A stretch of 37,298 nucleotides of DNA from a virus: the IMG/VR virus record IMGVR_UViG_3300006104_000742, positions 1 through 37,298 of that record; one strand, given 5' to 3'. Both the position numbers and the translations under genes were made by a program. The notes beneath the pieces were generated by a model that worked only from the letters and a program-made list of their open reading frames with translations, had not been told where the DNA came from and did not search any database. Positions 1 through 37,298 of the stretch are shown piece by piece (within the stretch, counting starts at the first letter, position 1; every line of letters begins with the position of its first letter).

Positions 1-615
1 TGCGAAACTCCGATACTTACGCCAAAATCATTATTGAATATTAATTACACCAATGAGGATATATGGGTTCAAGAACAGCTTGATGAAAATCAAACATTGC
101 TTTCTTTGAGACCTGAAACTACTCCAGGAAGTTATGTTTATGCAGAACACTTAATGACACATCAGATTGCTAAACCACCATATGTTGTTTGGCAAACAGG
201 TAAATCTTTCAGACGAGAACAAGAACAGCCATCCAAACATTGTCGTTTTAAAGAATTTTATCAGCAAGAATTTCAATGCATCTATACTGCAGATACTGCA
301 AATGACTATCAGGAAGCAATGCTTGAACCAGTAAGAAAAATGATTGGTGAAATAATTGGATTACCCACTCGTATTGTGGAAAGTGATCGTTTACCATCAT
401 ATTCCATGAAAACGATGGATGTGGAGGTAGAAATTCCTAACTTCCGTTTTATGGAAATTTGTTCAATCAGTAAACGAACAGATCTTCCATTTAAAGCAAC
501 ATTTACCAATCCAAAAAATGGGAATGTTATTGAAAAGGATTGTTTAGTCATGGAAGTGGCAATTGGACTCGACAGATGTATTAACGCTTTTAATGAACAT
601 AGTAAATTAATTTAG
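1..615 (+). CDS. Glycyl-tRNA synthetase-like class II synthetase, 5' truncated by window
   Basis: The reading frame is open from base 1, so the gene begins outside the window; a TTG at 34 is internal and not the start. Class II motifs are visible: LRPETTPG (codons from about 106) matches the GlyRS LRPETAQG signature, motif 2 is GKSFRREQ (about 196-222) followed by F-K-E-F and Q-E-F, and motif 3 is GLDRCINAFNEHS (about 565-603), close to the GlyRS G-I-G-R...EHS pattern. The family charges tRNA-Gly using ATP. The protein stops right after motif 3, so the usual C-terminal anticodon-binding domain is absent. It is followed by an IleRS gene with its own promoter. It could instead be a class II paralogue with another role; the GlyRS-like assignment rests on motifs only. 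Confidence 0.75.
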   Translation, partial: CETPILTPKSLLNINYTNEDIWVQEQLDENQTLLSLRPETTPGSYVYAEHLMTHQIAKPPYVVWQTGKSFRREQEQPSKHCRFKEFYQQEFQCIYTADTANDYQEAMLEPVRKMIGEIIGLPTRIVESDRLPSYSMKTMDVEVEIPNFRFMEICSISKRTDLPFKATFTNPKNGNVIEKDCLVMEVAIGLDRCINAFNEHSKLI

Positions 616-618
616 CTA

Positions 619-646
619 TTGACAATATTGTCATTTGTGATAATAA
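619..646 (+). promoter_or_regulatory. Host-type promoter for ileS
   Basis: TTGACA at 619-624 and TAATAA at 641-646 are separated by 16 bases, just after the stop of the GlyRS-like gene and 38 bases before the IleRS start. The same TTGACA-N16 arrangement precedes several other non-structural genes here, so it is probably an early promoter read by host sigma-70 polymerase. Confidence 0.6.
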
Positions 647-683
647 TTGTTGTTTATGAAAATCAAAATTGCTAGGATAGAAG

Positions 684-3359
684 ATGACTGATTATAAAGT
701 CCTTGTCGGAAAAACAAAGATGCCTTTAAAACAACAAAAAGGTATTGAAAAAAAGATGGTTGATAATTGGCAGAATGTTTATAACGATATTCGTCAAAAA
801 AGAAAAAACAATGAAACTTTTGTTCTTCATGATGGACCACCATACGCAAATGGTGATATTCACATTGGTCATGCTCTAAATAAAATCATTAAAGATATTA
901 CTGTTCGTTATCAGGTTCTCCTCGGAAAAAACATTCATTATCAGCCTGGGTGGGATTGTCATGGGCTTCCTATCGAATGGAAAGTAGAAGAAAAATATCG
1001 TAAAAATAAAATGAATAAAGATGATGATGTCATTGCGTTTCGTGACGATTGCCGAAAATATGCATCTGAATGGCTAGATAAACAGCGAGAACAGTTTAAA
1101 ACACTCGGCGTTCTTACTGATTGGTCAAATCCATATTTGACTATGAATTATTCGTCTGAAGCTGAAACTGTTAGAAAACTTCATGCGTTTTTGATGCAAG
1201 ATATGATTTACAAATCATATCGACCAGTAATGTGGTCACCAATTGAAAAAACTTCACTCGCGGAAGCAGAAGTGGAACATCATGACATTAAAACAGATTC
1301 GATGTATGTTGAGTTTCCTTTGGTGACAAAAACTTCTGATGGTAGTGGCTGGATCGACACAAAAGGAGCTTCTGTTGTTATTTGGACTACAACTCCTTGG
1401 ACTTTGCCAGCAAATCGAGCAGTGGCATATTCTCAAACAATTGATTATGTGTTAGTTGATGCTACAAAAAATAATACAACTAAACAATTTGTTATTGCTG
1501 TTAATTTAATCAACGACTTTGAGAAAAATACAGGTTTTTCTTGTGTAGTAAAAACTACATTTGATCTTAGTGATGCCATTCTTCTGCATCCAATCTATAA
1601 AACTGAACGCCCTTTGTTGGCGGCTGATTTTGTTAAAGACGATGTTGGAACTGGTTTTGTACATATTGCCCCGGCCCACGGCGAAGATGACTTTAAATTA
1701 GGCAAAAAATATCAATTGGATTATGAAAGTTCGGTTGATGATGATGGTTTAATGACATTGGAACCATTTAAAGGAATTCATGTTTATAAGGGAAATGATG
1801 CAGTAAAAGAAGAACTTGGCGATAATCTTGTTGCGATTCATACTATTACTCATTCATATCCTCATAGTTGGCGTTCAAATAAACCTATTATTTTCAAAAC
1901 TACGCCACAATGGTTCATTAGTTTAGAACAATTACGTCAAAAAAGTTTAGATGCACTTGAAAATGTCGAGTTCGTACAAAATGTTGGTAGAAATCGTATC
2001 ACAACTATGTTGAAAAATCGTGGGGACTGGTGCATTTCTAGACAACGATCTTGGGGTGTTCCATTGATGCTATTTGTTGATAAAAATGGAAACATTTTAA
2101 AAGACGAATCTGTAAACACGAAAATTTATGAGACTGTAGAAACTCTTGGTTGTGATGCTTGGTTCAACCTGCCAAATGAATATTATCTTGGTAAGATGGC
2201 AAATGATTATACGAAAGTTATGGATGTTCTCGATGTTTGGTTTGATTCTGGATCAACTTTCTCATTTACTTTGGAAAAAGAAGGTTTATTTCCTGCTGAT
2301 TTATACCTCGAAGGTTCCGACCAACATCGAGGGTGGTTTCAGAGTAGTCTTTTAATTGGTGTAGCATCAAATAATGTTGCCCCATATAAAAAATTGTTAA
2401 CACATGGTTTCGTACTGGATGGAAACGGCATTAAAATGTCAAAATCAAAAGGAAATGTTATTAATCCAGATGATGTAATCACCAAATATGGTGTGGATGT
2501 TCTTCGTGTTTGGGTTGCATCTTCAGACTATACGGATGATGTGCGTTTATCTATGAATAATATTGAGACGACAGTTTCTGATGTGCTGTCAAAATTACGC
2601 AATACACTTCGTTTTATTATTATGAATTTAAATGATAATGCGAAAGTTGAAAATATTGAATATAACAATATGCCAGAATTGGAAAAATTCATGTTATATA
2701 AAGTTTTTCAACTCAATAAAAATCTTATGGCGTATTTAGAAAATTATGAATATCATAAAATTTTAAGTGAATTGCATAAATTCTGTTCAGGTGATTTATC
2801 ATCCTATTATTTTACTATGAAAAAAGATAGTTTATATTGCGATGGTGAAAAATCATTAACAAGAATGTCTTGTGTAACTGTACTTAATATTTTATTTAAT
2901 TTTTTAACAGAATGGCTTTCACCAATCATTCCATTCACTATTGATGAAATCCATCAACTTCGCAATGATTGTAATTCTGGTGATGTATTTTTAAAATCGT
3001 TCTCTAATGTTCCAGAAGAATGGGGTACTTATAATGATTTGGAAAAATGGAATGTATTAAATGATGTTCGAAATACAGTCTTGGTTGAAATCGAAAAATT
3101 ACGTTCTTCCAAAGAAGTTGGATCTTCATCGGAAGTTATTGTTGGGACTTGTTTATTAAATGATATTGATACAACAGGAATTAATTTGAATGATTTTTTT
3201 GGTGTTTCCGCAGTATCTTTACTAAAAGATAAAACTGAAACTAATGAAATGATTGTTAAAAAAATAACAGGAGAAAAATGTCCGCGTTGTTGGACATATC
3301 ATCCAAAATTAGAAAATGATTTATGTCCAAGATGTAATGATGTTGTATTGAAGGGATAA
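684..3359 (+). CDS. ileS: Isoleucyl-tRNA synthetase
   Basis: Class I synthetase that charges tRNA-Ile with isoleucine. The HIGH signature is at residues 60-63 within GPPYANGDIHIGHALNK, and KMSKS is at 584-588. The C-terminus carries two CPRC pairs (866-869 and 881-884), the zinc-binding end typical of bacterial IleRS. At 891 residues it is near the usual 900-940, so catalytic, CP1 editing and anticodon-binding regions all appear present. The ATG at 684 follows a weak purine-rich site (AGGATAG). The next gene starts two bases after its stop, suggesting an operon with the unknown protein and the Nudix gene. A full IleRS is rare in phages and suggests modification of host translation. Confidence 0.96.
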   Translation: MTDYKVLVGKTKMPLKQQKGIEKKMVDNWQNVYNDIRQKRKNNETFVLHDGPPYANGDIHIGHALNKIIKDITVRYQVLLGKNIHYQPGWDCHGLPIEWKVEEKYRKNKMNKDDDVIAFRDDCRKYASEWLDKQREQFKTLGVLTDWSNPYLTMNYSSEAETVRKLHAFLMQDMIYKSYRPVMWSPIEKTSLAEAEVEHHDIKTDSMYVEFPLVTKTSDGSGWIDTKGASVVIWTTTPWTLPANRAVAYSQTIDYVLVDATKNNTTKQFVIAVNLINDFEKNTGFSCVVKTTFDLSDAILLHPIYKTERPLLAADFVKDDVGTGFVHIAPAHGEDDFKLGKKYQLDYESSVDDDGLMTLEPFKGIHVYKGNDAVKEELGDNLVAIHTITHSYPHSWRSNKPIIFKTTPQWFISLEQLRQKSLDALENVEFVQNVGRNRITTMLKNRGDWCISRQRSWGVPLMLFVDKNGNILKDESVNTKIYETVETLGCDAWFNLPNEYYLGKMANDYTKVMDVLDVWFDSGSTFSFTLEKEGLFPADLYLEGSDQHRGWFQSSLLIGVASNNVAPYKKLLTHGFVLDGNGIKMSKSKGNVINPDDVITKYGVDVLRVWVASSDYTDDVRLSMNNIETTVSDVLSKLRNTLRFIIMNLNDNAKVENIEYNNMPELEKFMLYKVFQLNKNLMAYLENYEYHKILSELHKFCSGDLSSYYFTMKKDSLYCDGEKSLTRMSCVTVLNILFNFLTEWLSPIIPFTIDEIHQLRNDCNSGDVFLKSFSNVPEEWGTYNDLEKWNVLNDVRNTVLVEIEKLRSSKEVGSSSEVIVGTCLLNDIDTTGINLNDFFGVSAVSLLKDKTETNEMIVKKITGEKCPRCWTYHPKLENDLCPRCNDVVLKG

Positions 3360-3361
3360 AA

Positions 3362-3916
3362 ATGGTTGTTAAAAAAATTGATAAGGAATACAAATACTGT
3401 TTTGTAATTAAAAAATCTAAAGGGACGATTGTCCGCGGACAATTAATGAATTGGATTAATATTGCTGCACTCAAACGTGATTTTAGTGATTTTATGATTT
3501 TTTATGATGTTGATTTACAAAAAATATCAGATGATCTTGTTGGACAAATGATAGGTTTTAAATTAAAATCAGATGCTATTAGGTTTAAATTATCTTTACC
3601 TAGATACATAAAAATTAAAAATCACAATTCATTGTATTTTGAATATCATAATGATGTCGAAATTAAAATAAAAGAGTTGACAATTTTACAAAAAGTGTAT
3701 AATGAAAGTAGATTGAGTAATTCGGAATTAAACAAAGCAAAAGCGTGTTTTGAAAAAATAATAAGAAATGATAGGAACGCAAAAAAATTAAGGGATTTTG
3801 CTAAAGAAGAACTAGAAAGAGTGATTAAATTAATTAAAGAGTTTGGTGCAGTCGAGTATTCTAAAGTAGAACAGAAAATATCAGAAATTAAACAATTGAT
3901 TGGAGTGATGACATGA
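3362..3916 (+). CDS. Unknown protein with an internal K-L motif of the small-paralogue family
   Basis: 184 residues, not recognised as a named family. The segment SDAIRFKLSL (about residues 71-80) resembles the C-terminal signature of three small proteins in this window (ending DLILFKLIWG, DKVRFKLVWG and DAVLCKLTWG), so the first ~80 residues may be the same fold. The second half is lysine/glutamate-rich and predicted helical, probably coiled coil, giving a two-part protein. The ATG at 3362 follows AAGGGATAAA, part of which lies in the ileS stop region. The stop overlaps the next start (ATGA, 3913-3916), which implies translational coupling to the Nudix hydrolase. Confidence 0.75.
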   Translation: MVVKKIDKEYKYCFVIKKSKGTIVRGQLMNWINIAALKRDFSDFMIFYDVDLQKISDDLVGQMIGFKLKSDAIRFKLSLPRYIKIKNHNSLYFEYHNDVEIKIKELTILQKVYNESRLSNSELNKAKACFEKIIRNDRNAKKLRDFAKEELERVIKLIKEFGAVEYSKVEQKISEIKQLIGVMT

Positions 3917-4413
3917 GTTATACATATAAACATCCGATGTGTAGTGCAACAGCAACTATGGTTGTATTTCATAATGATAAGGTTCTTTTAGGCTTACGTT
4001 CAAGCAATGAAGATAATATCTCTGAGAAAGCATATCCTGGATATTGGAGTTTACCCGGCGGTTTTATGAATGCCAAACACACTGATGAACATGGTGTTTT
4101 TCATCCAGGTGAACGACTTGAAGATACAGCAATTCGTGAACTGATTGAAGAAACAAATATTTATATTGATGAAGAACAATTAGAGTTATTCAGAAATGGT
4201 AGTAAACCAAATGCTGATCCACGCGCTCATGTTGTTAATGCTTGTTATTATATCTTCGTTGAAGATAAACAAATCGAAAATATGTTTGCTGGTGATGATT
4301 TGGATGAAATTAAATTCGTTTCATATGATGAAGCATTGAATACAACATTAGCATTTGATCATCATACGATCTTAGTGAAGGCACTTGAAAAAATAGGATA
4401 TTTGAAAAAGTAA
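3913..4413 (+). CDS. Nudix hydrolase
   Basis: 166 residues with a Nudix box: GG at 49-50, then a roughly 16-residue insertion, then GERLEDTAIRELIEETNI with the catalytic REL..EE at 75-80. Nudix enzymes hydrolyse nucleoside diphosphates linked to another moiety (ADP-ribose, NADH, dinucleoside polyphosphates, damaged NTPs). An N-terminal strand region with LLGLRSS and a spaced GG...GE box is seen in ADP-ribose/NAD-related Nudix proteins, but the substrate cannot be decided. The gene overlaps its upstream neighbour by four bases and ends at a hairpin that acts as terminator for the opposing gene. Confidence 0.88.
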   Translation: MSYTYKHPMCSATATMVVFHNDKVLLGLRSSNEDNISEKAYPGYWSLPGGFMNAKHTDEHGVFHPGERLEDTAIRELIEETNIYIDEEQLELFRNGSKPNADPRAHVVNACYYIFVEDKQIENMFAGDDLDEIKFVSYDEALNTTLAFDHHTILVKALEKIGYLKK

Positions 4414-4432
4414 GGATGAAATCATCCTTACT
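4409..4432 (-). terminator. Terminator for the leftward dam gene
   Basis: An 11-bp perfect inverted repeat (AGTAAGGATGA / TCATCCTTACT, two-base loop) is followed on the minus strand by a T5 run. The Nudix stop codon (4411-4413) lies inside the stem. On the plus strand no U tract follows, so it is mainly a minus-strand terminator. Confidence 0.6.
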
Positions 4433-4458
4433 AAAATAATTCTTAATTTGACCAAATC

Positions 4459-5271
4459 TTAAAAAATATGGTCAAATGTCACCTTTTGTGAAAAATCATA
4501 AAATTTCAAAGTATCATTTTTGAGTCTATAAGCATATAATTCATAATCTTTTTGTGGTTTTTGTTGTGGTTTTCTAAAAATCCATTCTTTTTTTTCTATA
4601 ATTACTGTATTATCTTTAGCAAATTCTTGTGCTATTGTATCATTCCATTTGACAATAAATAAAAAATCGCTTTTACTTGATAAAAGTATTTTAATATAAT
4701 TACGATTTAATTCTAATATTTCTGTATTATCTATTTTATAACAAGAATCGTTTGCTGTATTTGGATATGGTGGATCAACAAAAACAAAACTATTTTCATC
4801 TGGTGTAAAAGTAAAACAACCATTAGAGCTAAAGGTAGTATTTTGCATTTTAGGACTAAAAAAATTAATACGTTCAATAATAGTTTCTCTTGAATAACGG
4901 TCTGCTTTCATCCAGCCACCTAAACCAAAAAAACTATTTCTGTTAAGATACATAAAGCGAATAGCAGTTTCTAATTTTGTTGTTGGTTTTTTTGATTTTA
5001 ATGCATCATAAGTATTTCTATCTTTATTAGATGGTAATCCGGCAATCAAACTGCTTGGGTCGTCACGAATAATTTCATATGTTGATATTAAATCGATATT
5101 AACATCGCTAATAAATGCTTTTATTATTTTTTCATTTGATGCCAATAATCTAAAATAAACTGATCCACCGCCAACAAATGGTTCATAATATGTTTGAAAA
5201 TCTGGTATATATTCTTTTATTATTTTATAGTCTTTATCTTTACTTCCAGCCCACATAAATGGTGTTTTCAT
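4459..5271 (-). CDS. dam: Dam-type (D12 class) DNA N6-adenine methyltransferase
   Basis: 270 residues from the chosen start. FVGGGSVYF (about residues 32-40) is the SAM-binding motif I, preceded by the D12-class N-terminal MKTPFMWAGSKDK, and DPPY at 166-169 is the catalytic motif IV. The family transfers a methyl group from SAM to adenine, usually in GATC. The ATG at 5271 is chosen because AAGGAATAAA lies just upstream; the longer form from 5310 has no ribosome site. Phages use such enzymes to evade host restriction or modify packaging signals. The gene lies 10 bases downstream of a small PD-(D/E)XK-like ORF in the same orientation, so both could come from one transcript. Confidence 0.93.
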   Translation of the reverse strand: MKTPFMWAGSKDKDYKIIKEYIPDFQTYYEPFVGGGSVYFRLLASNEKIIKAFISDVNIDLISTYEIIRDDPSSLIAGLPSNKDRNTYDALKSKKPTTKLETAIRFMYLNRNSFFGLGGWMKADRYSRETIIERINFFSPKMQNTTFSSNGCFTFTPDENSFVFVDPPYPNTANDSCYKIDNTEILELNRNYIKILLSSKSDFLFIVKWNDTIAQEFAKDNTVIIEKKEWIFRKPQQKPQKDYELYAYRLKNDTLKFYDFSQKVTFDHIF

Positions 5272-5281
5272 TTTTATTCCT

Positions 5282-5695
5282 TTATTTAAATATTTCTTTT
5301 GTTTTTTCATTGTTAATTTTGTCTTTATTTTTACTTGTGCAAAGATTATCTAGTTCTTCTGCTTTTTTAAATACATATTTAAAAATACCATTTTCTAATT
5401 TTGTTAATATAAAAATTTTACTTTTTTTGTATTTTTCATATATATTTACGTCAAATTTTCTTCCAACACCATAAAAACGACTTGGGCCAACTGTGATACA
5501 ACCTTTTTTCCCTGCATTTTTCTGTTCATACTTTTGACCAGTTTCGTCAATATGATCGCAGTCTGATTGCGATCCTTTTGTGAAATTTGGATGATTGTAT
5601 CTAATTATTGTCTCCCCACAAAATCCCATAACGCTTGAATTTTCATATATGTCTTTCATATAAGATTGAGGTATTATTTGACCATCTATTTCCAT
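5282..5695 (-). CDS. Small putative PD-(D/E)XK nuclease beside dam, start uncertain
   Basis: 137 residues from the first in-frame ATG. The only functional hint is SDCDHIDETGQKYEQKNA (about 44-61), where D47/D50 and E57-Q-K59 fit the PD-(D/E)XK nuclease core, followed by strands typical of small restriction-like folds. This is inference, not family recognition. There is no ribosome-binding site at the ATG. The frame stays open upstream, encoding ITNEVYEIPFRLY, but without ATG; an ATG at 5745 would join this frame if the T5 run at 5738-5742 had one more T. The gene may therefore be frameshifted. It lies just upstream of dam on the same strand. Confidence 0.5.
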   Translation of the reverse strand: MEIDGQIIPQSYMKDIYENSSVMGFCGETIIRYNHPNFTKGSQSDCDHIDETGQKYEQKNAGKKGCITVGPSRFYGVGRKFDVNIYEKYKKSKIFILTKLENGIFKYVFKKAEELDNLCTSKNKDKINNEKTKEIFK

Positions 5696-5789
5696 ATAAA
5701 GTCTAAATGGAATTTCATATACTTCATTTGTTATTTTAAAAACATATTATATATTAAAAGTTGTTTTTTGTAAATAATTTATTTTTTCC

Positions 5790-5816
5790 TTGACAATATA
5801 AAAACAATGTTATATT
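5790..5816 (+). promoter_or_regulatory. Promoter of the restriction endonuclease gene
   Basis: TTGACA at 5790-5795 and TATATT at 5811-5816 with 15-base spacing lie 37 bases before the endonuclease ATG. A strong ribosome site (TTAGGAG) precedes the ATG at 5853. Confidence 0.55.
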
Positions 5817-5830
5817 TTAGATATATCTAA
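5817..5830. promoter_or_regulatory. Perfect palindrome at the transcription start, candidate operator
   Basis: TTAGATATATCTAA is a perfect 14-base palindrome directly downstream of the -10 box, covering the expected transcription start of the restriction gene. A dimeric DNA-binding protein here would block transcription. The cognate methyltransferase has an N-terminal helix-turn-helix-like segment, so it is a possible autoregulator; that link is inference. Confidence 0.45.
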
Positions 5831-5852
5831 ATAACCACTTAGGAGAAAACAT

Positions 5853-6560
5853 ATGTCTTTTACCGATCTTTTAATTAAACATAATATTTCAGCACCATCA
5901 GGAACAGCAAAAGAGAAAAAATTTTCAAAACTTCTTGCTGAAATAGATGAACATAAACTTATTAAAAATGTAGAAGAAATTATAAAAGTAATTCATAATG
6001 AAGCACAAACAAAAAAATTTCTACAAATCAAAGCGAAATTTTTAGAAATTGTATTAAATGGTGCACCAAAAATACCAGGAAATATTATGGAAAAATTTTC
6101 AAAATATTCTAATACTTTGTCTAAAAGCACCAATTCATCATATGATGCTTCATCAATAAAGGGCAATGTTGAAATTAAATCATCCAGATGTCTTTACAGA
6201 CATCAAAATAATGGTGATACAGTACTTTCACAAACACTTCAACATGCAAAATCATTTGTATCATTTTATGATATTTTTGTTAAAGATTATGATTGTAATA
6301 TACAACAAGTAAAATTACATAATTTTAATACATTATATTATTATCTATGGTTAGATGATGTCGTTCTTGAATTTCAAGCATCAAGTGATGATATTCAAAA
6401 AAATAAATTATTTGAATATTCTAATAAAATGCATGCAGGTAATGAAGGCGAAGGACAATTTCATATAAAAAATAATAATATTGTTTTTCATTTGGCACAT
6501 ACTTTTAAAAAAGCATATAACTATCATGAGTTTACTAATATTTTGAATAATTTAACTTAA
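5853..6560 (+). CDS. Putative type II restriction endonuclease
   Basis: 235 residues. SSYDASSIKGNVEIKSSRC (about 96-114) fits the PD-(D/E)XK nuclease core, with D98 and E107-I-K109; a second acidic strand, LWLDDVVLEFQ, follows. Size and context are those of a type II restriction enzyme: the gene converges on an N6-adenine methyltransferase gene, their 3' ends overlap by nine bases, and it has its own promoter with an operator-like palindrome. The recognition site cannot be inferred. Base composition is very AT-rich with poly-A/T runs, suggesting recent acquisition with its partner. The ATG at 5853 follows TTAGGAG at ideal spacing. Confidence 0.72.
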   Translation: MSFTDLLIKHNISAPSGTAKEKKFSKLLAEIDEHKLIKNVEEIIKVIHNEAQTKKFLQIKAKFLEIVLNGAPKIPGNIMEKFSKYSNTLSKSTNSSYDASSIKGNVEIKSSRCLYRHQNNGDTVLSQTLQHAKSFVSFYDIFVKDYDCNIQQVKLHNFNTLYYYLWLDDVVLEFQASSDDIQKNKLFEYSNKMHAGNEGEGQFHIKNNNIVFHLAHTFKKAYNYHEFTNILNNLT

Positions 6561-8309
6561 TGTGAATAACATGTTAAAAGTATCTTGCTCATCTTGATCT
6601 TGATCTATTTTAATATGTTTTAATTCTTCATTAACTAAACTTTCTATATAAGTATCATTTTCGTCATGATGACCAAGATTATAGTTATTAACAATCTTGG
6701 TCATTTTATCTGGATCAAATAAAAATATCGGCAACTCTTGTATATGTTGCTTAAGGACTTTTAACTGACATCCAAATTTATTTTTATAAATCGTGTTTAA
6801 TATTCTACTATTCAACAAAGCACTTATATATTCTTCTGATATATTATTATTATTATTTAATATTATTATATTGGCACTATTTAATGTTAATACGCCGGTG
6901 GTATCAACAGCTGTAATAATATTATTTGATATGAATTTATATATTATTTTCTTCTTCAAAAATAATGTCATGTCTGGTTTTTGCTGATATTTATTATAAT
7001 CATTTAAAATAAATTTTTTATTATACAATATTTTACCACAGGATATTTCTTTCCCTGTGATTATTTCAACATAATTATTCATTTTTACATCACTCAGAAA
7101 ATATTTATTATTTCCAGTTACTATACCTAATGCAAAAATATCTTTTTTAAGTGTTATGTGTGGAATCCGATAATACTTATTAAGATCATTGACATTATCA
7201 ATATCAGATATTATATAATTGTTTTTAATAAAAATATTTTGATCAATATTTTTCTCACCTATTATAATTTTATTTTTTTGATCATAATAATTTTTAATGC
7301 GGATTGATACTATATCAGAAAAAACAGCATCGAATTTTTTACCATAAAAATTTATTTTTTCTATGTTATAATTATTTAGAATAAATTTCATTATTTCTTT
7401 ATGTTTAGATACAGTTAATATTGAATATGGTAATATAAAATCAATTACGCCATTTTGTTTTATATAATTCATCATTGACTTATGGATGAAATGAGAAAAA
7501 ATTTCTGTTGTATTCATATTATCATATGAATTTTTAATTCCATATGGTGGGTTTGTTAATATTAAATCGAATTCCTTAAAATAGTCTAAAGTAAGCCCAT
7601 TTTGATTATGACTAATAAAATTCATTTTATTTTTAGTTAAAAATTTAATATTCAATTTTGTTATTTCAACTGCATTTGCATCGATATCATTAATATATAT
7701 TAAATTGTTAGGATACTTATGAAACTTTTCATAATAATATTTAATATATTCCAAAACAAAAAAACCAGTGCCACAACAAGGTTCTAAAAATTTTGTTTTT
7801 TCACTTATTTGTTGATTTTGTATAATATCCAATACAATTGATTTTGGCGTATAATAAGCTCCATTATTACTTTTTTCACCTGAATTCAACATAATTTGAT
7901 ATGCAACACTAAAAGAATATAATTCATCACATGGGATTATATTATTCAAATCTATTAATTCATCATCAAAAGGAATCATTTCTAAACGAAATTTATACAA
8001 CTTAATTAAAGTTCTAATTATTCTTTTATAATCTTTATCTTTTATATATAAAGTGAAATCATAAACCCAATTTTTGTTATCAAGATAATTCAATAATTCT
8101 TTTGATATTTCTATTTTACTATTTCTTTTTTTATTAGCTCTTGTTGTTAATTTATTTTGATTCTTTACATAATCAGCAATGATTATCTCATCATATAGAA
8201 TATTATTACCAATGTTAATCATTGCATTTTGCAATGATGTCCTTATCCAATTATCTAAGGTTGCTTCAGATATCTTATAAAAATTTAAAATTTGTTCTTT
8301 TGTTTGCAT
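6552..8309 (-). CDS. N6-adenine DNA methyltransferase of a type II R-M system
   Basis: 585 residues. Order of elements: an N-terminal helix-turn-helix-like segment (KEQILNFYKISEATLDNWI, 4-22); motif X-like GAYYTPKSIV (150-159); SAM-binding motif I FLEPCCGTGFF (174-184); motif II-like YINDIDANAVE (205-215); catalytic NPPYG (253-257); and a large C-terminal half likely to be the target-recognition domain. It is an N6-adenine methylase of the gamma (M.TaqI/HsdM-like) arrangement. It would protect DNA from the convergent endonuclease. The start at 8309 follows AAAAGGAAATACT, a good ribosome site, and a near-consensus promoter lies upstream. It is much longer than Dam and not homologous to it in layout. 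Confidence 0.9.
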   Translation of the reverse strand: MQTKEQILNFYKISEATLDNWIRTSLQNAMINIGNNILYDEIIIADYVKNQNKLTTRANKKRNSKIEISKELLNYLDNKNWVYDFTLYIKDKDYKRIIRTLIKLYKFRLEMIPFDDELIDLNNIIPCDELYSFSVAYQIMLNSGEKSNNGAYYTPKSIVLDIIQNQQISEKTKFLEPCCGTGFFVLEYIKYYYEKFHKYPNNLIYINDIDANAVEITKLNIKFLTKNKMNFISHNQNGLTLDYFKEFDLILTNPPYGIKNSYDNMNTTEIFSHFIHKSMMNYIKQNGVIDFILPYSILTVSKHKEIMKFILNNYNIEKINFYGKKFDAVFSDIVSIRIKNYYDQKNKIIIGEKNIDQNIFIKNNYIISDIDNVNDLNKYYRIPHITLKKDIFALGIVTGNNKYFLSDVKMNNYVEIITGKEISCGKILYNKKFILNDYNKYQQKPDMTLFLKKKIIYKFISNNIITAVDTTGVLTLNSANIIILNNNNNISEEYISALLNSRILNTIYKNKFGCQLKVLKQHIQELPIFLFDPDKMTKIVNNYNLGHHDENDTYIESLVNEELKHIKIDQDQDEQDTFNMLFTLS

Positions 8310-8330
8310 AGTATTTCCTTTTATTTAAAT

Positions 8331-8359
8331 ATTATAACAGAAAAAATATTCTATGTCAT
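8331..8359 (-). promoter_or_regulatory. Promoter of the methyltransferase gene
   Basis: On the minus strand ATGACA (8354-8359) and TATAAT (8331-8336) are separated by 17 bases, with the ATG 21 bases beyond the -10. This is the best sigma-70-like match in the island and would let the methylase be expressed independently of, and more strongly than, the nuclease. Confidence 0.6.
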
Positions 8360-8361
8360 TA

Positions 8362-8673
8362 TTATAGACCAAGTATTTCTTTTACTTTCCCTTTATTTTC
8401 TATGTTTGATATAGTAATAAAATTTTTATTATCATAATAATCGCTTTCCCATATGTATTTTATAGTGTATCCAAATGACAATAATTTACAAAATTTCATT
8501 GCGGTTTCATCAAGTAATTGACCAAATGTTGTTTTACAAACTTTATTAATTTTATTCGTTTCATATATTTTAGGATTTCCGTGCCAGAAATCACCTAAAA
8601 ATTCATATATAGTATTTGTATTAGGATCATAACCATCTGGCTTAACTATCGACTTTGATTTGTTGTATTTCTT
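8362..8673 (-). pseudogene. Remnant of a Vsr-like homing endonuclease
   Basis: An open minus-strand frame of 103 codons with no start codon. It encodes KSIVKPDGYDP, then IYEFLGDFWHGNP and later YIWESDYYDN. The same layout (EF-x-GD-[FY]-WHGNP ... IWES-[DE]-Y) occurs in the C-terminal nuclease domain of the intact endonuclease at 29203-30459. The catalytic part is therefore present but the N-terminal DNA-binding region and start are missing; upstream the frame meets a stop within the 35-aa ORF in another frame. It is best read as a decayed endonuclease gene. Confidence 0.8.
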
Positions 8674-8749
8674 TTAATTTAGATGTAAGAATTTGATATT
8701 CGACTTCTAATAATTTTAGACGTTCTTCGTCTGTAAATATATTATTCAT
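8642..8749 (-). CDS. Small 35-aa charged ORF with strong ribosome site
   Basis: Encodes MNNIFTDEERLKLLEVEYQ... , ending QQIKVDS, predicted to be one long helix or coiled coil. GAGGAG lies a few bases before the ATG at 8749, which makes translation likely. Its 3' part overlaps the Vsr-like remnant in a different frame. No family is recognised. Similar short helical ORFs are common in T4-like early regions. Confidence 0.5.
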   Translation of the reverse strand: MNNIFTDEERLKLLEVEYQILTSKLKEIQQIKVDS

Positions 8750-8780
8750 TTGACTTCTCCTCGGTTTTATTATATAAATA

Positions 8781-8847
8781 ATAGGCGGTAAGGCTCCTCC
8801 TCGGTGCCTGTGATGATGGATGTTAGCGCATTCATCATCGCCGCTAT
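8781..8847. other. GC-rich three-way-junction fold, possible structured RNA
   Basis: Within very AT-rich DNA, this 67-base stretch can fold with an outer stem (AUAG-CGG 8781-8788, one bulged G, with CCGCUAT 8841-8847), a small hairpin (AGGC 8791-8794 with GCCT 8806-8809) and an 11-bp hairpin (GATGATGGATG 8812-8822 with CATTCATCATC 8829-8839, one G-T). On the minus strand the small hairpin loop displays GAGGAGGA, and a second GAGGAG serves the 35-aa ORF just downstream, so it may be a leader element for that ORF. It is not a tRNA. A 22-codon minus ORF (8770-8838) also fits here, without a ribosome site. Confidence 0.4.
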
Positions 8848-8992
8848 ATCTATTTAAAATGGCTCAAATAGTGTTATTTTTACTTATTTTGTTAAAGGAT
8901 TATTTGATGGATTTATAAAAGTGCCAGTAGAAGACTTTACAACAATATTCTTTTATTATATCAATCCACTTCATTTTTTTAATCCATTTATT

Positions 8993-9022
8993 TTGACCAT
9001 ATATGTATTTATATGTTATATT
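8993..9022 (+). promoter_or_regulatory. Promoter for the ThrRS gene
   Basis: TTGACC (8993-8998) and TATATT (9017-9022) with 18-base spacing (17 if TTATAT is used) lie upstream of the ThrRS ribosome site. From 8850 to 8990 no further gene or signal is supported. Confidence 0.5.
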
Positions 9023-9057
9023 ATGTCTTTAATAAACAACTAAGAGGTATTATAAAA

Positions 9058-10245
9058 ATGGTTCATCGTGAATTAGGACAACAACTCGATTTATACCACA
9101 TCGAAGAGCACTCAGCTGGCATGATATATTGGCATCCAAAAGGAACTAAAATTTTTAATGCCATTCAAAATTATATGCGTCAAGTTCATGAAGATCATAA
9201 TTATAATGAAGTAAGAACACCTATTCTTGTTTCAAAATCATTATGGGAAACCTCCGGTCATTGGCAAAAATTCAAAGAAAATATGTTTCTTGTTAAAGTT
9301 GAAGACGAAGCAACCATTAAAGAAATGGCACTCAAAGCTATGTCATGTCCAAATCATATTGAATTATTTGATCATACGAATCGTTCATATCGTGAACTAC
9401 CTATGAGATATTTTGAATTTGGTATGGTTCATCGTAATGAATCATCAGGATCGATGCACGGACTTATGCGAGTAAGAAACTTTACACAGGATGATTGTCA
9501 TATTATATGTAGAGAATCGCAAATTTTAGAAGAAACAAAAAATTATATAGAAATGCTTAAAAAAGTTTATTTGCATTTTGGATTTGATAAATTTATTGTA
9601 AAATTGTCAACTCGTCCTGACAACCATTTTGGTTCATCTGAAATGTGGGACAAATCAGAATCTGCTCTGGCGAATGCGTGTGATTCTGTTGGGTTGTCAT
9701 ACGAAATTCAACCAAATGAAGCAGCATTTTATGGTCCGAAACTAGAATTTACTCTTTTTGATAATCATGGTCGTCCTTGGCAATGCGGAACCATTCAACT
9801 TGATTATCTTCTTCCGTCGAAAGAACGATTTAATATGAAATATACAAATGAAGAAGGTAAAGATGAACAGCCAGTTATTCTTCATCATGCTGTTCTCGGA
9901 TCAATTGAACGTTTTATTGGTATTTTGCTGGAAAATACAGAAGGACAACTACCACTGTGGCTGGCACCTACTCAGATTGCTGTTGTTCAAGTTTCAGAAA
10001 AGTCAAACGAATATGCTAATATGATATATAAACAAATTCAAAATAATAAATTAAGAGTTATTTTGGATGATTCTAACGATACATTAAGCAGTAAAATCGC
10101 TTTACATTCATCAGTAAAAATACCATATATTATTGTTGTTGGGGAAAGAGATGCGATAGCAAACACAATAGCAGTTAGAAAATTTGGCGATAAAAAACCA
10201 ACTGTCATGACTTTAACAGATTTTTTAAATAGTTTGACAATATAA
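9058..10245 (+). CDS. thrS: Threonyl-tRNA synthetase core (no editing domain)
   Basis: 395 residues from the chosen start; bacterial ThrRS is about 640. The protein begins at the catalytic domain: motif 1 region around NEVRTPILVSKSLWETSGHW, MSCPNH (95-100), motif 2 at about 115-127 (RYFEFGMVHRNE), PNEAAFYGPKLEF with the conserved Y-G-P-K, CGTIQLDY, and motif 3 GSIERFIGILLE near 290. The C-terminal anticodon-binding domain (LPLWLAPTQIAVVQV onward) is complete. The N-terminal TGS and editing domains are missing, so misacylated Ser-tRNA-Thr would not be cleared in cis. The ATG at 9058 is chosen over 9013 because AAGAGGT precedes it. Confidence 0.95.
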   Translation: MVHRELGQQLDLYHIEEHSAGMIYWHPKGTKIFNAIQNYMRQVHEDHNYNEVRTPILVSKSLWETSGHWQKFKENMFLVKVEDEATIKEMALKAMSCPNHIELFDHTNRSYRELPMRYFEFGMVHRNESSGSMHGLMRVRNFTQDDCHIICRESQILEETKNYIEMLKKVYLHFGFDKFIVKLSTRPDNHFGSSEMWDKSESALANACDSVGLSYEIQPNEAAFYGPKLEFTLFDNHGRPWQCGTIQLDYLLPSKERFNMKYTNEEGKDEQPVILHHAVLGSIERFIGILLENTEGQLPLWLAPTQIAVVQVSEKSNEYANMIYKQIQNNKLRVILDDSNDTLSSKIALHSSVKIPYIIVVGERDAIANTIAVRKFGDKKPTVMTLTDFLNSLTI

Positions 10246-10261
10246 TTTAATGTGTTATATT
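10234..10261 (+). promoter_or_regulatory. Promoter for the Pth2-like gene
   Basis: TTGACA (10234-10239) and TATATT (10256-10261), spacing 16. The -35 box overlaps the end of the ThrRS coding region, so the downstream gene has its own start of transcription. Confidence 0.65.
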
Positions 10262-10290
10262 AATTAAACAATTTGAAAAAGGAGATGGCA

Positions 10291-10785
10291 ATGTCTGACG
10301 AACAAGAAAAGAATATGGTATGTTATATTATTGCCAGATCAGATCTGCGAAGTATGAACGAAGGGAAATTAGCGGCACATGGGCAGCATGCTGGCGTACA
10401 AATGGTCGCAAAATATTATGATCATCCTGATGTTAAGGAATATATTCGACTTGGATTGGAACATGGGGCTGATTTTTTTAATACTACGCTGTGTGTTGAA
10501 GCAGATAAAGCAACATTGGAATTGGTTGTCGAAATGTCCAAACGGCTTGGATATTTGGCGGATACAGTTGTAGATCCATCATATCCTTACTTTGCTGATA
10601 AAGAAACTGTTGTTGCTTTGGGCAGTCCATATGTTAAAGAATATCGTGACGGAAAAGTTTTGATGCTTCGACCTGAACTTACTTTTGGTTGGGTATTGGG
10701 TGACAAAAATGATCCTGTGTTTGATGGTCTCATGGCGAAGTTTCCGTTGCGTGATTATAATAAATTGATTTATACTTTGAAATGA
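10291..10785 (+). CDS. Pth2-like peptidyl-tRNA hydrolase
   Basis: 164 residues from the chosen start. The N-terminal segment MVCYIIARSDLRSMNEGKLAAHGQHAGVQMV matches the Pth2 pattern of R-x-DL...G-K-x-A-[AQ]...HA; the central LCVEADKATLELVV and GYLADTVVDPSYPYF fit the rest of the fold. Pth2 enzymes release peptides from peptidyl-tRNA and recycle tRNA, which suits the synthetase neighbours. The first ATG at 10273 overlaps its ribosome site (AAAAAGGAG), so ATG at 10291 is chosen. The stop overlaps the next start (ATGA). It could also be a Pth2-fold protein with another activity. Confidence 0.75.
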   Translation: MSDEQEKNMVCYIIARSDLRSMNEGKLAAHGQHAGVQMVAKYYDHPDVKEYIRLGLEHGADFFNTTLCVEADKATLELVVEMSKRLGYLADTVVDPSYPYFADKETVVALGSPYVKEYRDGKVLMLRPELTFGWVLGDKNDPVFDGLMAKFPLRDYNKLIYTLK

Positions 10786-11003
10786 ACTCTGAGTTAGAAA
10801 AGAAATTAATTATACATATCAATCCAGATATTACACTTAGAAATCTGAATGATGAATCGGCAAATGAAATTAAACAATGGCGCAATGATAATTGTAAACA
10901 AAAATTTTCTATGGCTACATCATGGATTAATGGCAATGTTATTCTTAGATTTAAGTTTGAAAATAAAAACGATTTAATATTATTCAAATTGATTTGGGGA
11001 TGA
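10782..11003 (+). CDS. Small paralogue with C-terminal KLIWG motif
   Basis: 73 residues, function unknown. It ends FENKNDLILFKLIWG, the same pattern as the proteins at 12056-12382 (FENKTDKVRFKLVWG) and 12923-13180 (TNEEDAVLCKLTWG). It overlaps the Pth2-like gene by four bases (ATGA) and is probably translationally coupled to it. The protein is short and soluble, with no signal peptide or membrane segment. Confidence 0.75.
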   Translation: MNSELEKKLIIHINPDITLRNLNDESANEIKQWRNDNCKQKFSMATSWINGNVILRFKFENKNDLILFKLIWG

Positions 11004-11012
11004 TTTTGAAAC

Positions 11013-11040
11013 TTGACAACAATTTAATATGTGCTATATT
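11013..11040 (+). promoter_or_regulatory. Promoter for the 84-aa gene
   Basis: TTGACA (11013-11018) and TATATT (11035-11040), spacing 16, followed by AAGGAG and the ATG at 11071. Confidence 0.65.
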
Positions 11041-11070
11041 GATTTTATCAATTGTTAAGGAGATTTTAAA

Positions 11071-11325
11071 ATGAAACCGACTATGCAAGAAAAAGTTTAT
11101 TACATGAATCAATATATTGTTGAGGATTGTGTTGCTTTGGTTTTATCTAAATCGCAGGAATTCACAAAGGATGACGTGACGAAAGATTTTCAAAATGCTA
11201 TTATTCTGCTGTCTTGGGAAGAATTCGTTGAACAATTTCCGCCAGCAAAAGAAATCAAGGAAAAGATTATACAAGAACAGTGCAATGGCGGAAAAGGTCT
11301 TTCTCTCAGGAAATACTTTGTATAA
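11071..11325 (+). CDS. Unknown 84-aa protein in its own transcription unit
   Basis: Begins MKPTMQEKVYYMNQYIVED and ends LSLRKYFV; no family is recognised. TAAGGAG precedes the ATG. It is flanked by its own TTGACA-N16-TATATT promoter and a strong hairpin terminator, so it is a monocistronic unit, probably expressed early. The sequence is acidic, helical and soluble. Confidence 0.75.
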   Translation: MKPTMQEKVYYMNQYIVEDCVALVLSKSQEFTKDDVTKDFQNAIILLSWEEFVEQFPPAKEIKEKIIQEQCNGGKGLSLRKYFV

Positions 11326-11333
11326 ACCACTTT

Positions 11334-11357
11334 AAGGAGGCGAGAGCCTCCTTTTTT
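11334..11357 (+). terminator. Rho-independent terminator
   Basis: AAGGAGGC-GAGA-GCCTCC followed by T6 (11352-11357), directly after the 84-aa gene. Confidence 0.85.
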
Positions 11358-11360
11358 ATT

Positions 11361-11406
11361 TTGATTATTTAAAATTATTCATGTAATATTGAGTATGAAT
11401 AATTTT
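11361..11406 (+). promoter_or_regulatory. Promoter overlapped by a 12-bp inverted repeat, before dNMP kinase
   Basis: TTGATT (11361-11366) and TAATAT (11384-11389) are spaced by 17 bases. A perfect 12-bp inverted repeat (AAAATTATTCAT 11371-11382 with ATGAATAATTTT 11395-11406) encloses the -10 box and ends two bases before the ribosome site AAGG. It could be an operator or an mRNA hairpin. A close relative of this element precedes the tail tube gene. Confidence 0.5.
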
Positions 11407-11417
11407 TAAGGTACGTT

Positions 11418-12053
11418 ATGAATAAAACATCGATTATTGGCGTAATAGGGCTTGCTGGTGCAGGAAAGGATACAATTGGTCAATACCTAATTGATCAATA
11501 TAATTATCAAAGAGATAGTTTTGCTCAACCACTGAAAGATGCGGTGGCATCTATTTTTTGTTGGCCAAGGGAGTTAATGGAAGGAAGTAGTACAGAAAGT
11601 AGACTGTGGCGTGAGCAAAAAGATGAGTTTTGGTCTGAAATATTTGAAAAAGATATTACACCGAGATGGGCGTTACAACAATTAGGAACTGATATTTTAC
11701 GAGTTCATTTACATCAAGGTTTATGGATTCATTCTATGAAACGTCGTGTTACAGAAAAAATAAATAATAATCAAAAAATATGTATTACAGATGTTAGATT
11801 TAAAAATGAGATAGATGCTATTCGTGATCTTGGCGGAATAGTAATTAATGTTAAAAGGGGCGGTGATCCAGTTTGGATGGACGATGCGAGATTAGCTAAT
11901 AATGGCGATGAAAACGCCAGAGACCGCCTTAATAATCAGTGGAAAGTACATGAAAGTGAATGGGCCCATGTGGGAATTGAAATGGATTATATCGTTGATA
12001 ATAATTCAAATGCAGAAACATTATTTGAAAAAATAGATAAAATAGTAGGTTAA
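11418..12053 (+). CDS. 1: Deoxynucleoside monophosphate kinase (T4 gp1 type)
   Basis: 211 residues. The P-loop GLAGAGKDT is at about 11-19, followed by FAQPLKDAVASIF (a substrate-binding LID/NMP region typical of T4 gp1), WALQQLGTDILR and ITDVRFKNEIDAI. T4 gp1 phosphorylates dNMPs, including modified dCMP, for phage DNA synthesis. Here it ensures dNTP supply. The ATG at 11418 follows AAGGTACGTT. Two bases separate its stop from the next start, so it leads a short operon with the KLVWG paralogue and the SLOG protein. Confidence 0.88.
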   Translation: MNKTSIIGVIGLAGAGKDTIGQYLIDQYNYQRDSFAQPLKDAVASIFCWPRELMEGSSTESRLWREQKDEFWSEIFEKDITPRWALQQLGTDILRVHLHQGLWIHSMKRRVTEKINNNQKICITDVRFKNEIDAIRDLGGIVINVKRGGDPVWMDDARLANNGDENARDRLNNQWKVHESEWAHVGIEMDYIVDNNSNAETLFEKIDKIVG

Positions 12054-12055
12054 TT

Positions 12056-12382
12056 ATGAGTTTATATAACGATGGATTTGTGACATTTGCTGATCAACAA
12101 GAAGGTTGGGGTTCTACTAATTTTAAATATGACTTAGTAAATCATTTCGATAAAGAATCCGATTTTGTTTATTTTTTTAATAAACATGATCAATTGTTAT
12201 TAAAAATGGAAGACTGGTTTAAAGAAAATAACATAAATTATTTCATTAAACCAGAATACGAATGTGTTAAATATGTTTTTGTTCCTATGATCGATAATGA
12301 AAACGAATATGAATTGATAGGATACTGTATTCTTTTTGAAAATAAAACGGATAAAGTAAGATTTAAACTGGTTTGGGGATGA
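12056..12382 (+). CDS. Small paralogue with C-terminal KLVWG motif
   Basis: 108 residues, function unknown. Aromatic-rich N-terminus (MSLYNDGFVTFADQQEGWG), and a C-terminus FENKTDKVRFKLVWG shared with the small proteins at 10782 and 12923. It sits between the dNMP kinase and the SLOG gene with almost no spacing. The C-terminal half probably forms strands around a conserved core ending in W-G. Confidence 0.78.
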   Translation: MSLYNDGFVTFADQQEGWGSTNFKYDLVNHFDKESDFVYFFNKHDQLLLKMEDWFKENNINYFIKPEYECVKYVFVPMIDNENEYELIGYCILFENKTDKVRFKLVWG

Positions 12383-12388
12383 TTGATG

Positions 12389-12937
12389 ATGAATACTTGT
12401 TTGAGTGGTGGTGCAGAAGGAGCTGATACTTTATTTGGTGAAATGGCTTTAAAAAACAATCATGATTTAATTCATTTTAGTTTCACTGGCGCAAAAACAA
12501 AAACGTCAAATGTTTTTATTGTATCACAGGAAGATTTATTGGTTGCAGATCCTTTTCTGAAAGAAGCAAATAAAACGATAAAAAGAAAATGGCCAATAGC
12601 AAATAATTATGTGGCAAATCTTTTAAGAAGAAATTATTATCAAATATGTTGTACTGATTCTGTTTATGCTGTAGGAATGATGGAATATGGATTAATTTTG
12701 GGTGGGACTGCTTGGACAACAACAATGTACATAGATCGTTGTATTAGAGAACAAGAACTTTGCAATCTTAATTTTTATGATCAAGATAGACAAAAATGGC
12801 TTAAATATGATATCAATAGTCGTCAGTGGTCTGAAAATATTCCGGAAAAACCATCTGGATTATGGACTGGAATTGGAACAAGAAAATTAAATGAAAGTGG
12901 TTCAAAAGCTATAATAAATTTATTATCCCCATGTTAA
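12389..12937 (+). CDS. SLOG-superfamily (DprA/YspA-like) nucleotide-binding protein
   Basis: 182 residues from the chosen ATG. The N-terminus MNTCLSGGAEGADTLFGEMA has the S-G-G-A-x-G-A-D loop of the SLOG fold, a Rossmann-like domain that binds nucleotides or nucleic acid. GGTAWTTTMYIDR (about 110-122) corresponds to the second conserved loop, and GIGTRKLNESG lies near the end. The function in phages is unknown; SLOG proteins sense or process nucleotide ligands. Three in-frame starts (TTG 12383, ATG 12386, ATG 12389) are close together after GGGGATGATTG. It follows the KLVWG paralogue and overlaps the converging gene by 15 bases. Confidence 0.7.
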   Translation: MNTCLSGGAEGADTLFGEMALKNNHDLIHFSFTGAKTKTSNVFIVSQEDLLVADPFLKEANKTIKRKWPIANNYVANLLRRNYYQICCTDSVYAVGMMEYGLILGGTAWTTTMYIDRCIREQELCNLNFYDQDRQKWLKYDINSRQWSENIPEKPSGLWTGIGTRKLNESGSKAIINLLSPC

Positions 12938-13180
12938 TTTACATAATACTGCATCTTCTTCATTTGTTAAAAACACGATGCGGTCGTCAAAAAACCACCA
13001 GTATCCTTTTAAATTATTACTCATCCATTCTATAAATTCATTATCAGCTATCTCTTCAAGATAAACTCTAAATAAATGTTTCTCATCGCCGTCGTATGTC
13101 ACATCAATTCTTTTAGATTCTATCCAATAATCTGGTTGTGTAACCTCTATTCCATTAACAATAAACCTTTTTCTACTCAT
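12923..13180 (-). CDS. Small paralogue with C-terminal KLTWG motif
   Basis: 85 residues from the chosen ATG (13180; MSRKRFIVNGIEVTQP). A longer reading from 13210 lacks a ribosome site, whereas AGTGGA precedes 13180. It ends TNEEDAVLCKLTWG, as in the two plus-strand paralogues, and contains YWWFFDDRIVF. It is the only family member here on the minus strand and converges with the SLOG gene. Function unknown. Confidence 0.72.
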   Translation of the reverse strand: MSRKRFIVNGIEVTQPDYWIESKRIDVTYDGDEKHLFRVYLEEIADNEFIEWMSNNLKGYWWFFDDRIVFLTNEEDAVLCKLTWG

Positions 13181-13274
13181 GAAATAAATCCACTTATTAA
13201 AAATACCCATAATAAATCAAATTCATAATATCTTGATAAATATAATATGTCAAGATGATTGTAAAAATTTCATC

Positions 13275-13288
13275 TATAAATATAAATA
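13275..13288 (+). promoter_or_regulatory. Tandem T4-type late promoter boxes before the sheath gene
   Basis: Two overlapping TATAAATA boxes (13275-13282 and 13281-13288), the T4 late promoter -10 sequence recognised by gp55-type sigma, lie 40-50 bases before the sheath ATG. The ribosome site is GTGAGGAAAT. Confidence 0.75.
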
Positions 13289-13327
13289 CATATAAGTATG
13301 AATTCTGATTAAGTGAGGAAATAATAA

Positions 13328-16300
13328 ATGGCAAATACATTAGTTTCACCAGGAGTTGACGTATCAATAATAGACGAATCTTTTTATGCCACTGCTGGCA
13401 ACGGAACAGTCCCATTGGTATTAATTGCAACCCAACAAAATAAACAATATCCAGGTGGTTCTGGAATAGCTGAAGGAACATTATCAGCAAATCAGGGCAA
13501 ATTGTATCTTTTGTCTTCACAAAGAGAAGCAATTCAGACATTTGGTTATCCTAAATTCTATAAAACAGATATTGGTACACCGATGCATGGGTATGAACTT
13601 AACGAATACGGGTTGTTATCATTATATCAATATCTTGGTGTAGCAAACAGAGCATATGCAATATCTGCACCGATTGATCTTGGTCAATTATATCCAAATT
13701 CGTATGCCCCAACAGGATCACCAGTAACTGGAACATATTGGTTTGATATATATTCAACAACATTTGGTGTATTCACAAGCAATGGAAATAGTATTCCAGG
13801 TGTTGCTTGGCAGCCAAATTCAACAACTGTTGTCAATACAATGTCACAAGTTCAAAACGTATTGCTCGGAACAGTTTATGTTGCGGATCCAACAAATATT
13901 ACATTCCTTACAACTTCAGTTCAATTGGTAATTAATGAAATACCAGTAACAGTTACAGGTTCATTAAATCAGGTTATTGCATCTATCAATGCTGCAAATA
14001 TTCCTGGAATTGTTGCTACTGCATTTAGAAATGGTATGCAAAGTACAATTATGATTACAAATACAAACGCCGGAGCTATTTCAACATTCGGAACAATTGC
14101 GCCGGTCATTGCACAGTTAGGGCTTGGAAAACCAACATTTCTTTCGCCACAATCATCATTGGGTTCTGTTGGTAGTTTTGCTGTAGTAACACTTAGTACA
14201 GATAATGTTATATACCAAAAACTTATACCACAAGATTTCAATGGCAATCCAGATTCACTGGCAACTGCTGCATGGTTCCCTGTTGGATCTGCTGCTTGGC
14301 AAACCGCATCACCAACAGTAAGTGTTGGAACAGCATTTTCGCCAGCATCATTTCACGCAACAGACTCAATGAGTATTAATGGAACAACTGTTGTTGTTGG
14401 AACATTAACTTCAATTGCGACGATTGTTACAGCAATAAATGCAGCAAATATCCCAGGAATTATTGCTTCTGCCGCAAGTACAACACAATTAAGAATAACA
14501 AATATTGTTGGTGGAGATATTGTTCTGCAAAATGTTTCTGGAACACCATTAACAGTTCTTGGATTAACTTCAGTAAATGGTAATCGTTTATTCTATAGTT
14601 CAAATACAAAATACCCACAAAATTCAGTATCTGGCGATATTTGGGTTAAAACAACACAATTCAATAGCGGTGCAAATTATATTGTAAGATATTATAGTGC
14701 TGTAACAAGTCAATGGATGGTTCAAACAGCCCCATTAGTCGGAAGCACAACACCAACAGGAACACAAACTCAAGTTCAATCAGATGATGCAGCAGCATCT
14801 AAATTATATGGTGGATCACTAACAAGTGGTGTACTTTATGTTCGTTATAATCTTTATGGTTCGGCAACATTCCCTTCTGCATCACACCAAATTCGTATAT
14901 ATAATGGAACTGTGTGGGAACCACTTGTTTATCAGGCATCAGCATCATCACCAACTTCAGCACCAGCAGATGGAACAATGTGGTATTCCGAAGATTTTGC
15001 TGTTGATATAATGGTTAATTATGATGGTTCGGATTGGGTTGGATATGGAAATTATGCAGGTAATGCTTTAACTGATCCTAATGGTCCATTCCTACAAGCA
15101 ACAGCACCATTAACACAAGTAAGCGGAAATCCTTTGCAACAGAATGATATTTGGATCAATACTTCTACTGTAACACTAGAAGGCTATCCAATGATATATC
15201 GTTATAATGCAAGTACGACATCTTGGACATTGATTGATAATACAGATTCTACTACACCATTTGGTATCGTATTTGCCGATGCAAGACAAGATTCTGGTGC
15301 TCATCTTCTTCCGTCAGATACATATAATACATACAGTACAGCGATGGCCGATTTGCTACAATCAAATGTTGTTGATCCAGACTGTCCAGATGCAAGACTT
15401 TATCCTGATGGAACATTATTATTTAATTTGAGAATATCTACATTAAATGTTAAAGCAATGCATTCAAAATTCTTTGTTGGTGGTGATTATGATCCAAATA
15501 ATTACACTGCGATATCATATAATGTTGGTAATACAACATATCCTCCTTTGGTTTCGCCATCGAGATGGGTTACTATATCTGGATTAAAAACAGATGGAAC
15601 CCCATATATGGGAAGAAAAGCACAACGTCAAGTTGTGGTTTCTGCAATGAAAACTGCACTTTCGCAAAACACTGATGTTCTTGCTGAGACAATCTTCTTT
15701 AATTTAATTGCTGCACCAGGATATGTCGAAATGATTGATGAAATGATTCAATTAAACGATGCGAAAAAAGATGTGGCATTTATTATAGGCGATACACCTT
15801 GTAGATTACAGCCAACTGCTCAGGCAATTCAAAACTGGATTTCGCCAGTTTCTGCAGGGACTGCATTACCTGCCACTGAGGATCAACTTGGTATATCAGG
15901 TGAACCTTATGTTGGTGTATATTATCCTTGGGGATTGAGCACAAATTATGATGGTTCTGATGCGATGATACCTCCATCATCAATGGCGCTTCAGGTGTTT
16001 GCATATAATGATTCAATAGCATATCCTTGGTATGCACCAGCAGGACCAAATAGAGGAATTGTTAATAATGCATCAACAGTTGGTTATTTGAATTCAAATA
16101 ACAAATTTACAGCTGCTATACTTGGACAGGGACAACGTGATGTGATTTATCTTAATAATGTAAATCCAATTGCATATATTCCAAATCAGGGTTTAATGGT
16201 ATATGGTCAAAAAACGTTGAATGGTCAAGCAACTGCTCTAGATAGAGTAAATGTTGCAAGATTATGTAATTATATTCGCTATAATGTGGATTTACTTGCA

Positions 16301-16600
16301 CAACAATTCTTGTTTGAACCAAATGTTCAGCATACAAGAGATACAGTTCAAATAACATTTGAAAGATGGTTCTCTGATTTGATTGCAACAAACGCAATTT
16401 ATGACTTTGTTGTTATTTGTGATACTTCAAATAATACGCCGCCAAGAATTGATAGAAATGAATTGTGGGTTGATATAGCAATTCAGCCAGTAAAAACAAT
16501 TGAATTTATCTATATTCCTATCAGATTAGAAAATTCATCAACCGCATTAAGTACAGTATATAGTGCATCTAATACTTCTACTTCAACTACAACAAAATAA
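13328..16600 (+). CDS. 18: Contractile tail sheath protein (gp18-like), enlarged
   Basis: 1090 residues; T4 gp18 has 659. The N-terminus MANTLVSPGVDVSIIDESFY and the C-terminal domain (TDGTPYMGRKAQRQVV, ALDRVNVARLCNYIRYNVDLLAQQFLFEPN, WVDIAIQPVKTIEFIYIPIRL) are the conserved sheath core. The middle contains inserted modules: two copies of a segment centred on INAANIPGI (about residues 199-262 and 347-412), resembling the flagellin-hook IN motif, and several repeats of a D-I-W...Y-N...W type. These probably form surface domains on the sheath. Transcription is from late boxes upstream and ends at the hairpin at 16627. Confidence 0.93.
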   Translation: MANTLVSPGVDVSIIDESFYATAGNGTVPLVLIATQQNKQYPGGSGIAEGTLSANQGKLYLLSSQREAIQTFGYPKFYKTDIGTPMHGYELNEYGLLSLYQYLGVANRAYAISAPIDLGQLYPNSYAPTGSPVTGTYWFDIYSTTFGVFTSNGNSIPGVAWQPNSTTVVNTMSQVQNVLLGTVYVADPTNITFLTTSVQLVINEIPVTVTGSLNQVIASINAANIPGIVATAFRNGMQSTIMITNTNAGAISTFGTIAPVIAQLGLGKPTFLSPQSSLGSVGSFAVVTLSTDNVIYQKLIPQDFNGNPDSLATAAWFPVGSAAWQTASPTVSVGTAFSPASFHATDSMSINGTTVVVGTLTSIATIVTAINAANIPGIIASAASTTQLRITNIVGGDIVLQNVSGTPLTVLGLTSVNGNRLFYSSNTKYPQNSVSGDIWVKTTQFNSGANYIVRYYSAVTSQWMVQTAPLVGSTTPTGTQTQVQSDDAAASKLYGGSLTSGVLYVRYNLYGSATFPSASHQIRIYNGTVWEPLVYQASASSPTSAPADGTMWYSEDFAVDIMVNYDGSDWVGYGNYAGNALTDPNGPFLQATAPLTQVSGNPLQQNDIWINTSTVTLEGYPMIYRYNASTTSWTLIDNTDSTTPFGIVFADARQDSGAHLLPSDTYNTYSTAMADLLQSNVVDPDCPDARLYPDGTLLFNLRISTLNVKAMHSKFFVGGDYDPNNYTAISYNVGNTTYPPLVSPSRWVTISGLKTDGTPYMGRKAQRQVVVSAMKTALSQNTDVLAETIFFNLIAAPGYVEMIDEMIQLNDAKKDVAFIIGDTPCRLQPTAQAIQNWISPVSAGTALPATEDQLGISGEPYVGVYYPWGLSTNYDGSDAMIPPSSMALQVFAYNDSIAYPWYAPAGPNRGIVNNASTVGYLNSNNKFTAAILGQGQRDVIYLNNVNPIAYIPNQGLMVYGQKTLNGQATALDRVNVARLCNYIRYNVDLLAQQFLFEPNVQHTRDTVQITFERWFSDLIATNAIYDFVVICDTSNNTPPRIDRNELWVDIAIQPVKTIEFIYIPIRLENSSTALSTVYSASNTSTSTTTK

Positions 16601-16626
16601 TATAAAGTATTACTTTTGAATATTTG

Positions 16627-16651
16627 GGAGGAATGAAAATTCCTCCTTTTT
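16627..16651 (+). terminator. Terminator after the sheath gene
   Basis: GGAGGAAT-GAAA-ATTCCTCC followed by a T5 run, 26 bases after the sheath stop codon. Confidence 0.85.
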
Positions 16652-16669
16652 ATTTGTTCTTTAATCTTG

Positions 16670-16717
16670 CATAAATATATTGCTATAATATTACATTATA
16701 TTATATTATAGCAATAT
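16670..16717 (+). promoter_or_regulatory. Late-type box plus 15-bp leader hairpin before homing endonuclease
   Basis: CATAAATA (16670-16677) is a variant late box. It abuts a perfect 15-bp inverted repeat (ATATTGCTATAATAT 16677-16691 with ATATTATAGCAATAT 16703-16717, 11-base loop) that ends a few bases before the ribosome site AAGGA of the endonuclease. T4 homing-endonuclease genes are known to combine late promoters with translation-controlling hairpins; the function here is inferred. Confidence 0.5.
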
Positions 16718-16734
16718 CTATCCAAGGAACAATT

Positions 16735-18318
16735 ATGACAATAAAATGCGAAATATGTAATAAAGAATTTGATAAACAAATAACAAACAGTCATTTAAAA
16801 ACTCATAATATGACTACAACTGAATATAAATTGAAATATGGGAATGAAAGTCTTTCATCTAAAGAATATCGCCAAGAATTGTCATATAAAACACAAGGAG
16901 AAAATAATCCAAATTTTGGAAATAATTGGTCTCCAGAACAAAAAAATGATTTGAGCAATAAAAATAAAGGAAAACAAGCATGGAACAAAGGAATGCCGGC
17001 AACAGATAAACAAAAAGAAAATCAAAGAAAAACAATGTTAGAAAAATATGAAAATGGTTATGAAAATTGGAATAAAGGAAAAAAATTATCTGTAGTGACT
17101 AAAGATAAAATTGCAATGTCAATTAAAGAATATGCCAGTGAACATAAAGATGAATTAACAGTAAGAGCATATAAAGCAATCGAAACAAAAAAAGAAAATA
17201 ATATTGATTTGGCTTTTTTTAGAGGAAAAAATCATAATAATACTACACTAAATTTGATGTCTCAAAAATCAAAAGAATACTGGAAAGAAAAAAACAAAAA
17301 TAAATACAATAATTATAAAGAAAAAATATATAATTTGGGTTTTGATTTATTATCAGAAAACTTAAATGGAAAAATAAAAATAAAATGTCATTGTTGTGGT
17401 AGTGAATTTGAAAGAAATCTTCAAGTATTTTTCGACTCAAAATATCATGGTTATATTTGTAAAACTTGTCATCCAATAAATATTCCGGAAACAGAAATAA
17501 GTGAATTTTTAAAATCATTGGATATTAAATTTGAACAAAATAACAAATCATTAATTCCGCCAAAAGAAATTGACTTTTTTTTACCTGATTACAATTTGGC
17601 AATAGAATATTGTGGTCTATATTGGCATTCTGAATTAGTTGGTAAAAATAAAAATTATCATCTTGACAAATATAAATTATGTCAAGAAAAAAATATTCGT
17701 CTCATAACAATTTTTGAAGATGAATGGGTTTTCAATAAAGAAATATGTAAAAATAGACTCAAACATATAATAGGTCTTAGTCAAAAAAAAATATATGCAA
17801 GAAAATGTATTATAAAAGAAATATCAATAACAGAAACAAAAGAATTTATAAATCAACACCATTTACAAGGATATAACAATTCAAAAATCAAAATAGGATT
17901 ATTCTATAATGAAATGCTTGTTGGTTGTATGACATTCTCAAAAATGTCAATATCAAAAGGCGGAAAACCCACATTAAACGAATGGGAATTGTCTCGTTTT
18001 TGTGAATCTATAAGAATTGTTGGCGGTGCAAGTAAATTATTAAATTATTTTGTAAAAACATACAAACCAAAATCTATTATTAGTTATGCAGATAAAAGAT
18101 GGAGTAATGGAAATTTATATAAATCAATAGGTTTTGAACAATTAAATGATACCCCACCAAATTATTGGTATATCAATCTTCAAAAAAGAATTCATAGATT
18201 TGTTTTAAGAAAAAAATCAGAAGAATCAAAAGAAAAAACAGAATGGGAATTAAGACAAGAAGAAGGATGGAATAGAATTTGGGATTGTGGTAGTATGAAA
18301 TTTATAATGATTGTATAA
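16735..18318 (+). CDS. Free-standing homing endonuclease (Vsr/PD-(D/E)XK-like)
   Basis: 527 residues. Order: an N-terminal C2H2-like finger (C5, C8, H20, H24), a NUMOD3-like stretch (NPNFGNNW...NKGKQAWNKG), a second zinc-ribbon (CHCCGSEF...CKTCH), a nuclease core at about 277-302 (KEIDFFLPDYNLAIEYCG then LYWHSE), IFEDEW, and a C-terminal domain (QHHLQGY...GLFYNEMLVGCMTF...VGGASKLLNYF...SYADKRWSNGNLY) that looks like an acyltransferase-type fold. Such enzymes cut intronless alleles and spread themselves and neighbouring DNA. The C-terminal half is shared with the minus-strand gene at 20288-21937. It is inserted between sheath and tube genes. The ATG follows CCAAGGAACAATT. Confidence 0.88.
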   Translation: MTIKCEICNKEFDKQITNSHLKTHNMTTTEYKLKYGNESLSSKEYRQELSYKTQGENNPNFGNNWSPEQKNDLSNKNKGKQAWNKGMPATDKQKENQRKTMLEKYENGYENWNKGKKLSVVTKDKIAMSIKEYASEHKDELTVRAYKAIETKKENNIDLAFFRGKNHNNTTLNLMSQKSKEYWKEKNKNKYNNYKEKIYNLGFDLLSENLNGKIKIKCHCCGSEFERNLQVFFDSKYHGYICKTCHPINIPETEISEFLKSLDIKFEQNNKSLIPPKEIDFFLPDYNLAIEYCGLYWHSELVGKNKNYHLDKYKLCQEKNIRLITIFEDEWVFNKEICKNRLKHIIGLSQKKIYARKCIIKEISITETKEFINQHHLQGYNNSKIKIGLFYNEMLVGCMTFSKMSISKGGKPTLNEWELSRFCESIRIVGGASKLLNYFVKTYKPKSIISYADKRWSNGNLYKSIGFEQLNDTPPNYWYINLQKRIHRFVLRKKSEESKEKTEWELRQEEGWNRIWDCGSMKFIMIV

Positions 18319-18321
18319 ATA
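18314..18321 (+). promoter_or_regulatory. Late-type promoter box at the end of the endonuclease gene
   Basis: TATAAATA overlaps the endonuclease stop codon and could drive late transcription of the RNA and dda downstream. Confidence 0.4.
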
Positions 18322-18411
18322 TATCATATTAATAACACAATTAAATATATATGGAAATGTAAAACGTTCCAGCTTTTCCAACATCGCCATTCCTTGATCA
18401 ATAATTTAATT

Positions 18412-18441
18412 TTGACATCATAGTAATGAGTATAATATTAT
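18412..18441 (+). promoter_or_regulatory. Host-type promoter of the structured RNA / dda unit
   Basis: TTGACA (18412-18417) and TATTAT (18436-18441) are spaced by 18 bases; an alternative TATAAT at 18431 is spaced by 13, too short. The box is followed directly by the structured RNA. Confidence 0.5.
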
Positions 18442-18474
18442 TACTATATTACAAAGGAAATCCTGAACTCATAA

Positions 18475-18772
18475 GCAATATACTGGTGACTGAGATATTA
18501 TGCCAAAATGTAAGGGTAGTTTTGTCATGGCTGACAAAAGTATATTGTATCTGAGGATATACTCAGTAATGTAATGTGGTTAACCCTGAGAAGTTAATCG
18601 TGTTCAAATATGGGAAACCATAACCGATAAATTATTGATGGCTAAGAGATTGAACACGGCCAACGCCTACAATGAGCTAGGTTTTTAATAGTTATATGTA
18701 ACACACAACATATAATGAAGTATCAAGGGTCTCCTTCGGGATGACAAGTTGTGACTTGCAATAATTTATCGG
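18475..18772 (+). ncRNA. Large pseudoknotted RNA of unknown class upstream of dda
   Basis: About 300 bases without an ORF hold at least nine helices. H3: CAATATACT 18476-18484 with 18539-18547, closing on hairpin H4 TTTTGTCA/TGACAAAA (18520-18539). H5: CTGAG/CTCAG (18551-18566). H6: TTAAC/GTTAA (18580-18597). H2: CGTGTTCAA 18599-18607 with 18650-18658, enclosing a GAAA-tetraloop hairpin (18609-18622). H8: TTATATGT/ACATATAA (18692-18715). H10: a C(UUCG)G hairpin (18729-18745). H11: CAAGT/ACTTG (18745-18758). H1 is a perfect 14-bp pairing, 18624-18637 with 18759-18772, whose 5' strand sits inside the H2 loop, forming a pseudoknot. Stable tetraloops and end-to-end helices argue for a real RNA. 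The classical group I core sequences were not found. It may be a ribozyme, a riboregulator or the leader of dda. Confidence 0.75.
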
Positions 18773-18800
18773 AAGATCGAATAATAATTGAAAGATAAAA

Positions 18801-19952
18801 ATGAATCCTACTGAATTACAAACAAAAGCTATAAAAGCAATATCAACATGGTTCAAAACCAGTAAAAAACAATACTTTAAATTGTTCGGATATGCAGGAA
18901 CAGGAAAATCTACGATAATTAAATATATTATCGATGAGTGTGGACTAGACCAGTATAATAGTCAAAATGTTCTCTATGCTTCATATACCGGAAAATCATG
19001 TGATGTTATGCGAAAAAAAGGTCTGGTAAACGTATCAACAATTCATTCGTTGATATACACACCATCAGTTGATGAAAAAACAGGAATAGTAAAATTTATT
19101 CTTAATAGAGCCAGTCCGCTTAAACAAACAAAATTACTCGTTCTTGATGAAGTTTCTATGGTCAATGAAGATTTGGCTCTTGATCTTCTTTCGTTTGGAA
19201 TTAAAATACTTGTCCTTGGTGATCCAGGACAATTACCACCAATATCGGGTGAAGGTTTCTTCACTACAGGAGAACCAGATTTCTTCCTCGATGAAGTTCA
19301 TAGACAAGCCCTAGAAAGCCCCATAATAGCCTTAGCAACAATGATTCGTGAAGGTGGTGGAATACCAGAAGATGGAAACTATGATGGTGTTCTTAATATT
19401 CAACACTTCAATAACTATGATTTTGAAAGCCTATTTGACTATGATCAAATAATAACAGGAATGAATAAAACAAGACGTGTAATCAATAATGTGTTTAAAG
19501 AACATTATAATTTAACAACATATCCAGATAAAAAAGACCTTAAACTTATTATTCTCAAAAATAATAAAGACTTCGGAATATTCAACGGAATGATGGTTAA
19601 ATCATTAACCGGAATAAAAGGTCTAACAGATAAAAAAATGCGTTTCACACAGTCCATAATAACAGATTCTGGTGTAAAATTAAAAGATGTGGATTTCTCT
19701 ACTGTGCCTTATGATGAGTATAATCAAAAAATAGATATGACACCTAGAGTAAATAAATTAACAAATAAATTGATTTCCGCTGATTATGGATACTGCATAA
19801 GCGTCCATAAATCTCAAGGCGACCAATATGATTCGCTTCTGTTCCTCGATGATGGCTTGTTCATGTGGGATGCCCCCTTGAGAAAGAAATTATTATATAC
19901 AGCAGTAACTAGAGCAGTTGAGAAATTAACTTTTATTAAAGGTGTTGGATAA
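18801..19952 (+). CDS. dda: Dda-like SF1 DNA helicase
   Basis: 383 residues; T4 Dda has 439. Walker A GYAGTGKS is at 30-37, Walker B LVLDEVSM at about 113-120, motif III GDPGQLPP at 140-147, motif V-like SVHKSQGDQYDSL near 336-348 and motif VI LLYTAVTRA near 369-377. Dda is a 5'-3' helicase of the RecD/Pif1 group, used in replication start and in displacing proteins from DNA. In T4 it is an early gene far from tail genes; here it lies between sheath and tube genes with endonuclease genes on both sides. It follows the structured RNA and has only a weak ribosome site (GAAAGAT), so the RNA may control translation. Confidence 0.9.
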   Translation: MNPTELQTKAIKAISTWFKTSKKQYFKLFGYAGTGKSTIIKYIIDECGLDQYNSQNVLYASYTGKSCDVMRKKGLVNVSTIHSLIYTPSVDEKTGIVKFILNRASPLKQTKLLVLDEVSMVNEDLALDLLSFGIKILVLGDPGQLPPISGEGFFTTGEPDFFLDEVHRQALESPIIALATMIREGGGIPEDGNYDGVLNIQHFNNYDFESLFDYDQIITGMNKTRRVINNVFKEHYNLTTYPDKKDLKLIILKNNKDFGIFNGMMVKSLTGIKGLTDKKMRFTQSIITDSGVKLKDVDFSTVPYDEYNQKIDMTPRVNKLTNKLISADYGYCISVHKSQGDQYDSLLFLDDGLFMWDAPLRKKLLYTAVTRAVEKLTFIKGVG

Positions 19953-20291
19953 TTATTTAGTTGAGTCACCAAATATATCCTTGAATTTACCAAGTAGTGT
20001 TATAGTCCAACCCTTGTATATCTTATTGTCTTTACAATAATTTAATAAACTACCACGATTTAATTTAAATACTTCGCAGAATTTATCTAAAGCACTAGTC
20101 TTTATAAAATAATCTTTACCTTCAGGTGATGTGATTTTATATACAAGTTCTTTAGATAATCGCATGTTTGCTTTTGTTTTTTCCGATATGGTTTTCCCTA
20201 TATTTCCTTGTCTTATTTTTTCGATGTGTTCTGAAGATTTTTTCTTTCCTGACATCGTTTTGCTTATTTTATTTTTAGTTTCCTCGTTCAT
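19953..20291 (-). CDS. NUMOD-type DNA-binding protein, companion of the endonuclease
   Basis: 112 residues. The N-terminus (NEETKNKISKTMSGKKKSSEHIEKIRQGNIGKTIS) is made of NUMOD3-like repeats, and the rest (VYKITSPEGKDYFIKTSALDKFCEVFKLNRGSLLNYC) resembles a NUMOD1/helix-turn-helix element. These are the DNA-recognition modules of GIY-YIG and HNH homing endonucleases, but no nuclease domain is present. Its start overlaps the endonuclease stop (ATGA, 20288-20291), so the two are co-translated. It abuts dda without a gap. It may be a detached specificity subunit or a remnant of another endonuclease. Confidence 0.75.
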   Translation of the reverse strand: MNEETKNKISKTMSGKKKSSEHIEKIRQGNIGKTISEKTKANMRLSKELVYKITSPEGKDYFIKTSALDKFCEVFKLNRGSLLNYCKDNKIYKGWTITLLGKFKDIFGDSTK

Positions 20292-21937
20292 TTTACTACT
20301 ATCAATTTAAATCTTAATTTTCCACAATCATATATACGACCTAGCCCCATTTTTTTTGTTATTTCTGTTTCTGTTTCTGAGACGTCAACATCTTTTAATT
20401 TTGATTTTCTAAAATTATATTTGTGTAATCTTCTATTTCCTTTTACATAAGAATAATCTGGTGGTACTACACCATCATCTTCAAAACCAAGGGTTTTATA
20501 TAAATTTCCATCACTCCATCTTAAATCTGCATATGTTATAATTAAATCAACAATATTATTTTTTATAAAATAATTAAGTAATTTAGATGCACCGCCAATA
20601 ACTGATGCTCCATTTGTAGCAAAACGGACTAAATCAAAAATATCATTATAACCAATATGTCTTTTATATGCTTCTTTTATTTTATTAAATGACATAATAG
20701 CTACAATTTCGTTATTATATTTTAATCCATAAGTTATTGATGTATTACTACTATTTTGTTGCAAATGATGTTGTTTTATGAATGCATAATATTCTTTATT
20801 TGATATTTGTATAATTTCACATTTTCTTGCATAAATTATATTTGTGTTTTGTTTTAAAATATGTTTAATAACTGATTTACAAGTATCTTGATTATTTAAC
20901 CATTCATCTTCAAATATTGTAAGAAGACGTATTCCCTTTTCATTACATGATTTGAGTTTATTTGCATGATAATTTTTATCTGCAATATTAACATCTGAAT
21001 GCCAATAAAGCCCACAATACTCTATTGCCAAGTTATATTCAGGTAAAAATATGTCTAATTCCTGTGGGGATATTTCAAAACGATCATTTATTTTTATTTC
21101 TGTATCAACTATAGATTTTATATAATCGATTATTTGTTGATGACCATATGATATAACATGATTTGTTATATGAATGTTGTTAATTTTAAATATTCTATAT
21201 AAAGTTGATGGATGTACCTCTAGTTCATCTGCTATCTGTGATAAACTTTTTATTTTACTTTCGTTTTCAAGCCATACTTGGTCGTTCATCTTTTTAAAAC
21301 TATCAGGTTTGATATGTATTTGATTTTGATGTTCCACCCCATATTTTTTCATATAATTTTGTTTTTTCAGTAATAATATTTTCTCATCATTGGATGGATT
21401 CATAAAACCAGTTAATTCAAAATATGATTTTCTTGCAATATGCATTGACGTTTCCTGACCATATTTTTCTAAATTGGTTTTCTTTATTTTATCTTTGATT
21501 TTTTCTGATGCAAAAACATTTTCAGAACCATATCTTTCAAGATTTGTTTTTTTTATTTTTTCTTGAATTTCTTGATTGAGTAGATGTGTTTCTACCCCGT
21601 AAATTTGTAAACAAGTCGCTTTCGTTTTTTCTTTGACGCCATCATTTTTAGAGGCAACATCAAATCCATAACGTTCAATATTTGTTTCTTTTCTTTTGTT
21701 TTTAATATCTATATTTTGTTGCGTCCATTCACAACCATATTTTTCAAGATTCGTTTTTTTTTGTTTTTGTTTTGTACTTTCTAATTGTGCTGTGCTTACT
21801 ACTCCAAATCTTGCAAGATTTTTCTGTCTCATCATTAATTTAAAACCTTCGCATTTATCTTTAATTTTGCTACAACATTGTTTACCATTTTTAAAAATAA
21901 AATTAGCTTCTTTTCCACACCCGTAATCACATAACAT
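20288..21937 (-). CDS. Free-standing homing endonuclease with N-terminal repeat array
   Basis: 549 residues. An N-terminal cysteine cluster (CDYGCGKEANF...CCSKIKDKC) is followed by about six copies of a 30-40-residue repeat built on K-K-T-N-L-E-[KR]-Y-G, then a helix-turn-helix (SLSQIADELEVHPSTLYRIFK, about 214-234). The nuclease core is at about 292-315 (QELDIFLPEYNLAIEYCG then LYWHSD), followed by IFEDEW and the C-terminal domain shared with the gene at 16735 (QHHLQ...VGGASKLLNYF...TYADLRWSDGNLYK). The repeats probably read DNA sequence in tandem. AAAAGGAAAAATT precedes the ATG at 21937. It is oriented opposite to its paralogue, so the pair brackets dda and the RNA. Confidence 0.88.
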   Translation of the reverse strand: MLCDYGCGKEANFIFKNGKQCCSKIKDKCEGFKLMMRQKNLARFGVVSTAQLESTKQKQKKTNLEKYGCEWTQQNIDIKNKRKETNIERYGFDVASKNDGVKEKTKATCLQIYGVETHLLNQEIQEKIKKTNLERYGSENVFASEKIKDKIKKTNLEKYGQETSMHIARKSYFELTGFMNPSNDEKILLLKKQNYMKKYGVEHQNQIHIKPDSFKKMNDQVWLENESKIKSLSQIADELEVHPSTLYRIFKINNIHITNHVISYGHQQIIDYIKSIVDTEIKINDRFEISPQELDIFLPEYNLAIEYCGLYWHSDVNIADKNYHANKLKSCNEKGIRLLTIFEDEWLNNQDTCKSVIKHILKQNTNIIYARKCEIIQISNKEYYAFIKQHHLQQNSSNTSITYGLKYNNEIVAIMSFNKIKEAYKRHIGYNDIFDLVRFATNGASVIGGASKLLNYFIKNNIVDLIITYADLRWSDGNLYKTLGFEDDGVVPPDYSYVKGNRRLHKYNFRKSKLKDVDVSETETEITKKMGLGRIYDCGKLRFKLIVVK

Positions 21938-22001
21938 AATTTTTCCTTTTATTTTAAATATATCATATAACTTATGTATTGTCCATATTTATTTATTATT
22001 T

Positions 22002-22037
22002 AAAATTATTTTCTAAATAATATTAGGAAATAATTTT
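22002..22037 (+). promoter_or_regulatory. Leader hairpin of the tail tube gene
   Basis: A 15-bp inverted repeat (AAAATTATTTTCTAA 22002-22016 with TTAGGAAATAATTTT 22023-22037, one G-T, six-base loop) lies just before the ribosome site AAAGGAG. Sixteen bases at its left edge (ATTATTTAAAATTATT) also occur at the hairpin before the dNMP kinase gene. Confidence 0.5.
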
Positions 22038-22057
22038 TAATTTTAAAGGAGAGTATC

Positions 22058-22648
22058 TTGGTAGAAACATTGTCAAAATTTGGTGTTCCCCTTGGTGGAA
22101 ACACAGGCCGCGGAGGAATTTTGCAGCCCAAATTTCAATATAGATGGCGTGTAAGAGTTGTAAATTTTGGTCCTTTAACAACAGGTTTAGACATTTCGAA
22201 CAACGCTATTAAAGTTGGTCGTCCTGGTATTAAATACAAGGAAGCATCGGTACATTCATATAACAGTATTGCATATTTTGCTGGTAAGCATGAATGGGAT
22301 ACTATTGAATTGGAAGTACGTGATGACGTAACTAATGCTGTATCAACATTAGTTGGTTATCAATTACAGAAACAAATGAATCATTTTGAACAAACTGCAT
22401 TTGAAGCTGGTGTAAATTATAAATTTACAACAATCATCGAAGTAATGGATGGCGGTAACGATGCTGTTCTTGAAACTTGGACACTTGAAGGCTGTTGGTT
22501 AACTGATATTACTTATGGTGAATTAGATTATTCACAAGCTGATAGCACATTAACTATCAAAATGACAATAAGATATGACAATGCTACAATGAGCAATGGA
22601 ATATTCCCAACATCACCATCATTCTTACCGGGTGTAAAAATTGGTTAA
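22058..22648 (+). CDS. 19: Tail tube protein (gp19-like)
   Basis: 196 residues, as expected for gp19-type tube proteins. Recognisable segments are YRWRVRVVNFGPL, VGRPGIKYKEASVHSYNS, YFAGKHEWDTIELEVRDDVTNAVSTLV and TLEGCWLTDITYGELDYS. The protein polymerises into the inner tail tube inside the sheath. The start is a TTG at 22058, supported by AAAGGAG six bases upstream and by the absence of a better ATG. In T4 this gene follows the sheath gene directly; here 5.4 kb of accessory DNA separates them. Confidence 0.92.
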   Translation: MVETLSKFGVPLGGNTGRGGILQPKFQYRWRVRVVNFGPLTTGLDISNNAIKVGRPGIKYKEASVHSYNSIAYFAGKHEWDTIELEVRDDVTNAVSTLVGYQLQKQMNHFEQTAFEAGVNYKFTTIIEVMDGGNDAVLETWTLEGCWLTDITYGELDYSQADSTLTIKMTIRYDNATMSNGIFPTSPSFLPGVKIG

Positions 22649-22650
22649 TA

Positions 22651-22676
22651 AAAAAGGAGGCGAAAGCCTCCTTTTT
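22651..22676 (+). terminator. Terminator after the tail tube gene
   Basis: AAAAAGGAGGC-GAAA-GCCTCCTTTTT starts two bases after the tube stop codon. It is symmetrical and may work in both directions. Confidence 0.88.
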
Positions 22677-22700
22677 CTCTTCTCACAATCATAGTAGCTT

Positions 22701-22720
22701 AAAAAAATACCCGCTAGGGT
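22701..22720 (-). terminator. Short minus-strand terminator
   Basis: On the minus strand ACCC-TAGC-GGGT is followed by A and T7. The stem is short (4 bp) but GC-rich with a clean U tract, and closes the mini-unit that starts at the promoter at 22861-22888. Confidence 0.45.
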
Positions 22721-22854
22721 CGATCTCTTGAGTGTATCATTTTATTCTCCACTACACAGTATTAATCCTTATTCATCAAATTAAAAGTGTTTTTTATTTG
22801 GGGCCATCTCTTGAATTATTCATTTTGCTTTCCAATCACTTACTGCGTTTCAAT
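22714..22854 (-). ncRNA. Minus-strand small transcript with two ATG-centred repeats
   Basis: Downstream of a minus-strand promoter are two similar segments of about 35 bases sharing TGGA...AAAATGA...TCAAGAGAT...CCC. Each could encode a tiny peptide: MNNSRDGPK (22794-22823) and MIHSRDRP (22714-22740), each with a purine-rich GGA upstream. The unit (about 150 bases to the T7 run) is too short for a normal gene. It may be a regulatory RNA carrying two mock translation-start sites, or two micro-ORFs. Confidence 0.45.
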
Positions 22855-22860
22855 AAGACT

Positions 22861-22888
22861 ACTATATCTCATCTGCGATAATTGTCAA
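22861..22888 (-). promoter_or_regulatory. Minus-strand host-type promoter
   Basis: On the minus strand TTGACA (22883-22888) and TATAGT (22861-22866), spacing 16, the same layout as the early promoters elsewhere in the window. It points away from the tube-like gene into a 314-base gap. Confidence 0.6.
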
Positions 22889-22923
22889 TCTGTAATTTCA
22901 TTAAATATGGATTTAATTTAATT

Positions 22924-22931
22924 GATAAATA
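22924..22931 (+). promoter_or_regulatory. Late promoter box before the tube-like gene
   Basis: GATAAATA lies 31 bases before the ATG and forms the left half of a palindrome (TGATAAAT-A-ATTTATCA, 22923-22939). AAGAAGGA precedes the ATG. Confidence 0.5.
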
Positions 22932-22962
22932 ATTTATCAGGAATTAAGAAGGATTTAATAAA

Positions 22963-24528
22963 ATGCCATTGGGTTTTGATTTAAGCAGCGTAACAAATTT
23001 GTTAAATATGGGATCTTTAAATGGTCAGCGACCGACAGCTGGAATACATGGACAGTCAGATGGTGCTGGAAGTAAAGTTGATCGTTTAGGTAGACCTATG
23101 TCAGTAAGGGGATCAAAAACTGCGATTAACAATTTTGGTCTTGATCACTGGAATATGGATACTCGCCCAAATCCAAAATTTTTATATTATGTTCAGTTTA
23201 TAAGATCGAATTCTGTGGGTCAGACTCAGCAGTCAAACACGCAAAAAAATGGTAATACGAATACAGTTACAACAGCTGGGACTAAATTAAAATGGGAAGA
23301 CACTCTTGGTTTTATGGTCAAAAAAGTATCTAGACCTGGTATAAACTTCACACATGAAACATTAAATCAATATAATAAACAAAGGCTTGTTCAAACAAAA
23401 AAAGAATACACTGAAGTAGATATGACCTTTCATGATACAAGAGATATGAGGGTGAGAACAATGTTTGAAGAATATTATAAATGGTATTATGGTGATGCTC
23501 ATAAAACTGTTCCGACTGCATGGTCAGATGATAAAACATCTAATTCTTTTTTAAGTGATAATGAGGGTTGGGGCTATCATTTTAATTCATCTAATTCGCC
23601 AAATACCGCTCCATTTTTTAGTCACATTATAATATACCAGTTTTTAAATCAAAATAAATATGTAACTACTACTTTAGTAAATCCTCTTATAATAAATTAC
23701 CTACCAGACGAAATGGATTATTCAGCAGATACTGATACGCAGGAAATCACCATTAAATTTGCATACGAAGGTTTAATTATTAATTCTGCTGAGCATGTTG
23801 ATAATGGACAGCTTATGGCCCAGACTAATCTCAATCACGCTGATTATTACGAGCCTTATAACGGACCTATAGGGCAAAATTCTTTGGCGAATGCATGGAC
23901 ACCATTGAGAAAACCGGCATCTCCTGATATTTTAGGTAATTTATTTAAAGATACAATATCAGCAATTGCCACTGGCAATACAAAACATCTGGGAAATGTT
24001 TTGAAAACATCAGTTTTAGGATCACTTGGAGGATTCTCTTTTGGTGGGACCAATGGCGGCAATAATGTTGCATCATCATTATTAACAAGTGGAACGAATT
24101 CTGCTATTTCTGGAAGTTTTGGGGGTTTGTCCGGGGGATTACTGCAAGGAGGCTTAGGTCTTGGGACCAACGCAGGATTGTCTACATCACAGGGAGGCAA
24201 TAATGTTTCTAGTGTATCAGCGGGTTCTTTAGCTGGTGTAGTTGGGCTTGGTTTAGTTGGTGGTGTTATCAGTGGACAGGGATTATCTATGGGTCCACTG
24301 GGCAATGCTGTAGGACTTGGTAATGTTGGGGCTGGATTTAATAATTCTGATCCAAACGCGCAACTTGGTGTTAATACCGGAAAAAGTAGTAATAATAATT
24401 CGACATTACTGCAGCAAAATTTTAATAATTCATCTGGAACAACAGGTTTCGGAGGAATACCTCCTGCAAAACCCATTTATGATAATAATGGGAATGTTAT
24501 TGGTAATATAAGAACAATCCAAATTTAA
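22963..24528 (+). CDS. Tail tube-like / tube-initiator-like structural protein
   Basis: 521 residues. The N-terminal ~300 residues show tube-fold features: PKFLYYVQFIRSN, VKKVSRPGINFTHETLNQYNKQ, EYTEVDMTFHDTRDMRVRTMFEEYYKWYYGD and LPDEMDYSADTDTQEITIKFAYEGL, parallel to gp19 (VGRPGIKYKEA..., TIELEVRDDV). The C-terminal ~200 residues are glycine/serine/asparagine-rich and low complexity. Position after gp19 and the tube-like fold suggest a baseplate tube initiator (gp54-like) or related tail protein; the exact role is inferred. Confidence 0.68.
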   Translation: MPLGFDLSSVTNLLNMGSLNGQRPTAGIHGQSDGAGSKVDRLGRPMSVRGSKTAINNFGLDHWNMDTRPNPKFLYYVQFIRSNSVGQTQQSNTQKNGNTNTVTTAGTKLKWEDTLGFMVKKVSRPGINFTHETLNQYNKQRLVQTKKEYTEVDMTFHDTRDMRVRTMFEEYYKWYYGDAHKTVPTAWSDDKTSNSFLSDNEGWGYHFNSSNSPNTAPFFSHIIIYQFLNQNKYVTTTLVNPLIINYLPDEMDYSADTDTQEITIKFAYEGLIINSAEHVDNGQLMAQTNLNHADYYEPYNGPIGQNSLANAWTPLRKPASPDILGNLFKDTISAIATGNTKHLGNVLKTSVLGSLGGFSFGGTNGGNNVASSLLTSGTNSAISGSFGGLSGGLLQGGLGLGTNAGLSTSQGGNNVSSVSAGSLAGVVGLGLVGGVISGQGLSMGPLGNAVGLGNVGAGFNNSDPNAQLGVNTGKSSNNNSTLLQQNFNNSSGTTGFGGIPPAKPIYDNNGNVIGNIRTIQI

Positions 24529-24529
24529 A

Positions 24530-24537
24530 TATAAATA
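24530..24537 (+). promoter_or_regulatory. Late promoter before gp4
   Basis: Exact TATAAATA two bases after the upstream stop and 27 bases before the gp4 ATG. Confidence 0.75.
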
Positions 24538-24564
24538 GCAGGTAACATCAAAATATGGAGAATA

Positions 24565-25035
24565 ATGATGGTGACCTACCACCAGGGAAATTTTGAGCCT
24601 AAAAACCCACAAAAAATGATTGGTAAAAGCTCTCCAACATGGAGATCATCATGGGAGCTTGCGTTTATGAATCTTCTGGATAATCATCCGAATGTTTTGC
24701 AGTGGGCATCTGAACCATTAGAAATTCCGTATCGCAATCCATTAACAGGGAAACAAACAATTTATATTCCTGATTTTTTAATAATATATATTGATAAAGC
24801 TGGTGGTCGTCATGGTGAAATTGTTGAGATAAAACCATTAAAAGAGACATCTATGGAACATGCAAAAACCACCAGAGATAAAGCTGCTGTTGCGGTAAAT
24901 ACAGCAAAATGGAAGGCTGCTATACAATTTTGTCTTCATCAGGGTTTAACATTTAGAATATTAACTGAGGAAAGTTTATTCTCACAGCAAATGAAAACCG
25001 CACCTAAAAGAAGTGTTAGAAAAAGGAGAAAATAA
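24565..25035 (+). CDS. 4: Head completion nuclease-fold protein (gp4-like)
   Basis: 156 residues. TYHQGNFEPKNPQKMIG and WRSSWELAFMNLLDNHPNV are typical of T4 gp4 relatives, and the PD-(D/E)XK core is visible: YIPDF with D70, then VEIK with E88 and K90. The C-terminus is strongly basic (PKRSVRKRRK), fitting DNA binding. gp4 acts on packaged heads before tail joining. GGAG precedes the ATG. The next gene starts immediately after the stop. The late promoter and late neighbours fit. Confidence 0.87.
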   Translation: MMVTYHQGNFEPKNPQKMIGKSSPTWRSSWELAFMNLLDNHPNVLQWASEPLEIPYRNPLTGKQTIYIPDFLIIYIDKAGGRHGEIVEIKPLKETSMEHAKTTRDKAAVAVNTAKWKAAIQFCLHQGLTFRILTEESLFSQQMKTAPKRSVRKRRK

Positions 25036-25533
25036 TTGTCAGATAAAATATGCGAAACTCTTAATCTTCCAACTATGGCGGAAGTCTTGGGAGATCAACC
25101 AGATGATAACAACACTGGCATAGATAACCTTGTAAACGCCTTGGGAAACACTTCAATGGGTGAATTACAGATGGCTGATGAAGAGGGTGTTTTAGAGCAT
25201 GCCGAAGAAATGAATGAGATTTATGAAGAAGCGATGCAGGGATATCGTGATTTAATGGATCTGGCAATGAATATGGAAGCAAAAAATGCAGGAACTGTTG
25301 CTGAACCGGCAGCAACATTTTTGAAAATTGCTTTAGATGCATCAAAAAATAAAACGGATTCTAAATTTAAAAAATTACGTTTGAAATTGGATGTAGAAAA
25401 ATTCAATCTGGCTAAAGAAAAAGAAAAAGGAAAATCCGAAATTATCGATGTTACTGAAGAGACATTCGAAGCTAATCGCAATGATCTGATAAAAATCTTA
25501 CAATCTAAGAAAAATGCTACCCGTGATAAATAA
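25036..25533 (+). CDS. 16: Small terminase subunit (gp16-like)
   Basis: 165 residues, the size of T4 gp16 (164). The central region (about 60-135, EEAMQGYRDLMDLAMNMEAKNA ... AATFLKIALDASKNKTDSKFKKLRLKLDVEKFNLAK) has the helical pair and charged linker of gp16 relatives; the N-terminus is acidic and variable. gp16 recognises phage DNA and regulates the gp17 motor. The start is TTG, directly abutting the gp4 stop, with AAGGAG seven bases upstream inside gp4. The assignment rests on size, helical pattern and gene order, not strong motifs. Confidence 0.68.
   Translation: MSDKICETLNLPTMAEVLGDQPDDNNTGIDNLVNALGNTSMGELQMADEEGVLEHAEEMNEIYEEAMQGYRDLMDLAMNMEAKNAGTVAEPAATFLKIALDASKNKTDSKFKKLRLKLDVEKFNLAKEKEKGKSEIIDVTEETFEANRNDLIKILQSKKNATRDK
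25525..25532 (+). promoter_or_regulatory. Late-type box overlapping the gp16 stop
   Basis: GATAAATA, 36 bases before the next ATG. Confidence 0.4.
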
Positions 25534-25568
25534 TATCAAATAAGATTTATTTAAAACAAGGATATGAA

Positions 25569-26372
25569 ATGGTTAAAGATTTTAAAGCATATTATGAAGA
25601 ATCGATCAGAAGTTATGAATATCGTTTAAAATTTGCTTCTATTGATGTCACTGAAGAAGTAATAGATCAGATAGAACGTTTACTTTTGAAATATGAAATA
25701 GTTGAAATGTCCCGTCCTAAAAAAACAATAATTCAAGAAAATCCACTTGATTTTTATGGTTTAAATAATGTAGATGTAACTATAATTGATATTGTTACAC
25801 ACATACCTTTTAGTCCGTTTAACATGCAGATGGAATTAAAAAGTTTATTGAATGTTCCTGAAAAATTTATAGTTATTCGTAGTGAAAATGATCCATTGGA
25901 AAAAGAGACACAGCGATTAAATGATATTACAGCAATGAATGATCAGGCAGAGAAAGATGGTTTGACAACAGCATCCCTGCTTTCTATAGATCCATCTTCG
26001 ATTGAAAATGCAGCAAGCATTCCTGGAAAAAGATTATTTGGTAACGAATATAATGTTAGTTTATTAAAATTCCTAGCTGGTGTTGCTGCAAATAGAGTAG
26101 CAAACACTATAAAACCAGAATCTACACAAAATCCAGAACCACTTAAAGTTGCTGGGACAAACAATATTGGTTTTTGTGAACCAGCTGAAAATTTCAATAA
26201 TGATATTATTGATGCAATAAAACCAGTTCCGTATTGGGAAAAATCTGATATGGATATCGATATGAATTTATCTAAAAAACTTGGACCATATGATAATCTT
26301 ACAGATAAAATAAGTTCAAATGGGAAAATATATAAAGATGACAACGGCAAACGAATATATGTTAATAAATAA
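25569..26372 (+). CDS. Unknown late protein, 267 aa
   Basis: No family recognised. The N-terminal ~110 residues (MVKDFKAYYEESIRSYEYRLKF ... FIVIRSENDPLEKE) look like a compact alpha/beta domain; the middle is flexible (LTTASLLSIDPSSIENAASIPGKRLFGNEYN) and the end is charged, with a D-N-G-K repeat (YKDDNGKRIYVNK). AAGGATATGAA precedes the ATG. Its place between gp16 and the terminase large subunit, with a late box upstream, suggests a virion or head-assembly protein. Confidence 0.75.
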   Translation: MVKDFKAYYEESIRSYEYRLKFASIDVTEEVIDQIERLLLKYEIVEMSRPKKTIIQENPLDFYGLNNVDVTIIDIVTHIPFSPFNMQMELKSLLNVPEKFIVIRSENDPLEKETQRLNDITAMNDQAEKDGLTTASLLSIDPSSIENAASIPGKRLFGNEYNVSLLKFLAGVAANRVANTIKPESTQNPEPLKVAGTNNIGFCEPAENFNNDIIDAIKPVPYWEKSDMDIDMNLSKKLGPYDNLTDKISSNGKIYKDDNGKRIYVNK

Positions 26373-26402
26373 TATATAATATAATTTAATAAAGGAAGAA
26401 AG

Positions 26403-26804
26403 ATGTCAACAGTTAATGATTTAAGAACAGTCAAAGGTAAATTGGTAACAATTAACTCAAGTGACTCGCATAAAACGGTTAGTCTTACTGACAATGCTGT
26501 TATTAATTGGGATGTAAGCCAAGGATCAAATGCAATTGTGATGTTAAATCACAATTTGGCAACAAGAATGTTTGCGGTTCCATATAATTTGGTTTCAGGT
26601 CAAACTTATACATTGACATTAATTCAAGATAAAGTTGGTGGAGCAGGAATATCTTTTGCTTCTGGTGTTAATGTTTATAGTTCAATTAATATGCAACCAA
26701 TATATAAAACAACAATAACATTTGTTTGTGCATCAACGCTTACCGGTTTAATATTAAATTCCTTAACAACATCTTATCAAATCGATACCAATCAACAGGT
26801 TTAA
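26403..26804 (+). CDS. Unknown late protein, 133 aa, beta-rich
   Basis: Predicted all-beta: alternating hydrophobic strands (KLVTINSSDSHKTVSLTDNAVINWDV, IVMLNHNLATRMFAVPYNL, YTLTLIQDKVG, TTITFVCASTLTGLILNSL). No catalytic motif or signal peptide is visible. The style suggests a small virion decoration or fibre-associated domain, which is inference from fold and position. AAAGGAAGAAAG precedes the ATG. Confidence 0.72.
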   Translation: MSTVNDLRTVKGKLVTINSSDSHKTVSLTDNAVINWDVSQGSNAIVMLNHNLATRMFAVPYNLVSGQTYTLTLIQDKVGGAGISFASGVNVYSSINMQPIYKTTITFVCASTLTGLILNSLTTSYQIDTNQQV

Positions 26805-26814
26805 GGTGAATGAA

Positions 26815-28197
26815 ATGAGTGATGAACAACAAATAAGACTGATGATTACAAAACAAAAAGATTCGGGCAATGGTCAATTAAATACGTCATCTACTGATTT
26901 ATCATTTGATTCATTAGAATCGCTACAGAGAATGTTGTCATTAGCAGGAATAAAATCAGATTTAGAACCAACACAAGAAATTCCAGTTGTAGAAAGTTGG
27001 GATGGCAATTATCATGATGGTGATATATCATATGAATTATCTGACATTTATCCAAAGGGAAATGCAGAAATATGGTATTCTGCAGGATTGTCCTTTAGGG
27101 ATATGTCAATGGGTGTAGACTGGCTTAAAGAACATGGCGAACTACCAACATTACAGACATTATCACAAAGTCACGTTTTAATTGGCAGCATTCAGGCTGA
27201 TGTGAATACACTTGAGGATGTATTTTACAAAATGCAGGGAGAAAATTGGAGTCCTAACGGCGAAGCAAGATCCATGATACGAGCTTTAGATACACACACT
27301 TCCATGAGTGTTGGTGATATTGTTAAAATAGGAAATCAGCTTTTTATGGTTGATCGTTTTGGTTTTGAAGAGATCACTAATGAAGGCGATCTTCCTGGTG
27401 AGTTCACTATGGAAGGACTTGTTGAAACAATAGATAACTATGGTAATTTGGATTTAGAAATTGATCCTGATAGTCAAGCAGAAATATATTATGGCTGGTA
27501 TCACAATATTGCTGGTGATATGACAATAGAAGACTATGCTGAATTACATGATATATTACCACAACAATTAATGGCAATTATAGATAAATTTCAAAACAAA
27601 AATACCATAGATGAAGAATTTGAAGACTACGAAGGGCATGAACAAGAATTATATAATCGTTGGATACAATTTAATATAGAACATCAAGATGATCCAATTG
27701 ATGAAGATGATTTATTAAACATGTTTTGTGATGAAAATGGCTTAACACCTGAATATATGCAATCGATTATTATGCATGCAGATAAAGGAATACATGAAAT
27801 GCAAGATTTTGAAAATACATTAAGAAGCCCAAATAAAAAACCAGGTAAAGACATGAGAAACCATGATGAATTTGGCCATGCTGCACCAGTAACCATGAAA
27901 GGTAAAAACGGTTGGGCAAGATATGGCGACAACGCATTAGCAGAAACATTAGAAGAATCAAAAATTAATAATCTTGCTACATTGCTAGAAGAAGAAAATA
28001 ATGATGATTTCAAATCAACATTCACAAAAATAGCAAATCAAAATTATAATTTATCTGAAAATGAAATAATAACATTAGCAAATACATTCATTGGATTATT
28101 ACAGGATAAATCATCTTCAAGATTTAATTCAGTAAAATCATTAATAAATTCAATTACTGAATCCAAAAAAATGATGAGTAGCCTAAAAAAAAAGTAG
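26815..28197 (+). CDS. Acidic late protein of unknown function, upstream partner of the HD frame
   Basis: 460 residues from ATG 26815; AAGGTGA lies upstream, and the GTG at 26806 is too close to it. Very acidic, with modules such as YGWYHNIAGDMTIEDYAELHD and FGHAAPVTMKGKNGWARYGDNALAETLEES. No enzyme motif is seen. The end, MMSSLKKK, is encoded by an A9 run followed directly by UAG. A -1 slip at A-AAA-AAG would continue into an HD hydrolase domain in the overlapping frame. The acidic style and position suggest a virion-associated or head-core protein. Confidence 0.75.
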   Translation: MSDEQQIRLMITKQKDSGNGQLNTSSTDLSFDSLESLQRMLSLAGIKSDLEPTQEIPVVESWDGNYHDGDISYELSDIYPKGNAEIWYSAGLSFRDMSMGVDWLKEHGELPTLQTLSQSHVLIGSIQADVNTLEDVFYKMQGENWSPNGEARSMIRALDTHTSMSVGDIVKIGNQLFMVDRFGFEEITNEGDLPGEFTMEGLVETIDNYGNLDLEIDPDSQAEIYYGWYHNIAGDMTIEDYAELHDILPQQLMAIIDKFQNKNTIDEEFEDYEGHEQELYNRWIQFNIEHQDDPIDEDDLLNMFCDENGLTPEYMQSIIMHADKGIHEMQDFENTLRSPNKKPGKDMRNHDEFGHAAPVTMKGKNGWARYGDNALAETLEESKINNLATLLEEENNDDFKSTFTKIANQNYNLSENEIITLANTFIGLLQDKSSSRFNSVKSLINSITESKKMMSSLKKK

Positions 28198-28724
28198 ATG
28201 AAGATGCTGATGATGCATTAGATTTTGCAACAAAAGCCCATGCCAATCAAACAAGATCAAGCGGAGAACCATATATTTCTCATCCAAAAAGTGTTGCGGA
28301 TTCAATAAGACAATATAAAAAATCACACAATCTTGATGCTTTAATAAGTGCTGCATTGTTACATGATACGGTGGAAGATACAGATACAACACATGAGGCA
28401 TTACATGATTTGTTTGGTGGATTAGTAGCATCCTTAGTAAAAGAATTGACAAGCGATAAAGAAAAAATCGAAAAAATGGGCAAAGCAAAATACCTTGCAC
28501 ATAAAATGGAAACAATGAGTAGCTATGCTTTGGTTATTAAACTTGCTGATAGATTAGACAATGTTCAGGATATTAAAACAGCAAAAACACCTGAATGGCG
28601 TAAAAAATATGCTACAGAAACAAATCATATTCTCGATCATATTGAAAAAAATCGTGTATTGTCAGGAACACATAGAAAACTTATTAGTTTAATTCGTGAA
28701 AAATTGAATGAGATTAATGATTAA
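28182..28724 (+). CDS. RelA/SpoT-type (Mesh1-like) HD hydrolase domain, no start codon of its own
   Basis: The frame opens after a stop at 28179 and has no ATG or GTG before the conserved domain. It encodes DDALDFATKAHANQTRSSG-EPYISHP, then AALLHDTVEDT with the metal-binding HD, later IKLADRLDNV and TETNHILDHI. This is the full HD-domain pattern of (p)ppGpp hydrolases of the SpoT/Mesh1 type, which cleave the 3'-pyrophosphate of ppGpp. The only good route to translation is a -1 frameshift from the upstream gene at the A9 run (28185-28193), giving ...LKKK-VDEDADDALDF. A one-base homopolymer error would give the same fusion. Confidence 0.78.
   Translation, partial: PKKKVDEDADDALDFATKAHANQTRSSGEPYISHPKSVADSIRQYKKSHNLDALISAALLHDTVEDTDTTHEALHDLFGGLVASLVKELTSDKEKIEKMGKAKYLAHKMETMSSYALVIKLADRLDNVQDIKTAKTPEWRKKYATETNHILDHIEKNRVLSGTHRKLISLIREKLNEIND
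28185..28197 (+). promoter_or_regulatory. Slippery A9 sequence with in-frame UAG, candidate -1 frameshift site
   Basis: The zero frame reads CTA AAA AAA AAG TAG. The heptamer A-AAA-AAG is the classic bacterial dnaX-type slippery site, and the stop follows at once. After a -1 slip translation continues GTA GAT GAA into the HD domain. No clear upstream Shine-Dalgarno stimulator or strong downstream hairpin was seen. Confidence 0.5.
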
Positions 28725-28725
28725 T

Positions 28726-28733
28726 TATAAATA
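28726..28733 (+). promoter_or_regulatory. Late promoter before terminase part 1
   Basis: Exact TATAAATA 32 bases before the ATG at 28766. Confidence 0.75.
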
Positions 28734-28765
28734 ATATAAGGTTATAATTATATTAGGTGATAATC

Positions 28766-29140
28766 ATGGCAAGTCAAATGCCCGATGTTGTTAAAAGAGC
28801 ATTTCAAAAAGATAAATTCACAGTCAATAAGGTTGAAGAATTAGAAAAATGTATGGATGATCCCATATATTTCGCAAAAAAATATGTCAAAATACAGCAC
28901 TCCACAAAAGGCATGATTGATTTCACTATGTTTGATTATCAGGAAGAAATGATCAACATATTCCATAAACATACCAGAAGTATCATATTGGCAGGTAGAC
29001 AGTTGGGAAAATGCTTATGCTATTCTACAATATTAACACATAATAAGTCAAAAGTCAAATTTTCTAACATAATAAAACTCAATATAAAACAACGACTTGT
29101 AGCATATTTAGAAGAATTATTGTTAAAATTAGCAAAATAA
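28766..29140 (+). CDS. 17: Large terminase, part 1: N-extein plus intein-1 N-half
   Basis: 124 residues. The first 82 match the gp17 N-terminus (DPIYFAKKYVKIQHSTKGMIDFTMFDYQEEMINIFH) and end in IILAGRQLGK, the first part of Walker A. The next residue is Cys (29012-29014), starting CLCYSTILTHN, an intein block A. The intein N-half is 42 residues and ends at the stop codon. The protein alone cannot be an ATPase; it needs trans-splicing to part 2, which begins TTCAAAYIIW and restores GRQLGKTT. The ATG at 28766 follows AGGTGA; an in-frame GTG at 28757 is rejected. Confidence 0.92.
   Translation: MASQMPDVVKRAFQKDKFTVNKVEELEKCMDDPIYFAKKYVKIQHSTKGMIDFTMFDYQEEMINIFHKHTRSIILAGRQLGKCLCYSTILTHNKSKVKFSNIIKLNIKQRLVAYLEELLLKLAK
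29012..29137 (+). other. Split intein 1, N-half (42 aa)
   Basis: Begins with the nucleophile Cys1 and block A (CLCYSTILTHN). No block B is present: the half stops after a basic, leucine-rich segment (LVAYLEELLLKLAK). The usual split site, between blocks B and F, would give about 90-120 residues, so the break here is unusually early. Confidence 0.85.
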
Positions 29141-29162
29141 CAACATAATTCCTTGCCGAAAT

Positions 29163-29170
29163 GATAAATA
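29163..29170 (+). promoter_or_regulatory. Late-type box before the endonuclease in the terminase gap
   Basis: GATAAATA lies 32 bases before the endonuclease ATG at 29203. Confidence 0.45.
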
Positions 29171-29202
29171 ACTATAATGATTTATCGTTTATGAGGAATA
29201 TT

Positions 29203-30459
29203 ATGACTGCAAAATTAACTACTGAAGAATTTATAAAAAGATCAAAAGAAAAATTTAATAATACATTTACCTATGAAAAAACAATATGCATTAATTCAAC
29301 AACACCATTAATAATTACTTGTAATAATATTGATTTTGAAATAACGCCACAAAGACATTTAGAATCATCCACTGGTAAAATTATAATCACAAAAAATAAA
29401 TTATCGAGAAGTTGTTCTATCTGCGGGGAAATGATGATCACAGAATCAAAAACTGATTTAAGCGGTTTTATTCAGCATGGAAAAGAAAAACATCCCGGTT
29501 ATTTTTTAGGAGCATTACCAGAATATAAATGGATTGAAAAGAAATATTATAATCCTATTAACCAAACTTGGTATGGATCAAGACTTTATTTGTCAAGATC
29601 ATTAACTAAATTAGGAATTTCCAATGAAGAATATTATTTGAAGTATGGCGAACAATATATGCCTGAAGAATGGAATAAAAATAACAATCATTCTATATTG
29701 GGTAATGCACACAATCATAATAAGTGTATAGAATGCGGTGAAAAACTTAAATTTGATGATGGTCATTGGGAATATCCTGCATTTTGTTCAAATACAAAAT
29801 GCAATATTAATTGGTATAATAGAAATACTAAAAGACATAAAATAGCAGGTGATAGTATTAAAAAAACATTATTAGAAAATAATGATGTTTTGCCAACTCA
29901 AATAGGATATTGGCTTAAACAAGGGATGAATCAAGAAGAAGCAGAAATAAAATTGAAAGAACGTCAACAGACATTTACCTTAGAAAAATGCATTGAAAAA
30001 TATGGCGAAGATAAAGGAATAGAACGATTTAATAAAAGACAAATGTTATGGAAAGAAAGTCTTAAAAAATCAGGAATGTATTGCGGATACTCAATGGTTT
30101 CGGAAAAATTATTTGAAGAAGTAGAAAAAACAATACCAAATATATTTTATGGTAAAAATGAAAAAGCAATATGGATTAATGAAAAAAAAGTTATTTGGGT
30201 TGATTGTTTAGAACAGAGCAAGAAAAAAATCATTGAATTTTATGGCGATTATTGGCATGGAAATCCAAATAAATATAAACCAACCGATTTAATAAAATAC
30301 ATGAAAGGAATCATTACTGCAGAAGACAAATGGAAAATTGATGTTGAACGAATAAAATTATTGGAATCAAAAGGTTATAAAGTATTAATAATATGGGAAT
30401 CTGAATATGTCGAAAATCCTAATTTAGTAATAGGAAAATGTATAGGATTTTTAATGTGA
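29203..30459 (+). CDS. Vsr-like homing endonuclease located in the terminase break
   Basis: 418 residues from ATG 29203, chosen because GAGGA lies six bases upstream; the ATG at 29161 has no site. The N-terminal region (KLTTEEFIKRSKEKFNNTFTYEK) is a DNA-binding domain common in phage endonucleases; a zinc-type CSICGE and a second CIECGEKL...FCSNTKC follow. The nuclease core is C-terminal: VIWVDCLEQSKKKIIEFYGDYWHGNP and later VLIIWESEYVENP, the Vsr-like pattern described for endonucleases found in fractured, split-intein genes. It presumably cuts an intact terminase allele at the intein-1 site. Its 3' end directly abuts the gene for part 2. Confidence 0.88.
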   Translation: MTAKLTTEEFIKRSKEKFNNTFTYEKTICINSTTPLIITCNNIDFEITPQRHLESSTGKIIITKNKLSRSCSICGEMMITESKTDLSGFIQHGKEKHPGYFLGALPEYKWIEKKYYNPINQTWYGSRLYLSRSLTKLGISNEEYYLKYGEQYMPEEWNKNNNHSILGNAHNHNKCIECGEKLKFDDGHWEYPAFCSNTKCNINWYNRNTKRHKIAGDSIKKTLLENNDVLPTQIGYWLKQGMNQEEAEIKLKERQQTFTLEKCIEKYGEDKGIERFNKRQMLWKESLKKSGMYCGYSMVSEKLFEEVEKTIPNIFYGKNEKAIWINEKKVIWVDCLEQSKKKIIEFYGDYWHGNPNKYKPTDLIKYMKGIITAEDKWKIDVERIKLLESKGYKVLIIWESEYVENPNLVIGKCIGFLM

Positions 30460-30470
30460 TAAATACTGTG

Positions 30471-30905
30471 ATGAAGAAATTTTTAATAAAAATAATACAA
30501 GGAATTTTATGGTTAATTGATTCCGATCATCGTATCAAAGAAGAAATTGATATGGATGATATGAAAAAGTTTACTGATATACAAAATGTATCATTTGAAT
30601 CTGATTTTGGTCATGTATCAAAAGTGTTTAGAACTATTCCATATGAAGTATGGGAATTAAAAACAACAAATCATAGTTTATATGGAGCAGATAAACATAG
30701 GGTTATTAATGAAAATCATGAATGTATTTGGATGCAAGATTTAAAACCTGGTGATAAAATAAAAACAGATACTGGTATTGAAGAAGTTATATCATCAAAA
30801 TCCTTAAATATTAGAACTCATATGTATTGTATACAAGTAGATACAGAAAAATCAGAAGATATAAACAATCATTTATATTATGGCGATGGGATTCTAAGTC
30901 ACAAT
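30471..30905 (+). other. Split intein 1, C-half (145 aa)
   Basis: Contains DIQNVSFES, then IPYEVWELKTTNHSLYGADKHRV with the block B histidines, DLKPGDKI, and the C-terminal blocks F/G ending in DGILSHN, His-Asn before the extein Thr. Block B lies on this half, confirming that the split is in the N-terminal part of the intein. Confidence 0.85.
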
Positions 30906-31583
30906 ACCACTTGTGCGGCAGCATATATTATATGGAGAGCAATGTTTGTTCCAGATCAGACAATATTAATTGTGGCAAATAAGCAGGTTCAAGCATTAGA
31001 AATTATGGATCGTATAAGATATGCCTACGAAACATTACCTGATTGGCTTAGAGCTGGTGTCAGAGAATATAATAAAGGAACACTCACGTTTGATAATGGA
31101 TCACAAATTGTATCACGTGCTACTGCAGGGGACGCAGGTCGTGGTCTTTCGATATCTTTATTATATGCCGATGAATTTGCATTCGTTAGAAAAAATATAG
31201 CTCATGAATTTTGGTCTGCCATTTTACCAACACTATCTACTGGTGGGGATTGTATTGTTACATCGACACCAAATAGTGATGAGGATCTATTTGCAGAATT
31301 ATGGTTTGGTGCAGCACAAGTATTTGATGAAAACGGCGAAGAAATTCCAAATGGAATAGGAAGAAATGGTTTTAAAGCACTTAAAGTAAAATGGGATGCA
31401 CATCCAGAACGTGGTGAAGATTTTGAGAAAAAATTCAGATCACAACTTGGGGACGAAACTTTTGAACGCGAATTTAATTGCCTGCTGCACAATTCTATCA
31501 TAGAAATTATTGATTGTCAAGATAAAAAATCGCAGATTTCCATAGGTGATTTATTTAATAAATTAAAATTCGGTGATAAATAA
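30471..31583 (+). CDS. 17: Large terminase, part 2: intein-1 C-half, ATPase core, intein-2 N-half
   Basis: 370 residues. Residues 1-145 are the C-half of intein 1, ending GDGILSHN. The extein (191 residues) starts TTCAAAYIIWRAM, completing Walker A. It carries the gp17 ATPase motifs: SRATAGDAGRGLSISLLYADEFAFV with Walker B and the catalytic Glu, and IVTSTPNSDEDL (coupling motif). It ends ETFEREFN, followed by Cys1 of intein 2 (31479-31481), CLLHNSIIEI, and a 34-residue N-half. The ATG at 30471 is chosen over an upstream in-frame ATG inside the endonuclease gene; its ribosome site is weak, so coupling to the endonuclease stop is likely. Confidence 0.92.
   Translation: MKKFLIKIIQGILWLIDSDHRIKEEIDMDDMKKFTDIQNVSFESDFGHVSKVFRTIPYEVWELKTTNHSLYGADKHRVINENHECIWMQDLKPGDKIKTDTGIEEVISSKSLNIRTHMYCIQVDTEKSEDINNHLYYGDGILSHNTTCAAAYIIWRAMFVPDQTILIVANKQVQALEIMDRIRYAYETLPDWLRAGVREYNKGTLTFDNGSQIVSRATAGDAGRGLSISLLYADEFAFVRKNIAHEFWSAILPTLSTGGDCIVTSTPNSDEDLFAELWFGAAQVFDENGEEIPNGIGRNGFKALKVKWDAHPERGEDFEKKFRSQLGDETFEREFNCLLHNSIIEIIDCQDKKSQISIGDLFNKLKFGDK
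31479..31580 (+). other. Split intein 2, N-half (34 aa)
   Basis: Starts with Cys1 in CLLHNSIIEIIDC and ends LFNKLKFGDK at the stop. Length and pattern (C...I-E...I-x-[ED]-L-[FY]-x-[KR]-L) resemble the very short N-half of the AceL-TerL atypical split intein. Confidence 0.85.
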
Positions 31584-31584
31584 T

Positions 31585-31920
31585 ATGAATGAATATATTG
31601 AAAATAATCAAGGATATAAAATACTAACAGAAAATGGTTATAAATCATTTGCTGGCATAGCATATATGGGCGATAAACCTATTTATAGAATAGTTTTTAA
31701 TAATTCATGGTTAGAATGTACAATTAATCATCGTGTTATTGACTGGAAAGGCGAAGAAATATTTGTCAGTGACCTGAAACAAGGTGATAAAATACTATCA
31801 TTGAAAGGCGGATATTCAGTTGTAAAAGAAATTACTGATACAGGAAAAATTGAAGCAGTTTATGATATTATTGATGTTGATGGTCATAAATTCTATGCGA
31901 ATAACATATTAGTTCATAAC
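31585..31920 (+). other. Split intein 2, C-half (112 aa)
   Basis: Begins MNEYIENNQGYKILTENGYK, has CTINHRVIDW with the block B T-x-x-H, DLKQGDKI, and ends VYDIIDVDGHKFYANNIL-VHN. The +1 extein residue is Cys. Start, length and layout parallel the AceL-TerL C-half (about 104 residues). Confidence 0.85.
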
Positions 31921-32691
31921 TGCGAATTTATTATTGCTGATAATACATTAATTTCATCTGCATTTTTGAAAGATGGTTTCATAGCAAAACCAGAAATATT
32001 TAAAACAGGACATATACGCTGGTATTCTGAAATAAAACCAAATAAACAATATGCCATAACACTCGATCCTGCAATGGGAACTGGTCACGGCGATTATGCT
32101 GCTATTCAAATATTTAGTTTACCAGATATGGAACAGGTTGGTGAATGGAGAAGTCAAATTGCACAGCCACATGAGCAAGTTCGAATATTACTGCAAATAT
32201 TAACATTTATATATAATTCATTAAAAAATAATTCAGAACATTTTGGTGATCCAGAAATATACTGGACAGTTGAAAACAATTCACTCGGAGAAGCTGTATT
32301 AACCATTATTGATGATACTGGTGAAGATAATTTCCCAGGATGGTTTATACATGAACCTAAAAAAAGTGGCATGGGTCGCAGAAGAAAAGGTCTTAATACA
32401 AATAAAAGAAGCAAATTATTAGCTTGTTCAAAATTAAAACATCTTATAGAAACAAGAAAAATGATAATAAATTCAAAATTTTTAATATCCGAACTTAAAA
32501 CATTTGTATCCCACAGTGATTCTTTTGCTGCAAGTCAGGGAGCAAATGATGATCTTGTTTCAGCAACATTGCTTATAGTTAGAATAATAGGTATTATAAC
32601 ACAATCAGATGCTGATTTATATGAACAATTAAATGATGCTATAGACCTTGATGACACAGCAGATATGGAACCCATGCCTATTGTTTTTTAG
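31585..32691 (+). CDS. 17: Large terminase, part 3: intein-2 C-half plus nuclease domain
   Basis: 368 residues. The first 112 are the C-half of intein 2, ending NNILVHN. The extein starts CEFIIADNTLISSAFL and contains the gp17 RNase H-like nuclease domain: ITLDPAMGTGHGDYAAIQIF (first Asp), WTVENNSLGEAV (Glu) and GANDDLVSATLL (last Asp). Joined to parts 1 and 2 it gives a terminase of about 529 residues. The ATG at 31585 begins one base after the part 2 stop, so coupling is likely; a GTG at 31573 inside part 2 is less likely. Confidence 0.92.
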   Translation: MNEYIENNQGYKILTENGYKSFAGIAYMGDKPIYRIVFNNSWLECTINHRVIDWKGEEIFVSDLKQGDKILSLKGGYSVVKEITDTGKIEAVYDIIDVDGHKFYANNILVHNCEFIIADNTLISSAFLKDGFIAKPEIFKTGHIRWYSEIKPNKQYAITLDPAMGTGHGDYAAIQIFSLPDMEQVGEWRSQIAQPHEQVRILLQILTFIYNSLKNNSEHFGDPEIYWTVENNSLGEAVLTIIDDTGEDNFPGWFIHEPKKSGMGRRRKGLNTNKRSKLLACSKLKHLIETRKMIINSKFLISELKTFVSHSDSFAASQGANDDLVSATLLIVRIIGIITQSDADLYEQLNDAIDLDDTADMEPMPIVF

Positions 32692-32698
32692 TATACAT

Positions 32699-32706
32699 GA
32701 TAAATA
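32699..32706 (+). promoter_or_regulatory. Late-type box before the 1122-aa gene
   Basis: GATAAATA, 26 bases before the ATG at 32733. Confidence 0.45.
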
Positions 32707-32732
32707 ATACAAACAACAATTGAAAGAATGAC

Positions 32733-35700
32733 ATGGCAATTTTTGAAGATTTAGCAGATGAAATTTTTAGAATACTCAAGAGTAGAAATTATAAATTAAG
32801 TTTATTCAATGAAGAAGGAACAAAAATTTATAAGCCTGAAGAAGCAAGAAAATTTTTTGCTTCACCGAGTAATTTAGTAGTATCAATAAATAAAGATGGT
32901 TTGGATAGTTCAGTATCATTATATTTAAGTAAAGATGTTGATATTAAAGATGCAGGAATTATTGATTTGATTGATACCCTAAGAAATACATCTACAAAAC
33001 ATGGTATTATTTTAAATGTTAGAAAATATGCAAAAGAATTGAAAAAAAGTGATTTTGCCGTTCAAGCGAAAATTAGAGAGGATGTAAAGATGGATGTTAT
33101 TAATGAAGATATTCAAACTGAAATAGGACAAAAAATAGGTCGTTTCGCAAAAGATAGAAAAGCATCAAATTGGAATCAAGTAGCATCAAGCGTATCTGCA
33201 ACACAAATACAATCTATACTTGGTGATTTATACAAAGATTTAGAATATATCGATTCTGGCGATTTATATGTTTCGTCTATCCAGCATGGTGAACCAAAAC
33301 CATGCGATTTCTTTCATTGCGAATATAATGTTCCGCAGGTATTCATATTAGAAAATACATATGGTTTATTTCTAGTCAATACAGAAGGATATAATTATGC
33401 AAAATATGTTTGTAAATTAATTGATGATATTCAGGAAGAGAATGAATTAAGCGAATCCTTTGCAGTTGGTGCAAAAGTTAAAAAAACGATGGGCGTAAAA
33501 CTATCAGGGTCTGTAATAAAACCATTTACCTGGTATAAACAGGATGATGGTGGATATAGTGAACCAAAAAAAGGAGATATTCCAGTTAAATGGTCAGACG
33601 GCACAAAAGGATATATAGCTCCAAGATTCCTCGAAATTGAAGAATCTCTAACAGAATCAAAATCACTCCCACCTTCATTTGGCGGGAAAAAAACTTCATA
33701 TCAAAAAATAGGCGAATCAAAACTAATTATTCGCCATTCAGCACCTGTCAAAGAAGGTGTATTTGGATCACGTGGAAGAAATATTAGTTCGATATTTATT
33801 GAAACAAGTTTAGGAGAAAGATTTTTATATCCTCATTCACATTTATCTGGTGCTCGCGCTATGGCAAAACACATAAGCGAAGGTGGCAAACTTAAAGACA
33901 AATTGGGTAGACATATAATAGGATTAAGCGAAGAATATAAAAATCTTTCAGATATAGCTGGTTATGTTTATAAAAACAGAATTAATTTAGATGAAGGGGC
34001 ATTGGTTATTCGTGAATCTTTGAGAGACCGTGCAAAAAATATTCGTTCTGAATTAGGAAGAGTAGTAGGATCATATACTAAATTTACAGAGAATTTTAAC
34101 CCAACAAAAACATTGGTTGAAGGAACAAATGATGAAGTTTTAAGATTGGCAACAATTTTAAAATTATCAGAAAGCGATAGTATATACAAAGCATTAAAAT
34201 TTGCTGCACCATATACAAATAAATTAAATGAAGCAGAAGTTGCACCAGCAATGGAACCAAAGAAAAATCCATTTACAGAATATGCTACGCAATGGGTTGA
34301 AAAAATAGCAAGAAATTCAGGAAAATTGGGTGATGTGGATGTTGCAGATAGAACAGTAAAAGCTAGTCGTGTAGGATCAGATGCATCTAAAGTAAAACCT
34401 GTTGGAAATGATGTAATTACCAAAGTTATTGATAATAAGAAACGATATAATACACACGAAAAAGGTCAAAATGATGAGTTATCCGAAGATATTGCGGATT
34501 TAGCTGAAGGATTTAAATTAATATCAAAAGGACAGTTGAAATCAGTTGCCCCGAAATTATCAAAAGTTGTAAAATTTAGAACACCAGAAGATGAGTATCG
34601 TATTAAATTGGCATTATGGTTAAAACCAGATCCAAATATTAAACCTATGGTATCGATGTTTATATCAACTTTAACTGATAAGTTGTCAGATGGTAAAAAA
34701 TTATCAAATAACGAAAAATTCTTTGCAGACAAATTAGTTGGAGCAGTAACACTTGAAGAAGGCATTCGTGAAATGCATAATTTATCAAAATGGTTTGAAC
34801 AATTTGATCCATTATCAGTTCTCAAAGAAAGCGATTTTGAAACAAATTCTGGTATAAATTTAGTATTATCACTAATGAACGACATGGACGAACATGACAA
34901 AGAAATGATTGGTGGACCTGAAGAAATCGTTAATTATTGCATTGATAATGCTCGTAAAATTTCTATGAGAGAAGGAACTCTTTGGAATGGCATAAATGAT
35001 GAAGAATTCGAATATCTTTGTGGATTTGTTGAAGGGTTTAGTGACGGTATGGATGATATGATGGATGGTGATCATGAATCTGCATTAGCATCCGCTGGAT
35101 TTGGAACTGACGAAGATTATGGATACAATGGTTTCGATGAATCTTTTGATGCCATCGTAAATAATATAATCAACGAAAATGAATGTGAATATGAAAATGT
35201 TGTATTTTTACAGGATCATCAGGCAGAGGAATTTTTTAATATTCTAGATGATGAAGGCGAACACGCTGCATTAGAATATTTAAAACAATGGCATTATCCT
35301 GGTGAACACGTGTGTTCAAATGAATTAGGACATGGATCAACAGATGATATCTACGAAGAAACAGATGAAGATGGTGGCGAATATATTATGACATATAATC
35401 GCAGTCTCGGATATGCTGGACTACAATATAAATCAAACATAATGGAAGGCAAAACATATCGTGCCAATGATGATGATGAAGAAAATGTTAAAACAAAAAA
35501 GAAAATGTCTAATCGACCACCGGCACCGTGGTGGTTTCCAAATGCGTCGCCCCACAAGGCAGAAAAAGCAAAAGCGAAGAAAAGACAGGGATTACCGGCT
35601 GAAGAAGATTTAAATGAATGGTCTGAAGAACCTACAACTAATTGGACTGATGAAGCATCAAAAAAATCAATTGCGATGCAAACACTTAGATTAACTGATG

Positions 35701-36101
35701 AACAGGTTGGTCTGATTGGATTGGGCATGTCAAAAACACAGGCAAGACAATATTTAAAAAGTATAGGTCAAACCCCAGAAGAAATTGCCAAATTGGAGGA
35801 AGATTCTACTGAAGATGCCCATAATGATGTTATGACTTTAAAATCAAAAAGACAAGAACATCAAAAAAAAACAAATAAAAAATTAGGCATTGAAGAAGAT
35901 GAAGATGATCCAATCGGCGGCGATCAAGATGACAGTTTAAAAAAAGAAATAAAAATGAATAAAACTGGATCACCACAGGATCATAAACCAGATAACGAGA
36001 ATGAAATTGAAGCAGATGAATATTATGGTGGATTGGATGAAGATAGTAACGATCCAGAATATAATGCGTTAGCTAATCTTAGAAGATTATCAGGAATTTA
36101 A
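32733..36101 (+). CDS. Large acidic late protein of unknown function
   Basis: 1122 residues, directly after the terminase. The N-terminal ~115 residues (MAIFEDLADEIFRILKSRN ... IILNVRKYAKELKKSDFA) look like a compact domain. A probable second domain spans about 140-235 (WNQVASSVSATQIQSILGDL ... FHCEYNVPQVFILENTYGLFLVNTEG). An SH3-like WSDGTKGYIAPRFLEIEES follows, then repeated E-E-S/E-S-K linkers. The C-terminal third is extremely acidic with D/E runs and a basic patch (KAEKAKAKKRQG). No enzyme motif is seen. A late box upstream and a terminator after it suggest a virion or head-interior protein. No signal peptide. Confidence 0.8.
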   Translation: MAIFEDLADEIFRILKSRNYKLSLFNEEGTKIYKPEEARKFFASPSNLVVSINKDGLDSSVSLYLSKDVDIKDAGIIDLIDTLRNTSTKHGIILNVRKYAKELKKSDFAVQAKIREDVKMDVINEDIQTEIGQKIGRFAKDRKASNWNQVASSVSATQIQSILGDLYKDLEYIDSGDLYVSSIQHGEPKPCDFFHCEYNVPQVFILENTYGLFLVNTEGYNYAKYVCKLIDDIQEENELSESFAVGAKVKKTMGVKLSGSVIKPFTWYKQDDGGYSEPKKGDIPVKWSDGTKGYIAPRFLEIEESLTESKSLPPSFGGKKTSYQKIGESKLIIRHSAPVKEGVFGSRGRNISSIFIETSLGERFLYPHSHLSGARAMAKHISEGGKLKDKLGRHIIGLSEEYKNLSDIAGYVYKNRINLDEGALVIRESLRDRAKNIRSELGRVVGSYTKFTENFNPTKTLVEGTNDEVLRLATILKLSESDSIYKALKFAAPYTNKLNEAEVAPAMEPKKNPFTEYATQWVEKIARNSGKLGDVDVADRTVKASRVGSDASKVKPVGNDVITKVIDNKKRYNTHEKGQNDELSEDIADLAEGFKLISKGQLKSVAPKLSKVVKFRTPEDEYRIKLALWLKPDPNIKPMVSMFISTLTDKLSDGKKLSNNEKFFADKLVGAVTLEEGIREMHNLSKWFEQFDPLSVLKESDFETNSGINLVLSLMNDMDEHDKEMIGGPEEIVNYCIDNARKISMREGTLWNGINDEEFEYLCGFVEGFSDGMDDMMDGDHESALASAGFGTDEDYGYNGFDESFDAIVNNIINENECEYENVVFLQDHQAEEFFNILDDEGEHAALEYLKQWHYPGEHVCSNELGHGSTDDIYEETDEDGGEYIMTYNRSLGYAGLQYKSNIMEGKTYRANDDDEENVKTKKKMSNRPPAPWWFPNASPHKAEKAKAKKRQGLPAEEDLNEWSEEPTTNWTDEASKKSIAMQTLRLTDEQVGLIGLGMSKTQARQYLKSIGQTPEEIAKLEEDSTEDAHNDVMTLKSKRQEHQKKTNKKLGIEEDEDDPIGGDQDDSLKKEIKMNKTGSPQDHKPDNENEIEADEYYGGLDEDSNDPEYNALANLRRLSGI

Positions 36102-36122
36102 TTTACATTTTTAAATAAAACA

Positions 36123-36152
36123 AAAAGGCGGTATAGAAATATATCGCCTTTT
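36123..36152 (+). terminator. Terminator after the 1122-aa gene
   Basis: A 13-bp stem with one G-T (AAAAGGCGGTATA / TATATCGCCTTTT) and GAAA loop, with Ts in the 3' arm. Confidence 0.85.
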
Positions 36153-36241
36153 ATTTTGACTTACTTCAATAATAACTCATATAATTACTTTATTAGAGCA
36201 AATTATTACTTGTCATACCAAAAATAATTATTATTTTAATT

Positions 36242-36273
36242 TTGACATTCAAATGTAAGTTGTGGTATAAATA
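36242..36273 (+). promoter_or_regulatory. Overlapping early and late promoters of gene 32
   Basis: TTGACA (36242-36247) and TATAAA (36266-36271) are spaced by 18. The same -10 is part of an exact late box TATAAATA (36266-36273). Gene 32 would thus be transcribed both early and late, as expected for a protein needed through the whole cycle. Confidence 0.65.
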
Positions 36274-36335
36274 ACTATAGTTAAATGATAATGATTATCA
36301 ATTGCAATGAAAGATAGTGATTTTATTTAATTTTT

Positions 36336-36400
36336 ATGTTAGCCCAAACCGGCAACATTACTTTTTTTTTAACATAGGCTCAATATTAGGCTCAAAGGAG
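36336..36400 (+). promoter_or_regulatory. Gene 32 leader: hairpin, T10 tract and repeated TAGGCTCAA
   Basis: An 8-bp hairpin with one bulged A (ATGTT-a-GCC, loop CAAACC, GGC-AACAT, 36336-36358) is followed by a T10 tract (36361-36370 region), then two copies of TAGGCTCAA (36375-36383, 36387-36395) that run into the ribosome site AAAGGAG (36395-36400). In T4, gp32 represses its own translation by binding a structured, U-rich leader; this layout fits an analogous autogenous site or an attenuator. Confidence 0.5.
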
Positions 36401-36406
36401 ATACAA

Positions 36407-37298
36407 ATGGCTATAAATTTAAATGACATACGTGCAAAATTAATCGCAAAAGAAAACAATTCTTCCCCTACCAAATCAAAATTCGGTGGCGACAATGCAA
36501 TATACCAATTCTGGAATATCCCAGAAGGGTCGCAAGCATCACTTCGATTTTTACCAGATGGTGATCAGTCAAATGATTTCTTCTGGGTCGAAAGACAAGT
36601 AATCAATCTTCCGTTTGCTGGTGTTAAAGGTGAACACACAAATGAAGTTAAGGTAACTGTTCCTTGTTTGAATATGTACGGCGAAGAATGCCCAATCATA
36701 TCTGAAACACGTGCATGGTGGAATGATCCAGAACTTAAGGAAATTGCTCGTAAGTACTGGAAAAAGAAAAGTTATATATTTCAGGGTTTTGTTGTTAATT
36801 CACCATTTGAAGAACAATCAAAACCAGAAAATCCAATTCGTAGATTTGCAATAAATACATCAATTTTTGATATTATCAAAGCAAGTTTAATGAATACAGA
36901 TTTTGAAGATTTACCAACAGATTATGTAAATGGTCGTGACTTCAAATTGCAAAAAACAACCAAAGCAGGATATGCTAACTACACTACATCAACTTGGTCA
37001 ATGAGAACAAGAGCATTGGGTGCAGATGAAGCAACAGCAATTGAAACACATGGTTTATTTACACTAAAGGATTTCTTACCAAAGAAACCAAATGCTGAAG
37101 AAATAGAAGTGATTAAGGAATTATTCAAATCGTCTATTGATGGTGATGCTTATGATCCATCGAGATTTGGTAATTACTATCGTCCATTCGGAACTTCAAA
37201 ATCATCTGATGGTTTAGATGATGTTGTAACATCAACAAAAACCACAGTTCAAATTCCACAATCAAAAGTGGTTGTTGAAAGTGATGATGACATTCCTT
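36407..37298 (+). CDS. 32: Single-stranded DNA-binding protein (gp32-like), 3' end outside window
   Basis: 297 residues are visible. MAINLNDIRAKLIAKENN is the basic cooperativity domain; KFGGDNAIYQFWNIPEGSQASLRFLPDGD and FFWVERQVINLPFAGVKG form the start of the OB-fold core; RKYWKKKSYIFQGFVV and RRFAINTSIFDIIKASL follow. The acidic tail begins near the end (VVVESDDDIP). gp32 coats ssDNA in replication, recombination and repair. Only two cysteines (TVPCLNMYGEECP) occur in the zinc-ribbon region, so the T4 His-Cys3 zinc site does not look conserved. The ATG follows AAAGGAG. Confidence 0.93.
   Translation, partial: MAINLNDIRAKLIAKENNSSPTKSKFGGDNAIYQFWNIPEGSQASLRFLPDGDQSNDFFWVERQVINLPFAGVKGEHTNEVKVTVPCLNMYGEECPIISETRAWWNDPELKEIARKYWKKKSYIFQGFVVNSPFEEQSKPENPIRRFAINTSIFDIIKASLMNTDFEDLPTDYVNGRDFKLQKTTKAGYANYTTSTWSMRTRALGADEATAIETHGLFTLKDFLPKKPNAEEIEVIKELFKSSIDGDAYDPSRFGNYYRPFGTSKSSDGLDDVVTSTKTTVQIPQSKVVVESDDDIP

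What the first reader, a model, noticed from the sequence alone, without database searches (positions are those of the whole stretch)
28766..32691. Large terminase encoded as three polypeptides joined by two split inteins
Three adjacent genes each hold part of a gp17-like terminase. Part 1 ends GRQLGK then an intein N-half; part 2 starts with an intein C-half then TTCAAAY, ends EREFN then a second intein N-half; part 3 starts with the second C-half then CEFIIADNT. Joining the exteins gives one continuous ~529-residue terminase with all ATPase and nuclease residues. Split terminase inteins are known (AceL-TerL), but a doubly split terminase needing two ordered trans-splicing reactions to make a packaging motor is striking. 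It may time packaging to late infection or resist homing loss.
Basis: partly seen in the sequence, partly recalled or inferred. Interest (0 to 1): 0.93.

Follow-up and report, generated by a model that had tools for sequence, protein, structure and literature searches.

The report
Phage packaging motor in three pieces
A large bacterial virus encodes its DNA-packaging motor protein as three separate chains that two different self-splicing 'glue' segments should stitch into one working protein; single splits of this gene were known, but double (and in one relative triple) splits appear to be a recurring, largely undescribed arrangement.

Summary
Confirmed. ORF1 (28766-29140), ORF2 (30471-31583) and ORF3 (31585-32691) carry exteins of 82, 191 and 256 aa. 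Joined at GRQLGK^TT and EREFN^CEF they give a 529-aa gp17-type terminase that aligns in one piece with the uninterrupted TerL of Sinorhizobium phage Phosso (56.7% identity, 99% coverage). Each break carries a matched atypical split intein: 42 + 145 aa at the Walker A site, 34 + 112 aa at the AceL-TerL site. The arrangement is not unique: a census of fetched contigs finds the same double split on six scattered branches of the TerL tree, a Walker A + Walker B double split in sister locus L003 and in cultured Salicola phage SCTP-2 (three genes, up to ~210 kb apart), and a triple split over four dispersed genes in a 306-kb contig. Complete related genomes with the split gene hold no intact TerL, so trans-splicing is very likely needed. 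Best reading: homing inteins accumulated and were fractured one by one. No support for packaging timing or obligate order. New variant of a known kind (fractured genes, AceL-TerL). Splicing was not demonstrated.

The parts
28726..28733 (+). TATAAATA, T4-late-promoter-like octamer about 40 nt before the TerL-1 start
   Evidence: sequence; count in the window close to chance (7 on + strand, 5.5 expected), only the position is suggestive
28766..29011 (+). TerL extein 1 (82 aa) ending in Walker A GRQLGK
   Evidence: PHROG 5989 terminase large subunit E=2.7e-20
29012..29137 (+). Intein 1 N-half (42 aa, Cys1), short 'atypical' IntN with a hydrophobic C-terminal segment; stop 29138-29140
   Evidence: 45% identical to the N-half in L003
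29203..30459 (+). Homing-endonuclease-like gene between the two intein halves (ORF open from ATG 29161; ATG 29203 lies 41 nt after TGATAAATA)
   Evidence: weak Pfam MTES_1575/DUF559 (PD-(D/E)XK/Vsr-like) matches, PHROG 22677 of unknown function, homologues at the same place in L003, L012, L013
30471..30905 (+). Intein 1 C-half (145 aa) ending GILSHN, with N-terminal helix and Cys at block F:4 (C2:4)
   Evidence: AlphaFold2 mean pLDDT 90.2; Foldseek vs PDB best 6vgv VidaL intein E=4.8e-7, dozens of inteins; 40-row alignment
30906..31478 (+). TerL extein 2 (191 aa): TTCAAAY ... Walker B LLYADE ... EREFN
   Evidence: Pfam Terminase_6N E=9e-12; TerL HMM E=4e-99
31479..31580 (+). Intein 2 N-half (34 aa, Cys1); stop 31581-31583
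31585..31920 (+). Intein 2 C-half (112 aa) ending NILVHN
   Evidence: PDB 6dsl CatC E=3.5e-7; weak Pfam intein match; relatives L008, L009, L208-L220 at the same site
31921..32688 (+). TerL extein 3 (256 aa): CEFIIADNT ... RNase-H-like nuclease domain; stop 32689-32691
   Evidence: Pfam Terminase_6C E=1e-5; TerL HMM E=4e-98

Best explanation
This is a T4-gp17-type large terminase gene invaded at two codons by inteins of two different lineages, each now split near its N-terminus. Shown from sequence: the three extein pieces, both pairs of intein halves with splice-junction residues, and an endonuclease-like gene inside the first break only. Inferred: three late polypeptides are made; IntN1 pairs with IntC1 and IntN2 with IntC2; each HINT domain forms, excises itself and joins its exteins, in either order, giving one 529-aa motor. 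Inferred history: homing inteins arrived at conserved active-site codons; an endonuclease gene inserted in the intein-coding region split the gene; at the second site the endonuclease gene was later lost (or the split arose without one). The arrangement is kept because TerL is essential and trans-splicing restores it, not because it is known to benefit the phage. Because the middle chain has the order IntC1-extein-IntN2, a cross-match would circularise it, so the two inteins must be mutually selective; their C-halves belong to separate site-specific lineages.
For: Joined exteins align without gaps at the joints to intact TerL and to gp17. IntC1 has the HINT fold by prediction; IntC2 matches the AceL/GOS-TerL consensus intein. 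Junctions are conserved: nearly all distinct site-A insertions read GK^ with Thr/Ser at +1, and all 30 site-C insertions have Cys at +1. The same site-A split intein is in cultured Atu_ph07 (490 kb, complete), which has no intact TerL. SCTP-2 (440 kb, complete) has TerL only in three far-apart genes. The L219 record (242 kb) has the same A+C double split and no other TerL. Intein halves are under purifying selection: window-L003 IntC1 dN 0.21 vs dS 0.88; L148-L153 IntC1 dN 0.09 vs dS 2.4 and IntN1 dN 0.10 vs dS 0.67. Sister L003 shares split A but has its second split at another site. L009 has the site-C split with an endonuclease-like gene, its near relative L218 without. No Rfam intron in the window.
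Against: No protein-level data: splicing, yield and orthogonality are untested. The window is a fragment, so an intact TerL elsewhere is not excluded for this phage. At break 2 the two frames differ by one base, so a frameshift in a contiguous mini-intein would look similar, though it is identical in a second record and other phages show the same split. The endonuclease call rests on weak profile matches and position. The double splits were found by searches seeded with intein halves, so no frequency can be given.
Confidence: 0.88

Rival explanations
1. Decayed gene: the three pieces are a broken terminase, and an intact copy (elsewhere, or from a co-infecting phage) does the packaging.
For: Window is a 37-kb fragment, so an intact copy cannot be excluded.
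Against: All splice-junction residues and terminase motifs intact; purifying selection on intein halves; complete genomes of relatives with the split gene (Atu_ph07, SCTP-2) and long contigs (457 kb, 242 kb) have no intact TerL.
Confidence: 0.04
2. The second break is only a one-base frameshift (real or sequencing) in a contiguous mini-intein, so the gene is split once.
For: ORF2 and ORF3 overlap in stop-to-stop reading by 14 nt and differ by one frame; one base would join them.
Against: Second record identical over 12.4 kb; ORF3 has its own ATG right after the stop; the same site is split in about 30 other loci, including with nearly abutting ORFs (L218, -5 nt), short gaps (L208, 43 nt) and full endonuclease genes (L008, L009).
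Confidence: 0.05
3. Multi-part splitting is an adapted control: trans-splicing acts as a gate so the motor appears only when all parts are made late.
For: Late-promoter-like motifs before TerL-1 and before ATG 29203, and close to the starts of TerL-2 and TerL-3.
Against: Motif counts barely exceed chance (GATAAATA 7 vs 4.0 +/- 2.0 expected); split and intact TerLs are scattered over the tree; the sisters window and L003 differ in the second site.
Confidence: 0.07
4. RNA-level splicing (group I/II intron with an endonuclease gene) joins the parts, not inteins.
For: Endonuclease-like gene inside break 1; introns in phage terL are known (PMC10448857).
Against: No Rfam intron match; IntC1 is in frame with extein 2, has a HINT fold and SHN^T junction; break 2 has only 1 nt between stop and ATG.
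Confidence: 0.02

Closest known systems
AceL-TerL / GOS-TerL / Cat atypical split inteins in phage TerL
   Same: Intein 2: same kind of host gene, Cys+1, very short IntN (34 aa; literature 25 and 37 aa, PMC11766414), IntC similar to CatC. That AceL-TerL sits at this same codon is from memory.
   Different: Here a second split intein of another lineage breaks the same gene at Walker A, so three chains are needed.
'Fractured genes' (Dassa et al. 2009; not in the held library, known from memory of its abstract and from citations)
   Same: Break 1: conserved phage enzyme gene cut by a split intein with a free-standing endonuclease gene in between.
   Different: Two breaks in one gene; break 2 has no endonuclease gene; the described cases, as I recall them, are broken in two.
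Agrobacterium phage Atu_ph07 TerL (ASV44708 + ASV44707)
   Same: Same split intein at the same Walker A codon, 51% identical C-half, hydrophobic segments on both halves.
   Different: Single split, 11 nt between the annotated genes, no endonuclease gene. The genome paper does not mention inteins (PMC6102473).
Salicola phage SCTP-2 TerL (genes 267, 224 and an N-terminal piece at 429.5 kb)
   Same: Two split inteins, three genes for one TerL, cultured phage, complete genome.
   Different: Second split is at Walker B; genes lie ~39 and ~173 kb apart on both strands; one further contiguous intein.
AceL NrdHF, the first reported naturally split class 3 intein (PMC7891396)
   Same: Cys at C2:4 (block F:4), as in intein 1.
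   Different: Intein 1 of the window keeps Cys1, has Ser at C1:5 and Val at N3:12, and is split near the N-terminus.

Membership tests
T4-gp17-type large terminase (TerL) | Walker A, Walker B and ATPase domain | tested here: met
   GRQLGKTT and LLYADE align with gp17 SRQLGKTT and the DE motif; Terminase_6N
T4-gp17-type large terminase (TerL) | RNase-H-like nuclease with three acidic residues | tested here: met
   D322 (LDPAMG) and D483/484 (NDDLV) align with gp17; E391 invariant among relatives, not covered by the gp17 alignment; Terminase_6C
Split inteins | HINT fold, Cys/Ser/Thr at 1 and +1, terminal (His)Asn, halves on separate chains | tested here: met
Split inteins | Trans-splicing activity | not testable with these tools
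   needs expression
AceL-TerL/Cat family (intein 2) | Sequence similarity to CatC, Cys+1, atypical split near the N-terminus | tested here: met
   E=3.5e-7; IntN 34 aa, IntC 112 aa
Fractured gene (break 1) | Free-standing homing endonuclease gene between the split-intein halves | tested here: met
   ORF 29203-30459 in that place in the window and relatives; family assignment weak
Fractured gene (break 2) | Endonuclease gene in the break | tested here: not met
   1 nt between stop 31583 and ATG 31585
Class 3 intein (intein 1) | No Cys at residue 1 | tested here: not met
   window has Cys1; L003 has Thr1 and Atu_ph07 Ser1
Class 3 intein (intein 1) | Cys at C2:4 | tested here: met
   HMYC in window, L003, L011/L012, Atu_ph07, L135, L137, L139; Ser in L136; Asp in the other site-A inteins
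Class 3 intein (intein 1) | Trp N3:12 and Thr C1:5 | tested here: not met
   Val and Ser

The most novel reading that the evidence does not exclude
Some large phages assemble their packaging motor from three or four separately encoded chains by two or three mutually selective split inteins, and in the clade of the window's first intein selectivity and chemistry have moved on: both halves carry a hydrophobic helix for docking, and an internal Cys (C2:4) takes over the first step, freeing residue 1 to become Ser or Thr (a class-1-to-class-3 shift in a split intein).
Probability: 0.3. Interest if true: 0.8.

Novelty: new variant of a known kind. Interest (0 to 1): 0.68.

Why it matters
It extends natural protein trans-splicing from two-part to three- and four-part assembly of one essential enzyme, with phages having already met the problem of mutually selective split inteins that protein engineers work on. 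It offers new short-IntN inteins, a natural series (intact, contiguous intein, split with endonuclease gene, split without, double, triple, dispersed) for how genes get broken, and a warning that TerL-based phage classification and annotation will miss or miscount such genes.

Tried and rejected
(1) Intact TerL elsewhere in the record: none found, but the record is a 37-kb fragment. (2) RNA introns: no Rfam match. (3) Folding the whole middle chain: poor model, pLDDT 58 with 8 rows, not used. (4) A ten-row alignment of site-C and site-B intein C-halves was too divergent to search with; a three-row one worked. (5) Search with the TerL alignment returned the 80 best matches, nearly all uninterrupted genes, because ranking favours one-piece matches; used as intact reference set, not as a frequency. 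(6) Late-promoter enrichment: position suggestive, counts near chance. (7) Literature: the key paper (Dassa 2009) and the Cat and GOS-TerL papers are not held; searches found no report of a naturally doubly split TerL, which covers only the held open-access library.

Full report
What is there. The window record is a 37,298-base virus fragment from IMG/VR with myovirus structural genes (tail sheath, tail tube, terminase). Between 28766 and 32691 lie four ORFs in one direction: ORF1 (ext1 82 aa + IntN1 42 aa), an endonuclease-like ORF, ORF2 (IntC1 145 aa + ext2 191 aa + IntN2 34 aa) and ORF3 (IntC2 112 aa + ext3 256 aa).

It is a terminase once joined. The joined protein matches Sinorhizobium phage Phosso TerL in one uninterrupted piece (56.7%, query 7-529) and T4 gp17 structures (E about 1e-55). 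The eight-row alignment shows no gap at either joint. Separately, part 1 matches a PHROG terminase family, part 2 Terminase_6N, part 3 Terminase_6C.

The intervening pieces are inteins. IntC2 matches CatC, the consensus of the AceL-/GOS-TerL inteins (6dsl, E=3.5e-7), and other inteins. IntC1 has no significant sequence match in the PDB, but its AlphaFold2 model (pLDDT 90.2, 40-row alignment) matches the VidaL intein (E=4.8e-7) and dozens of inteins. No RNA intron was found.

Not an artefact. L002 is 100% identical over 12,393 bases. L003, a 66%-identical relative, has the same split intein at Walker A (IntC 69-70% identical, as conserved as the exteins) with an endonuclease-like gene in it, but its second split intein is at Walker B (LLY^CDE) with another endonuclease-like gene. 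Substitution rates show purifying selection on both halves; synonymous changes are near saturation, so the ratios are rough.

How common. I built a TerL profile from 88 intact relatives and mapped pieces in all fetched loci. Three insertion sites recur: A (Walker A, GK^T/S), B (Walker B) and C (the site of the window's intein 2). All states occur: intact, contiguous intein with or without inserted domain, split with an endonuclease gene, split without. Double A+C splits: window/L002, L144, L148 (and truncated L153), L174/L175, L218/L219, L230-L232. On a TerL tree these six fall on six separate branches (Fitch count 6), though repeated loss would look alike. A+B double splits: L003 and SCTP-2. 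In the 306-kb contig behind L206 TerL lies in four dispersed genes with three split inteins, all junctions intact (SRQMSK^C, SHN^TT; FVY^C, SKN^CDE; EFE^C, THN^CAF) and no other TerL in the record.

Complete genomes argue for function. Atu_ph07 (490 kb) has only the site-A-split gene and SCTP-2 (440 kb) only three separated genes: ext1 at 429.5 kb (-), gene 267 at 256.4 kb (+), gene 224 at 216-218 kb (-). Both were isolated on a host, so their TerL must be made by trans-splicing or be active in pieces; a Walker A motif cut between K and T makes the latter unlikely (inference).

Two separate intein lineages. In a tree of 78 C-halves the site-A inteins form one group (support 0.98 with one site-B intein inside) apart from the B and C inteins. 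This fits site-specific homing and gives a basis for selectivity. It matters because the middle chain, IntC1-ext2-IntN2, has the topology used to make cyclic peptides; cross-pairing would circularise it (inference).

An oddity of intein 1. Nearly all site-A inteins have Cys1 and Asp at block F:4. In the eight-member clade of the window seven have Cys at F:4 (one Ser), and only in this clade is residue 1 sometimes Thr (L003) or Ser (Atu_ph07). The same clade has a hydrophobic segment at the end of IntN and a hydrophobic helix at the start of IntC. I suggest a shift toward class-3-like chemistry and a docking device; both are hypotheses. The window's intein itself is not class 3 by definition (Cys1 kept, WCT triad not met). 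PMC7891396 describes the first natural split class 3 intein and found none among 1701 others.

Novelty. Split TerL inteins and fractured genes are known. I found no report of a protein naturally encoded as three chains with two split inteins in the held library, and three-segment splicing is presented there as an engineering scheme (PMC12707363). The library lacks the key subscription papers, so priority is not certain. The Atu_ph07 paper does not mention inteins.

Verdict. Observation confirmed; interpretation right in anatomy, overstated in order and timing. New variant of a known kind, recurrent, with direct experiments available.

Noticed in passing
L251-L254 (306-kb contig IMGVR_UViG_3300035665_000001, around 184-186, 168-171, 229-232, 199-203 kb): TerL encoded by four dispersed genes on both strands with three split inteins at sites A, B and C.
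   Followed up: yes
L024, L025, L042 (Salicola phage SCTP-2): TerL in three genes up to ~210 kb apart; gene 267 carries an unusually long tail after IntN-B that resembles part of the IntC-B core, perhaps a relic of the splitting event; a further contiguous intein lies in gene 224.
   Followed up: partly
L018 4071-11985: Two other P-loop genes (a DnaB-like helicase and an SMC/gp46-like ATPase) appear interrupted at Walker A by related split inteins, each with a Vsr-like endonuclease gene beside it.
   Followed up: partly
L028 1106-5413 (Campylobacter phage CP21): TerL with three inteins: contiguous at Walker A, split at Walker B with a GIY-YIG-like gene between, and a third contiguous one just after.
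   Followed up: partly
window 1-615, 684-3359, 9013-10245, 10273-10785: Translation genes in a phage fragment: class II synthetase piece (GlyRS-like), IleRS, a short ThrRS-like protein without N-terminal editing domains, Pth2; no tRNA gene in the window.
   Followed up: partly
window 16735-18318 (+) and 20288-21937 (-): Two more free-standing endonuclease-like genes (Vsr/MTES_1575-like, one with a Mom-like domain, one with DUF7487 repeats) between tail genes.
   Followed up: no
window 22924, 24531, 25525, 26365, 28727, 29163, 32699 (+): ATAAATA-type late-promoter-like motifs mostly 34-44 nt before start codons, 24 on + against 8 on - strand; counts of the longer motifs are near chance.
   Followed up: partly
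PMC11242549 (Sinorhizobium phage AP-J-162): Paper lists three terminase genes (gp002, gp005, gp648), possibly another TerL in pieces; not checked.
   Followed up: no
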